DNA from: Ectocarpus siliculosus
Lineage: Eukaryota; Sar; Phaeophyceae; Ectocarpales; Ectocarpaceae
NCBI GenBank assembly: GCA_000310025.1
Contig: FN648473.1
Coordinates: forward strand, 124,001-188,000
Direction of reading: 5' to 3'
Length of the DNA: 64,000 nt
Below, one piece after another: positions 1 through 64,000 of the stretch. Within the stretch, counting starts at the first letter, position 1, and every line of letters begins with the position of its first letter. A model generated the notes under the pieces. It saw only the letters and a list, made by a program, of their open reading frames with translations, ran no database searches and had not been told where the DNA came from. Both the position numbers and the translations under genes were made by a program.

Positions 1-1744
1 GAAACCTATCAAACCCGTCAAATACAACGGTTTGAAATATTTGCCTCTTGCTTCTCCACTTTCCTTCGTTCATTCATTTACTCATCCGATGATTCATGGC
101 TGTAACTCTTCGTGTCATCGCATTGTCCAACAGCAGTACCTGCGTTTACTACAATTCGCAGCGGGCCAAGTGTAGACAAGTCGGAGAGCATGCATCAAGC
201 CGCAGTGTTGAACATGTCCCATTTGTGGTGTTGTTTCGGCTTCAAATAAATTCGGTTATAATCGGAAATCTGCCATCATCAATCAAAGACATCATGGAAG
301 TCTGAGTTTTTGCTGCCAAAATATTGTCCGCTCGAGCTGGCTCCAATGTAGAATAACAACGTGCGCGATGTTGTGTGCGGACATACAAGCGTTGTAAGAC
401 ACACAGTCCCTCTTCGGGCAATGCACATGTGGTCTTGCGTCACCTGAGGGAGGGTAGACACCCACGTCCCGGTATGTAGTTTTATACCCCGAACGTTTAA
501 AACTCGAAAAGGTGCCGTACTACATGCTGGCATTTTGCTGGACTGCATATTTTTCGGACCTTGGAATACAGTTGCAACAAGTTATTGAATAAATGTGAGC
601 TGGTGCGACACAACGAAAAACATTTGGACGTCTTGTACCTTAATTCAATCAACACTCGCAGTGACCCCATCCATGCACAAGTGCCACATCATCCCCGCTA
701 GGTGTGTGTAGTGTGAAGAAAACTTTGGATTCCCCCCACAGAGTTCGTTCGCAGTATAAAACCATGCTCACAATCTGGTATAAGGAAAATGGTGAGTTTG
801 CACGAGACAAACTATCGTGATTTTAGATCAGGTTTGCACTACTAATCTATGTTGAATCATGTTATATGTACAAGGGCTCCGGACGTCGGGCGCAGAGGCG
901 CCCTCGTCCTCAGTAGTAGGCTTAAACGGAGGGTGTGAAGGCTGTGCACAGCATACCAAGGGCATGAAGCAGCAGGGTGACCGAATGAACGGCGTGAAGA
1001 TGTTCGCGTTGTATTCGAGAAATGTGCCGTTCCCGGTGTTCATGATGCCAAAAGAGTCGCGTGTCACGAATTTTTGTCTAGCTTCGCCCGGTGCGGACGA
1101 AAAAGACATGTAAGCTACGGTCGCCTACCTATTCTAGCGCCGGCAAGAACGTAGTCACACTCTCAGGCAACGTTCTCTAAGTGGCTTTGCGGTGGCCAAT
1201 ATTCTCCCCAAAGGGGCCAAAGAAAGAACGAACACTGCAATTGTTCGACGGTATTGTCGGTAGTTGATGGTGTGTTGCCGCCTAGCTCTCATATTCAAAC
1301 TTCTTCAGTGTCGAGCCTTTCTTTAATGTCCCCCTCTAATGTTCTGGAGTTATTGTTCTAACTTCTTCAGTGTCGATCCGCTCCAATGTCGCGCCCTTCT
1401 CTAATGTCCCCCTCTAATGACGCCGATATGCGGTATCCCTCACATTGTGAAAGGAGTCGAACACCCACAACATTCAGACAAAGTAAGAGCGAATACCGCA
1501 CGCAATGGTTCGACTGCGTTGCCGCTAGTTGACGGTGAAAGAGTTGACGCCTCCCGCCTCGGGTCATCGTTGCCCCTTACGGCCCTGGTGGTCGTTGCCG
1601 ATTACCACTGCGGAAGGTATGGTTTCGTTTGCAGCTTTGTACGCATGTATCGAGCTTCATAATGCTGAAGCGCGACTGTGATGGCGGTGATGATGTCGGT
1701 GATGGTGCAGGCGGTAGGGTGCCTGCGCTGGCGGCAGAATGCAA
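1..1744. other. No recognisable gene
   Basis: No open frame here shows a family I know. The only structure seen is an imperfect tandem duplication of about 42-60 bp at 1299-1340 and 1360-1419, both carrying a TTCTTCAGTGTCGA start and a CCCCTCTAATG end. The right end should include the 3' terminus of the minus-strand Helitron that follows, but I could not find a convincing CTRR end preceded by a short hairpin. Confidence 0.6.
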
Positions 1745-2640
1745 TTATTGGGGAGATGGATGTAAGAGGTTGTACGTGTCATAATGCCTAGATGATACCG
1801 TATAACGCAAATTTAAAGCAGAAGAAAGAGGTTGTTGGGGAGGAGGTAATGTGGAGGCATTAAAGTGGATGTTTATCTGAGCATCAAAAATTCGTTTAGC
1901 TGCGATGATTTCTGGCTGGCCCATGTAAGTATGCGTCATTGACATTTTGGCGAGGTACTCGTCGTAAGAGGGATAGGTGAACGGTTGCAATCCTGAAGCA
2001 TACAGGGGCTCTAATCCTATGCCGTTGTATATGTGGAAGTCGATGTCATTACGGTTGGCTGACATGAAAGATACGATATGTTGTCGAAGCTGAAAGTGCA
2101 GTTCGGGGTCACCGAGAAAGCGCCTTGCCAGTGCTGGGAAGCCGCAGGCACCGTCTCCTAAGTCGTGTTGAACTGACCATCTAGGCTGAGGTGGAGGAGG
2201 TGGCGGAGGAGGTGGAGGTGGGCGAGGAGGCGGGTGACTGCCTGAGTGTATGGTGTCATTTGTGGTGGTAGAAGATGAGCTGGGATCACCTGTGGCGGCC
2301 TGTATGAAAGGTGGATAGACAACGTTATCAGTGTACGGTACGTCGTGTACAACGTGAGATGGTGGTAGGAGACACATGATCGAATTTCTGTTGCGAGCTC
2401 TGCCGAGTGCAACGTAAAGTTGACCATGAGCGAAAGGGGGTGATCGTAAGTCGATCCCTATACGCGAAAGTGTTTGACCTTGGCTTTTGTTGATCGTGAT
2501 GGAGTAAGCTGTGCGCAGAGGAAATTGAACGCGCATGAAGTTGATGCCTGATTTGCCAACTTTTGCAGGGAAATTAATGCTAGGAATGAGGACGATGGGA
2601 CGAGGATTTTCGTCTGTGAGGAGTTCGACTTGAATAACAC
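1745..2640 (-). pseudogene. Helitron 1 helicase C-terminus fused to an OTU cysteine-protease domain
   Basis: The first part completes the helicase: AYSITINKSQGQTL (motif V) and HGQLYVALGRARNR (motif VI). A proline-rich linker (14 Pro in 17 residues) follows, then an OTU-like domain. The domain has the Asp-Gly-x-Cys nucleophile box (LGDGACGF), an R..IVSFM helix, a YLAKM....MGQPEIIAA block and the terminal RHYDTY histidine. Counting from Met at 2536, the triad would be D128, C131 and H251, all present. OTU proteins are deubiquitinases or related proteases; some Helitrons are known to carry one. Domain and linker are in one uninterrupted frame, unlike the rest of the element. Confidence 0.75.
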
Positions 2641-2875
2641 GAGAGTTCGATCAAAATGTGTGTAAGATGCATTTTTGACCGTTCACAAGGCCCTGTGAAA
2701 AGTTCAGGTTTCGGACTATCATAGCAAGGCCGCTAGATTTCAGCTCGAGTTCATGTGGTGGCACACCTTGGACATTGAGTTGATTTAGGTGTTCAGGGGC
2801 AGCAAACGCGGTTGATGGGTTATCATCAGATATGAGGGAGTCTGAGCTATAAAATGTGGTTGTCGTGCCGGATCG

Positions 2876-3640
2876 TTAATCAGATATGGTGGTATTAGAG
2901 CGATCAATTGCGTAGTTTGTGGTGGCGAGGATTGCTCGATCGTTCCAGTTGCGGGCGTCCTCGTTCATGTCAGGATACACAAAGTTAACTAGTTCATCAA
3001 AATCCGTTGTGTGTTGAAGTTGAAAGCCATTCGGTTCATGATCACCCGCAGTATGGTTGAGGGGTATGAGATTGTTGCCATCTGGGAGCTTTATAGTTTG
3101 GTGTTTGTTTTCCCCAACGTCTTCTTTGTCCCGTTGTGATTTTGTGAGACGCAGATTGGTTGTGTGTTGCCAAAGGGTGCTAGAGATGAACGCTGCGTCA
3201 ACGGTATCCGTCGAAAACCCTGACTTGACAATGGGTCCAATTTGCCTCCAATCGCCTGAAACTAACACCATTTTCCCACCGAAGTGATGAGAATTCCTCA
3301 TTAGATCCTTAAGGGTTCTGTCTAAAGCCTCGACGCAGTGCCCATGAGTCATCGGGAGCTCGTCCCATATAATTAAGTTTGCCTTTCGCAACAACTCCGC
3401 GCGTTGACTGTTAGCGTATATGTTGCAAACGCATGAGGATGTAAGTTTCTCTTCCATGGGGAGTTGAGCATTGAGTGTGCAGTCCATCCTCCGGGTAGCT
3501 GCAGAGCGGCAATACCGGTAGAAGCGGCAATCAAGACGACCTTTCCTTCACCTCTTAACCTGGCGGCTATTCATTTCTCTGTATACGTTTTCCCTGTTCC
3601 GGCTGGAGCATCGATCGTAAATGGGCTGCCATTTCCAGTT
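2876..3640 (-). pseudogene. Helitron 1 Pif1-type helicase, N-terminal half
   Basis: The Walker A motif (DAPAGTGKT) lies near 3595 in one frame. A shift follows, then motif Ia (STGIAALQLPGGWTAHSM), Walker B (LIIWDELPM), motif III (VLVSGDWRQIGPIV) and the FDELVNFVYPD block before a stop at 2876. This order is diagnostic of the Pif1/RecD-like helicase fused to Rep in Helitrons, which unwinds donor DNA during rolling-circle transposition. Catalytic lysine and Asp-Glu residues are present. The C-terminal motifs continue below about 2640. Confidence 0.85.
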
Positions 3641-4671
3641 TAACGGAGTGGAGGATGGTGTTGTACACGTGCTGTTGTTCGGTAGTATGCTTTTCTTGGT
3701 GAATGTCCGCGTATGCAGCACATTCTTGTGGATCGAAAGAGGTTTTCATGCGATCATTTTCTGTTTGAGAATGAATGGCGGGGGGTAGGTTTACCTGCAC
3801 ATTCGTTTTTCCATGTAGTTGCAGTTTTAAGTCGATTTCTCTTAACGCTTCTTGTATGGCTTCGTTTGCGGTCAGGCGCAACTAACTTCAAGTCCTCCTT
3901 CATGCGATCTTTGAATTCGTTCCACAGTTTCGGGGCGGGCCACCCATCTATGATTAGAGTCACGAAAAGGGAACGTAGCTGGCTGCCAACTTGAAATTGG
4001 GAGGCCTCTTGCATGCAAATGGTGTATTCCTCGTCCCTCGTGATGAGGCCTCTGGCCCTAGCTGCGTCGTGAAAAGTGGAATACTCGTTTGAAGTGCCGT
4101 CTGATTGCTGAATCGTATTTCAGTAAATGAACGCGCAGGAATTGTGTGCACTAGTAGCCGCAAGTAGAACAGGTCGCCGGTGTTCGGACTTTGGAACGCA
4201 ACGCGGCAGACATGATCCCTACTTGTCATTCTTCTTGAGATCATTTTGTTGTACGAATCGAGCAATTTGCCTGCAGGAGCGACGGTTGGCGGGGCGTGGC
4301 GTTTTGTGGTTCTTTCACTGTGTACTGTTCATAATATGCTAAGAAGGTGAGGGGGGTGAAGAAATCGTTCTTGGGTCGCTTCAAGTAGATCCTGAGGTCA
4401 GACGGAGAGTCTTCGGCAATTTGCACGCGTTCTTCTGCGGTGGCTGGGTCTGGATATGTGATGTACTGCTCTCCTTCTAAGTGCGCATGGACTTGAGTTA
4501 CTGCTGGATATCTGTTTAATAACTGGAAACCTAAAAGCCTTCACGTTGCTTCGGCAGCTGATATGTAACGGGTTTTACGGTATTGCTCAATTTCAGCAGT
4601 TGTCCCTCGGATTCGAGCTTTCGCGAAGTCTGCATGCTTGTGGCAGTCTTTGAATAAATACTTTACACCGT
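3567..4671 (-). pseudogene. Helitron 1 Rep tyrosine motif and Rep-helicase linker
   Basis: Three frames are needed to read this stretch. From 4671 the frame reads VKYLFKDCHKHADFAKARI followed by YRKTRYISAAEAT, the Helitron tyrosine-motif region. The usual Y-x-x-K-Y-x-x-K pair is here Y-L-F-K-D-C-H-K, so the second tyrosine is missing. Linker blocks follow: FYLRLLVHTIPARSF (about 4180) and QLRSLFVTLIIDG (about 3970), both standard for the region between Rep and helicase. The last part, to 3567, holds the helicase entry (TTEQQHVYNTIL). Confidence 0.7.
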
Positions 4672-5280
4672 CACTATGTCCACACATATGTGGCAATCGA
4701 AAAGGAGTAGTAGGTTAGCGTTGTACGGCACTACCCATTCGTTTCCATCTGGTACGTCTGTCCATTTTTCCTCGACACATACTCTAATGGTTGGGTTGTC
4801 TCCGTTCTTGGTCCTCTTGTATTCGGCGCGTCTTGTTTCATCATTTACGGCAGCAGCGCTCCTGAAAAGCCGAGGGAAATATTTATGGCCGCGTTTTTTA
4901 TTGGTTTCTCTGTCAAGTTGCATGCATGACGCGTTCACATTGTGTGCCCCGCAAGGCTTATGGATCATGAACTTTATCACCATCTCGCGAAACCTCCCTT
5001 CTGCGATATCAGCGCTTGGTATTTGGGCGCATACCCCTTTGTCGATTTCATTCAGTCTGTCAAGACCTGCGTTCTTGAAAGTCATCAAGATGTGTGCGTG
5101 GGGGGATCCTCGTTTCTGAAACTCAATTACTGCGACGTGGTTATCGTACGGGCCAAAAAATCTTCCACTTTGAGTACAGACATTACTTCCGCAAGCTTCA
5201 GCAAAAATATCCTGCAGCATAGATCTGGACGGTCGTATGCAGTTTGGCCTAGCAGTAAATTGTCTGTGACTTCTTTCCAT
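4663..5280 (-). pseudogene. Helitron 1 Rep HUH-nuclease segment
   Basis: This 205-codon segment carries Rep motif 2, VIEFQKRGSPHAHILM. The His-Ala-His is the metal-binding HUH pair of rolling-circle nucleases, which nick one strand at the transposon end. A downstream block ending in WVVPYN and LLLLFDCHICVD matches the conserved Helitron stretch between the HUH and tyrosine motifs. It ends at a stop where the frame shifts; the tyrosine motif continues in another frame at about 4671. HUH histidines are intact, so decay is by frameshift rather than active-site loss in this part. Confidence 0.8.
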
Positions 5281-5338
5281 CCTGAGTTCAAAGTTTCTGT
5301 GATGAACAGGTGTGGTCTGCCGCGTCTGTTTACGATTG

Positions 5339-5880
5339 CTAAGGCGTCTTCTGTATCAGATTTTCGTTTACTGGGTGAGCCTGGATGACTGGACGGAAGC
5401 AGTTTACCTGGTGGCGGACCTGTTGCAGTGTCGCGAATAGAACGGTCTGTGGCAAGGCGTTTTTGTAAAGGACTATCCTCTGCGAAACACAGTACTTCTT
5501 CCTGCAGTCTACTAAGTGAATCGCAGGCCCATTCCTGAGCGATACGGCTATTACGTATAATATTGGCTCAGTTAGAATTCGATGTTTACAATAAAATGGA
5601 AAGGAAATATGTTCAGTGTTGTTACGGTTCATTGTTTTTGATTTGAAGGGGGGATTTTCGGTCGCGTGCCCTTTGTTCCATCCTGCTTCGCCGTGGAGCA
5701 TTAGCATCGGAAACTGAAGAGTTTCGTACGCTGCACTCCACAGGTGCAGGAACTTAGGCTTGTCGCCCGGACTGTCGCGTGGATGAGTTACTACAGCACG
5801 TGATACGCTGTTTTCCTGACCTGAGGTGAAGACTAAAGCTGCAATTTCCGGTGCTGAAACTTTTTCACCTACAACGGGTA
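5339..5880 (-). pseudogene. Helitron 1 N-terminal domain
   Basis: The frame is open from about 5880 to a stop at 5339. It contains a block reading ETLQFPMLMLHGEAGWNKGH, which matches the Helitron signature in which an aromatic/leucine stretch is followed by a (Y/H)GE-G-(W/H) motif shortly before the Rep domain. Upstream residues (SRAVVTHPRDSPG, then PKFLHLWSAAYETL) also fit that region. This domain precedes the HUH nuclease in autonomous Helitrons and has no separately proven activity. The frame breaks between here and the Rep block at 5280. Confidence 0.6.
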
Positions 5881-8800
5881 TATCTCGAATGGTAGTCTTT
5901 CTCTGCGCGTTTTTATTTTTCCTTGGTACTTACAAGGCCCCCCTTCGGGACGTTGGTGTCAGGCCCCCCGGGGGTGACGCAAGTAGGAAAGGAAGTAGGG
6001 AAGCCATTGGACTAAATTGCAAAGTTCGGTAGTGCTCGCCCCCGTAAAAAACATCCCGTGTATCATGGGACGGATGTGGCAACACGAAAACCATTTAGGT
6101 GGAAGAGGAACGATGCGTTGGTAGCGGCGCTAGAGGCTTGGCGGCTTTGGCGAGGCATGGATGTACGGTGTATTGATGGAGGGAGAAAGGGTGGAAGCTG
6201 TTCTGGCGGTGTGAGCTGGGATTTGTGATGAGAGGGTGTAAAAGGAGTAGATGCGAGGAGAGCCATCGTGAGAGCGAGTGCGGGCAGCCGAATATTTGCA
6301 TCCCACGGCAGATTTTTGCTTTTGGAACAGATTTTTCTTTTTTCGTTTTGAATCGGACTTACTTTCGCCTGTACATGAATAGACACATTGTTCTGCACAT
6401 GACCAGCCCGAGAAGGTATACTGATGCAGATGCATACACCGCGCCGTAATGTATGAATGAGTGTTGTTGCTGTGGCGTGTCCATCCGTGCGGGGAGCGTG
6501 AAGCTGTGGCGCAGTGATGGCCCGCCAGTGATGGCCCACGCCCTTCAGGACAAAATCGGAGGTTTGACCTATGCCATAAAGAAATAAGTCCAGTACCCAG
6601 CCGGTTTTCCTCCACTCACTGAAAAGACTCCACCATATCCCGTTCGACTTCTGTGGGTATATCTCGAATGGGTAGTCTTTCTGTGTGTGTATTTATTTTC
6701 CTTTAAAAATAAAACAGAACCTTTCAGTAATCGGCACGTTTCTACCTGTTGTCAGGTTTTTCGTTTTTGAGCTTGTTGTGTTGAATCGGACTATTTCTTG
6801 TTCTGAAGCTTTGGCTTCAGTCTCATCTTTCAATATCCGTGGAACTTTTATTCGCATAGCCCTCCGCTTGCCCGACCCTGTCTCAAATGCCGATCTCGAG
6901 CTACAGTGTAAATCTCGTGGCGCCTCGAGTATGGTTCGGTGTGGAATCGCAAACCATGAGCCGTCCCCGAGTTTGAGCAGCTTCCGCCTCCTGTGGCCGG
7001 CAAGAGTCGACCTTGACTGTTCCTTGCCCTGTTTCGCCATGGGAACGGCCGGTTGAACAGCGAAAGAGGGTCCTGCGGGCTGCGCGCCACAATACTTTTT
7101 TGTATATTTTTTTCGTTTGTTCGTGAGTGACCGTTGTACACATGCGGCTGCTGCTGCGGTTGCTGCTGTTATGCTCGGAATGTGCTGCAATGGTCGTACG
7201 GTTATCGTAGTCAGGTTTGACAACAGTCCGCTCGTTCGTATAGCGGTAGTGGTGCGCATCTATCGCAACAGCAAGCGCATTGAGGTAATAGTTCGTCCGC
7301 CGTGCTTCTAGTCTACACAGATAGTCGTGTTCTTCTTTGTTGTCACGTCATACCAGAAAAGAAAGAAAGTCTGCACCAACTTACAGTTTCTCCTACAGCA
7401 GTTCGGAAACGACGACTAGACTATTTTTCTTTTGTCGTGTTTGTTGTTGCTGAGCGCACATCGGATGTCGCCGTTCGTTACATGTGTTCAAGCCTGCGGT
7501 GGGCCAGAGGGATGAGAGTGGGTGTCTTCTCTAGAGTCCATGCCTTGTCTTCTCGAGTCTCTTTTCCTTTAGTCTACCTCTATCTCTCTCTGTTGCATTT
7601 TTGCCGTTAGGGTCCCAAAAACATCGAACGTCAATGGCAATCGTTTTGCATCTTGCTGAGTAGGAGGCTTCCCGTGTACCCGGTTGCTGCATGTGAGGCG
7701 GTGGGCGCCGCCTCTTTCCGTCAAGCAATGCGCATGGCCCCTAGGGTTCGCCGCACATGCAGTGCTGTGCGACAGCTTCCAGCGGTTCAGAGCGGTGACG
7801 ATGTTTTTCGCCGATAGGGCCCCAGAACAACGCGAACCGCGACTGTTTCATTTTTTTGGGGTCCCCCCATTCACCCAACCCATCCATCCATGAATTTTGT
7901 TTTTTGTGTTTCCCTGCCGACTAACAACCTCGGCTACTGCAGTTCAAATTTCGTGGCGCCTCAAATACGGTTCCGTAGGGAATTGCAAATCACGACCCCT
8001 CCCCGAATTTGAGTATAGCTTGAACCTCCTGCGGCGGATACGACCGACGTCAAACCCTGGATTTTGTCTGTCTGTGTCGCCATGTGGCCATCCACGAACA
8101 GCAAGCAGTTGGAGACTCACAATAAAGAGGGTCCGCTTCGCCACCAAGACGACAGTTTTTTCGATTCTTCTACAGCTGGATATGATGCTACCATGTATCG
8201 GGTACAGCTGTGATTGAGCTTGAGCGATAGGGTCTACGGCAGCACAATATTCTGTGCGAGGAGTTCACGCATTCCTCGCGTAACGATGCGCATCTCCCAC
8301 GGCAAGCAGAATGAAGTACGTCATCGTGACGCTATTTCTTGTGACTACAAGTTCAAGTTCGCCCGGGCGTTGTTGTTCTTACCGGAGAGAGAGACTAAAC
8401 TTCTACTATAATACAAGTATTTTGGCGGCTTACGCCGCCACGCCCAATGGAGCGAGTCCCAAGGTACATAGGGGCGGTCGTGTGTGGATCGTGGAAGGTT
8501 AACTCGACGTTATGTGTCGTAGATGCCCGGATGGTGCGCATGTCTATAGCGTGATAACATGTAGACGATGGCATGTAAACATAGGGGTGAAGTGCAAGTG
8601 TATTGTTGCAGAATCCAATGGCCACGCGCAGACACACGCTAATCCTAGATTGCGACACGCCGACGACACTCTGGCACGCAGACAAACTCGCCTCGCAAAA
8701 GGCAATCGACACGACAGTCCTATATGGCGACACGCAGCCTATAGTCTCGACCACCAATAAGCGACAACGACCGCACCCAATGATACGCGTACGACTAAGG

Positions 8801-8993
8801 AAGGGACGAACTCCCACGCGTCCGACGCAACAAAGGTCATTCACACAGCAGGCGTGTACCTACGGTAGCACGCAGGCACATGCACTTCGTTCATGGTGCC
8901 GATTACGCGAAGGCGACACGCTTAGGTCCAAAGGAACGATAAACTCCCACGCGTCCTAAGCAACAAAGGACAGCAGGCGTGTAACAACGCACG
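5881..8993. other. Non-coding DNA between the two Helitrons, with diverged duplications
   Basis: No gene recognised. A 55-bp block with TATATCTCGAATG and TAGTCTTTCT occurs at 5878-5935 and again at 6657-6710. A roughly 170-bp block containing CGTGGCGCCTC occurs at 6890-7060 and, more diverged, at 7940-8110. A 60-bp block (AACTCCCACGCGTCC to CAGCAGGCGTGTA) is present at 8801-8860 and 8932-8988. Open frames through these blocks share peptides only because the DNA is duplicated, so I do not call them genes. Confidence 0.55.
7195..7880. repeat. Segmental duplication, copy 1
   Basis: Diverged direct copy of 12405-13060. Shared landmarks in the same order: AATAGTTCGTCC, CATCGGAT.TCGCCGTTCG, CCTGCGGTGGGCCAGAGGGA, TAGGGTCCCAA.AACATCGAA, GCTTCCAGCGGTTC (TTTCCAGCGGTCC in copy 2) and TTTTTTGGGGTCCCCC. 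Each copy lies upstream, in element sense, of one of the two Helitrons, so it may be Helitron leader DNA or a common insertion context. Confidence 0.7.
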
Positions 8994-9222
8994 CTAGTGC
9001 GCAATTTGCAACTCCGACAAAACGATGGCTAGCGCGTAGCACACGCGCAGAGGAAGCTGCAATCGTGAGAAAGCAATACCATTGCTGCCGACTTTAGTCT
9101 TGAAGTGAATGCGTGAGATGAGAACGAGCGTTGAGAGACCGTCTAGTAGTTCTACATGCACAATTCGTGTTTGAGTATCCACGAACGATAGCCTTCTGAC
9201 CATTGACCAAGCCCTGCTTGAA
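8994..9222 (-). pseudogene. Helitron 2 helicase C-terminal remnant
   Basis: A short frame contains VHVELLDGLSTLVLISRI and IAFSRLQLPLRVCYALAI. This corresponds to the Helitron helicase segment just before motif V (P..FSR.QFP.R..FA). The TINKSQGQT motif itself is replaced by unrelated residues, so the element is broken here. No OTU domain follows, unlike Helitron 1. Confidence 0.6.
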
Positions 9223-9224
9223 GT

Positions 9225-10185
9225 TTATAGGTGTCGTGTGATAATGACAATGCAGTTCAGTGTCAAATCCAATGCATGAGGCGGTACACCAGAGGCGTCA
9301 GTAGCGTGGAGGTCAGCTGCGGCAACGAAACCCAAACCGTCGTCAGTCGCGTCAGGATCGACGGTGTCACAACTGTATGCTGTGAGAAGGTCTCCTGGAA
9401 GGATGTCAAGGACGTGTGCGTTAATGGTGTCTATGGTAGCGTTGGTTGACGAAAGGATGGCTCTAGCCTTGAACTCAGTCGGGTCGGCGTCGAGAATGTC
9501 CGGATACACGAAATTGATCAATTCTTCAAAAGAGTCTGTGTTGTCAAGGACGAATCGGTCAGAGGCTATGTTTGGCATGCTATGAACGTATGCCAATAGC
9601 ACGGCATCGACGCCGTCGTCTGTTGTAACATGCGGTTGGGTACCAACACCGATATTTCGGACGAACGCCGCGTACGCTGCGTCCTCTCGATCGCGCTGCG
9701 ATATGGTAAGACGCATACGTTGTACATGTTTCCAAAGCGGACTAGAAATGATGGACGCATTAATTGTTTCCGCGGGCCCGCCATGTTTGACGACAGGCCC
9801 TATCTGGCGTAGATCACCGCTTAGCAAGATATTCTTTCCTCCCATGATCATGTTATTGCCCATAAGATCTTGGAGTGTAAGATTAAGAGCTTCGACAGAA
9901 AAACGATGGCTCATTGGGATTTCGTCCAAACAATAAGGTCACACTTACGTAATACTTCTGCTCGTTGCGACTCAGCGGAGATATTGCACGTTGCACCGCT
10001 GACATTCTTTTCATCCAGTGGTAGTTTGAACATGGAGTGCGCAGTCCACCCACCAGGTAGTTGGAGACCTGCGATGCCCGTACTGGCAACACAAAAGGCT
10101 AATTTACTGAGTGATCGTAGGTGGGCGCATAGTACGCTCTCCGTGTGTGTCTTACCCGTCCCAGCAGGCGCGTCTATTCATGAAT
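9225..10185 (-). pseudogene. Helitron 2 Pif1-type helicase
   Basis: A frame from about 10185 reads IDAPAGTGKTHT (Walker A), ASTGIAGLQLPGGWTAHSMF, and the residues leading to Walker B (CDLIVW). A frameshift at about 9930 splits Walker B; the next frame begins DEIPMSHRF and continues through motif III (ILLSGDLRQIGPVV) and the SFEELINFVYPD block to a stop at 9225. Strong similarity in motif order to Helitron 1 (2876-3640) shows both are the same class. Confidence 0.85.
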
Positions 10186-10895
10186 ACGTTAGACGATCCT
10201 GATGACACGCTGTTAACCACGCTATCGTAAACATGACGTTGCTCGACGGTGAAGTTTGGGAGATGCTCGGCAACAAACATGCGCATTTGCTCCGGATTGA
10301 ATATGTGCTTGAAACGCAAGTATTCTGTGTCTCGATGGATTACGGCAGGCAGTCCAACGACAACGTTCGTTCGTCCATGGTGCTGTAACCCGAGATCGAT
10401 TTCGCGAAGGGCGGCGTTATCGGCATCCAGATCGGTCATGGACATGCGCCAATCTGATGTAAAGCCCTTATTGAAATGCTCCCAAAGAAGGTTGGCAGGG
10501 GCTCCGTCAAGAATGAGCGTAAAAAATAGCTGGCGCAACTGTCTACCCAGCAAGCGCCACGCAGCTTCAGCAGCTGAAATGTATCGCGCTGAACGGCAGG
10601 CCTCTATTTCATCGCCGTCGCACAGGATCTTAGCCTTGATAAAGTCCGCGCCCTTGTTAATGTATTTGGAAATGTATTGAACTACTGCCGCTGCTGTACA
10701 GACGTCAAAACACATGTGGCAGTTGTTTTGGAAAGTAGCCAAATGTTGTACGGAGCGATCCACTGGTTTGTGGCGAAAGACTCTAGGAATTTGCCATTAC
10801 CTCTGTGCGCGAAAACCCTAAGAAGATCCGGACACCACCTAACGAACCTCTTGCACCGCTCGTTGACCGAACCCCGATGGATTGCGAAAAAAGAT
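10152..10895 (-). pseudogene. Helitron 2 Rep tyrosine region joined in frame to the helicase linker
   Basis: From about 10895 one frame reads a Rep-like stretch ending QWIAPYNIWLL; a shift then leads to CHMCFDVCTAAAVVQYISKYINKGADF. Here both tyrosines of the Y-x-x-K-Y-x-x-K motif are present, unlike Helitron 1. After YISAAEAAWRLLG the sequence passes directly, without a stop or shift, to RQLRQLFFTLILDG, which in a full Helitron lies a few hundred residues further on. The reading then enters helicase (FTVEQRHVYD) and loses frame just before Walker A at about 10190. Confidence 0.8.
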
Positions 10896-10909
10896 ATCAT
10901 GCAGTCGCA

Positions 10910-11490
10910 CACGTGCAAATAGGTATGTGCGACACACGTGTAAATAGGTATTATAGGTATTATTGGGTGTGACAGAGAGAGATAGAGAGAGACAGAAAAA
11001 GAAAAGAGATACAAAACAAAGGAGAGAGTGAGAAGGCAGGGAAAGACACACAGACACACGAAGAGACATAGAGACAGACAAAGAAGGAAACGGAAAAAAA
11101 TTAGGAAAAAGTTGTACCGCCCATTCCGACTCTGATTCCGAGAGAGGAGAGAGCGAAAAAGCGCCGAAGAGAGAGAGAGACTGAGAGACTGAGAGTGTCC
11201 CTCACGACGGGAAGGACGGGGAGACAGCGAGGCGGGAAGAGAAAAAAGAAGGCAGAGACCAATGGAATGGTATTGGAGAAGACCGTAGAGCTCATCGGAC
11301 CGAAGGAACTGCCCTCCGAGCGACAAAATTGCGAAAACTGCAAAATGCGAAATGCTGGCCTGTGAGCGCTCGAACGGTCGGGACTTCACGCTGAAAGCAA
11401 GTGATTAAGCGTGGTGGCCTGAGAGCGCTCGAGAGAACGATCCCTGGCCCACAGAAAATGCTGCGATTCGAGGAAAAAGATAAACGAAAT
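10910..11490. repeat. GA-rich tandem duplication, copy 1
   Basis: About 580 bp repeated at 11563-12173. Both copies start with ACACACGTGTAAA and TATAGGTATTATT, pass through a GAGA-rich tract, then GTTGTACCGCCCATTC, CATCGGACCGAAGGAACTG, GCAAAATGCGAAATGCTGGC and AAGCGTGGTGGCCTGAGAGC. Open frames through it owe their length to the purine-rich composition and are not called. Confidence 0.8.
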
Positions 11491-11562
11491 AAAGATTCCG
11501 GAAAAAGATATTCATATAAGAATAGATAAAGATATGTTATTCATATGAGAAAAGAGGCGCAC

Positions 11563-12173
11563 ACAAGTGCAAAATATGTGTGACACACGTGTAAAAATTA
11601 TAGGTATTATTGTGTGTGTGACAGAGGGAGATAGAGAGAGACAGAAAAAGAGAGACAGGAAACAAATGAGAGAGGGAGAAGGCAGAGAAAGACACACAGA
11701 CAGACACAGAGACGGAGAGAGAATCACAGATACAGACAGAGAGAGAAACGGGGAAAAAATAAATATACCTGGTACCATAATGATAAAGTTGTACCGCCCA
11801 TTCGGACTCTGGTTCCGATTCTAATTCCGAGAGAGGAGAGAGAGAAAAAGCGCCGAAGAGAGAGAGAGAGAGAGGGTCTCTCACGACTCGACGGACGGCG
11901 AGACAGCGAGATCGGTAGAGAAAAAAGAAGTCAGAGACGAACGGAATGGCATTGGAGAGGACGATAGAGCACATCGGACCGAAGGAACTGCGCTCCGAGC
12001 GTCAAAATTGCGAAAACTGCAAAATGCGAAATGCTGGCCTGGCAGCGCTCGAACGGTCCGGACTGCACTCTGAAACCAAGTGAATAAGCGTGGTGGCCTG
12101 AGAGCGCTCGAGAGAGCGTTTCCCGACCCGGAGAAAATGCTGCGATTCTAGGAAAAAGATAAATGAAATAACT
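11563..12173. repeat. GA-rich tandem duplication, copy 2
   Basis: Second copy of 10910-11490, same orientation, separated by about 70 bp. Divergence is mainly indels in the GAGA tract and an extra stretch near 11757-11785. This block abuts the broken end of Helitron 2, so its arrival may have truncated that element. Confidence 0.8.
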
Positions 12174-12404
12174 GTTATGTACCAGTCCGTGTACCGGGCA
12201 TCTCCTACTTCTTTCCAGTGTCGTTGTCGGCAGCACAGTTAGTTGAAGAGACAAACAACAGACGGTCCGCCTTTTTTTGTTTTGCTGCATGCATGGGTGG
12301 TATGCGTCGGCAAGCGTGTTGCTTCCTCACCTTGAGTCTGCTGCGTAGTCGTAATTTGAGCGATAAGTAAGGTAGATGGCAGCACAGCAATCTCATTTAC
12401 TACG

Positions 12405-13060
12405 TAGTGAGGTATGATAACCAACAGCTCGTTCGTGCAGCGGTTCGCATCTATGGCGGACGGCAAGCAAGCGTATTGAGATAATAGTTCGTCCGTGGTG
12501 CTATGTAGTTCACGTCCTACAACATAATAGTCCACAGCTCGCAAACGGCGACTACATTTGTTTGTTGTGCTTGTTTGCTGTTGCTGAGCCGACATCGGAT
12601 ATCGCCGTTCGATACACGACGTGACGTCATGTCTGACAGCCTGCGGTGGGCCAGAGGGACGAGAGTGAGTGTCTTCTCGAGAGAGTCAATGCCTTGTCTT
12701 CTCTCCGCTCTCTTCTTTTTGTCCACCTCTCTCTCTTTCTCTCGCCTTTCGCCGGTAGGGTCCCAACAACATCGAACGTCAACCAACCGCAGTCGTTTCG
12801 CTTTTTGCTGAGTAAGAGGCTACCCGTGCATCCGCCTGCTGCATGTGAAGCGATGGGCGTTATGCCAAGCAATGGACTTGGGCCCTACCTCATATTTGCT
12901 GCATATGTAGTGCTATGTGAGAGTTTCCAGCGGTCCGGAGCGAACGGCGACGGTGCTTTTCTTCTATGCTCTATTTTGCCTCCTCCCTGAAGCCTGTCGC
13001 GTCTGGCTCGTTTGTTTCTTCATGCTTTGTTTTTTGGGGTCCCCCGGTTCCTGTGTACTC
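12405..13060. repeat. Segmental duplication, copy 2
   Basis: Counterpart of 7195-7880 in the same orientation, with identical landmark order. The ATTTGAGCGATAAG block just before it (12350-12400) is also echoed at about 8215-8260, so more than two fragments of the family are present. No coding function seen. Confidence 0.7.
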
Positions 13061-13430
13061 ATCGGGCGTCTTCTTGGTGTTTACCTTGATTGTTACCCGC
13101 TGCAAAAATCGAAAGCTTCAGACAGGCAACGCGACGATACTCGTCGAGTTGCCATACACAATTCCCTTCAAAGAATACGGAAACAATCCTAAGCATTCAG
13201 CCGCAAGGTAAAACAAGACTGAAAATATACCAAGAAACGAGGAAAAAAAATACCCACGTGCTGCTTCCTATTCCACAGGTTGTGGCAATGCTTATCTTGT
13301 CGCAGCGTACAATTATAATGAAAACAAGCAAAATAAACAAATACGCACATGCCGTGGCACACAAGTGTTTTCTGCATCAAACTGCACGGTGCGCTAGCAA
13401 GGGAAAAACACAACTTAAAAAAATAAATGC
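13061..13430. other. No recognisable feature
   Basis: Spacer between the segmental duplication and the GC-rich low-complexity block. Nothing supportable seen. Confidence 0.5.
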
Positions 13431-13499
13431 GAAGCCAAATGGCGAAGCTAAAACGTCCATACCTGCTCACAACACCGAACAAACTCGTAAACGTTTCAC

Positions 13500-14700
13500 A
13501 TGTTCTCGCACTTGGCTGTAACAAGGTTGAGGTCGTCGCTCCGTGTTCTCCCCGTTCCCGGTCGACTCGAGGATGCCGCCGCTGCCGCCGCCGCTGCAAT
13601 CGCCGTCGTTGCCGTTCCCCCGCTGCCACAACCACCATGAATTCCAGCGCCAAAACCGCTGCCGTCTGCTGCTGCCGTCGGAGCTCTGGCCGAAGGGACC
13701 ACTCCCGTCGCTGCTCCTGCTGCCGCCGGTGTCGCCGCCGGAGCTGCCACTCCCGTTCCTTCCCCTATCGAAAGGGTACGCCACCCCTGGGACCGCCCCC
13801 CGTCCCCTCGCACCACGCGAAGCTGTCTTACCGGGGTCGAAGGGGTGCGTCGGGGCTCCATTCCAGGTTTCATCCAATCCCTCACCGCCGCTTTCCTTGC
13901 TGCTGCTGCCACTACTGCTGCAGCTTACGTCCTCCACGGTCTTCCCGGGGTCAAACAGGTGCGTCAGGGCTCCACTCTAGGTTTCATCCACCCCTCGTCC
14001 CCGCGCCCATCGCCGCCACTGTCCTCGCCGCTGTTACTACAGCTGCAGCTGCCGCTGCCGCTGCTGCTGCTCACGTCCCCCTCAGCCTTGCCGGGGCCGA
14101 AAGGGTGCGTCGGGGCTCCACTCCAGGTTTCATGCAACCCCTCGTCCCCGCCCCCATCGCCGCCGCTGTCCTCGCCGCTGCTGTTGCTGCTCGCTTCCGT
14201 TCCCCCCGTCACCAATGTCGCCGCCGCCGCCGCCGCCGCTGCGGCCATCTGGGTACCCGACGCCAACGCCGCGACCGGGTACGCCGATGCTGCTTTTGCC
14301 GCTTCCGGTCCCCCCGTCACCGATGTCGCCATCGCTGATGCTGCTGTCTGCGACGGCGCTCTGGGCTAAGCCGTCCGCACCGTCGCCGCTCCCGTCGACA
14401 CTGCCGTCGGTGACGGCGCTCCCGCCAAAGCCGTCCGCGCCGCCGCCGCTCCTGCCGGTGCTGCCGCCGCTGCCGCCGCTGCGGCCGTCTGGATACCCGA
14501 TGCCAACGCGGCGACCGGAGACGCCGCTGCTGCTGCTGCCGCTGCCGTGCCCCCCGCCGCCGACGCCGCCTCCATCACCGCTGCGTCCGTCGAGGAGCCC
14601 GGCGCCAACGCGTCGACCGGGGACGCTGCTGCCGCTGCTGCCACGGCTTTTGTACCCGCGCCGGAAGATGAAACAAGCTGCTGCTCCGGGAGACCTCCAC
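13500..14700. repeat. GCC/CTG trinucleotide-rich low-complexity region with three longer direct repeats
   Basis: Imperfect GCCGCC/CTGCTG runs dominate. Within them a block with GGTGCGTC(G/A)GGGCTCCA followed by CAGGTTTCATCCA recurs at 13844, 13958 and 14104. Read on the minus strand each copy gives an ETW-GAPTHPF-PGK peptide. Long open frames on both strands follow from the trinucleotide composition. I cannot tell whether one is used. Confidence 0.6.
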
Positions 14701-15093
14701 CATTTCTTCACGTTGTACCTTCCTGCTGCTGCTGTGACGGCTCCTGCTGTTGCCGCTGCTGCTGTACCTGCGGTTGCTGCGGCTGCTGGTGGCAATATCC
14801 TCCTTGGTCCAGGTCGGTTGAACTTCCAGTAGATCGTTTCGTGGTTTGGTGCCAGGCAGTTGGTGCTTATGTGTCCGCCCACACCGATCGCACTGACGAG
14901 GCCCGTGAAATCTCCTCGGCTCACTGCCGACATAAAACCCACCAGCCGCATCGACATTCCTCCAATCGCGAGTGCAACCCATACCTTGCTGCTGCTGCTG
15001 TTGCATCGGCCCCTCACACATGCTCATGGAGCTTCCGCTGCCGCAACTCATCAGTGCGCTCGCCGTTGCCGCCAATGCTCTTCGTTCCTCCAT
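14575..15093 (-). CDS. Possible exon of an unrecognised protein
   Basis: Minus-strand reading of 172 codons. The first 90 residues are of normal composition and include a poly-Gln run and a possible zinc-binding cluster (QCDRCGRTHKHQL). The rest becomes Ser/Arg-rich as it enters the trinucleotide region. The frame stays open upstream of the Met to about 15215 (GDDEKIRAFYGAEG), where an AG preceded by pyrimidines could be a splice acceptor, so this may be an internal exon. A retroelement Gag tail is an alternative. No family recognised. Confidence 0.25.
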   Translation of the reverse strand: MEERRALAATASALMSCGSGSSMSMCEGPMQQQQQQGMGCTRDWRNVDAAGGFYVGSEPRRFHGPRQCDRCGRTHKHQLPGTKPRNDLLEVQPTWTKEDIATSSRSNRRYSSSGNSRSRHSSSRKVQREEMVEVSRSSSLFHLPARVQKPWQQRQQRPRSTRWRRAPRRTQR

Positions 15094-15229
15094 CCCTAGT
15101 AAAAATACATTTGTTTGGGACCGCCTGCCGCCATCCCCATTAAATTGCTCCGAGCCCTCAGCTCCATAAAATGCTCTGATTTTCTCGTCATCGCCGAACC
15201 AACACCTGGCCTAGCTAGGCTCCAATTTG

Positions 15230-15840
15230 ATACATCGTGTGTGCACTGCCGCCCTCAGCGGTCTGTGTTGTTGAGACTGGGTACTATGTTATCCCAGGAA
15301 CAGCAGATGAAAAAGGACCATGTATTATGTATCCGTCACGCAAGCCCCACAGGCAAGTGCCTGGAGCACACCGCCGTGTGCTTACCCGGGGGGGGCGCAC
15401 ATACGCGTATCCCCCACAGAGGATGCACAGATCGGACTCATATTCAAGTACCACAAACATGTTCCATTACTGTCGAGCTGACAAGAAAGTGCATAGCCTG
15501 GCGTTTAAAAGTCACGGTTTTGACCTGCGCCAATCGTTTAAATACTCGTCAGGGTCAGGGTTAGGGTTAGTGTTTGGGTTAGGGTGTGGCAAAAATTGAA
15601 CATGACGGAGTCGTAAGTAGAAGGGGCGTCCCTCCCCCAGCTTTATTGCCTCAACAATATGGGTGGATACTAGCGATACGCGCCTACCTGGGGTGCAAAA
15701 TAGAAGCCGTTGCTTACGAGCTCATGTCAAGCGGAGAAACAAAATTGTTCCATTACTGTCCAGCTGACAAGAAAGGGCATCAACCTGAAGACGATGACAC
15801 CCGTGCCCGTATCTCACCATGTAGCAGGCGTACCGAGGTC
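15230..15840. repeat. Diverged direct duplication of about 400 bp
   Basis: Blocks at 15460-15500 and 15748-15785 share GTTCCATTACTGTC.AGCTGACAAGAAAG, and both would encode FHYC-ADKK in the plus direction. The upstream parts (15210-15260 and 15680-15720) are only weakly alike. No gene called. Confidence 0.5.
15551..15586 (+). repeat. Degenerate telomere-like (TTAGGG)n tract
   Basis: About 36 bp of AGGGTCAGGGTTAGGGTTAG followed by TGTTTGGGTTAGGG. It resembles an interstitial copy of the TTAGGG repeat used by many eukaryotes, including stramenopiles. It is short and imperfect, so chance or an old repair scar is possible. Confidence 0.5.
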
Positions 15841-15986
15841 AAACCTCCAGCGCTGCCATCTGCATTCACGGGTCTGGCTCGGGTGCAAAAAGGATTGGGT
15901 GTGGGGTGATTAGATGAAGCGATAGAAGCGTCGCACACGACGGAGCTAGCTGTGTTGGCAAAACGTTTCCCCTCCTGTATTCTCAC

Positions 15987-16262
15987 GTGCAGATTTCATG
16001 GCGTTATGGACGATTAAGTTGACTGACCTTGGGTGATCGCGCCGCACCCAAGCAAGATTTGTTACGCCGCCTCAATATTTGTCGGAAGGCTCGTTTCGAT
16101 AGATCTTTGGTCAAGATTCGTTCGCAAGCGCAGATTTCGGGCTTCGAGAAATCTTGGCCAAGATATGTCGGAAGATTTCGCTCCCATAAATCGTGAAACT
16201 GGCAGATCTTGGCCAGGTCAAGATTTATAGACAAGAGTTCGTTCCCGTAAATCGTGGTCAAA
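15987..16262. repeat. Short self-repetitive AT-rich block
   Basis: Contains the 14-bp perfect palindrome ATCTTGGCCAAGAT (about 16151) and further AGATCTTGG/TCAAGAT pieces, plus two TCGT(A/T)AATCGTG-like blocks. Its style (paired AAATCTT/AAGATTT segments) recalls the foldback at 18.2-19.4 kb, but no full inverted repeat is visible. Confidence 0.35.
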
Positions 16263-16282
16263 GTGATACTTTTTTTTCTCCT

Positions 16283-16555
16283 AGCTGCTGCTGATGATGA
16301 ATACCGCCCCTCTCTAGCTGACGGTAAATACTACCCCCCCTCTCTGGCTGACGGTAAATTCCACCCTCCCTATCTAGCTGACGGTAACAACTACCCCCCC
16401 TCTCTCTCTGGCTGATGATGATTACCACCCCCCCTTCAGCTGACGGTAAATTCTACCCCCCCTTGAGCTGCGGTATATATACCACCTCCCGTCTGACGGT
16501 AAACACCACCCCCCTCTCTGCTTGACGGTAAATACCAGCCCGCCCTCTCTGTAAA
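16283..16555. repeat. Degenerate minisatellite, about 30-bp unit
   Basis: About nine units built on CTGACGGTAAATACCACCCC followed by CCCTCTCTAG. Unit length varies with the C run. Non-coding. Confidence 0.8.
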
Positions 16556-16599
16556 TCACGTCTTCACTGCTGCTGCTGTGTGGTAAACACGATGTGAGC

Positions 16600-17015
16600 C
16601 AACAGTAACAAACGTAACGACCCACGAGCCTACTGCAGGTACGTTTTTTTCCGAAAACAATGAGAAGCTAGTCCACCTGCCGACCTTTGCATAGTAGATT
16701 TTCTATTCGCGTGTGATCATCTTTCTTTCTTTTCGGGTCGGATTGTAATAAGTATATGTTTTCGTTTTTTTTTCCACTACACGACGTAGTACGTCATTTT
16801 GTTCCCTATTTTATCTGACGTTTTGACCGTGCTCTGCCACTTAGTGCTACTACTTTATTTCCCCCCTCCTAAGCTCGGTTGGTTCGGGTTGATGCTTGCG
16901 GCAGTATTGCCATCTTCTTTCGGCATGTCCATAATAGCGTGTAGACGCAACCGGAGTGGCCTACCTATCATTGTAGACGACATACGAGACAACCAGCACA
17001 GCAGTATACGGACTG
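16600..17015. other. No recognisable feature
   Basis: Spacer between the minisatellite and the 207-bp satellite. No gene seen. Confidence 0.5.
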
Positions 17016-17017
17016 CT

Positions 17018-17570
17018 GTAGGCCAAGGGCAGCCAAAGGCACACATCATGGGAGGCGTTGGGTATGACTCTTGCAGCCCGTTGCCTGCTGTCGACAGCAC
17101 AAGCGAGTGACGACGCAAGCAAGTCAATCCGCGGTCCGCCTGCATCACCCTCAACCTACCGATCTTTGGAACTTCCCGCACAGAGGCATCCCCACAACAG
17201 AGAAAACGAGGCGAACACACCGCCGTAGGCCAAGGCCGGCCAAAGGCACACATCATGGCTGGCGTCGGAAGCTATTTTTAGACGCCGAGGCCGACTGCTA
17301 GCAGTGTAAGCGAGGGAACATGCCAGTGCACACAAGTCGGATCTCTGTCTGCGGTTTCTTCTGCCGACCGCTCTTTGCTTCCACAACAGACGCACCCCAG
17401 AAACAGAGACAAGTGAGACGTACACAGCGCTATAGGCCAAGGGCGGCCAAATACACACGTCGTGGGGTCGGGGCCAATTTTTAGAGCCCGTTGCCCTCTG
17501 CCAGTAGCGAAAGCGAAGAAAGCAAGTGTGCACCCATGCACAGCGGCAGCAGCAGCAGCAACTAACAGCA
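17018..17570. repeat. 207-bp tandem satellite, about 2.7 copies
   Basis: The block GGCCAAGG(G/C)C(A/G)GCCAAA starts at 17021, 17228 and 17435, exactly 207 bp apart each time. Divergence between copies is substantial. Because 207 is divisible by three, minus-strand frames repeat the peptide MCAFG-PWPTAV. Whether that matters is unclear. Confidence 0.8.
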
Positions 17571-17579
17571 GCAGCAGCA

Positions 17580-18211
17580 CTGCTACCTGCCGCTGAGCTG
17601 ATGATGATGAGAGCTAAACAGCGCTCCTATTCATCCGCTGACTGACTGGTGGTATCGGGTGATGTGTGAACGTGCGCACTGGTGACCTACGTCGTGGCGT
17701 AGGCTCCATCCATATCTATCTACGCTTGCTTTGATGTCTCTCTCCGACCCTTCTTTTCGCGCTTCGCTTGGCTTCGCGCGAAATAATAATATTTTTTTTG
17801 TTGGACCCCCATGTATGGGAGCCACTTTTTTTACCAGAATCGGTTCACCTTCTTCGCTTGTGGCGTCAGCAGCATGATAGATACTGGTTCGAATCTCCTT
17901 GCATGTACATTTTTTCTCCTGACTTGGATATGTTCCCATGTGTGTCAGCAATGTACCACCTTCTTTCTCATCCACTCTCGCGTGACGCCGCCATCGTTAC
18001 AAGACAAACCCCACACTACACTTGAAACGAGAGGGGATTTTGGAGTCTTCTTCTGCTTCCGCATTATTAGTCCTCCTCACTACGTATTTGAAGTAAAAAT
18101 CAATTGGGGAAGCAGCCGTGGGCACACGGCAATCTATCCAACACAAGATTTCGGGGCGTCAAAATCCACAAGTGTTGGAAACATTGGCACAACAGCATTA
18201 TAGTGCACCCA
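17580..18211. other. No gene; contains one copy of a dispersed ~50-bp repeat
   Basis: At 18095-18135 the sequence CAATTGGGGAAGCAGCCGTG continuing into GGCACACGGCAAT is found again on the opposite strand at 38467-38505. Nothing else recognised. Confidence 0.5.
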
Positions 18212-18214
18212 TTA

Positions 18215-19428
18215 GACCCATGTTTGTTTATGGTCGCCAAATCTTTGCGAAAATGTTTATATTTTCAAACATTTGCGGATAAAGATTTTGTTTCACTGTT
18301 TATGGGAGAAAATCTTCGGCAAAATATTCTCAAACATTTTGAAATGGGGCAGGTCGCGAAAATGTTTCCCGAGAGCGGCGAGATTAGTAGCCGACCGCCC
18401 CTTCCGTCCTAAACACCAACCACTGCGCAGCGCACACTCAACGTAGCAAGCTCATAGAGGGATCCGGACAAACCTAGAGTCACCGTGTCAACGTTTTGCT
18501 GGCTGATACATGGCGGGAGGTCGTCAAGCGTGCACAAAAAAACAAACAGATAGGGGTGGTATGGAGGGCACGGAGAAAGCGTGGTTTGTGTCTCCGAACG
18601 GCAAAAGGTCGGCTGCTTGAGAGGAGAGGCGAGTACAAAACTATCCAGCTCTCGTCCTCTAGACCGTCGATTCATGTTTTGTTTTCTTGGGTGTCTTCTC
18701 CATCAACGGCTCTCATCCGGGTGTGCGTGGTTCAGCAGTGGACGTACTCAACAGGCAGGGAGGCGCGTCGCTGTGAACTCGATGTGGTGAAAAAGTCTGT
18801 TTTGGGACGGAGGAACAAGCCCTCTATATTCAAGTGAACAAATAGACCGAAAAAACGTTGTGTCCACAACTTTGCGCGCACAACGATGTGCCTCCCTGCC
18901 GGCAGAGCGCGGCCACTGGCAACCCACGCACAACCGGATGAGAGTGGTTGATGGAGAAGACAGCCAAGAAGACAAAACATGAATCGATGGTCTAGAGACG
19001 AAGAGCTGGATAGTTTTGTACTCGCGTGTCCTCTCAAGCGGCCGACTTTTTGCCGTTGGCAAGCGCTGACGCACGTTTTGGTCTCTTTTTGACACCGAGA
19101 ACATTTTTTCTCGCACGCCCGGAGCGCTATCGCCACATATTGGCGGGCACAGCATCAGCTCAGTGCATCAAGGGTTGTCGGGAGCCCTTTGCGAGCTCGT
19201 TACATTCAGTTTCCGCGACGCATTTGTGGTTTGTCTGTCACAAATCGTTTGGTAGCAGTAGACCACGATTCCCGCCGCACGTGCGATGCATTTCAAGAAA
19301 ACCAACGATAAAGATTTTGTTGCCCATAAAAACGGTACTCAAATGTTCCTCTGGCAGATATTCGCGCGCAAATGTTTGACGACATTTGAAGATTTTTTTC
19401 AAAGATTTGGCGACCATAAACATGGGTC
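18215..19428. mobile_element. Foldback element with TTA target duplication (Harbinger-like non-autonomous)
   Basis: The ends are inverted copies: left GACCCATGTTTGTTTATGGT, right (reverse strand) GACCCATGTTTATGGTCGCC, both continuing to CGCCAAATCTTTG. Immediately outside both ends is TTA (18212-18214 and 19429-19431). The two halves are also inverted copies of each other around about 18845: the left arm at 18590-18835 and the right arm at 18855-19085 share a block holding CATGTTTTGT and AGGCGAGTACAAAACTATCC-like sequence. TTA duplications are typical of PIF/Harbinger. The parallel peptides on the two strands arise from the inverted structure, so no gene is called. Confidence 0.7.
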
Positions 19429-19431
19429 TTA

Positions 19432-20150
19432 CCACGCTTGTTCAACAGATAACAGTGGTGTACGGCATGAACCTGCCTGCAGACAGATCACATCCTGCAC
19501 AAATATCACATCCGTACATACGTTGTGCATCTAGACTATCTGTACATTCTGCGTGTGTTTTCTACAGCAGAAGCCGTCATTCGCAAGTATGAATACTTGT
19601 CCGTGTTGTATACCTACAGCACAATACGTCCTTCGCACGTATGGACACGTGTCTGTATACCACACAGCGGTATGTCATCGTGGCAAGTTGTGCAGCGAAA
19701 TCAATCGCCTTTTAACTCGAATCTCACCGCATACTGTATGTATCCGAACAGATCATCAAACACATCATTTCAAAAACTTTCCAAAACGATAACAGTTATT
19801 CCGCGTACAACCCTCCGCGCATGTGCCCCAAAGGTTCATATTTTTTCCTCGCCACCTACCTCATCCAAACCGACAAACCGACAACGTTAAGCTGCTTTCA
19901 TCACGCGTACCTTCAGGTATGTGCCGCCTTCGCACAATACACCAGGAGCCAATTTGACAGACGGAACGATTTAGCTCGTAGACGACGAACAGTCAAGGAT
20001 GCTTTTTCGTCCGCAAGACGAACCCGCCTTACATCGAGAGTACGCAATTCTGCGATAAGGAGGATGTTCGACCTACCTCCAATAGTTTCATTTCTTTCTT
20101 TGCTTGTTGTTTTTCTACTTATATTTTATAACACTTGCAAGAACCAAGGT
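19432..20150. other. No recognisable feature
   Basis: Ordinary-composition sequence without a supportable gene or repeat. Confidence 0.45.
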
Positions 20151-20610
20151 TATGCCGTTGATAGCAGTCAGTGTGTTGAATTTTGCGATCAACTCATGTT
20201 CTGACACGTGGCCAGACCATGGTCCGATCGTTTCCCGGAATAACACGCAATTTTCATTTCTGCTGCTACGTGTACAATCATATTTTGAAGAATGTTGAAC
20301 AGTTCTTTGGCGTTGACCGGGACCCGACATTCAGGTGGTAACAATGAGCAAGTTGGACCGTCAACAACGTAGTTTTCAGTCTTACCACACAAATGTCACA
20401 CAAACATCTGTGTGTGTACCAGCAAGCAGCAGTAGACATGCTCACATACATGATGTACGGTTTTGGGTATTTCGGCAGCAGCGACAGAAGCGTATGTAGT
20501 ATGTTGCATTTTGCGTTTAGCTCAAAGCTCATGTTCTGAAACTTGGCCGAACCATGGTCCGATCGTTACCCGGACATACATTTACACGTACTATTGTGGT
20601 TTCTTCTGCG
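20150..20610. repeat. Diverged direct duplication, about 130 bp, two copies
   Basis: Copies at 20150-20285 and 20478-20610 share CTCATGTTCTGA(C/A)AC.TGGCC, then A.ACCATGGTCCGATCGTT.CCCGGA. Weak minus-strand open frames cross it but no family is recognised. Confidence 0.6.
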
Positions 20611-20824
20611 ATGTCTTTTCTTCATGCGCGTTTCCGATATTCCGCGTACATTTCGGCTTCTCCTTTAAGCGTACGTCATTTTCGTATATTCCAAGTGCGA
20701 TGGTGCCGACATTCTATTTTGGGACGCTAAAAGTATTTGTTCCCAAATATATTACGCCAAAGTAATTGTTCCGAATTAAATTAGATGCAAATTACGACCT
20801 TCTTCCCGCTCAATCGTAGCCGCG

Positions 20825-21835
20825 GTGTCCGTCACGGCCAATGCACGGCTAATCACACAATGGCAAAGATTTAGCTTCCAGGTGGCCGTCCCGCCTCACC
20901 CGCGGGCGGCCGCATATACCCTTGTCAGATATGAATCAAATTTCTTAACCGCGGTCTGCCTTGAAACGAACGTCTATTTTGTCTGGTGCAGCCCTGCCAT
21001 GATGGCAAGCCTAGAGGCTCACAATCCGTGGACGCCACATGGGTCTGACCCTCGACCGAAGGAATACGTGGCGTGGCATATCAGGACTTCGGATGGGGAG
21101 AGCAAGGGTTCGTTCACGCCACATGTGCACAGGTACATTTTCCACCATCAATCATCAACGACAGTGTTTCCGATTTACCTGTCTGCCACCGACGCCGCGG
21201 AGAGGATTTGCCCGAGGGTCTTCGATCAAGACGTTCCAATCACGCCAGTATACATATCCTCCAACAGGTACGACATCATGCCCTAGTGGGCCACCAAGCG
21301 ATATCACTGTCGTCACTGTACGTAGCTTGTGACACGGGGATGACCTTGCCGACGTCCATGCGTTGTGTCATACGGTGCCTTTCGGAATATACCTTGCTGT
21401 TGTCGCCAAACGCCGCATAGCGTGTTCTCAAGTTACACCGCTGCCCCGACACGCACGCTATTGTTTGCCGATTTTCCGTTGCTTGTCGTATGCGTTATCT
21501 TGCCGGTCTTTCGGACTTGCAGCAAAAGCATGGCGCGCAATTGCACGGCACTCGCTGCTACACTCGCTGCTGAGCACAAGGTTGGGCCTGGGTTTGTTGA
21601 TCTCGGTATTGACGATGTGGATGCCCACACGACTTTCAGCAAGAATCCAAAAGTGACGGCTTTGAACGCGTTCATCGACTACCTGTACCTGATGGACTCT
21701 TCCGTCATTGTGCAAACTGGATCGTCATTTTCTTTTACTGTTGCATCTATCAAGGGCATGAGCTGCTTCGGAGTAGCAAAGCCTGAAGGATTGCCTGTCA
21801 TGAGTCTGAACGTTTGCTTGCCGGCTGACTGCTAA
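20825..21835 (+). CDS. Glycosyltransferase-like protein (fucosyltransferase type), two exons, 5' incomplete
   Basis: Exon a ends at 21267 (CCAACAG|GTACGA). A 255-bp intron (21268-21522) closes with CTTTCGGACTTGCAG, and exon b runs to a TAA at 21835. Joining them keeps frame. The product has, in order, YVAWHIRTSDGES, a VYISSNS strand, and NAFIDYLYLMDSSVIVQTGSSFSFT near the C-terminus. This resembles the H-x-R-x-x-D, sugar-nucleotide and terminal SSF blocks of GT23/O-fucosyltransferase-like GT-B enzymes, which move fucose from GDP-fucose in the secretory pathway. The frame is open back to 20780, and CTTCTTCCCGCTCAATCGTAG before 20820 looks like an acceptor, so upstream exons are probably missing or beyond recognition. 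Best host-gene candidate of the window; exact family uncertain. Confidence 0.45.
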
Positions 21836-23546
21836 ACGCTCGCATCGGGAGCCAAACCGCTGAACTCGTGCATGTGGTCGCGTCTGCTTGCTGTGTACAG
21901 TCGGACTGTCCGATGGGAAAACGTGTTGTCTCGTTGTGCAACCGTCCCAGTACGCAACGGAGGTCTTTGGGGGTCGTGTGCGTGTGGTGGATAACTCAAT
22001 CTTGCCGCGAACAGCCTGCGGCAGCATTGCGTCGGGCTACTCGCTTTGGAGAGTAGACCGCCAATGTTCGATGAATATGCAAGAGAACCTGCAAATAACA
22101 GAAGGTGTTGTTGACGCCAAGCCTAATGCGGCTGGACGAGCAAGGGTTGCACAGTTTTCAGGCGTGAAAATATGGAGAGGCCGAAAAGCAACTGTTTAGA
22201 TTGTCCTTTGTAGAGAAGATCGAGCGGAGAGTAAACACAAGGTACGTACCCACTGATGCAGGGTTTTCTGTCGCGAAAATTCTCCGACTTACAGACACTA
22301 TTCGATGTTGACCCCACCAAACCGTGACGCCACCAGGAAGTGACCCCACTCTCTGGGCATTTCACTTGGTTTTAGATTAGGCGATGTCCGGTCTCTCTTC
22401 TAAAAAGGAGTTGTTTTCCTTCGGTCGATGTTTCTCGATATTCCAATGACAGATTTTCTTGTGGCTTGGAAGATGTGTCCCTCGTGGCCCCGTCCGCCCC
22501 TCCTGCAAGTTTCGTGCAACCCCTTTGGTCATTTTTTGAGAACACGCCCGTTGTTGTTTTCCTATACCGAAGCCCGATAGGGATTTCTGTTGCCGATATT
22601 CTCATAACCTGTATCCTACCCCACTTTTTCGCCCCTACTCTTCCTATCCCACTTTCGGTGGTTTCACTTGCGTTTAGTGGGCGATCTCCGGTCTCTTCTC
22701 TAAAAGCACTAAAAGCAAGTTAAATGCAAATTGGTTTCCTTTGGTCGATGTTTGTCGAGATTCCATGGACAGATTTTCTTGTGGACCCGAAGAGGTGTCC
22801 CTCCTGGCCCCGTCCGCCCCTCTCGCAAGTTTGGTGCTGAAGATGGTGTCAGTGTTTGAGAAATGAGTCGATACTGTATGCATATTCGTAGATCATCCCG
22901 TGCGAAGCGAAGAACCGCACCACACCCTCTCTCTTCTCTTTTTACTTCCGGCCTCGGAACCCCCAGACAGGTCACCAACCACGCCGCACCCCACACGACG
23001 GCCAAAACGCACGTCCTGCGTTGGTGTCATTCATGTATCATGCAGGAGGTCGACGGTTTGCACCACACTCGACTGCGTCGAGGATACAGCCCTTGAGAAC
23101 AACTTTGTATGACAAGGCAGGGGCAGGGCAGATCTCAAAAACACTCAATCTTACTCAATTCACTCAGGAATGTGCACCAAACAGCAGTGTGAAAACGTTG
23201 CACGATTTTCTGAAGATCTATATTCGATTGTTGAAAGCAAGCCAACGAATATCGTCGGCGTTGCTAGTCCCAAGCTGGCTTTGTCATTCTGCTGATGGTT
23301 TCAGGCTTGAGAACGCAAGCGGGGACGGACTCCTCATGTACGCATACTTCAGGCAGTGATACTTCGATAACCGCGACAAATGCAAACACTACACTGCAGT
23401 ACCGAGCGAAAGAGGTCTGGGAACGGCCTACAGCAACAGTACGCACCAGAAAAGAATTTTGCGTTTTGCAGTGGCAATCCACGAACCTGCTCAGGATACA
23501 ACAAGCGGTTTTGATGCCCAAGCGGGCGCCATCTGTAATCATCACG
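21836..23546. other. No recognised gene; one ~300-bp tandem duplication inside
   Basis: Blocks at 22347-22525 and 22648-22845 share TTCACTTG.(T/G)TTTAG, GCGAT.TCCGGTCTCT, TTCCTT.GGTCGATGTTT, CAGATTTTCTTGTGG and GGCCCCGTCCGCCCCTC, in the same orientation. The stretch 21888-22199 is open on the plus strand just after the glycosyltransferase-like gene but shows no family. Confidence 0.5.
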
Positions 23547-23785
23547 TTTATTTTGTTTTCTTTCGAATTGCTTCATTATTTCTTCGGTTTCTAGGCTACG
23601 TGTTGGGGAGAGAGACGCACGAAACGCTCATCGTCTCTCCGGCCGCGTTAGCTGCAAAGGCCGGCGTCAACTCTTACAAATCCATCTCTCTTCCCACAAA
23701 TACTAGCCGGGGGACTACGACTGCAAACGCAGGAGTCCCAAAAACTGACCAAGTCCTCAAATGGTAGACACCATTTTACAACACC
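23547..23785 (-). repeat. YR element 1 terminal repeat B2
   Basis: 239-bp direct copy of 24165-24403, over 95% identical by eye, beginning TTTATTTTGTTTTCTTT and ending ACAACACC. It forms the 3' outer end of the element. Flanking base beyond 23547: ATCACG. Weak similarity continues inward (ACTA..CCGAATA) toward 23820. Confidence 0.9.
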
Positions 23786-23853
23786 TGACTAGATACCGAA
23801 TATTCCCGAACTTATGCCCCCACCTTCGAAAGAAAAGGGATGGGAGGGCGGGA

Positions 23854-24164
23854 TTTTCTAAACTGCCGCCGCTACTGCGTAAGGCGGCTGCTGCTGTCCT
23901 TCCGTTGCTTCACGCGCTCTGTAGCTGTCACACGTTACCCGACTTTGCTACAGCCCCTGCATGGACTCGATCACGGAATGACACCCCCAACTATAGACTA
24001 ATAATTCCAAACACCGTGACCCTGGGTTTCCGGTAGAAAATGAAGCCAAATTCTAATTCGACTGTTACAAAATAAACACCAGTTTATATTACAAAATAAA
24101 CACCAGTTTATATTACAAAATAAACACCAGTTTATTCTATCTGCTTCGACGAACAAACCTTCCT
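23854..24164 (-). repeat. YR element 1 internal repeat A2
   Basis: Copy of A1 (31593-31855). It is longer (311 versus 263 bp) because a 24-bp unit, TTACAAAATAAACACCAGTT plus TATA, is present three times instead of once (24067-24135). It directly abuts B1. Confidence 0.9.
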
Positions 24165-24403
24165 TTTATTTTGTTTTCTTTGGAATTGCTTCATTATTTC
24201 TTCGGTTTCTAGGCTACGTGTTGGGGAGAGAGACGCACGAAACGCTCATCGTCTCTCCGGCCGCGTTAGCTGCAAAGGCCGGCGTCAACTGTTACAAATC
24301 CATCTCTCTCCCCACAAATACTAGCCGGGGGACTACGACTGCAAACGCAGGAGTCCCAAAAACTGACCAAGTCCTCAAATGGTAGACACCATTCTACAAC
24401 ACC
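24165..24403 (-). repeat. YR element 1 internal repeat B1
   Basis: 239-bp copy of B2. Its end at 24165 meets the A2 start at 24164 with no spacer, marking the predicted recombination junction (CTTCCT|TTTATT on the plus strand). Confidence 0.9.
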
Positions 24404-24444
24404 CACGTCGAGGTCAGTTTCTGGACGACTACCGAATAAGTCAA

Positions 24445-25527
24445 CTATCCGTTCCCCCAGACGGTCCCCTCCCCCGGCTGTCTCGATACGATCCTACTGC
24501 CGTCTGTAAGTTTCCGTGACACTCGCCACGAATCCTCTACATTGTTTCGCGCGTACGGCGTGTATGCATCCGACCTCCACTTCCCTTCTCTCTGAATCAC
24601 TCGTTCTGCGATGTCTCCGCCCGATGCAAGAGCCGTCGCGCCTCCAATTCGCAACGAGTGCAACGCGTACTCCTGGGGGTTACGCCCCGACTTCGCTACC
24701 ACTTCTCTGACTGCACGGAGGGCAGCACTATACCTCGCTACTCTCACAGCTGTTCCACTACGGTACGAAGCTAACGGTGCGGAGTCAGGCAACGTCGCAT
24801 GACACGATAACAGCTCCACCACAAGAGCCACCGCGCCGCCGCGTGCTCTCACACCTGACTGCGGTCCGGTGACTTCGTCTCGCGTACGAACCCGTATGTT
24901 TCCTTTCTGCTCTTGATCGGCCTTGTGCCCTCTAAACCTCATTTCGACACGGTCTGCTCTACGATATTGACTAAAGACTAATTGCGTCTCGCCAGCAAAT
25001 AATGCTACATCCGCCCTCGTAAGACAGTGGGCCTCATGTACCCTGCCCGCATCATTCGCGAACACCTCATCAGACCGTGTGATGAAGAGATAGGACAAGC
25101 ACAGACACAGCCACATCACTCTGCCCCCTTCCCCCCAGTTCTGGCTTGCGCTTTCCCCGTCCAGCAGCATACGCCAAGACACAGGCAGACGCACACGGCG
25201 TACCGTCCCCATAGCCACGTGGTTCCTCGCAATCCCCCTTAGCGCACATTTCAACATCGGAGACGACAAGTCGAGCTCGACAGAAGCTTCCAGCCTATGA
25301 AAATGTTGTACAGCCGTGAGTTTTCCGGATATTGTACTCGCTAGATTACCCTCAGACTCGAAACACCAGGCTACGAAGTCTATCAACTCCCACACATGAA
25401 GGTCCCCGGCACGTTGCCCTACGAACTTGGGCTTCTCCGTCAGCCTCCGAAACGTGCACCAAGAGTTGAAGCTTGATGTGTAAGTCCTTCTAGACGAAGA
25501 CGCAACTGAGTGCTCGACGAGCTGCAT
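24445..25527 (-). CDS. Tyrosine recombinase of YR element 1
   Basis: 360-codon frame. Catalytic residues in order: Arg151 (TRSDE), Lys202 (GHKAD), His290-x-x-Arg293 (HSLRIGG), Trp317 (GKWRSD) and nucleophile Tyr325 (YTPYAR). The N-terminal core-binding part (TYTSSFNSWCTF, TISGKLTAVQHFH) is also typical. The enzyme cuts and rejoins DNA through a 3'-phosphotyrosine link, inserting the circular cDNA. It overlaps the end of the RT/RNase H frame by 88 bp in another frame, suggesting re-initiation or a frameshift. Only this gene of the element is uninterrupted with all key residues. Confidence 0.9.
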   Translation of the reverse strand: MQLVEHSVASSSRRTYTSSFNSWCTFRRLTEKPKFVGQRAGDLHVWELIDFVAWCFESEGNLASTISGKLTAVQHFHRLEASVELDLSSPMLKCALRGIARNHVAMGTVRRVRLPVSWRMLLDGESASQNWGEGGRVMWLCLCLSYLFITRSDEVFANDAGRVHEAHCLTRADVALFAGETQLVFSQYRRADRVEMRFRGHKADQEQKGNIRVRTRDEVTGPQSGVRARGGAVALVVELLSCHATLPDSAPLASYRSGTAVRVARYSAALRAVREVVAKSGRNPQEYALHSLRIGGATALASGGDIAERVIQREGKWRSDAYTPYARNNVEDSWRVSRKLTDGSRIVSRQPGEGTVWGNG

Positions 25528-27728
25528 GCCAAGACGTCGGTAACAAAGTCCCGTCCTGCCTGTCCCAGGTCCTGAACCTGCCAGTCGATATCCGGTCGGA
25601 ACGCGCGCAAGTTTGAGGCAATGCTATCGTGGTTCCACCGAGAGATGCCGTCTGCCAGTGTATTAGAGATGCCTTTCACGTGACGCGCGCGGAAACACCA
25701 CCCGCTTCGCATCTCTAAACATCCTAGAATACGCATTAGCGCTCCCGACCTCGGCTCTCTAGGTCCCCTGCAACGGTTACACCAATGGATGGAGCTCATG
25801 TTGTCCCCACGAAGCAAAACGCTTTGACCAGGATACTCGGGTGTAGAGTCTGCGTCTACCGTGAAAGCCCACGCTCTAACGACCATCCCCAACAGCTCGA
25901 GGACGTTGATGCTTAAGTCGTCTCTACCGACTGCCTTGCGACGCAGCCGTTGTCGGACATCATCCGAGAAATCCATTCGCCAGTATTGCCCCGACTCTAA
26001 GCAGTATCCTCCCATGGCGTCCCCACTCGCGTCACTCCACAGCGTTCGAGAGTGAGGTTGCAGATACATGCTGTAAAGCGGCATCTCTAGCCTACCCTCG
26101 CCGTGAAGGCCGCTGGCCTCTGCTAGCATCATACGCCAGAACGACGCATCGGCGCGGAACTCGGGACGCAGAGAAATGACCCGTCTCGATTGGCCCTGGC
26201 GTACACCCCCCTTCGAGCCGATGTACTTCTCTTCCCACGGTTGGGAGGGGGGCATACCCAACTGGTTGAGCATGCGTCGCACAAAGAACTTTCCAGGGTG
26301 AACAACCACACACACGTGCAACAACTTCCCCATCAGCGACCGCACTTCGGTCTCCGACGCGCTTCGACGAACTACCCATCCTTCAAGCGCCTCACGCAAC
26401 GTCGCTAACTTTTGTTGAGGAAGAGAAATCGACATAGCCTTCGTGTCTATTACCCAACCCAACACTTCCATGCTCGCCTCCCACGACGTAAGTTTGCTAG
26501 CTGAAAATAGTGGTGGGAAACCGTGGGGTCTGTCACCGAAGAGTCGAAAGTGGTCAGAAACGAGAGATTCGGAAGAGATCACACAACGGTCACCGCGGGG
26601 GTGGGACCAGTGCACTTCTACCCTATAACATCGTCCACATACGCCCGCGCGAAAAACGGGTCGTCTACTCCTCCACCGGAACCGGGTGGGATTGCACACG
26701 CCGCTGGCAGCATCGTTTGAACTTCTGCTGATTCCACCACCGAAATATGTGCGGTAGCAAGGCCGCCCTTGCGGCGTCGGCGTTGCGTTTGCGGCTGATG
26801 TTTTGTTGTGGGAGTGCTCAATCGCTGCTGTGCACAGACAAAAATACGGGGGGCTGAGGTTCCATCCAAACTGCAGTTGCCTGTCTACAACGAGCGTGCC
26901 TCCAAACACGTATCGGAACTTCGGGGAGTGCGCTCGCTCTACGGATACTTGCCGAAACGCGTCTTTGGAATCGACTTTAGCAATCAGAATTGTGGGGGTG
27001 TCTCCGTGGGCGTCACGCACAAACTTTCCATGCAGGTACAGCACGCGCCAAACCACATCACGCAATACGTGGCCCAGTTTGCAGACCGGTGCCACGGAAG
27101 TGTTGGTATCGTCGTTTACACCCGAAAATCGGAGATCGTTGATGATCCTAGCTTTCTTGGTGTGCACTACTACTCCCAATGGAGACAAGCGTAGGCCGGG
27201 AATCTGGTATGCCGCTGATCTGGGAAACACGAATGCACGCCCGTACCGGACGTCCTCCTTGATTGTTTTCTGAATGAGGTCCGTATGCTGTGAAACAGAT
27301 GCATGGTTACCGTACGCGAGAGTTTCATCTACGTCACCGCCTGCTGCTATCTGCACCGGGACACCTCTAGACACAATCCGCACCAGAAGATCGATGGAGG
27401 GGAACTGTTTTACCCCACCAAACCATTGACGCACGCTACGTGGGTCTGCTTGCGGCACGGGCAGTATTGTTTCGAGTTGCGACATGGAATCGAAGTCCCC
27501 TGCATGACTAAGAAGGAAAGCAAGGCTAACGTCCTCTACGCGACTCAACGCTTTCCTCGCTGATTCGCCCCCCCTCGCGGCAATTAGTTCGTCCACCGCA
27601 TGTCCATAAACACACACGTCGGCATCCACACCTGCTGATAGCCCTGGGGCCAACCTCGTGTAGACCGGCGTGCTGCCGTTCAATTTAGCCGCATGTGCGC
27701 TGCCATCCGAGGTAGGCCCCCCCGCCAC
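25440..27728 (-). pseudogene. Reverse transcriptase-RNase H of YR element 1
   Basis: 762-codon frame. RT: GLRLSPLGVV and KKARIINDLR before motif A (AKVDSKDAF, Asp253), then motif B (FGWNLSPPYF). The catalytic motif C is not in this frame: AYVDDV lies at about 26625-26640 in another frame, between about 26770 and 26620, so two compensating shifts replace the active site with a nonsense stretch. RNase H is complete and of DIRS/Ngaro type: Asp566 (WSDAS), Glu611 (NVLELLG), Asp642 (RGDNMSS) and Asp693 (NTLADGISRW). Alignable throughout with element 2 (42.3-44.6 kb). Inactive unless the shifts are bypassed or are assembly errors. Confidence 0.85.
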
Positions 27729-27746
27729 GCGGGAGAGCCCGCACCC

Positions 27747-29212
27747 CTATTTGTCTTTCCCGTGGGTGAAGAAGTCAGCGGCCTTGGGTCTCGCGCCGCC
27801 CTCGCCAGCGGCGCGCGCCTCTCCTCCGCACCCTCCCCCGTTGCCGTGGCCAACGCTGCGACCGCGGTGCTTGTCGCTCGTGGCGCTCCCGCCGACACCG
27901 CCCCGGCCGACACGAAACGTCACGCTGCTGGCTGCCCTCCCGCGCGCGCCGGTTGCCGGAGTTTCGGACGCTCCGCGCCTAGCGTGAGAAGGGTTCTGGG
28001 CGTGGATGTATGGGCAGTTACGATCATGGCAACCGGACGACGAGTTGAAGGCGAAGCAGTAACCACGCGATCTTCCGGAAGTGGTCCCCCGGGCTCGCTT
28101 GGACGGCGATAGGAGCTGTTCTCCTGCCCGTATCTGAGGCTGGTAGAAGGCGGCGGCGCCGACCCCGCCCATGGCGATGAAGCCAGTAATCCTCTTCCAC
28201 TCGATGGTTACCACGGGCGGACAATCCTCGATGACAGTCGGCGGCGCAGAGTTTGTTGTCTTGAAACTGATGGCGGCGTCAAACCACCGCGATGCGGACA
28301 GGATTAGGTCGTCGTTGATGAATCCCGCGAACCGGAGTTTGTTCGCGGGATTCCGCATCTCGCCGCGGTTTTTCACGACAGTGCTCGGTGACCATCTCCA
28401 AGCCGACGTTGAGGGACTCCTCGAGGATGCCCACGCGCTGGAGACTCTCGGAATCGGTAATGCCTGTTTTGAGCAACGCCGATATGGTCGTGATGAGGAT
28501 CGAGAGCGACTCCTTCCAACGGAACGTCGGCGTTAGGCGTGTCAGATCCCGAACGGTAGTCTTCCACCCGGAAGTTCGAGAGCGTGTCGAGCGATGCCGC
28601 CACTTTCTCTGTCACCAGAACGCCTTTGCGAAGCAAGGATTGCCACTCCATCTGCGACAGTTTTGAAACTGCCGGAGGCCGTCCCAGGATGAGCCACGCT
28701 TTTACCCGGCGGAGGTCCCCCCACATCCGCGCTCTATCCTTTGCCGCAGCTTTAGCCGCCTCGGCGCTGGGTGTAGCGGGGGCCCGAGAGGCCGGTAGTG
28801 GGGCGGTTGTGCCCACCAGTTGCACCTCCCCCTGAAGGCCAGGTCCTGCTGCTTGGGTGGCGATCAGGTCGTCGATCGTTGCTTGAAGCTGCTGGCGATC
28901 TCCGGCGGCCTCATCGCGCTTCCGCTGCAGCTCCTCCCTCAGGCCGTCCACCAGCCCGCGGAGAGAAGCGAGCTCAGTCTCATCAGCGGGGGGGTCGCCG
29001 CGGGTGCCTGTCCCTCGCGCTCGCGAGGAGGATACCGCTAGACGCCTCGCGGGAGTACGTGATCCGCTGCGCGTCGAGGGGCGAGCCGTCGAGCTCGCCA
29101 CCGATCGCGTGGTAGACCTCCTCGTGCGTGGTGTCGAGGGTGTCGCCGCCCGACCTCGCCCTGCTTGCCCAGCCGCTGCCCTGCCGCTCCGCGTGGAGGC
29201 CCGTGTCGGCAT
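27747..29212 (-). pseudogene. Gag of YR element 1, with a CCCH zinc finger
   Basis: Starts at Met 29212 with an Arg/Ser/Thr-rich basic region, then a coiled coil (ETELASLRGLVDGLREEL and on to about residue 140). The frame is lost near 28500 and again near 28370; the final part (28376-27747) contains a CCCH finger, C-x8-C-x4-C-x3-H, at 28058-28002 (CFAFNSSSGC then HDRNC and PYIH). Gag would bind and package element RNA. The same finger spacing occurs in the Gag-like frame of element 2. The C-terminal tail is Gly/Arg-rich and ends 18 bp before the RT frame. Confidence 0.75.
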
Positions 29213-29529
29213 CTGGTCGCGGTTGGAGTCGAATAAGCAGCGAACCGGCGGCAGGCGGCGGGCGAACGTCAGGGCGGCGTTTCGGGAACACTTCTTTTCC
29301 TCTTCATCGTGGGCGTAGTCGATCGCGCGCCTGGATCTGCAGTTAGAATGGTCTACAAATCCTATCTTCGGGCGAAACTATCTGACGAGGCTTTTCGTCG
29401 GGCCCAGAACGACGCGTTGTTATATCGCGAGCTTGCGTTAGTTCGTTCTCGACGCTTGTGGATTGAGTGGAGTGATTATTGCTGCTGACGCTACGGTCAC
29501 CGTACGTCGACCAATCCCGAATATTTCTC

Positions 29530-29605
29530 TCGTTGGAACACTAGCGATGTTTTTTTTTTTATATTTTTTTTTATTTTATTTTTTTATATATATATATTTT
29601 CTTGG
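29530..29605. repeat. Poly-T/TA tract
   Basis: T-rich tract with (TA)n at 29587-29599, A-rich in element sense, between the hairpin array and Gag. Confidence 0.8.
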
Positions 29606-29625
29606 ATTCGGTGAACCCCGGTTCG

Positions 29626-30475
29626 CCATCGGCACGGGTGCTTCCACTCATTGGCGCGTCCCGTGCTAATACGTGTTTTTATTCTTTTCTTCGATGCGTT
29701 GGATACGGTAAACTCCACTTGCCAACAGCGCGGGTGCTTCCACTCATTGGCGCGTCCCTCGCTGAAACTGACAACACACATATGCAGCACGGGTGCTTCC
29801 ACTCATTGGCGCGTCCCGTACTGATACTTATACGCAGCGCGGGTGCTTCCACTCATTGGCGCGTCCCTTGCTGAAACTGACAATGCATATGCAGCACGGG
29901 TGCTTCCACTCATTGGCGCGTCCCGTACTGATACGTGTACGACTTCGTTTTCGATGCGTGGAAATCGGTTAATTCTACTCGCCAACAGCACGGGTGCTTC
30001 CACTCATTGGCGCGTCCCGTGCCGATACGTGTACGGCTTTTTTTTTTTTCTTCTTTCTTGTTGAGATCGGTTAACTCTACTCGCCAACAGCACGAGTGCT
30101 TCCACTCGTTGGCGCGTCCCATGCTGAGGCTGACATCACATATGCAGCACGGGTGCTTCCACTCATTGGCGCGTCCCGTACTGATGCGTGATTTGTGGTA
30201 TTTTTCTACCGCTGTGTCGAATTCGGTTAACTCTATTCGCCAACAGCGCGGATGCTTCCATTCGTTGGCACGTCCCGTGCTGAGGCTGCCAGCACACATG
30301 CAACGCCATGCGGTCAGCTCTACTCGCCAACAGCGCGGGTGCTTCCACTCATTGGCGCGTCCCGTGCTGATACATGTATGACTTCGTGTTTCGGTGCGTT
30401 GAGATCGGTTAACTTCCACTCGCCAACAACACGGACGAGTGCTTCCACTATTGGCGCGTCCGTGCTGGTGCGTGT
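29626..30475 (-). repeat. Hairpin array 1: 11 units in the leader of YR element 1
   Basis: Each unit (plus strand) is CAGCACGGG + TGCTTCCACTCATTGGCGCG + TCCCGTGCTG. The outer 7-9 bp are complementary and the 20-nt middle is nearly invariant. The middle block starts at 29641, 29737, 29796, 29846, 29903, 29997, 30099, 30156, 30255, 30342 and 30442. Stems differ between units (CAGCACGGG, CAGCGCGGG, GGCACGGG) and partner arms often, not always, change to match. Five units are preceded by GGTTAACT-CTACTCGCCAA. Spacings (50-102 nt) are not multiples of three, so this array is not translated. Array 2 has the same design with a different loop. Confidence 0.85.
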
Positions 30476-30479
30476 CCGT

Positions 30480-31592
30480 CTTTTTTTTTTCATTGAGATC
30501 ACTTCCGCATAGACAATCCTACGGCAGGTTGACGAGTTCTGGCATGCATCAATTGCTGTCCGGGCGTTTTTGGAACGGTCGCTTAATCGTCGTTGGAAGT
30601 GACGTATTGTTATAGAAGGTTTGTGTCACGGCGTGTGCGCGCACGACTTGATGCCCCTCGAGACCTTGGTACACCCAGATTGACCTTTGACTGACGGCAT
30701 TCGCGGGTTCGAACGTCGCGGTGGTTTTCTTCTCCCCCCTCTTTTTTCTCATCTTCTTTTTCCTCATGCATACAGCACGTAGTTCGCTGTCTCGTTTTTT
30801 TTTCTCGTCTTCTTTGTTTTTCAGTATTTTTCTTTGAATCTTTCTCTCGCATGCATGTGGTTTGCTTTTATCCGTTCCCGTGAGTGCTGTTGAATGCACT
30901 TTCCGATTACGTATGCGGCTGCTTTGTATACCGTGGGACTTAACAATACCATCAGTGGGGACTTGTCAATACCATCCGTTGAGACGATTGCTTACGTGAG
31001 TGAGCATATTGTCGTCGATTCCTTCAGCTATATGCCCCTCTGTGCGTGGCACCGATAAGGTTGTACCGGCAAGTAGTCCCTAGTAAGCCGGGGAAAACAG
31101 AAAACAAGGCACCTGCCTCATGTGCATACTCTTGACAGCATCATGCCCTACTGCCGCGGGTCGATTGGTTATGTCCGAAGCCGCAAGGTTCCTCCACCCC
31201 GTGCAGTACAATGGCTGCTATCGTGGCACGTACAGCAACCGCGACAAGTCAGCGTGCGACCATACAACAGGCCCCGCGCTTTCTTTTTTCCGTTGAATTT
31301 TTTTTTTTTCTTCAGCGAGAGTACATCTCGATTGGGATGAACCGCATCCCATGTTTGGGGAGGTACCTATCTGAGCGGCGTGGCGAGCGAGACTGCGGTG
31401 GCTTGCCGCCGCTTATCTTACTGCACCCTCCCCCCTCGTGCTAAATGCACGCAGCGGTGAGGTCACAAGAGTAGCGGGACGCGAATAGGAACACGGCCGA
31501 CACGATGGATGTTGGACACGCGTACACACCTTTATATGGAGAGTCGCGTGCTGGTCGCTTCCCCAATGCTTGCGCCGTGTCCCGTCCCGCCC
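30480..31592 (-). other. YR element 1 5' leader, no gene
   Basis: Sequence between repeat A1 and hairpin array 1 in element sense. It holds T- and TTC-rich tracts (30730-30850) but no coding frame with a recognisable family. It presumably contains promoter and RNA-level signals, none identifiable by eye. Confidence 0.5.
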
Positions 31593-31855
31593 TTTTCTAA
31601 ACTGCCGCCGCTACTGCATAAGGCGGCTGCTGCTGTCCTTCCGTTGCTTCACGCGCTCTGTAGCTGTCACACGTTACCCGACTTTGCTACAGCCCCTGCG
31701 TGGACTCGATCACGGAATGACACCCCCAACTATAGACTACTAATTCCAAACACCGTGACCCTGGGTTTCCGGTAGAAAATGAAGCCAAATTCTAATTCGA
31801 CTGTTACAAAATAAACACCAGTTTATTCTATCTGCTTCGACGAACAAACCTTCCT
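31593..31855 (-). repeat. YR element 1 terminal repeat A1
   Basis: 263 bp matching 23854-24164, from TTTTCTAAACTGCCGCC to GAACAAACCTTCCT. It is the 5' outer end in element sense. The plus-strand flank beyond it is GCTTTTACTC. Confidence 0.9.
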
Positions 31856-33189
31856 GCTTTTACTCATCCTACCAGCGTATAAAGAATTCAACAGTACACG
31901 CATTAATTACGTCTGGTGCATGCCCTCATTCGTACGCAAAACAAATCGCGAGGCGGCCTCGACGTCATGATGTAGTCCATGCTTGGCTTGGTGACCAGGC
32001 GTTAACCTGTCTTCGGGAACGAAGGAGAGACAGGCAAACGGCGGGACCGAAAAGGAACAACAAATACGCACAACGCAAAACTTGAGAAACGGGTTACACC
32101 AAGGAGAAATAATCGTACATAATTACCGAAATATCCTTTGAGAACGCCTCCCGGGAATAGCGCAAGAGAGAGGGGCGATCTTTCAATTTATTTTTTGAAA
32201 AAACGGGGCGAAAGGCCCCGGGGGGGGGCGTTGTGTCATTTTTGCTCTATGCACGTGCTGTACAGCACAACACAGGGCTGACGTGTTTACCCATCGGGAC
32301 TAAACAAGAAACTGAAAGCGTGCGCGCCACACATCAAGATAGACGGCATACAGGAGTCCGGAGGGCACACGAGTTACGGTGATGCGTAATGTAGCGTGCT
32401 ACGGTTCCAACGTCGCCATTTTTGGTATCAGCACCTTTCCTACTTGCTGCGGAGCAATCGAGCTTCGAAAATCGGTCCAGGGGGTGTGGTGGTTTGTGCC
32501 ATCTACGGTAAACGGTACTTGTGGTGGGTATATTGCTCGCCAAAAACAGAAAGTGCCGCTGTTGATGACGAAGCCAGAAATAATTAACGGCACTTCGGGG
32601 TACCTCACACCCCGAATAGCGACAGTTACAAAAGTGCGACTCTGGATTCGTTTAACGTACGGGCACTCAAACACACACACCAGTGCGCGCCATGCGGATC
32701 ACGCCAGAGTGCGCGGATCTACAGTAAACAACATATTGGTGAAATTGAGAGTGAGTTTTCGAATTGGAGAGTGCTGTTTGAGGGTGTTCGAAATACAGGC
32801 GAAAGCATGCCAGACTAGATGTGACCGGAATTGGAAGCCAAGGCTTCTGTGTGATCGATTTGTAGACGGTACTGTTTGAAGGCGGAAAAGCCAAAATCTG
32901 GGCTTGCAGCGGCCGGTTCAAGTTTGCTAACGGAGTTGCCAATTTCCCTTATTTCCAAGGTGAAACACTCTCCGCCATGAATTGACCCCAGCTTAGGCGT
33001 GATGAAGATGTGCCAACAGGAACCCCCTGAAAGCAAAGATTGATTGTACCGCGATTAATAGCGAGCGCGGTAGAAGTAAATCAAGGCATGTTTCGCCTAG
33101 CTAGGTGGTGTACCTCACGCGGATGGTTATTACAAGCAAGGGTACACGACGATGATGTAGTAGGTGTCTATCGACTTTGTTCGTTGGCC
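31856..33189. other. No gene; carries a dispersed short repeat at 32391-32500
   Basis: The block GGTTCCAACGTCGCCATTTT to AAATCGGTCCAGGGGGTGTG is shared, diverged, with 46492-46585, and its right end with 62269-62300. A G9 run (32222-32230) is present. An open frame at 32379-32879 has no family likeness and crosses the dispersed repeat, so it is not called. Confidence 0.5.
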
Positions 33190-33513
33190 TTACCCCCGGC
33201 GTGGTCTAAACGCCGCTGCCGTCAATCGTACCCTGCCCTCTCTTGCGACATCGTTCACTGACGACGGCGCCACCGCATCCTGCAAACTAGACGAAGACCC
33301 CCCCCCCGATTCGTTGGCAAGCGGTTCTGGTCGTTGAGGCGACGGTGGTTGTTGCGCCTCTAAAGGTGTGGAAGGTTGCTGCATCCCCAACGCGGCACTA
33401 GAAGACGCGCTTCCTCCTTCACCCTCTGTGCTTCCTCCCTGACCCTCCGTACTTCCTACACCCTCCGTGCTTCCTCTCTGACTCTCCTCTGTGCCCTCGC
33501 TTGGCTCTTCCAT
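33190..33513 (-). CDS. Possible low-complexity ORF (Ser-Thr-Glu-Gly repeats)
   Basis: 107-codon minus-strand frame with four (G)STEG repeats near its start, then Gln/Pro/Ser-rich sequence. Such acidic low-complexity stretches occur in linkers of Copia Pol proteins and in many hypothetical proteins. It lies about 340 bp outside the Copia element's 3' LTR, on the same strand. No fold or motif seen; it may be a remnant or spurious. Confidence 0.2.
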   Translation of the reverse strand: MEEPSEGTEESQRGSTEGVGSTEGQGGSTEGEGGSASSSAALGMQQPSTPLEAQQPPSPQRPEPLANESGGGSSSSLQDAVAPSSVNDVAREGRVRLTAAAFRPRRG

Positions 33514-33852
33514 CGGCGACGTGCTCTCCTTAACGGATTTCCATACATAGTAGAACTTTGTACTCCCAAACCAACATCAGGAGAGAAGGAAGGGCACCAA
33601 TGTCGCTAAACCGACACGGTAATTGGACATCAGAGCGTTCTCCAGTCATAGTGGGGAACCAGTGTGTGAACGTCTATGGCTGTAAAGGAACCGTGACGGT
33701 TGGGATTTGATCCAGGGGGGAGTGTTCGACATTTGCTGGTTGGTTGCTCCAGTTGGTTTCGGGTGCTGGTTCAACTTGATTTTTCCTTGGTTGGAACCCC
33801 ATCTTACATGGCCCACCGGAACACATTTACTTGCGTAGCCTACTGCTGTGCG

Positions 33853-34093
33853 TGTTTGCGGCCTACGCCACGTATTTATCGAGTGAGACTGTTTCGGTCA
33901 TGTATAAACTTCACGAGAGGTAGACGACCGTCCTTCACACGGACCAAAGAGGAAGTGCCCCACAGAGCAGCTCCCACAGCAAGGAGGGGCCCCGCGAATG
34001 ATCACGGTGCCCCCTACGAAATGGAAATATTACCAATCTGCGTGACACCAAATCGTACAGCACATGTATCCCAAACCAATGTTCGCAGACCCA
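33853..34093 (-). repeat. Copia 3' LTR
   Basis: 241 bp, matching 38055-38288 from TGTTTGCGGCCTACGCCAC to ATGTTCGCAGACCCA (plus strand). Shared internal block: CCCACAGCAAGGAGGGGCCC. Several substitutions and small indels separate the two, so the insertion is old. Confidence 0.9.
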
Positions 34094-34445
34094 CAAACAC
34101 CCTCCCTGGTTCTTCACGGAAGTGACAACCATCTATGGGGCAAGGATACCCCCGGATACATCAAAAATACCAATATGGTAATATATGGAGCGGAAACCCG
34201 GAATCCGGGCGAAACCCCTCCAAACAAAACCTACCACCACACAAACCGTCGCTATCACAGCGGATCACAACGGCCGCACTTCCTAGAAAGGCCAAAGCGA
34301 AGACAAGAACACGATGAGCTACGTTCCCCCGGACGATGGTTTCCCATCGCCCCCTCCTCCCGCAACAGGTACACAGACCGCGACAGTATTGCGTCTTTCC
34401 CCGCATGTAAACATTACCACTCCCAATTGCTAAGAACTGCTACAG

Positions 34446-35107
34446 CTACTCTGGCAAGTTCATCAACTTGCGCCGGTGGTACTGCAGACTGGCCCTGCTG
34501 AGGGCCTTGGTTAGGAGGTCCGCGTATTGCTCCGTTGTCGGAACGAACTTGACCGAAATATCTCCGGACCTAAACAATCCGCGGATGAAATGAAACCTCA
34601 CATCGATGTGTTTCGTGCGACCTGAGCTGAGGGGGTTATGCACCAATGCCATGCCCCCCTGGTTGTCCTCAAGGACCTGGATGCCGCTACCACTGGTCTC
34701 TGGGGCAACAATAAACGCACAGCACGCACAAACAACGCCTCCGTAGCACCCTCCCCGGCAGCAATGTATTCGGCTTCCGTCGAAGACAGAGACGTGATGC
34801 TCTGTGGCTTGCTACCATGACTGACTACGGTACCTCCAACCGTCGTCGCGAGCCCTTACACCGAACACCTATCCTCCGTGTCGGCGCAGCTGGCGTCTAC
34901 GTACACGGCCAGCCCTAACTCCGATTCCCGTTGGTAGGTGATGCCGAGGTCCCTCGTCTTCTTCAAGTAGACGAGGATCTTCTGGATGGCATCCCAGTGC
35001 CTCTTCGCCGGGGCGTGGGCGCGGCGCGCTACCGCACGCTCGGCGAACGAGACGTCTGGACGCGAGAACGTTGACACCCTCATCATGCTGCCGATGGCCT
35101 CCCGCAC
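34446..35107 (-). pseudogene. Copia RNase H
   Basis: From 35107: AIGSMMRVSTFSRPDVSFA and LAVYVDASCAD (first catalytic Asp). Then, after a frame change, SLSSTEAEYIAAGEGATEALF (catalytic Glu in STEAEY) near 34790-34730, and finally TKHIDVRFHFIRG, YADLLTKALSR and a MNL-type C-terminus ending at 34446. These are the standard blocks of the Copia RNase H, which removes RNA from the RNA-DNA hybrid. At least two frameshifts. Confidence 0.85.
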
Positions 35108-35143
35108 CGTCCACGCCCCTCCCTCCTCATCGTCCCGCTTCGG

Positions 35144-36059
35144 TCATAGGTCGGCACCAGGGGAAGCAGGGATGTGGGAGGCCGATTGCACATCAAAGCG
35201 TTTTACCATGCTGTCAATGTACGCGGTTTGTGAGATCTCAACAGTCCCAGCCTCTACATCTCTCTCAATGGCACATCCGAGGTTTGGGGTGCCAAATTGT
35301 TTCTTGAGAGAAGCAAGCAACTCCTTGCAACACTCGTCAGACCCAGCCACCAAAATGTCATCCACGCAGATCACGATTATCATCACCACGACGTCGTCTA
35401 CGATCTTGCGGAAAACGCACGGGTCCGCCTTGCAATGCTCGAACCAATTCTCGACTAACGTGTCAGCAGCGTGGTGGTACCCCCACTGCCTACCGCTCTG
35501 CATTAAACCGTAAATGGCACACTCCGCTTTTACGACTTCTCGGGGATTTTTCCCCGTACCCAGCGGGGAGTCTCAGGTAAACTTCCTCATCTAGCGTGGC
35601 GTGTTTGTACGCCTGCTTCACGTCCCAGTGATTTAGGTTCAAGCCCTTCTCGTTTACTACCGCAAGCATCAGTTTAATGGATGCGGATGATGGGCAAGGG
35701 GAAGACGAATGGAAATTGTCCACGTTAGGGATTTGGGCTAAAACCCCAGCAACCAGACGCGCTTTGAACTTGTCAATCTTCCCTTCCTTGTTTCTCTTCC
35801 AATTGAAACACCCACTTCTACCACACAGGCCTACCCCCGTCTGGCGCGCCGTCTACAAACGAAAAACGTTCCCGTGCTCAAGTGCCCCATCAAACTCTTC
35901 CCTCATAGGCTGTTCCCATCCCTCTCTGTATTCATACTTGACAACGCCGGCTGCGGTCATGGGGGATGGCTCTACGTCACTCGAACGCTTGCCTATGGGG
36001 GTGGCACATAGCTCGTGGGACGCCGGGGCTGTCTCGAAGGCGTCTGGCGAGTTGAGCAT
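35144..36059 (-). pseudogene. Copia reverse transcriptase
   Basis: Pieces in order: GWEQPMREEFDGALEHGNVF (start of the RT region, 35900-35860); LNLNHWDVKQAYKHATLDEE with motif A Asp (about 35640); then, shifted, QSGRQWG, ADPCVFRK and MIIVICVDDILVAGSDE, the catalytic motif C (about 35370). All signature motifs are visible, but three frames are required. The preceding integrase region is absent; Gag-like reading leads directly into it. Confidence 0.85.
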
Positions 36060-38019
36060 GCGGTGAGCATGAGGTCCGCCGCACCCAGCAGGAAGTCGCC
36101 CGCCTCTTGACGCGCAGCGTGGGCCTCCGCCGCGCGCTCGAACAGCAACTCTCGCATCACCTTCACCTCTAGCTCTTCCGTCACGTGAAGTACAGCCAAA
36201 AGCATCCAGCGGGTGAGCTCCTCAGTGCTGCCGACGGGCAGCCTCGACACCGAAGCGAGCAGGGCTTTGGCACTTGTCGGCGACGGGGGCGACTGGTACC
36301 TCGGGTTTCGGCGAGGGTTCTCCCTCGTGCGGCGGCTGATGAGTTCCGCCGGCTTGTCGAAGCGGGCGAGCCGCCGGGCCTCTGGCCCGCGAAGCGCCAG
36401 GAGATTCGTCTCGCTATCGCGGTCGCTGCCGCTGTCGCTGCCGCTGCCGCTGTCGCTGCCGCTGTCGCTGCCGCTGCCGCCGCCGCTACCGTGGCTGCTG
36501 CTGCTTCGGCGATCCTTGGGCCCTCCCTGCTCGAAGGGGCGCCATCGCCAGCGTCGCCAGCTCCCCATTCGTGGGGCGGGGCCGGCGCCGCCGCCGGCGC
36601 AACGCACGCCGGCGGCCCCGCGGGCCCCGGGGCTGCCGTCGTGCCAAGGTTGAACCCTGGTCCTCCATCCACAGGTTGTCCGTCCGCCCCCCCTCCACCT
36701 TGGCCCGACGCGCCCTCCCCAACCTTCTCCTCCTCAGTCGTGAACTCCTCCTCCTCCTCTGCGATAGGAGGCAGTGACTGGGGCAGGGCGGTGGCTTTCG
36801 CGCCACCCCCTCTCACCTTTCTGGTTGTCGCCGCCGTCACCGCTGCCGCCCTTGCGGCGGTCGCTGTTGCCGCGGCCCGGCGCTCCTCCCCCGCCTCTAC
36901 CGTCGCTCGGGAGGAGAGCATGCTCCACGCTCCACTGGCCCTTCGAGGCCTTCTTCCCCTCCGGGAGGTTGGCGTGCACCGTGCCCACGATCCTGACGAT
37001 CTCGGCCCTATCCAGCGCCGTTGCTGTCGGTACCTTGCTGGTCGGTACTCGGGTGGGAGGGAACCAAGGAAGCGGGCGAGTACAAAGGGTGCGTTAGCGT
37101 TGTGCCCTTTTCCCCGCAGGCGTGCGTACAGCAGCTCGAGCGAGTATTGGTGCTCGATGGAGTTTCTGCTGTTGTGTGCGGGGATCGTAAAGTTGAACGT
37201 TTGGTTCATGAGGGCTCGTTTCGAGCCCTGCGATTCCGGGTCGTAGATTTTGTTGAGTTCCTCAAGGATCTTTGTTGCGGTCTCGCATTTGTTCGCCTTG
37301 TCGGCTTCCTTGACGATAGCAGTGGTCACAAAATGGAACGCTTGGAGGCCCCTCTGGACCTCGTCGCTCGTGTATTCGAGGCGGTACAGCTCCGAGCTTG
37401 GCAGGTTTGGGTTGCCGACGGGCGCGTCTCTCGTTGTTGCCGATCGAATGCCTGTCCAGTCTTGGCCGCTGGAAAAGCGACTTTCTCCACGAGTCATACC
37501 CGTGGCCGCGACTCTCACCGTCGACACGCGGGGAATTATCTTTGACTCGCTTCAGGTGGCTACTGCTGTAGCCATCGAGGAATTCTCCATTGCCTCGAAT
37601 CACGGGTTTCTCACCTAGGAGGTTTAACCCCCTCGCTACCCCGTCGTCCGGTCCTACGCCTGGGTCCACTCCGGCCGGTCTCGCAGGATTCGCTCCCGAT
37701 CTGCTGGCCCAGCCGCTATCCAGCAGGTGACTTGGTCCTTGTCCATCATATTTTGCTCGGTTGAGAATCCCCCGCCTCCGCCGAGCGGCTGCATGGGTTG
37801 ACCTTGGCCTCCAGGGGCGGCAACCCAGCCGCCGCTATTGGCTGCATCCGCCACGACGCTGCCAGGCTCCTTCTTCTTTATCGACTCCTCCATCTGGGCC
37901 GCCAATCGCGAAGCCTCCAGTTGCATCCTTGCAAGCTCCGCATCGCGGCCCTCCTGCACGGTCGTGCGGATCGGTTCTCCGCTCGCACCAGTGCCATCGT
38001 CGTCTCCAGCAGAGCTCAT
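36060..38019 (-). pseudogene. Copia Gag and fused low-complexity tail
   Basis: Met at 38019 (MSSAGDDDGTGASGEP), 36 bp inside the 5' LTR, begins a frame that stops at 37654. Further frames supply a UBN2/Gag-like block: TSDEVQRGLQAFHFVTTAI, CETATKILEELNKIYDPES, and LARFLGSLPPEY (37400-36960). A long Gly/Glu/Ala- and then Ser-Asp-repeat tail follows (GSDSGSDSGSGSDSGSD around 36470-36430) to about 36060. Gag forms the particle. No CCHC knuckle, protease or integrase could be found. Confidence 0.6.
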
Positions 38020-38054
38020 CCAATGTGGCTTCCCTCGAGGGGCAAACTCTAGAG

Positions 38055-38288
38055 TGTTTGCGGCCTACGCCACATATTTATCGAGTGAGACTGTTTTGGT
38101 CATGCATTCTTCTATATAAGACCGTCCTTCACATGGACGAAAGAGCGAGTGACCCGCAGAGCCCAGCTCCCACAGCAAGGAGGGGCCCCGTGAATCATCG
38201 CGGTGCCCCCTACCAACCAGCACTCTTCCAATCGGCCTGACACCAAGTCATGCAGCATATGTATCCGAAACCAATGTTCGCAGACCCA
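38055..38288 (-). repeat. Copia 5' LTR
   Basis: 234 bp counterpart of 33853-34093. The Gag start codon at 38019 follows it directly on the minus strand. No clear tRNA primer site was recognised in the 36 bp between. Confidence 0.9.
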
Positions 38289-39240
38289 GGAACAACGCGG
38301 TGGTTGGTTTTCTCAATGCCGGAGTTGTTGCAGACTGGGCTGTGACCGCAAAAAAATGGCATCGCTGTCATTTGAAGAACAAGGATTTCTGTTCCACGTG
38401 ACGGGCCGCGAGAAAAGCTGTGTGTCGTTTTGGAATGACCCAACCACGCAGAATCAATATATAAATTGCCGTGTGCCCACGGCTGCTTCCCCAATTGAGT
38501 TTTCTTATTTCAAGTTCTTGGGGATGTAGGCTTGTGGGTGTTGACGACCCGTATCGGCTCTCGAAGAGGTGTTGTTGGTTGTCGTAAAAAAGGGTAGTCC
38601 AAATTTACTCTTGAGTTGGTGCGTGCTCTCTCCACAGGGTGTCGCGCAAGTAGAACGTGCGTATGCAGCAATGACCACTGATGATGTACATAAGCAGAGC
38701 ACCCGATTGTGCCAAATCTTGTAGTCACAGGTCAAAGGCAACACTCAAGTGCTGCGTGTAAGCCTGAACGTGTCCTGTACGGCTGCAGCGCGGCGTGCCA
38801 ACTCACTTGTTGTGCCGCTGGACCCTTTAGTACGAGAGGCTTGGCTCTCAGTACTACGCAGGAAGGTCCGATGCATACATATTTCCGAGTACGCAAGTCT
38901 GAGCTACTTGCACTATGACATATTTCTGGAAATAATCTAGGTAATAATGCAAATTATTTCTGGATATGAAACACAGAACATCAACCATGTCTCCATATTC
39001 CGAGTATGACAGACCATACGGAATGTTACCTACTGTGGTAGTACGTAGGTGAATCTGTGGTTTGTGGAGGCGTGTTGGAAATCCGAAAAGCGGGGATCGA
39101 AGAAAAATAGAGACAGCCTCGGTGTCAGAAAGTTTTTGTGCTCTCGCTGGGCGAGAGACAAGCAAGTGCGTTTGAGAGAAGGAGAGGAGTAGCAGATACA
39201 GCAGCTTTGAGGAGCAGCAAACACGGGGTGCCGCCTAGGA
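38289..39240. other. No gene; second copy of a dispersed ~50-bp repeat
   Basis: 38467-38505 is the reverse complement of 18095-18135. The AGTACGAGAGG string at 38830 is discussed under rejected items. Nothing else supportable. Confidence 0.5.
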
Positions 39241-39255
39241 TTTGATTGATTTCGG

Positions 39256-41160
39256 GATGGACGGCAATGATGGGCAACCGGCGAGGGCGAACGGCGCCGC
39301 GGGCGTCGGGCGGCCAGTCAAGGCAATCCGGCGGACGGCAGTCCCCCAAGCTCGGCCGCCGGTGGCGGGGACGCCCAAAACAGGCAGCAGCAGCAGCAGC
39401 AGCAACAACAACAGGCAGCAGCAGGATCAGCAGCAGCAGCAGCAGGTCAGGTGCCGCAGCAGCAGCAGCAGCAGGATCTCCAGCATGGCCACCCGCAGCA
39501 ACAAAACGACGGCGGTCCGGCGGCAGCAATTCCGCCGCCGCCGCCCATGATTCACGGAGCCCCCCAACCTCAGCTGATGCAACAGCAGCAGCAACAGCAG
39601 CAGCCGCAGCAACAGCCCCAGCAACAGCAGTAGGAGGGCAGTGGGAGTAATCCGAACCTCTTCGCGCTGCTACAACAGCTCGTGACCCAGAGCAGTCGCC
39701 AGCAACAACAGATTCGGTCTCTCCAGGAGGTGGTCGTAAATTTGACCGGCAACCGGCAGCCCGCCCAGGGCGCCGCGGCCCACAACAATGCCCGGGATGG
39801 CCTCGCCTACAACAATAGTCAGTCAGTAGTCCTCCCCCTGGTCCAAGAGCCGCCGCCGCCGCCGCCGCAGCAGCAGCAGCAGCAACAGCAACAACCTCAC
39901 CAGCAGCAGCACCAGCACCAGCAGCACCAGCACCAGCAGCATCAACCTCACCAGCAGCACCAGCAGCAGCACCGGCAGCAGTCGCAGCCGCAACCATTGC
40001 AACAACAGTATCAACACCAACAACTGCAGGCCTACCCCCACCAGCACTACCTCCAGTCTTCGTCCGCCGCGCCCCAGGGATACCAACAGCTCGTGAGCAT
40101 CCCGGGGGCCGCGCCTGTTTACAATGCCCATCGGCTGAAAGAAGCCCAAAGGCTGGAGGGCCGCACGTGGGAAAAAGACGGCCAAGCGGCCCTGTACCTA
40201 ATGCGAGGTGCTACCTTCTCGCCCGTCGTCATGACGGGGGGCGAATTCGACCACATCATTCGTGACGTGGCCCACCCGCAACCGGGCCTGCACGCGCTGC
40301 TTACCTTCGGCGCCGTCGACATTGCGGCGTTCTCGCCGCCGCGCCCCCCGGGGGTAGCGGCGGTGACACGCATGTTCGACGTGCATCTCGACACCTTCGT
40401 TCGCGTCCTGGAAGTCTTCATCAAGGACGGCATGGCGGGCGCCTCGCCGGCCGGGGCCGACAGGGTTGGCCTGTTTTTCCGGAAACTTTTCATGATCTCC
40501 GAGGACCTCCGCCACTCACCCCCCAATACGGTGGGGGCGATCCAAGTCCCGCAGTTCTCACGGACGTTGATCCTGATTGCGGAGGGTACGGCTTCTTCGA
40601 TGGTGGGTCTCCTGCAGGGGGGTCTAGCCCGTCAGCAGCAGCCAAACACGGCCGCCGCTAGCACCAAGCGCAAAGCTACTTGACAGGGTCAACCTGCCTG
40701 CACCCCCGCCGCACCAGTCCCATACTCTTCCACGGCAGCCGCCAACGCGTTTGCACAGACCGTTGCCGCCTGGAACACTCCCGACAACGAGTGCTTCTAC
40801 ACGTGGTCGGGCACGTCCTGCACACGCCCGCGGTGCGAGAAGGGGCACACCCAGCGGCACCCGTCACTCTTGCCTGCTGCTCCTCCCCCCCCCCCCCTCC
40901 GCCCGCTCCGCCCGCTCCTCCCGCTCGTGTCCCCCCTGCTCCGAGAGCGACACAAGCACCAGTCGCGAGGTACAGCCATGGAGGCGGCCGGGGAGGAGGA
41001 GCAGCTGGAGGAGGAGGAGGTGGAGGGCGCGCGGGAGGAGGCCGTGGCGGTACCAATCCGTGACGGTGCGGGCCCCACTTCCACGAGGTGGGACCGACAA
41101 GGGGGGGTGGCGAGCTTGGCACGGGAGCGAATGCCTTTGCGGACAGCAGAAGGACAGTAG
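39256..41160 (+). pseudogene. Gag-like protein of YR element 2, poly-Gln, CCCH zinc finger
   Basis: The start is probably ATGGACGGCAATGATGGGCA (39257); a shift inside the CAG tract moves to the main frame, which is open to TAG 41158 except for single in-frame stops at 39631 (TAG) and 40681 (TGA). The N-terminal third is Gln-rich (CAG/CAC runs); the middle is globular (QAALYLMRGATFSPVVM, VEVFIKDGM-like and FFRKLFMISEDLRHSPP). After the second stop comes a zinc finger, C-x8-C-x4-C-x3-H, at 40792-40848 (CFYTWSGTSC, TRPRC, EKGH), with the same spacing as element 1's Gag. A Glu-rich tail follows. Gag identity rests on position and finger; the globular part was not recognised. Confidence 0.6.
39376..40010 (+). 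repeat. CAG/CAC trinucleotide tracts
   Basis: Interrupted CAG, CAA and CAC runs at 39376-39480, 39574-39633 and 39863-40010, encoding poly-Gln and Gln/His stretches inside the Gag-like frame. The opposite-strand frames (poly-Ala, poly-Leu) are mirror artefacts. Confidence 0.85.
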
Positions 41161-41276
41161 CGAGTGTGGGAGTTCCCCTTGTCGGTGGCACCCGCTGTGT
41201 TTTACGGTGAGGGCATGAGTTGCGAACCTGTAATTTCCCATACTGTCAACTGTTTGGATTCGTTTTCACCCTGCAT

Positions 41277-42273
41277 AGTGGCGGACACCACTCACGCCAA
41301 AACGTCAAAAACAGTAGCTACGGGGGCGGACACCCCCGGCGCTAAGTACGGGTCATATAACACACAAGCGGAGGACACCGCACTGGTGATAGATAGGTCA
41401 CAACTATTGGCGGACACCAATTATGCGAATACTGACACACACCGGGCGGACACCCGGTGTGAACATGAATTACCCTCACTCCCGCATACGGTGGACGCCG
41501 TTCCCGCGATAAACGCACTATCGAAAACCTATCACTCCCGCAAACGCTGGACGCCGTTCCCGCGAAAAACACACTAACGGAAAACCTATTGGCGGACACC
41601 AATAGCGGGTTCAATTACTGCTCTGCCTTGTACTCCACGAAGACTGTGGTGGACGCCACACGTGCTGAACAATGCAATGCAGTCGCCTCGGGGGAGGACA
41701 CCCCGGGCGAATATAAGTGGCCCCGCGGCACGCAAGCGGTGGACGCCGCGAGCGTTGTCGGTAAACAAAAAATACTGGCGGACACCAGTAGTGTGCAATG
41801 TGAACATGCATTACCCTCACTCCCGAAAACGGTGGACGCCGTTCCCGCGGAAAACACACTAACGGAAAACCTATTGGCGGACACCAATAGCGGGATCAAT
41901 TACTGCTCTACCTTGTACACCACAAAAAGACTGTGGCGGACACCACACGTGCTGAACAATGCAATGCAGTCGCCTCGGGGGAGGACACCCCGGGCGACCA
42001 TTATTGGCCCCGCAGCACGCAAGCGGTGGACGCCGCGAGCGTTGTCGGTAAACTGAAAATACTGGCGGACACCAGTAGTGTGCAGAAGGACATACACGAG
42101 GCGGACACCCTGCGTAAGAATTTGTCAGTCACACAGCCCCGATTGGCGGACACCATTCGCGGGAACGACACGGAATTGGCGGACACCATGACCGTGTCAA
42201 AAGCTACCCCGGGGGCGGACACCCCGGGGGATGCATCGTTGGCACGTAGGGCACTAGCGGCGGACACTGCTAG
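41277..42273 (+). repeat. Hairpin array 2: 23 in-frame hairpins with a constant GGAC core
   Basis: Twenty-three units have a core (C/T/A)GGAC(A/G), nearly always closed by GG and CC, inside arms that differ between units yet usually stay complementary. Examples: CACACCGGG/CCCGGTGTG (41439), CTATTGG/CCAATAG (41586), TACTGG/CCAGTA (41774), CCCCGGGG/CCCCGGGG (42208) and CTAGC/GCTAG (42254). GGAC starts at 41283, 41328, 41373, 41412, 41448, 41493, 41549, 41594, 41651, 41696, 41741, 41780, 41834, 41879, 41938, 41983, 42028, 42067, 42103, 42148, 42181, 42217 and 42262. Core types: CGGACA 14, TGGACG 6, AGGACA 3. Twenty of 22 spacings are divisible by three (45 nt eleven times). They encode Ala-Asp-Thr, Val-Asp-Ala or Glu-Asp-Thr. 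Units 8-12 and 14-18 are a later 285-290-bp duplication. Confidence 0.9.
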
Positions 42274-43870
42274 GGCCGCTGACATCACAAAAGTAATGCG
42301 ACAGGGTTGCGGGTCGAATTCAGCGATTTCTCACTTTGGGGCGGGGAAAGAACCTTCGGCCCTAGAGAGTCCAAAAAAGACAACCTTTTCGAGAAACTTA
42401 AAAACTCTGACCGATAGACTCGAGGCACAGAGAAGCATGCTCGCGTCAAGCCTACACTCACTCGACGAGAAACAATGTATCATTCGGAAGATGGCGGATA
42501 TTGGTAGTTATTTGGTAAAGCTTCACGATGGAAGGCTGGGAGACGTCGCGAGGGGAATCGGCGGCACTTTGGTGTCACCGCCGTTGGACGTGAGCGCCGT
42601 CAAGCAGTATGTCGGAGAGGAGAAGGGTTTCCCGGGTATCGATGACCTCATTGAGATAGTCGGTGAAGGAGCCCCTGCCCCCACTCTAGTCTCGCAGCAA
42701 AATCTCAAGAAAGCCTTGGCATACGGCAACCACCGTAGCGTAGACGATCACCAAACACAAGTGTGGGGAAAACTATGCGACGATGTCAAGCGTAATAGGT
42801 GTATCGTCCTGGGAAAGTGGAACGCATCGGACGTACGTGGGATTAGAGTAGCTCCGTTGGGAGCGGTCCCAGGAAAAAAAGTGAGGATCATCAACGACTT
42901 CTCTTTTGACCCAAGCACAAGCAAGGGGTCAAAATGTGGGCTCAACAAAGATACCATCATGTCTGGAGTACCACGTTGCCTGTGCGGCGAAGCACTCCCA
43001 GCTTTTCTCGAGGAGCTCACTAGCCTACGAGTAAGATGGCCTGACAAGAGAATTCTCGCAGCCAAGGCTGATGTCACCTCAGGGTTCAGAAATGTTAGGA
43101 TTTTACCAGATCATGCTCACAACTTTTGCTACGTGATAGGAGACGTGCTAGTAGCGGATCTACGGCTGACATTTGGCTGGGCAGCTTCACCAGGATTGTG
43201 GGGTGTGTTAGCCTCCGCTGCAGAGCACTCGCACCGCAAGACGTCCCTCGCGAACGCCCGACTACTACCAGAAGGAATCGCAATGATGTCTCACGTCAAA
43301 ATAAAACCCCCTTGGGAAAAAGGCACCCCAACCCCAATACCATCGTCGGCAGGCGTACAACCGCATAGAGGAGGGGACCCGCGGACGATTTCTTGGCCAG
43401 GGTCTACGTTGACGATTTCTTGCTCACGAAGGTCCAGCATGACCCCACCGACAAATCGGCACTCATTGCTTCCGCCTCGCTAGCTTCGGACCATGTCAGA
43501 CTGTTTGGCGAGGGAGAAGTCGGAGAAACCCCCATTCTTGCCCCGAAAAAGAGCACCGACTGGGACACGGTCATGGAGGCCCTGGGGTACACCATAGACA
43601 CGCATGATGGCAGAATTGCAACTACTCCCGAATGGGTAAGCGCGATCCGGAACACCCTAGAGGTGGCTTGGCCCCACGATAGGAAGAAGGCCAGTGTTCA
43701 AGAAGTCCTCAGAGGAAAACTTTGGAACCTCACCTATGTCATCAGGGCTGGTAGGTACTTTATGTGGCAACTGCTCCGCCTATCGGGTCTGCATACGCAA
43801 GCCAGTCGACACACACGGTCACGACGTCTAGTGGACTTGGGTAGAGAGTTCCACGGCGATATCGCCTTCT
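41891..43870 (+). pseudogene. Reverse transcriptase of YR element 2, N-terminus encoded by the hairpin array
   Basis: One frame is open from 41891, through the last nine array units, to 43483. RT blocks: ALAYGNHRSV, VRGIRVAPLGAVPGKKVRII, motif A (AAKADVTSGFRNVRI) and motif B (FGWAASPGLWGVL), each matching element 1. The catalytic YVDD (LARVYVDDFLL) is in another frame at about 43410; the reading continues there to about 43870. The gap between motifs B and C could hide a mini-intron (GT at 43296, AG at about 43376), which would restore frame, or a simple shift. The upstream array units continue the same peptide style in two other frames, so the coding region probably once began before 41277. 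Confidence 0.8.
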
Positions 43871-43872
43871 GG

Positions 43873-44585
43873 AAGTGGCCCTCAACCAGCCCCTGGCCCA
43901 TCGAGGGGAGTCCCTCAGCGCATCATTCCTACTCCACGTTAAACGAGCACCATCACGCCTCTACCTCTCAGACGCTAGCTTCACAGCGATTGGCGGCTAC
44001 TGCCCCGAACTAAAGACTTTCTGGAGATACACGATCGAACCCTCGCTGTCTGCGGAGCTCAAGCGCAAGGTGCAGGTGAAGGAGACGTCAGACATTACGA
44101 TCAATCTGTTAGAACTCACGGGCATGTTCATGACGGCGTGGGTAGTCCAAATGATCCTGAAAGACAGACCCGTAGAAGAAGGGCAGTCGGTGTTGATGCG
44201 CGGGGACAACGTGTCAGCCGTCAGCTGGACTAACAGGTGTGGGGGGTCGCGTGACAGGCGCGCTAGCCTCATAATGAGACTCATGGGTAGGATGGAGATT
44301 TCTTGCGGCTGGTGCCACGTGGCCAAGCACATCCCTGGTCGAAAGAACACACTCGCGGACGGGATCTCACGTTGGGAAGAAAACGAGATCGCCGCCAACG
44401 TAAGAATGCTCACGAAAGACTCAGGGTGGACACAGCAGGATATCGGGGAGGGGGAACGAGCGTTGCTCAGCATTATTCTCCAAAAGAAATTACCGAAAGA
44501 TAGTCTGGACGACTCGGTATGGACATTATGGTCCAAGGAACAGAGAATGTCCGACACGGCAAAGAGATCGAAGGTAGGGCAGTAG
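43873..44585 (+). pseudogene. RNase H of YR element 2
   Basis: The frame changes at about 43873, after DIAFWKW, and then runs 236 codons. DIRS/Ngaro-type RNase H: LSDASFTAIGGY (Asp), INLLELTGMF (Glu), MRGDNVSAVSW (Asp) and HIPGRKNTLADGISRW (His, Asp). All match element 1 position by position. It stops at 44585. Confidence 0.85.
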
Positions 44586-44699
44586 GACACCGCTCCGCGT
44601 TCTGGTCGATCAACGAATTATCAAAGGAATTGAGATATCGAGTAAGCTGGAGCGGTGGACAGGCATCACACTCACGGTTTCATGACGCCTTGATAAAAT

Positions 44700-45160
44700 G
44701 GATAGACGGGGGAGGCAGAGTTGGTTTGGACGACCAAGTTTTCTGATCTCCCCTCAAGCCAAGTTGGGGCTATCCCGGGTTCGGCATGAATTTGTCGTAC
44801 CTTAGAATGGAACCTCGAAATGTACGCTTTCCTTACGCTGTTAAAACCCGGTGATGGAATATCAGGAACACAGGGAAATGATGGCCGGGGAGGCACGAGC
44901 GACGAGGGGGAGCAGTTGGTCAACGCACTCACCTTCGGGTCGTTGGGAAGTGGTACCAATAAGGTGTATCAACGGATGTGGAACACGTGGAAGGAGGCTC
45001 GAGCAGGGGCGGGTTCGGGCCCGTGGCTCAGCGAGAGCGATGGGGTGGGAAGTGCGGTGCGTAAGTTGTCTGTGTCCATGGCTTGCCGGTGTTTCGGTCA
45101 CAAGAACCAGAGTCAGACTATTCGCGGGTACACAGGTGGCCAAAGTACACATTGGGGGTA
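44700..45160 (+). pseudogene. Tyrosine recombinase N-terminal fragment of YR element 2
   Basis: From about 44905 the frame reads QLVNALTFGSLGSGTNKVYQ, RMWNTWKEAR and SQTIRGYTGGQSTHWG. This is the core-binding domain of a YR-retroelement recombinase, alignable with the first 75 residues of the element 1 enzyme. The catalytic domain is absent: homology ends at about 45150, exactly where hairpin array 3 begins. The 120 codons upstream are not clearly conserved. Confidence 0.65.
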
Positions 45161-45490
45161 GGTTGGGAGCACCCCCAATGTCGGGCAGGTTGTGGAGGGG
45201 GGTTGGGAGGCAGCCACAACCTTGGCCAGCCCTCTTGGTTGTACAAGGCTGGGTGCTGAAGGTTGGGGGGGCTGTCACAACCTTGGCCAGCCCTCCTGGT
45301 TGTACAAGGCTGGGTGCTGAAGGTTGGGAGGGCTGTCACAACCTTGGCCAGCCCTCCTGGTTGTACAAACACAGACCCAACAGGTTGGGAAGGGGCTACA
45401 ACCTTAGGCCAGACCTCCTGGTGGTGAAACCACCGAAGATACAGGTTGGGAGGCAGTTGGCAACCGATCCCGCCAGACAGATTGGAAGCT
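45149..45490 (+). repeat. Hairpin array 3: GGTTGGGAGG-core repeats
   Basis: The first hairpin is an 11-bp perfect stem, ACATTGGGGGT/ACCCCCAATGT, around loop AGGTTGGGAGC (45149-45181). The second is AGGTTGTGG/CCACAACCT around a loop holding GGTTGGGAGG (45187-45222). Two near-identical ~62-bp units follow (AAGGTTG/CAACCTT stems; TTGGCCAGCCCTCCTGGTTG spacer), then diverged ones to about 45490, including GGTGGT/ACCACC. It replaces the rest of the recombinase gene. The layout (invariant core, changing stem) mirrors arrays 1 and 2. Confidence 0.75.
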
Positions 45491-48400
45491 AGAGTGGGGT
45501 GTGTGCATTCGAACCAGCGAGCCCCCTGTTGGTGGGTTTGCTTTGTTGTGTGTGGTGGTGTGTTGCGTTGTGGCCTACGCGCCCTCGTTTCCACACGACG
45601 AGCCTTGACACAGGCGACCAGAGGCCGCAGCGTGCCAAGACGAATAGAGATTAGACTGATGGTATTCCTTTCGTAACCAAGGCAACAGGCTACTATATCT
45701 AGATGCTCGGACTTGGGGCACGGCAGCCGCCGCGGCTAACCCGCCGCACTTGTGCTGCTAAGAGCGGCAAGACGAGCTTCTACACGGCGCGCACGGACAA
45801 GAGAGAGCGATTTGCCGGCAGCAGTTTCTGCTTAGGTAAGCTATTCCCTGCAGTTTTACCTGGATGGTAGCAAAAGAAGGATGAATGAAGGGAAAGTTGT
45901 GTGTTGTGTATCCCTGTGTCCCCTGCGGGAGAGGCGCGGACTCAGCATTTAGTGTTGTTACATGTGCGCAGACACCAGCAGTTGGTCCTGCACACCCAAT
46001 GGCTCTGGGCCTACTGCCCGCATGCAGCTCTTACTCATCATGTACAACGGGGAATTATCCCGAAGGCGTCAATCAGTGCCCAGCCTCATTAGACATTGTT
46101 TAGGGATGTACATGCTGCTGTAGGCACTTCGCCATCTCAACGGTTTTTTGCGGGGGTTGTGGTTGTAGTATTATTCATCAGTATTTTGTGACAACGCGCA
46201 TGTCGGCTGTATGACGTGTCCACACACATGCCTAGCATAGACCGCGTGAACCGTCCAGAGGCATCAGCCGACGCCCAGCCCTTAACACGCCCTGTTTTTT
46301 TTAGACAAATTGTTCGATTGACACAGGGTCGTTCACACGTCGCAATATTGTAAACATGCGTTCGTTTTGAAAGCAAGAATTGACTACCGTAGGTTGCATA
46401 AGATACCACACATTTCGCACCTCTATTTTCCACGACAAAGACAACGATATGCCAAAGTCAAACGATACATTTTTGGAAAGTTCTGGACTGGACAGTTCCA
46501 ATGCTACCATTTTCGGCACCGCCACCTCTTCTGCTGGGGAGTAAACAGGGTTTGGAAATTGGTCCAGGGGGTGTGATATCTTAAGCAACCAACTGCTGTG
46601 AGACAGCAGTGGATTCGATTCTCCTCTGCGCCATCGTTTTCTTCCCACCACCCTTTTCTTCTTTTTCTTTTCCTCGGGAAATTGATGTGCACTTTAGAAT
46701 AGAAATATACGTATGTTGGCCGTAAATACCGAGTAAGGCAGTTTCTCATGAGAACCACTTGCTACCCCTATTTTCATAACACTTTCTACCCCATACCATA
46801 TCATGATCGGTCGGTTTGTGTTTTCTTGGATCTCTGCGCACTGGGTGACAAAACAGCAATAGCAAAGCATGCGCCCATGTCTGTACGTATGTATGGTGCC
46901 TCATGCGGGGTGGTTGTTACAGACCGTGAGGCGCGGGGAGGCTGAGAATTGAAGTTGGTGAGAGGGCCAACTGCTGTTCGAAGAAGAAACCCCGCTCGAA
47001 CACACTCCGAACACACAGCTCGAACACAGCTATTGACAAGTTATTTGCAACGTCACAGGTTTGGTTTCGTAGCGACCCCTCTTAACTGACCGAACGAACA
47101 GATACCACAATGCCACCCGCCCGTAGCTGCGTGTATGGTGCTTCTTGTGCTGTGGTTTTCAGAGGCCGTGACGGGCTGGGGGGCTGAGCAACCAAGTTGG
47201 CGAGGGTCGACTGCTGTTCGAAAAATGACATCCATGCCGCTCACTGCTGTACATATTTATTTCTTGCCATTTCACCAGTGGCGTTGTAGTCATCCCTCCA
47301 CTGAACAAGCCAACAGCAACGACGCAGTCCCTCCGATAGAGAGCGGTCTGATGGAGCTCACATCCTCGCAAGTGTCAGCAGGAGGGTGACCTAGCGAGCA
47401 AGAAATTGAAGACTTTGTCCATCAATGTGTGTGTTGGGATGATGCTGCGTCTCTTTGCGGGTATTTTCTTTGCAAGTCTGAACAAGCGGTGCTGCGTGAG
47501 CTGGCCAACATTTCGCTTTGAGCGCACCTCGCCACACGGCAACCAAATATCAACGGCTGAGATGGCAGCACAGTGCTCCGAGGGTTGCTACGACCAACTT
47601 GCTGCGCAATCGATGTTTATTTCCGTGTGGCGTGCATTTCCAAACGCAATAAACAAACGCGCCATCGGATCAAAAATTGTCATCACTTCCGAACGCATGG
47701 CCGCTTGGAACGAAGTCGAAAATCTTCAGCCGGAAATAAATGTGTAATTTTTAGTCCTACAGTCTATAAGAAACGTTTTATTGTCCGATTTCATAAATTA
47801 CACTTTTTTCCTGAGAAAAACGATAAATTACGAACAGCCTAAACCACTGAAAACAAGGCGTGCCAGAGATCGGAACGTTTATATTTCTATCTCATGACAG
47901 CAACAACAGCATGAAGAAAGGCGGTCGCAGTGGGTGCCCCCAAGTGTGGTGAAGGGGCCAACAGCAAAATAAAATGGTACAGACATTAGCACATTCATTC
48001 CCTTTGACTATTGCGTTTTCCTGAACGGGTAGTCTTTCAGTGATTGTATGCATAACTGGTTGTAGCTTCCTAGGAACTGGCGAACCGGACAGCAGTGTAG
48101 ATGAAATTATCTTCCGGTACGTACAGCACTTCATGTTACGCAAATTCTCGACCGAATGAAGCCGCGCCACCGATGAGAAATGGAGAGGGCACCAGTAGTG
48201 TGCATAGCAGAGCGGAGGGGTATAGATGTTCGTCGTTCACATGTTGCGTCTCACGCACTTTTTGTCCCCCCCCGCCCTGTATCGTAGTAGGTGGAGACGG
48301 CCATGAGCGGGCTCATGTTCTCGAAGGTTCTAGGGCCATCCAAGCAAGGCATTTCCCGGGTCGGAGGGCGAGACCATGCAGAGCGTGAGCTTCGACCAGG

Positions 48401-50440
48401 TCGACTGATGCAAGCGCACCGCCACATATTTCAGGTACGGTCGGGCTATTAAGTGAACTCCCTGCGGTAAATGCGAGATATATCTCAGAAGTGGTGCCCT
48501 GTGGTTTGAAAAACAAAGTGTATGATGGTAAGTTCATGTCGCAACCCCCCTACACCTTTGTCCACCGGGAACAGATAGAGGTCTGCTACTGCACCTGCTG
48601 TCAGAGTCGTGCATAACATCGCCGATCACCCAGGCATAGGTCCACTCACGTTTTCAGTACATCCGCTCCTATTTGAATGTGAACGGAAGGAACGACGAAT
48701 TCCTTCTTTCGAACGCTGTTCATTCGTTCGTTCATGAGCAGAATGGGAAGGAACGGGGGGACGTGCAGGCAACAATCCTCGCGATGCATTGCTTGTGGAA
48801 GGGGTAGAGACTTGTTGGCGCACACGTACCACTACTTGTGTTGGCTTGAGGGGCTCGCATGCTGTAGCGTTAGCCTGTCGTGCAGGATAGAAGTGCAGCG
48901 CACGGTGAGCGATAGTGCGCATCTACCAAACATGTCATGGTGCCACGCAACAGGACCGGGGACAATGAGTGTTTGTCCGTACAATCTTCAGGCCGCTTCC
49001 GTGATAATAATGCTTGAATTTTGGAATCGCCACGTACGTTTTGAAAACGAGGATAACTGCTGGAGTCCATCTTCGCCCTGCTGCCTGCTGCTTTCAGCAG
49101 TAAAGCCGCGGGCAGAGTTTTTTTTTCCAAAAACCGTTTTCTCCAAAAAAAGCGGACAAACCTCGACAAACGCCTATTTTTGTAGACCAACGGGCGCACA
49201 GTCCCTGCCAGCACACGCACGCCAAGACAACCACCCCTGCGGCGAGAGAGCCCCCCACGAGTGCCATAACCTCTGCGAGCGGGCTCGGACGCAGTTACCC
49301 AAGGGTGCTTGGCTCTGGAGACTCAAGGCTTGGTGCAGGTGTGTGTGTGTGTGCAGCAGCAGCCGTTGTCGGTTGTCGCCTTGCTGTGACAGTTCGGACT
49401 CTCCTTGCGCATGGCGTTGAGCTGTGTAAGGAATAGGGCGGCGCCTCATGTGAACGAAGGTGGCGGTGTGTTAGTCATACTCCGTGTTCGGTTGGGGTTT
49501 CGGCGTGTCAGGCTTCCGCGTGCAGTCTCCTCTTGCGGTGCCGATAAGAAGTTACAAGCGGCGCGATTAACAAGCGGCGCGATTGCTGCTGCTGTGCGCT
49601 GTGCCGATCACCACACACACGCGACCGCGCGATGCACACACAGCGCGCCACTGAAGAGCAGTGTGCGAATCCTTGGGCTTGTGAGGTGAGCAGTCGGGGG
49701 CGTGCGCTCTCGTGTGGTTAAGAACGTCAGCATTCAGTCCACAGCAAAGATATGTGTGTGTGTGTGTGGTGGTGGGTTCGGGCGTGCGCGCGCCTGTGGT
49801 TGTTGGCTACTTCGATTTTCGAGGGCCTACGTATACTGCAGCCGAAGCACAGGCGTCTCTAACCACCCTGCTGTAGTCGGTGACATAGCCGGTGGTATGG
49901 CGCTATCGACCTGGTCTCACACATGTCGTACAATGGTATGACATGTATGAGACAAGGTTCTTGACGCGGCCCCACCAATGCCGCACGAGGCCATGAGGGC
50001 TACGAACGAATGTACACGCTATGGAGTAGCGGTTTCGTTGATTCTGCACGAACCGTGTAGTACACCCGCTAACCAAACATGACCAGGCGACCGTGTGTGT
50101 ACGCTGTCGCTATCCGAAATCCTTTTGCGCATAACTCCAACGGGAAACAGGACACGTCGCGATACAGCAGCAGTAGTATTGAGGGGGCCCGCTGCCGAGG
50201 GAAATCAAAGTAGAAGATAGTTCGCCGAATGCCATCATCCCAATCCCGGGCCTACGTAGGTGATTTAGGATGTTAAGTTTCCGTGTTGGTGCTTGGCCAG
50301 CGTAATGCTGTTTCTGTGATGAGCCTAACCCTAGCCCGAGGGTGGGTACGGCGTGCATGCATACGCAAAGACAATCAGTCGCACGCACATCCGACACTAA
50401 TCTGAGAAACACTCGGGAAATTTAAGAAAGATCCCCCTAT
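45491..50440. other. Five-kilobase stretch without a recognised gene
   Basis: Contains a MITE-like repeat (46389-46590), a diverged direct duplication (46889-46990 versus 47127-47228, sharing GTATGGTGC.TC, CCGTGA and CAACTGCTGTTCGAA-like blocks) and a GT microsatellite (49752-49770). A minus-strand frame at 48313-48510 follows a good acceptor (TTTGTTTTTCAAACCACAG) and could be an exon, but no family is recognised. The 228-codon plus frame at 48734-49420 and 113-codon frame at 47406-47747 are likewise unrecognised. Confidence 0.5.
46389..46590. mobile_element. MITE-like repeat with ~20-bp inverted ends
   Basis: Left end GGTTGCATAAGATACCACAC, right end (plus strand) GTGTGATATCTTAAGCAACC: 18 of 20 positions complementary. 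The right end is preceded by AAATTGGTCCAGGGGGTG. The same end sequence recurs at 62269-62306 (AAATCGGTCCAGGGGGTG then GTGTGGTATCTTGTGTCACC) and, diverged, at 32468-32490. About 200 bp, no coding capacity. Confidence 0.55.
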
Positions 50441-50525
50441 TGCAGGACCCGTTGTCTGGTGCTGTGCGAACCATTCAAGCAAGAGGTGCAACATGTACAT
50501 GTTGCTGCTGTGCACTCCAAATTGG

Positions 50526-50555
50526 GCCGAGGGGGGGGGGGGGGCGCCCCTCGGC
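50526..50555 (+). repeat. Poly-G hairpin
   Basis: GCCGAGGGG and CCCCTCGGC form a perfect 9-bp stem around GGGGGGGGGGCG; the G run is 14 long. It lies about 200 bp upstream of the Harbinger transposase start. It could form a G-rich secondary structure. Confidence 0.7.
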
Positions 50556-50753
50556 GAAATGTCCCCCCTCTTTCAGGGGGCACGGGTCCTTAGTAGGACA
50601 CTCTCCTGACGAAATATTAGCGTCATTGCGTCGTTACTAACCCTATCATCAAGCTTTTGCGCGAATTTCCCTTCTTTCTCGCGTGACGTCAAGATTCGTA
50701 ACTACGGTAGCCGACGTAAACTGTTTACGCCCTTTTCCGCTGTCCCTCGCAGG

Positions 50754-53051
50754 ATGCCGTTCACCGGGTCCGACAAAGCGGCGCTGCTTTTGCTCGCGTC
50801 CCTGATGTTTATAGACGACGATGACGACGACTTTGAGACACCTCTCGTGCAAGCCCTTGGAACCGCCGGGTATGATGAGGTCGCCGACTTCCTCGACGGC
50901 AGCGCCAGGGACGGCACGACCAGACCGCATGCAAAGCGGTACTGGGAGCGCACGGGACGATACCTGAGCAGCGCCCAATTCAGAAGTGCCTTTCGGTGCA
51001 GGTATGTCGCTGGCCCGAAAGCTAGGGCTGACAGTATATGCGGCGGTGTCCCTAGGACCACAAGGCTGTTCACCAGTTTAGGCTGAGCACCTGCGCCTCT
51101 CCTAAACGTAGATTTTGTGCCTTCCGTTCGTGTCGACCCTTCGTCAGTGTACATTTGCATGAAGGGGTAAGAAAAGCGAGAGCTGTCACGCGCAATGAGC
51201 CTGCATGGGATTGATATTTTTTATTTGCAAGCGCGCGTGACCGCTGTCCCTCCAGTCCTGTCTCAGTCTCCCCAAAGCAGCCCCAGCCCCAAACAAACGT
51301 ATACCTCTTTCACACCCACAGCGTACACACTCTATGCTTTGTAGTTAACCCTGGTGCTTAGCAGCTGGTTAGGTTAAGCACAGAAAAGCCGATAAAAGGT
51401 GCCCGCGATCGAAACTGACTTTTGTCTCTTTGGAAAAACCAGGAAGACGACCTTCGCGACACTGGTGAGGAAGCTATACGGAACGACGGACTTTTGCAGG
51501 AGGGGGGCTCGTGGACCGTTCTTCGATCCCTGCAAAAGGGTTGCGGTCTTTTTGTGGCGCCTGGGTCACAATACGGATGTGAGGGGGACTTCGATCATGT
51601 TTGGGCTGTCAGAGGGGGCGATCTCCTACTGCACGCTCGAGGTGGCTAAACTCATCGAAGAAAAGCTTCGTCGGAAGCATGTCGCTTGGCCCAGCCCAGC
51701 GGAGCTGCGTGAGATTTCCACTGAGTGGGAGCTGGAGAAGGGTCTCAGGTGTGTACGACCCGTAGGTCTAACCCCGGCCTAATATCGCCTAAACCCATCC
51801 AATCGGTGTTAGTTGCCCGAGTTTAACGCAGTTCAGTGTCGAGCTGTGTGCTTGTCGGGCTTGGCGTGTAGATCGAAGGACGATGAACGGGCCCTGCTGG
51901 TCCGTGCGTTGTTGTTCCAAGCGTTAAGTTACAAAGCCCTGAGCTCTGACCCTTTCCCGTTGTTGTAGCCTTTACACTTACCATCGCCGATGGCGCGCGC
52001 ATATATAGACTAAGGATATGGGTACAGGGGTTAGGGGAGCGCCGATTGTGAAGACGGCGGTGGGACCATCACCCTGGCCAATGTATAACTTCGGAGGGAT
52101 AGGAGTGTATCTTGCGTACGCTCCATGGAGGACAGATGTTGAGCCTCTCCGGTGTGCTCTGGGACCTCTTCGCGCGAGTACGAGTTGTCACCCACGTATA
52201 ACCCGTGACACTGTTCTCTTGCCCAATATCTGCGTTTGCATATTCGCGCGCCCTAAAGACTACCACCCTCGCGCCCGATCTTGCACGTTCGGACCTGTGC
52301 CCCATGCAGGAACGTCATCGGAGCAATAGACGGGACCCACATCAAGGTGTCGCCCCCCGAGGCCCTTGCGAGGGCTTACTACAACTACAAGCACTTCTAC
52401 TCCATATCCCTCCTCACGATCGTGGACAACGAGGGTCTGTTCCGCTGGTTCTGTTCCGGCGCGCCAGGGAGTTGTGGTGACAGCGGCGTCTTACAGCACA
52501 GTCAGTTCTACCATGCGGCAGTGGCGGAGCGGACGGTGGCTGCAGCAGAGCGCCGCGTCTTGGCCAACGGCGCGGTGATTCTCGGGGATTCGGCTTTCGC
52601 CGAGTCTGATTGGATGCGCACGCCGACCCCCAAGCCCACTTGCAGGGCCGAGCGGTTCTTCAACTACAAGCACTCCAGTCATCGCTTCCGAGTGGAGCAC
52701 GCGTACGGGCGCGTGAAGAAGAAATTCCCGGCGCTTGCTAAGGGCCTCCACTGCCAAATCAAGAACGCCCCTCTCCTGGTTAACGCTGGTGTCGTGCTGC
52801 ACAACTTCATCTTCGCACTGGAGGGCGAGTTTCCGAAGGACCAGGGAAAGGACAACGCGCCGACCAAGAACGGGACGGGCCACAATATTGTTGCCGGTTG
52901 CGGACCCGCAGCTTCGGCGAGGGCGCAAGAAGTCGAACACCTTCGAGGACACTTCCTGCTGAGGGAATGGGGAGCGCCTGGCTCGCGGGCGGACCGCCGC
53001 CGCAAGAGAGCCGAGAAGCGCATGAGGAGGAACAACGGGACGTTGACATGA
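50754..53051 (+). CDS. PIF/Harbinger transposase, three exons, intact
   Basis: Exons 50754-51001, 51443-51748 and 52310-53051 join to 431 codons plus TGA. Introns are GT-AG (GTATGT..ACCAG, GTGTGT..TGCAG), and all junctions are phase 2, with AG|G completing an Arg. The N-terminus includes a run of six Asp and an RYWERTGRYLS..FRSAFR helix, followed by TTFATLVRKL, typical of the family. DDE_Tnp_4 catalytic residues: Asp192 (GAIDGTHI), Asp242 (GSCGDSG) and Glu314 (FRVEHAYG). The C-terminal VLHNF block and a basic tail follow. It cuts and inserts the element at TTA/TAA sites. ATG 50754 is preceded by a CCCTCGCAG that could itself be an acceptor, so one more 5' exon is possible. This is the best-preserved gene in the window. 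Confidence 0.85.
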
Positions 53052-54640
53052 GGGTCTTGCCCTTGCCCTGCCCTATCGTGTTTCGTGGCCATGAGTTGTA
53101 CGTTGGAGGCGTAGTAACCCTAAAGCCGTAAATATCCGTGAAGTCGCTCGTTTTGGACACTCCCCGTTGTGTCGTTGTGCAGGGGCTTTCTTGACGAGTT
53201 CGGGCAGAGGGCGGGGGGCTTGGCGCGCGCACCCTGCTGTGTGTGTGTGTGTGTGTGACACGGGGGTGGCCTGTTCCAGTGGCCTGCCCAGTGTGTGTAT
53301 CTTCTGCTGTAAGAGGTCATGATAGGCAATACTAGCCCTCAAGTCGAAGTGTATTTGCCCGTTGTGGACTCTTTGTGTACTCTCTGTGACGCAGCTCGCG
53401 GGAGGGTGTCCCGAAGAAGCTCGCGGAAACATCTCAAGTACGGTAGCCTAGTACACTTGTCATACGACCTCGTAACTGTAATGTCGTCGTCTTTGTGTGC
53501 CGGCGCGAGGGCGTTGGCAGCTCGCTGTGGACACTCGCCGAATGCGCCACTAAGTTGTTTTGCTCTCGTGTTATCAGGTTGTGGTGCGTGCGGGGGCGCA
53601 AGGGTCCCCGCAACATAAAGCGATAAATCCACTACCCCAATTGCGTAACCCATGCCATCCGTCCCAGATATTCCAAGTACCAACAGTCACCGTGCTTGGT
53701 TATGGACAATGCCGTCCATGTGTATCACATGCATGTACCGTTCCAGGAACAGGCAGCTTCAAATAATAATACACCAAGCACCCAGTCAAACAGCCATCTT
53801 TCCCCCTTCCTGACTTCAGAACCCTGACCAAACATAAACCTCCTACATACGCCGAGAGCCTACCTACCCCCGTTGAGAAAACTCAACCCGCCAAAACAAC
53901 AGAGACATCCTTGGAAGACTATCCACAAAATACAACATCACATCAGAATGGCGTCTTGCAGAGCGACGGACATTTCAGTAGACGTGTCTTTCAATCAGCG
54001 CCAAATTCCTCAAATGAAACCATCATTTCAACCTACTGGTCAGCACTTCATCAGCATTCGGAACGCACAAAGGCTCCAACCATTACCAATCAGCACATAC
54101 CAAGTCCTTTCCTTCGATGCAAAATATAACAACATCCAGAGCAGCAAAGATGGAACTATGTCCCCTAACCCAGCACACGAAAAAGCCATAGGGACATTAC
54201 AATCGTTTCCCTTACAGCGTTCATCATCATCGTCTAATCGCCCCCACTCCGTGAGCAGTGGACAAAGTAACGACGAAACAAGAATAGACATTAGGACGAC
54301 GTCGGCGCGAAACAGGAAAAGACAGTACTGCTACAAGGAAGGCGGCTACCCCCCCGCCAAGTCCAGGCTGCTTATGCACCGAGCGCCAACACAAACAAAC
54401 CAACCCCAACCACCACGCTAGTCGACCAACGACAGGCATCTCCATCCTGAGCTTCGCCTGGTCACCCATAGTAGAATGACACGCTGCGAACGCCCAACGT
54501 CCCAGCTAACCAAAAGAAATATACTAACCCCGATCGTATGAGAAATTTGCGACAATAGAGGAACAAAGACCTTAGACATCCCTACTCCGTCCGTCGCTCG
54601 GCCTTCCCCCGAAAAATAGTCAGTCCCACCACAAACATGA
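53052..54640. other. No recognised gene between the Harbinger genes
   Basis: GT microsatellite at 53238-53258. A 182-codon plus-strand frame (53873-54421), rich in Gln, Ser and Pro, has no family likeness and is not preceded by a clear promoter or acceptor; it may be a small protein or chance. Confidence 0.4.
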
Positions 54641-54649
54641 AAGATAGCC

Positions 54650-55110
54650 TGAAGCAAGCGGATAATGCAAGACACAATCAAGTCGTCCCCACCCAAAACA
54701 CGGAAATTAGACGAAAGCAAGCGGAAAAGCCGAAAACAAAACGAGCAAACCAAAGACAGTAAGTCCCCATGCGAAACAAGGAAGTTAACAGAAAGCAAGC
54801 GGATATCACAAGACATAATCAAGTCGTCCCCACCCAAAACAAGGAAATTAGCCGAAAGCAAGCGGATAACACAAGACACAATAAAGTCATCCCCACCCAA
54901 AACAAGGAAATTAGCCGAAAGCAAGCGGGAAAGACGAAAAACAATCGAGCAAACCAAAGACAATATGTCCCCATGCGAAACAAGGAAGTTAACAGAAAGC
55001 ATGCGGATTACACAAGACACAATCAAGTCGTCCCCACCCAACACAAGGAAATTAGCCGAAAGCAAGCGGAAAAGACGAAAAACAATCGAGGAAACCAAAG
55101 ACGTCGCGGC
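54650..55110. repeat. 63-bp minisatellite, coding-compatible
   Basis: About seven units of AGCAAGCGGATAACACAAGA + CACAATCAAGTCGTCCCCAC + CCAAAACAAGGAAATTAGCC. They mix with a variant having TAAGTCCCCATGCGAAACAAGG. The unit length keeps frame, giving a plus-strand 21-residue repeat (SSPPKTRKLAESKR) open from 54665 to 55339, and an equally open hydrophobic frame on the minus strand. Either could be fortuitous. Confidence 0.75.
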
Positions 55111-55335
55111 TACGCGGGCTTGGGCGAGGGATCAGTGTTCGGCGACGAGGTATTTTCGCGGAACCCCTGATTTCACGCCTGGTATTGGCGCCGATGCGCG
55201 AGCCTACCCTGCAGACACGGCCCCAACCACACTTCTAGTCCAAGGACTAACCCTAAGGAGGGGGGAGGCGTTGGGAAGCTCAAGTAAACCTAACCCCCCC
55301 CTGGGACCAAACACGCCCCCCCTCCCATTAGCTTC

Positions 55336-57096
55336 CTAAGTTAGGCTGAAGTACCTCTGTGCGGCCGCCGCCACCATTGCTTTGGTGACACCTTCTGTAC
55401 CAGCCTTCTCCGACGCTACCGCTTGCTGCCACTGCTTTTCTGCCTCCTTCTTCTCGTCCAGCGCAAGCTTCCGTTTCTCAATCTCCAGCTCTGCGGCACG
55501 GTCCGCGACGCCCGAGCTCGCTCCCCCGCCCCCACCAAGGCCTCCGCCCCCGCACAAGACCTTCTCGACTACACCCGCGAACCGCGAGAAATTATGTTCG
55601 CGCTGCTTGGCCGCCTTCTGGTTCATCTTACCCAAGACGTGCAGAGTGTCTTGGGGGGAGAACTTTTTCGACTTCCTCCTCGATTTACTCCGGCCGCCTC
55701 CGTCGCGCGAGGAAGCGTCGGAGTCGGACTCGGAGTCGGAAGACTCGTCCCCCTCGCTCTGCCCTCCTCCGCTCTGCCCTTCACCCGCCGGTGACAGGGC
55801 AACATCGGTGACCTGCTCTTCCTCTTCGGAGGAGCTCCCCGCCCACGAACCCTCGTCACCACCACCGTCGACATTGGCGTCCGCCCTCGCTTTTCCTTTG
55901 CCCTTCCCCGTGCCCTTCCCACCACCGCTCTCCTTCTTCTTGCCACCCCCCGCACTCGCCTCGCCTGTAAGGTCCACCGGCGCACCGACGCGGCGGCTAC
56001 CGCCGCCACTACCGCCGTCACCGCTCCCGGTCACCTTCTGCTTCTTCTTCTCGCCCTTCTTCCTGTTCTTGCCACCCCCGGCGCTTGCGTCGCCCGTGAG
56101 GTCCACGGGCGCACCGCCCCCGCTGCTTCCTCCGCCACCGCCGCCGTCACGGCTCTTGCTCTTCTTCTTCTTCCTCTCCCCCCCGCCCTCGCCGTCAAGG
56201 TTCAGGGCCTTGCCGCCGCCGCTGCTGGCGATCCTCGTCCTCTTCGTTCCGCCGCCCTCCAAAGCGCCGCCTAAGTCAAAGCCCTCGTTCAGGACTTGCT
56301 TCGTGTTGACGGCCGGGTTGGCGTTCAACGCATCCATCCGGAGCGAGGTGAGGAACCTCGGTCTCTTGGCCTCCTTCCCCCCGCTCGCGCCAGTGCTTTT
56401 GCTCTCCTCCCGCCGTGCTTTCTTGTCGGCGTCGACCTGCCCTTTCCACGACTTCATCAGTGTCTTCATCCGCCGCTTGCCGAAACGCCTGCGGACCTGC
56501 GACCCGTTCATAGAGCTCATGTATGAGCTATCCTTCTCGAGCCTGGTCACGATGTGCTTGGCGATCTCGTTGTACCACACAACCACGCCGTATTGGTTGT
56601 TGAAGGAAAACCTCTTGTTCTGCTCGGGTTGACGGTAGGGCGGTAGAGAGAGGACGGGGGAGGGTGCCCTAGTCAGCTCGAGACTCTTAGAGTTACTATA
56701 AACGAATCTACCGGTTTTCCCGGAGGGTCGTCTGCTGGCCTACTATTCTGGAAAGGAGGACCGAGACTACGCCCGATGCATCGATGCATAGCTAAAATTA
56801 TGCTGTCGTACGTGGGTGTTCCAGGGTGAACCTGTACTACCAAACGCCCTGAAAACTTAATACTTCGCGATCTCGCCTGACATCGGGATACGGCGTTTGT
56901 GCTACATCAGCTAAAGCATTGCCCAAGTCGACCTGCTTCCTGTTTGCCAGCATGAAGCGTTGGCAACAGGCCAACCCTAGCACTACACTAGCCCTTACCA
57001 ATTCTATGCACCCACCATCATGAACTTCCCTCCACCCAGTTTGATGATGGTCTCGAAGATATTTTTCTTCTCGCGGAAGTCGTACAGCATTTTGCT
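55336..57096 (-). CDS. Candidate Myb/SANT-like DNA-binding partner of the Harbinger transposase, two exons
   Basis: The main exon (56619-55336, 428 codons with stop) starts after a pyrimidine-rich acceptor (CCTACCGTCAACCCGAGCAG). An 81-nt exon at 57096-57016 (YDFREKKNIFETIIKLGGGK) ends at a GT and would join in phase. Together they give an IFETI..., VVVWYNEIAKHI, QVRRRF, LMKSWK pattern like trihelix/SANT domains. The middle is low-complexity: basic Lys/Arg blocks, poly-Gly, two copies of GAPVDLTG.ASAGGG and an acidic Ser/Asp region. The end is a coiled coil (ELEIEKRKLALDEKKEAEKQ). Harbinger elements need such a protein to carry the transposase into the nucleus and onto DNA. Function is inferred from neighbourhood and shape. 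Confidence 0.45.
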
Positions 57097-57249
57097 CTGC
57101 GCGGCGCGGAAGGACGTCGGCGGGGTAAGAAACAGGGGTTTAATCATTTCAGTACGCGGGACGCAAATAGTAAAATACAACATCGAACTCCTGGTCGACC
57201 CTTCCCCAAACCTAACCCCGGAGGCAAGGTTGCCAGAGTAAATTATCAC

Positions 57250-57844
57250 CCAACGGTAAAACCATCAAGCCATTGGATCGGGAGCGTGGATCCGAAGACT
57301 ATTATGTGGGCACGCGAGAAGGGGGGGGGCATAGGCGGGGGTGAGACCTCGATCCCTTCGTATATTTGCGCCGCGCAGCAATGGGCACAAGAAACACATT
57401 TGTTCGAATCCAGTGTTGCTTTTATAGGCCCGACTGTAGGCTACAAAAACTCGCAACCAACGAATACCAGGCAAGGCATACAGTACATATCACGACGGGA
57501 TAACCAGCACGTGCCCGGCAGCACCACCGGCGATGTGGAGGTGTCCCGAGTTCAACCCACTTAAGTCTCTACGTACGTCGACCGCAACCCCGACAGTCTA
57601 ACCCCGAAAGCTCTACATGCAGCATGCTAAGCCTACCCCTACGTAAAAACTCGCGACTCGAGATTTTGTGTCGTCGCGAGCGAGCATCCTATGCTGGTGC
57701 GGCCCGAAAGCCATTAAACCCCATATATTCAAGCGGCAGGAGAGAGATGCAACAGTGGAACAGAGCGGGTGTGTGTGTAGAATTAAATTTGGATAAAAAC
57801 GCCTCAATCACACGCCACATGAACGCTGACCAACATAGATACAA
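57250..57844. other. No recognisable feature
   Basis: Spacer between the Harbinger region and the acidic ORF; contains a G8 run at 57321-57328. No gene seen. Confidence 0.45.
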
Positions 57845-58033
57845 TTACAAGTCTATCCCTCGCAATTCCAACCACCTACAATAGCGGCAGCGTAAAACAG
57901 AAGTGCATGTAAATAACCTGCAGCAAGATCGCAAAAAAAAAACGGCACCTCTCAAGAATAATTCCGTCATGTTCCAATGTTCTCCCGCTCTCACCGTGTT
58001 CTGTTTGTCGAACCCGTCCGGCACAGCACGGCT

Positions 58034-58084
<51 letters not shown>

Positions 58085-58178
58085 CTCGTCTTCTTCTTCT
58101 TCTTCTTCCTCCTCCTCCTCCTCCTCCTCCTCCTCCTCCTCCTCCTCCTCCTCCTCGGCGCCGCGGCCAACGTCGTCA

Positions 58179-58210
<32 letters not shown>

Positions 58211-58720
58211 GCACCCGCTGCTGCTGCTGTTGTTGTCGTCGCTCTCTGGCATATCCATCGCTCGCCGCTGAAGCTCTTCACGCCTCTCCTTCGCTGAAGG
58301 TTGACGCCCTGACGCCGTGTGACTTGCAGCTGGCGGCGTGCCTTCGTGCATCGACCTATAGTCACGTCGCGTCTTCCCCCTAGAACTCGCCCTAGCCGGC
58401 GAAGAGACAGGCTGCGCTGTGAGTCCTCCAGACTCCGCACGAGCAGCGGGAGGCGCCTCAGCTTGCGCTAGGTCCGCCAACGCCTCTGCAGCATTAGCCG
58501 TGGCAGAGGCAGGGTACGTGGCACCCTCAGCGGCAGCATCCTCCTTCGCTGAGCTCCGCGTCTTACGTGGCGGGAGGGAGAGGCCGCGCCTCGTGCGTTG
58601 TTGCGGACCGCGGCCGCTGCTGCGGGTAGCCCTGGTGCCGATCACAGGGCGACCTGAACGGCCTGAGGGTGCCGCGGTCTCCCCCCCTGCTTTATGCGCT
58701 CCTCTTGTTGTGGGTGCCAT
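57845..58720 (-). CDS. Gene-like acidic low-complexity protein, unrecognised
   Basis: Met at 58720 (MAPTTRGAHKAGG) begins a 291-codon frame: a basic Ser/Arg/Thr region, an Ala-rich stretch, a KERREELQRR helix, a Gly8-Asp5 run, then long Glu and Glu-Asp runs and a C-terminal AGEHWNMTELFLRGAVFF segment. The frame is also open further upstream (to 58879). A TATA-like box lies 146-155 bp upstream on the same strand. The N-terminus resembles the basic start of the element 1 Gag (MPTRASTRSGR) in composition only. Microsatellite expansion explains much of its length. Function unknown. Confidence 0.35.
58026..58215. repeat. Compound microsatellite (GTCCTC)n, (TTC)n, (TCC)n, (GCC)n
   Basis: About 190 bp of consecutive trinucleotide-based runs: CTCGTC at 58033-58085, TTC at 58089-58107, TCC at 58107-58156 and GCC at 58184-58212. 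On the minus strand they encode Glu/Asp and Gly runs. Opposite-strand poly-Ser and poly-Leu frames are artefacts. Confidence 0.9.
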
Positions 58721-58865
58721 GATGCTCGAAGTGGAGTGCGCCCCGCACACCCGGGGCGCGAAACGAGCATTCAAAAATGACCACCCCCCCATGGTGGCTG
58801 TATTTTGGCGTTTTGGGTTTTCGGCTTTTGGAATTTTTAAAAATTGAACGCGGCTTAAGTCCACA

Positions 58866-58875
58866 CTATATACTG
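58866..58875 (-). promoter_or_regulatory. TATA-like box
   Basis: Minus strand reads AGTATATAGTGTGG here, upstream of the acidic ORF. Spacing to the ATG at 58720 (about 150 bp) suits a core promoter with a short leader. Evidence is sequence only. Confidence 0.35.
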
Positions 58876-58879
58876 TCAA

Positions 58880-60250
58880 CCTTGCTCTGGTGCATCCATC
58901 CAGCCCCCGCTAAGCACCACCTCGCCCCCCTCACGGCATGGATTGATCCCTTTCGAAGATACTCGAGAAGTGCATCCTCGCGGATGTCGTCAAGACGAGG
59001 ATGGGCACTCCAGGGCACACTTCGCCAACAAGAGTGACCCCGACCATGACGGTATACCGTACCTTCCCGATGTGCCACCCTTTATTCGATAAGGCGTGCT
59101 GGGAAGTATGGCGGCGGCGACCAAACGTTGGACGTCATCCGGGACATGTACGTTGCCTTTGTGTCGATATGTGATCTACTGTAAGCTCTGTAAGGCTGGC
59201 CCTTCGTTGTATTTAGTTTATTCGTCTAACCCTGTCTCCCGTGGCATACTGTCAACCGTTTGTCAGGCTGATAAGCGCTTATTGGGCGTGCGAGCTGAAA
59301 GTCGAACACTCTCAATTGTTTTGTTCCTGTCGCGTTTCCAGCCTTTTCATTGGTTTTACCGCAGTTTCAGTGCGCCCTGGCGTTGCTTCGAGTCGACGCG
59401 AAGGTGGTTTGGCGCAAGCTATTAACGAGATGAACCCCTCGGCGTCAGACAAGCTGACATTCAAATGAAACGCTCTTTGTTCTTTGTTTCGTGTCTCAGG
59501 TTCTAGGAGAGCTTCATGCAGTTCGGCTAAAATGCGCATGGGCGATCCCCTCCGCCGAGAGTATTGATCAGCAGGACGACGCTAAGCGCTACCTCAAGCG
59601 GTGCTTCTTGGAGCACGAGGGCCTGGAGGTGGCGAAGGTGACCCCGGGGTGGATAAAGATGGGGGCGGAGGGGAAGCTAAGGATGGAGACGGGGATGGCT
59701 TTTCATGTCCGAGCCAGATAAGCGATGGTCCTGACTCGTCGACAACGCTGGCCCCAAAGCCTCGGCGGACGCCTAACCCGTGTTGACAAGGTGTGTCGTG
59801 CCTCTCTTCCTCTTTCTCTGCCTGAAACGGTGTTGGATGCTTGCATTTTTCTTGTCGCGCACTCGTTATGCCCGCGGTTCCCTTCGATATACTCTTCTCC
59901 ATCCCAGCGTGTCCGTTAGCCACTCCTGATGTTTAAATTTAAGGGGTTTGACAAAATGGCGTATACCCCGCGTGTTTAGGCATAAAATGGGCTATCCTTT
60001 TTTTCGGTGTGGGGCGCAACGCCTGACGCCGGGTAGCCGCCTTCTAATGCTTCAGCCCCATGCACCACGTCCTCAGGAAGGACGCCCAGCTTTTCGTTTT
60101 TTTTCACCGTCAGGAACAGGGTTAACTAGGGCCTGGAAGAGGGGAGCTTGTTGGAGGACCACATTTTGTCCACGAAACCGTGGAGTACACCCCCCTGTCT
60201 GCTAAAAGTTCATCTAGTACGCCATTCTGTTCACAAATATATCCCATATT
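58880..60250. other. No recognised gene; one possible exon
   Basis: 59504-59721 follows a strong acceptor (TTTGTTCTTTGTTTCGTGTCTCAG) and is open (LGELHAVRLKCAWAIPSAES and on through GWIKMGAEGKLRMETGMAF). It has protein-like composition but no family I know. The remainder shows nothing supportable, and no Copia RT, integrase or LTR was found upstream of the RNase H fragment at 60251. Confidence 0.4.
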
Positions 60251-60784
60251 GTGATGTACATTAGATTCACGAGTGCGTACGGTATTACATTTCAGCGGGG
60301 TACGGCAGTTGGTGTTAGCTTGGAGGTGTACGTGGACTCGGACTACGCTAGCAAAGCGACGGACAGGCGGTCTATGTCAGGAGGTGTTGTCATGTGCGGG
60401 GGGTCCTGCGTGTCGTTTTTCTCTCGGACTGAGAAGAGCGTCACGCTGTCTTCTACGGAAGCTGAGTACGCTGCAATGGCCGATGGGATGAAGGAGGCGA
60501 TTTTCTTGCGGTATCTCTGGAGTTTTATCATTCCGGATGGGGATGTGGGGTGCACTGTTATCAAGGAGGACAATGCCGGGGCGCTTCATTTGGCTAACAA
60601 CCCAGCCACAACCCCCAACTCCAAGCACATTGACATCCGCCACCATTTCATTCGTGAGCGTGTTGACCGGGGGGAGTTCACGGTCGTTTTTGTTCCGTCG
60701 CATTTGCAGCACGCCGACTTTCTTACGAAACCACTACACAAGGAGGCGTTTTCAGTGCACCGCAACTTTGTCATGAACCTTTGA
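60251..60784 (+). pseudogene. Copia RNase H and Pol C-terminus, fragment 2
   Basis: 178 codons ending with TGA 60782. Catalytic blocks are complete: LEVYVDSDYASKATDRRS (Asp), VTLSSTEAEYAAMADGMKEA (Glu), KEDNAGALHLANNP (Asp), SKHIDIRHHFIRERV and HADFLTKPLH, with the typical terminal FVMNL. The sequence is undamaged, but the rest of Pol is missing upstream. It differs clearly from the 34.4-35.1 kb element, so it is another Copia family. Confidence 0.85.
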
Positions 60785-60904
60785 GGCATTCTTGGGCTGT
60801 TCGTGTCCTGTTTGTGTTTGGCGGCATGTCTTTTGGTCAATGTGTGTTTTTTCTTGATGTTGTCTTGTGTGTGTTGGGTCACTGCTAGCACTGCTGTCGA
60901 AAAT

Positions 60905-61345
60905 CATGGGGGGGGTGAATGTGATGCTGAGATGCCATGATCTTCGCCTCAGTACAAGCAGAGTTCTAGCGGACGTTCGGGTTTGATTGTTCATTTTGTT
61001 CACGTTTTCCGCGTTTTACCTGCGGAAAATGAGGAGAAGTACTCAATTCTTGTTTGTTTGCGATTCCGCGTTTACCTGCGGAGTTTGCTTCATGATACTT
61101 GTCTGATTCTTCCTCGTTGCTAGGATAAGAAATACATTTATTTCTTGTTTATTCGCGATTCCGCATTTTTCCCGCGGAGTTCGGAGGTAACTTCATGATA
61201 TTCGTTTGATTTATCGTTGTTTGGATCCGAGAGTTGTTGCAGCAGGGGGGCTGTTAGCGTTTGTGTTTTGGGAGATGATGCAGCAGGGGGGCTGTTAAAT
61301 TTTTATGTTTTGGGCGATGATGCAGCAGGGGGGCTGCCAAGAAGT
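60905..61345 (+). repeat. Copia 2 polypurine tract and LTR-like region
   Basis: The G8 run at 60908-60915 followed by TGAATGTGATGC, 120 bp after the RNase H stop, is where a polypurine tract and 3' LTR start are expected. Inside, three imperfect palindromes occur at about 61008 (TTTTCCGCG/GCGGAAAA), 61060 and 61160 (GATTCCGC/GCGGA). Then GCAGCAGGGGGGCTGTTA-like units start at 61239, 61280 and 61322 with TGTTTTGGG.GATGAT between. The LTR end is not defined. Confidence 0.45.
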
Positions 61346-61940
61346 CCATGTCTGGATGTTTGAGAAACGGCATAATAACTGGCGAAAGTTTCCTCTGGCG
61401 TCTTTGAACGCCGGGGTTTTAACGATTGTCTATTTGTGCCGCATGTATTAGGTATTGATGACTGTTCTGAACGATGTATTGCAGGAAGGATTTGACATAT
61501 TTTGGTAAGACATGGTTGAGGCCTATGTGCTTCCGAAGCATAATTTCAAATTGGTCAATGAGTTGAAACACAGTTAGTTTTGTGCGAGGGTTTTGTTCGA
61601 GGTATTTGTTGACGCGTTTTGCCAGAGTTGTCCGTTCAGAGTCTTTATGACGTGGCTCTGATGTAATGTTGATATTTGCTGAGTAATCTTCCAAGGATAA
61701 TTCTTTGTGTTTGACTACTTGAGAATGTGGTGACGACATTTTCTCGAGAGGGGTGCTTGTTAAGACTCTTAGTGAAGTGCCATAGACGTAGGAGTAGTAG
61801 TAACCTGAAACTTGAATATTCGATAGATCCGGGAGTTGAGATGATTTATTTGTGGATACGAAAGATGAATGGTTTTTAGATGTGTTGCCGTTTTACCTGG
61901 CGATATGTACGGAGGATCTCGTAGATCGTATCTCGTACCG
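61346..61940. other. No recognisable gene
   Basis: A 106-codon minus-strand frame (61419-61739: FQLIDQFEIMLRKHIGLNHV) has ordinary composition but no family recognised. Nothing else seen. Confidence 0.4.
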
Positions 61941-61951
61941 AGTAGGGGGGC

Positions 61952-62168
61952 TGTTTGTGTGTGTACACGTCAGGACACAATTCTCCGAGATCTCCGAGGG
62001 GGTTTCGCAGATGAGATAGATATGGGTATGATAGACAGACTTGGTGCAGCAGACTTTGCCTCTTCTTGCTCACGTCTGTCACTCGTTAATCCCTCTCTAA
62101 TAATCAAGGAACTTGAGTCACTCCTTTGTGCAACACGCTCTCGACAAGAGCCCGCGAGCGTGATAACA
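61952..62168 (+). repeat. Possible solo LTR
   Basis: AGTAGGGGGGC (polypurine-like) precedes TGTTTGTGTGTGTACACG at 61952; the block ends GAGCGTGATAACA at 62168, giving the TGTT..AACA inverted ends usual for LTRs, 217 bp. No matching second copy was found, so this is tentative. Confidence 0.35.
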
Positions 62169-63412
62169 TAGTACACGCGCCGACACCTCAAACACGATAC
62201 ACCTCAAACAGCACACGTGAGTGATACGCTGCTTTTTTGGATGTATATGTGAGCGAAAAAAAAAAAGGAAATCGGTCCAGGGGGTGGGTGTGGTATCTTG
62301 TGTCACCTAAGGTGAACTTTCACGTACATATTAGACTACATCACATGCCTATTTGTATGCATATTTACGTATGCTATGTTCGATTTTGTCGAGCAAGGTC
62401 GAGGGTCCATTTTAACCAGAAGTTTACGATGTGATATACGACATACCTCTCTCTAACATGTATAGTCATACGTAGTCACCACCTATATTTTATATGTGTG
62501 GTCGTCGGCTAAGCTGTGGCTTTCAACCCCACCTGTAGAAGCAGAAACAACCGGTTGTAATTGTACCTGAACATTTTGAACCTTCCATTCTTGGCTGACG
62601 GTCCGCATTGCTGTATCCGCATGCAACCCCGTTCGAGATATTGCCCCTTCCGAAAGGATGTGTTGAGGTATTTTGGTGTGAGTGTTGAGAAAAACCTGCT
62701 GGATGCTGATTTTTTTTCGAGCCTTTAAGCCTATACACTCAAAGATGAGTATCGTAGCCTGCACAAAGCCAAGTTTGTTTGTTGTCGAAGACGGAATAAA
62801 CTGCAGTTTGTTGAAACCGTAAGAGTTGAAAGCATCATTCTTGGAAAACTGGGGACTGGTATACGTGAATTAGATTCCGTGTGCCCCCTCACCAAAAAGT
62901 TCTAGACATCACGAGAGAGCACACGTGCACCGGTGTTGTAGGTCGTAGCGCTTGTGAGCGCGAGAGAGGACCATCGGAGTACGTGGGCACGCCGAAGGAT
63001 TGAGGCACTGGCCAACATAGAACAGGTGGCCAGAAAGTAGTGTCTTTTTTTCCTTCAGGCTGGCGGCTAGGCGCCAGGCGGGAGGCACGTGGGCCCAAGG
63101 AAACGAGCATTCGCGGGAGGGAGAGGCTAGTGCCAGGTGGGTGCAGAGCGCAAAACAAAAAGAAAAAGCGAACACGACGCGCTGAGCGCGATACGATTCG
63201 CGTTGCCTCATGCAATTCCCTCTTCGGTCTGAGGCGCGTGTGGCAGCAGCGGGGGTCGCTTCGGGCGGCCATCGCGGCTGAAGCACGGACACAGCCAACT
63301 GAGAAAGAAGAAAAAAACACGAAAGTGAAACAAAAAACGAGAGAAAAATACAAACGGGGTCGTGGGCGCTGCTGATGATGCACGATACCACCCCCCATAT
63401 CTCCCCCGCTAC
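62169..63412. other. No gene; MITE end at 62269-62306
   Basis: The block AAATCGGTCCAGGGGGTGGG and GTGTGGTATCTTGTGTCACC matches the right end of the MITE at 46.4-46.6 kb. A 93-codon minus frame at 62483-62764 is unrecognised. Overlapping frames on both strands at 62.9-63.4 kb show no domain. Confidence 0.45.
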
Positions 63413-64000
63413 GCCATATCGTACGCAGGCGAACTCATGTTGCTGACAACGCCATATCGTATGCAGGCGATTTTATGTCGCTGAAACGGTGCCCTGTTAT
63501 TGCGTTGGCCGCTGGCTTCGGCCGTCGTCGCCAACTCAGTAGGTAGTCGGATTCGGGGTGGACAATGCACACAAAGGCAATGTTAAACAACAACAAATTG
63601 TGGACAATAGATAAAAAGGCAATGTTAACAACAATAAATTGTCGCTCGAACGGTGCGCTGCTGCTGAGCTCGGGGGCTGATTCTGGCCGTTGCCGCCAAC
63701 CCAGCAGGTAGTCGGATCCGGGGTGATCAATGCGTATAAAATGCAATTTAAATCAAACATATATATATATATATATTGTTGCTCGAACGGTGCCCTGCTA
63801 CTGACCTCAGAGGCCGGCTTTGGCCGCTGCCGCTGACTCAGTAGGTAGTCGGATCCGGGGTGGAGAATGGAATGTTGAACAACAATAAATTGTCGCTCGA
63901 ACGGTGCCTTGCTGCTGAGCTCAGAGGCTGGTTTCGATCATTGCCGCCAACTCAGTAAGTAGTCGGATCCGGGGTGTACAATGAATATATATCTGCAATG
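63413..64000. repeat. Satellite-like array running off the window
   Basis: Two 38-bp units (CGCCATATCGTA.GCAGGCGA) at 63413-63475 lead into at least four units of 110-165 bp. Each starts TCG/TTG-CTCGAACGGTGCC.TGCT at about 63477, 63643, 63780 and 63893, and ends with CTCAGTAGGTAGTCGGATCC + GGGGTG. An (AT)10 tract lies at 63757-63776. Non-coding; it continues beyond 64000. Confidence 0.85.

Follow-up and report, generated by a model that had tools for sequence, protein, structure and literature searches.

Introduction

Ngaro retroelements are characterized by split direct repeats, a reverse transcriptase and a tyrosine recombinase (PMC8547959; PMC4157794). The split repeats and the recombinase recur in the element described here, together with a probable reverse transcriptase, and 15 Ngaro families are listed in a paper on the transposable elements of Ectocarpus (PMC12477816). 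We found neither a hairpin array nor a gag-stop-pol layout in the two Ngaro descriptions (PMC8547959; PMC4157794), whose main texts use "hairpin" 0 times; "hairpin" and "palindrom" likewise occur 0 times in the main text of the Ectocarpus paper (PMC12477816). A limited search of the open-access literature on Ngaro or Ectocarpus elements returned no mention of such an array, or of a stop codon combined with a hairpin. To our knowledge, no account exists of the way in which retroelements with a tyrosine recombinase choose the RNA that they package.

The closest described signals come from viruses. The packaging signal in the nsP1 coding sequence of alphaviruses consists of stem-loops presenting GGG (PMC8233893), a parallel to the variable stems and fixed loop of the hairpins described below. 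Hepatitis B virus, which is also reverse-transcribing, has multiple packaging stem-loops with one loop motif, RGAG (PMC7612645), and in mouse mammary tumour virus Gag reads exposed GGAG and AG purines (PMC8096270). For expression downstream of a stop codon, type II readthrough signals combine UGA-CGG and, about 8 nt further on, an extended stem-loop, UAG-GGR is a type III context, and in luteoviruses an element 700-750 nt after the stop aids readthrough (PMC3542737).

Here, we analyze a 64,000-nt stretch of the brown alga Ectocarpus siliculosus (contig FN648473.1, positions 124,001 to 188,000; "the window"), which contains a row of 23 hairpins, in frame and with GGAC in the loop (the array; 41277..42276, + strand), delimited by its core motif, by covariation and by a covariance model. 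The array is a real and unusual feature, a repeated-hairpin signal with a well supported structure and a putative function.

Results

Judged by its layout, which is that of the Ngaro definition, the element carrying the array is a decayed copy of a Ngaro-type tyrosine-recombinase retroelement. This window copy is referred to as L001; the family numbers 1-4 are our own working labels. All features of the copy given below lie on the + strand. Its left direct repeat A1 (39040..39253) is 97% alike over 215 nt to a repeat that copy C8a has past its recombinase, flanked by B1 and B2. The repeats of C8a are arranged A1-[ORFs]-B1-A2-B2, with B1 and B2 95% alike over 211 nt; no direct repeats were found in the 1.6-kb stretch of copy C11.

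The Gag reading frame, with its Gln-rich part and what follows (39682..40680), is open in the window copy up to a stop at 40681. A CCCH finger of the form C-x8-C-x4-C-x3-H (CFYTWSGTSCTRPRCEKGH) follows at 40792..40848. The CCCH finger of Gag that the first-pass annotation had named is thus present, but in the window copy it is out of frame with the UGA at 41061. The finger lies in the frame of the stop in L003, L004, L005, L009 (with one residue different) and L047, i.e., in 5 of the 22 loci with a match, a number that includes the chance match L018; in the remaining matched loci, which include the window copy, either the frame is broken or the flank is not long enough.

The Pol frame contains a reverse transcriptase (RT) part (42302..43480), delimited by homologues and conserved columns, and further sequence (43875..44582) without Pfam match, which from its position we take to be RNase-H-like. 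A tyrosine recombinase begins at 44851 and is broken off at approximately 45160, before repeats at 45201. For the RT piece 23 homologues were found, the nearest protein being from Ectocarpus sp. CCAP 1310/34 (93% identity over 76% of the piece). YVDDF is present in relatives and in C11, and on this motif, which we take to be that of a reverse transcriptase, the name rests; the piece had no RT match in Pfam at E up to 5 and no solved relative in a PDB search. In C11 the RT with YVDDF is followed by the further Pol part and by a tyrosine recombinase with HSGR, and the frame after the RT in L055 has HSGR and then a later Tyr, presumably recombinase residues. The C11 recombinase matches Phage_integrase (PF00589) at E 0.001 and 19.3 bits, below the curated cut-off of 27.1. 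No methyltransferase domain was matched by Pfam in the element pieces scanned, a scan that missed the RT too; Rfam gave no match at gathering scores over the whole window, and among viral contigs 70 stretches fitted a pattern of the RT alignment, with 0 relatives. Two RT relatives, P0006 and P0021, have repetitive N-terminal extensions before the RT (GETP/GETI and HEM). Tandem repeats of 61 nt occupy 45201-45451, directly after the point where the recombinase breaks off, and further long tandem repeats lie at 54645-55102 and 29726-30302.

Between Gag and Pol the window copy has a UGA (41061..41063) in the context UGA-CGG and, 7 nt after it, a hairpin (41071..41095), a likely readthrough stimulator in which one base of the 3' arm is unlike other copies. 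A stop followed by a hairpin of 9-11 bp is found in all four families examined, with stems that differ between families and a gap of 7 nt wherever a stop precedes the hairpin. The stop contexts are UGA-CGG in family 1 (arms GGCCCCAC.../...GTGGGGCC), UGA-CAA in family 2, UGA-CAG in family 3 and UAG-GGR in family 4; for families 2 and 3 there is only a resemblance to the CAR that opens the type I motif. A scan for a stop, 7 nt and a stem of at least 8 bp returned exactly one match in each of seven loci. On the minus strand of the window (25300-29300) it gave one match at 27749, belonging to family 4 (AAA-UAG-GGG and an 11-bp hairpin), and on the + strand (39000-44600), where the one arm base differs, 0 matches. 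L052 has the hairpin without a stop before it, and L006 and L014 had no match. Slippery heptamers of the classical -1 type were absent near the gag/pol junction of four loci, and frameshifting of this kind was set aside; the frames pointed to an in-frame stop. The arrangement resembles type II and type III signals (PMC3542737) in its UGA-CGG or UAG-GGR and in a structure about 8 nt downstream, and differs in its setting, an algal retroelement. The stop and hairpin are likely a signal for programmed readthrough from Gag to Pol. An element of translation control had been proposed for the array itself; control fits the gag/pol junction, but its likely element is the separate hairpin (41071-41095) that precedes the array.

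Some 210 nt downstream of the UGA the array begins. It had been placed at the Gag-RT boundary, and it does lie between the Gag finger and the RT; more precisely, it forms the start of the Pol frame after the leaky-looking Gag stop. As the annotation had noted, 23 palindromes share a GGAC core closed by GG-CC: 23 [CTA]GGAC[AG] cores lie between 41280 and 42266, all on the + strand, preceded by GG in 22 units and by GC in one, and 21 of the 23 have the exact GGNGGACNCC (GG-N-GGAC-N-CC). The 8-mer GG[CTA]GGAC[AG] is scattered over the rest of the window, 9 times on the + and 14 times on the minus strand. Twenty of the 22 spacings are multiples of three, 11 of them 45 nt, again as first described. 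The two off-phase spacings (56 and 59 nt) are apparently due to indels in the window copy, since C79b, C8a, C27, C182 and C141 have 57 nt at both places.

A covariance model, trained on 37 units of which 23 are window units, so that these match by construction, found the 23 at E 0.006 or better over 64 kb and both strands; the next matches were the minus strand of two array units (E 0.5) and then one at E 0.62. From 5' to 3', with scores from this model, the units are hairpins 1 (41272..41297, 24.7 bits), 2 (41317..41342, 29.3 bits), 3 (41362..41387, 26.2 bits, A..A loop), 4 (41401..41426, 27.5 bits), 5 (41437..41462, 30.3 bits), 6 (41482..41507, 24.9 bits, U..G loop), 7 (41538..41563, 23.6 bits, U..G), 8 (41583..41608, 30.4 bits), 9 (41640..41665, 24.5 bits, U..G), 10 (41685..41710, 26.9 bits, A..A), 11 (41730..41755, 31.4 bits, U..G) and 12 (41769..41794, 31.7 bits). 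They continue with hairpins 13 (41823..41848, 27.2 bits, U..G), 14 (41868..41893, 30.4 bits), 15 (41927..41952, 27.4 bits), 16 (41972..41997, 26.9 bits, A..A), 17 (42017..42042, 31.4 bits, U..G), 18 (42056..42081, 31.7 bits), 19 (42092..42117, 24.8 bits), 20 (42137..42162, 30.4 bits), 21 (42170..42195, 29.1 bits), 22 (42206..42231, 29.7 bits), whose counterpart in C2 and C8b has an inverted loop, and 23 (42251..42276, 30.2 bits).

The loops of the window are CGGACA (14), TGGACG (6) and AGGACA (3). The two classes of loop ends described before, C..A and T..G, hold without any mixed case, but a third class, A..A, had not been named. Across 266 units in 16 copies or old fragments including the window, CGGACA occurs 166 times, TGGACG 58, AGGACA 33 and TGGACA 5, with four others; units entered this count only if they contained GGAC, with no more than one mismatch in GG/CC, so that the presence of GGAC is not a finding here. 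The loop ends form a standard pair (G-U counted) in 24.2% against 39.1% after shuffling, with 500 of 500 shuffles at least as high, and are Watson-Crick in 1 of 33 distinct rows. In several units a small internal loop of mismatches separates the inner stem from an outer one.

The stems change between units and keep pairing, as had been claimed. Counted over stem positions 3-8 of 18 distinct window hairpins, the pairs number 73, against 46.0 with shuffled 3' arms, and the contiguous stem counts 51 against 10.3, levels reached by 0 of 20,000 shuffles each. The window has 11 different 5-nt inner arms, three of which have a 3' arm in common, and with one unit per distinct inner 5-mer the result is still 0 of 20,000. 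The covariation score of 37 units from three element groups (33 distinct rows) is 0.392 against 0.150 for shuffled controls (sd 0.021; slid controls 0.066 to 0.141) and was reached by 0 of 500 shuffles, which is no probability, as the shuffles keep the relatedness of the units; the comparison with shuffled controls that had been suggested thus places the array above them. The arrays of C55, C25 and C14 are 64-75% alike to that of the window. Where both bases of a window Watson-Crick pair have changed there, the outcome is Watson-Crick in 17 of 24 cases, G-U in 1 and broken in 6, against 313, 27 and 501 of 841 double changes at 7,079 control pairs outside the hairpins; for stacked pairs only, 13 of 20 are Watson-Crick (P 0.011). 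Taken singly, C55 exceeds its shuffles in total pairs and contiguous stem (0 and 2 of 5,000) and C25 in total pairs (12 of 5,000; contiguous stem 415 of 5,000), and C14 and C16, with three units each, are not significant (838 and 822 of 5,000). Both strands of the array fold better than shuffled sequence (z -5.1 and -4.8, 20 shuffles each).

Array units occur in 15 further copies or fragments; with the related family's own array described below, they show that comparable arrays exist in relatives, whose absence had been named as grounds for refutation. All spacings are multiples of three in 8 of the 16 copies; each of the others breaks the phase 1 to 4 times, the window copy twice. In 4 of the 12 copies tested (C8a, C182, C11 and C2) the array frame stays open over 0.7-1.1 kb, with 8-21 stops in the other two frames. 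The peptide motif [AVELSPTGK]-D-[TAV] occurs 23, 24, 23, 15 and 24 times in five copies. Its Asp codon is GAC throughout, except for one GGG-GAT-GCA in each of four copies; it is preceded almost only by GCG, GTG or GAG (exceptions in C79b are two CTG and one TCG) and followed by ACC, GCC or ACT. GAT and other Ala or Thr codons do occur elsewhere in the array. Used as a protein query, 170 residues from the array peptide and flank matched none of 3,845 candidates (E up to 10).

Among nine near-identical copies, variable columns make up 3 of 132 in loops, 18 of 264 in inner stems, 42 of 266 at positions 7-12 and 51 of 291 in spacers (loop vs spacer p 2.5e-6, stem vs spacer p 1.6e-4); the units were defined on C182, which slightly favours low loop counts, and the copies are related. 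Spacer variation is spread over the codon positions (17, 19 and 15 of 97 each; 0.175, 0.196 and 0.155), in contrast to the RT (24, 30 and 53 of 380 each; 0.063, 0.079 and 0.139). Because loops and stems vary less than spacers, and spacers have no codon-position bias, the conserved thing seems to be the hairpins rather than the peptide. A replicate with the older copies C2, C8b and C30 against C11 showed no loop effect, with variable columns numbering 11 of 96 in loops (p 0.86), 14 of 192 in stems (p 0.06) and 48 of 378 elsewhere. Six of its 11 variable loop columns belong to a single unit, the loop of which C2 and C8b both carry in inverted form, and without that unit loops vary in 5 of 90 columns (p 0.06). 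Since the codon bias of the RT is also weaker in C2, C8b and C30 (33, 31 and 48 of 370 each), much of the change there may be decay after insertion. The first-pass annotation had proposed selection on structure and coding phase together: covariation, the 17 of 24 against 313 of 841 double changes, the four stop-free frames and the nine-copy variation (for loops not repeated in the replicate) speak for it. Selection on the peptide is not supported, as the spacers have no codon-position bias.

In the inverted unit of C2 and C8b (L011 and L012, 1915) the loop is flipped and the palindromic arms are unchanged. This unit, common to both copies, points to template switching or to an inversion at the palindrome; the 16 loci examined contained no further unit of the kind.

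Family 2, whose RT DNA is 64-66% alike to that of family 1, has a hairpin array of another kind in the corresponding position (L036-L053, upstream of the RT). It consists of GACC-stem-loop-stem-GGAGA units in a 120-nt repeat, in frame, with linkers that contain GGAGAAGA, and it keeps a stem base and not a loop. Units of 18 nt pair better than shuffled halves (4.94 vs 3.80, 0 of 300), the only unit length above shuffles; units of 16 nt do no better (3.55 vs 3.44, 75 of 300). In seven copies the hairpins vary in 8 of 350 columns and the linkers in 35 of 719, a weak sign of conservation, given p 0.047 and an RT without codon bias there (27 of 650; 9, 8 and 10). With 40 shuffles each, local folding gave z -8.6 for L037 (family 2) and -4.8 for C182 (family 1), against RT controls of -1.4 (C182 RT) and +0.8; it gave -1.8 and -0.5 for two family-3 copies and +0.8 for the family-4 window copy.

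Family 3 (L057-L059, 170-1640) has a duplicated unit of about 684 nt before the RT, and a loose repeat of about 51 nt that reads S-D-T/S-D-A in frame and has few hairpins. Family 4 is a more distant element of the same kind in the window itself (25440-29200, minus strand), with a Gag with CCCH finger and a Pol frame of 762 aa; the finger is in the frame of the stop in this copy, not in L062. Despite the finger, this window element has no hairpin array. An array is therefore, as these copies read, not needed by every Gag of the CCCH-finger kind, since families 3 and 4 are without one.

Discussion

We tentatively propose, as a reading that is quite possible though short of probable, that the array provides repeated binding sites on the element RNA, for Gag and packaging. 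It would be a cis-acting RNA structure inside the Pol frame, with a leaky Gag stop some 210 nt before it. In each unit the stem would need only to pair, and the loop would present GGAC between C..A, U..G or A..A; some 22 copies in the same orientation would then form a multivalent site for one loop-reading protein. Variable stems, a fixed loop and a single orientation favour a protein that reads the loop on any stem. The likeliest reader would be the element's own Gag via its CCCH finger, and its binding would mark full-length RNA for packaging into Gag particles; the presence of the finger in Gag and the packaging parallels favour this purpose. Because most ribosomes would stop at the UGA, the array would seldom be unwound, which makes its position helpful, and readthrough of the open frame would still yield Gag-Pol. 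We infer the RNA as acting form, readthrough in the alga, Gag as partner and packaging as purpose. Against packaging by Gag stand families 3 and 4, which are without the array, and family 2, in which the stem base and not the loop is kept and only the 18-nt units exceed shuffled halves. So do the lack of a preference for G-U over A-C, the folding of both strands, the replicate that showed no loop effect, and the finger of the window copy, which is out of frame with the UGA.

The hairpins might instead act in Gag-Pol translation, either by assisting the readthrough signal from a distance or by holding back ribosomes that have read through. The array does lie close behind a leaky-looking stop, and the distal luteovirus element 700-750 nt after its stop provides a precedent (PMC3542737). 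Yet families 3 and 4 keep the stop and hairpin without a clear hairpin array, and a stall requires no single invariant loop, so we consider this role unlikely.

Rather improbable is an action as single-stranded DNA or cruciforms in replication, for example as sites for the reverse transcriptase or the recombinase. The strand test leaves room for it, in that single changes do not favour G-U over A-C (16 vs 17; controls 850 vs 927; interior pairs 22 vs 14), and the inverted unit of C2 and C8b implies that the palindrome took part in a DNA or cDNA rearrangement. Apart from that unit, however, the GGAC loop has a uniform orientation in 16 loci, whereas a cruciform shows both strands; loops in one orientation argue mildly for a single acting strand. 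Phage-type recombinase sites, moreover, keep their arm sequence, the opposite of what the array does.

A mutation process could keep the palindromes as well, if template switching at hairpins used one arm to copy its partner and structure was under no selection. The inverted unit is evidence that such switching, or inversion, takes place, and G-U is rare in the window units as well as A-C (3 and 8, against shuffled means of 11.4 and 15.3). Such copying would leave the loop free, yet the loop is the least variable part among the nine copies and its synonymous sites are nearly fixed, and mismatched internal loops between inner and outer stems persist in several units. We regard this explanation as quite improbable.

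Selection on the peptide (Ala/Val/Glu)-Asp-(Thr/Ala), with the palindromes as a by-product, would account for the kept phase, for the stop-free frame of several copies and for the family-3 repeat, in which S-D-T/S-D-A occurs without strong hairpins. It is very unlikely, as synonyms are hardly used in the loop codons, spacer variation is blind to codon position and a peptide does not need complementary flanks. A one-off, functionless tandem expansion, to which a 287-nt duplication within the array would testify, is highly improbable in view of the 11 different inner arms, the covariation above shuffles and the array in a related family.

Returning to the binding sites for Gag, a broader and more doubtful proposal is that in brown algae Ngaro-type elements evolved a packaging array that is translated: about a kilobase of Pol frame, encoding a near-free peptide, whose RNA would show about 22 loops on diverged stems to Gag, in a ribosome-poor zone after a readthrough stop, balancing translation and packaging of one RNA. 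The related family would have swapped the recognized motif and kept the layout. The stop and hairpin in four families would supply a Gag-to-Pol expression mechanism for these elements. An array that offers some 20 natural versions of a single hairpin, recurs in several copies and is matched by one in a related family makes loop recognition, the need for a stem and the specificity of the Gag finger directly testable.

Compared with the 4-6 units of the alphavirus signal (PMC8233893), the algal array has 23, with a GGAC loop and in a retroelement. The stem-loops of hepatitis B virus are dispersed over the genome, unphased and read by the core protein (PMC7612645), unlike an in-frame array for which Gag would be the reader. 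Mouse mammary tumour virus presents one purine loop rather than an array, to another Gag, and its exposed GGAG invites comparison with GGAGAAGA in the linkers of family 2 (PMC8096270).
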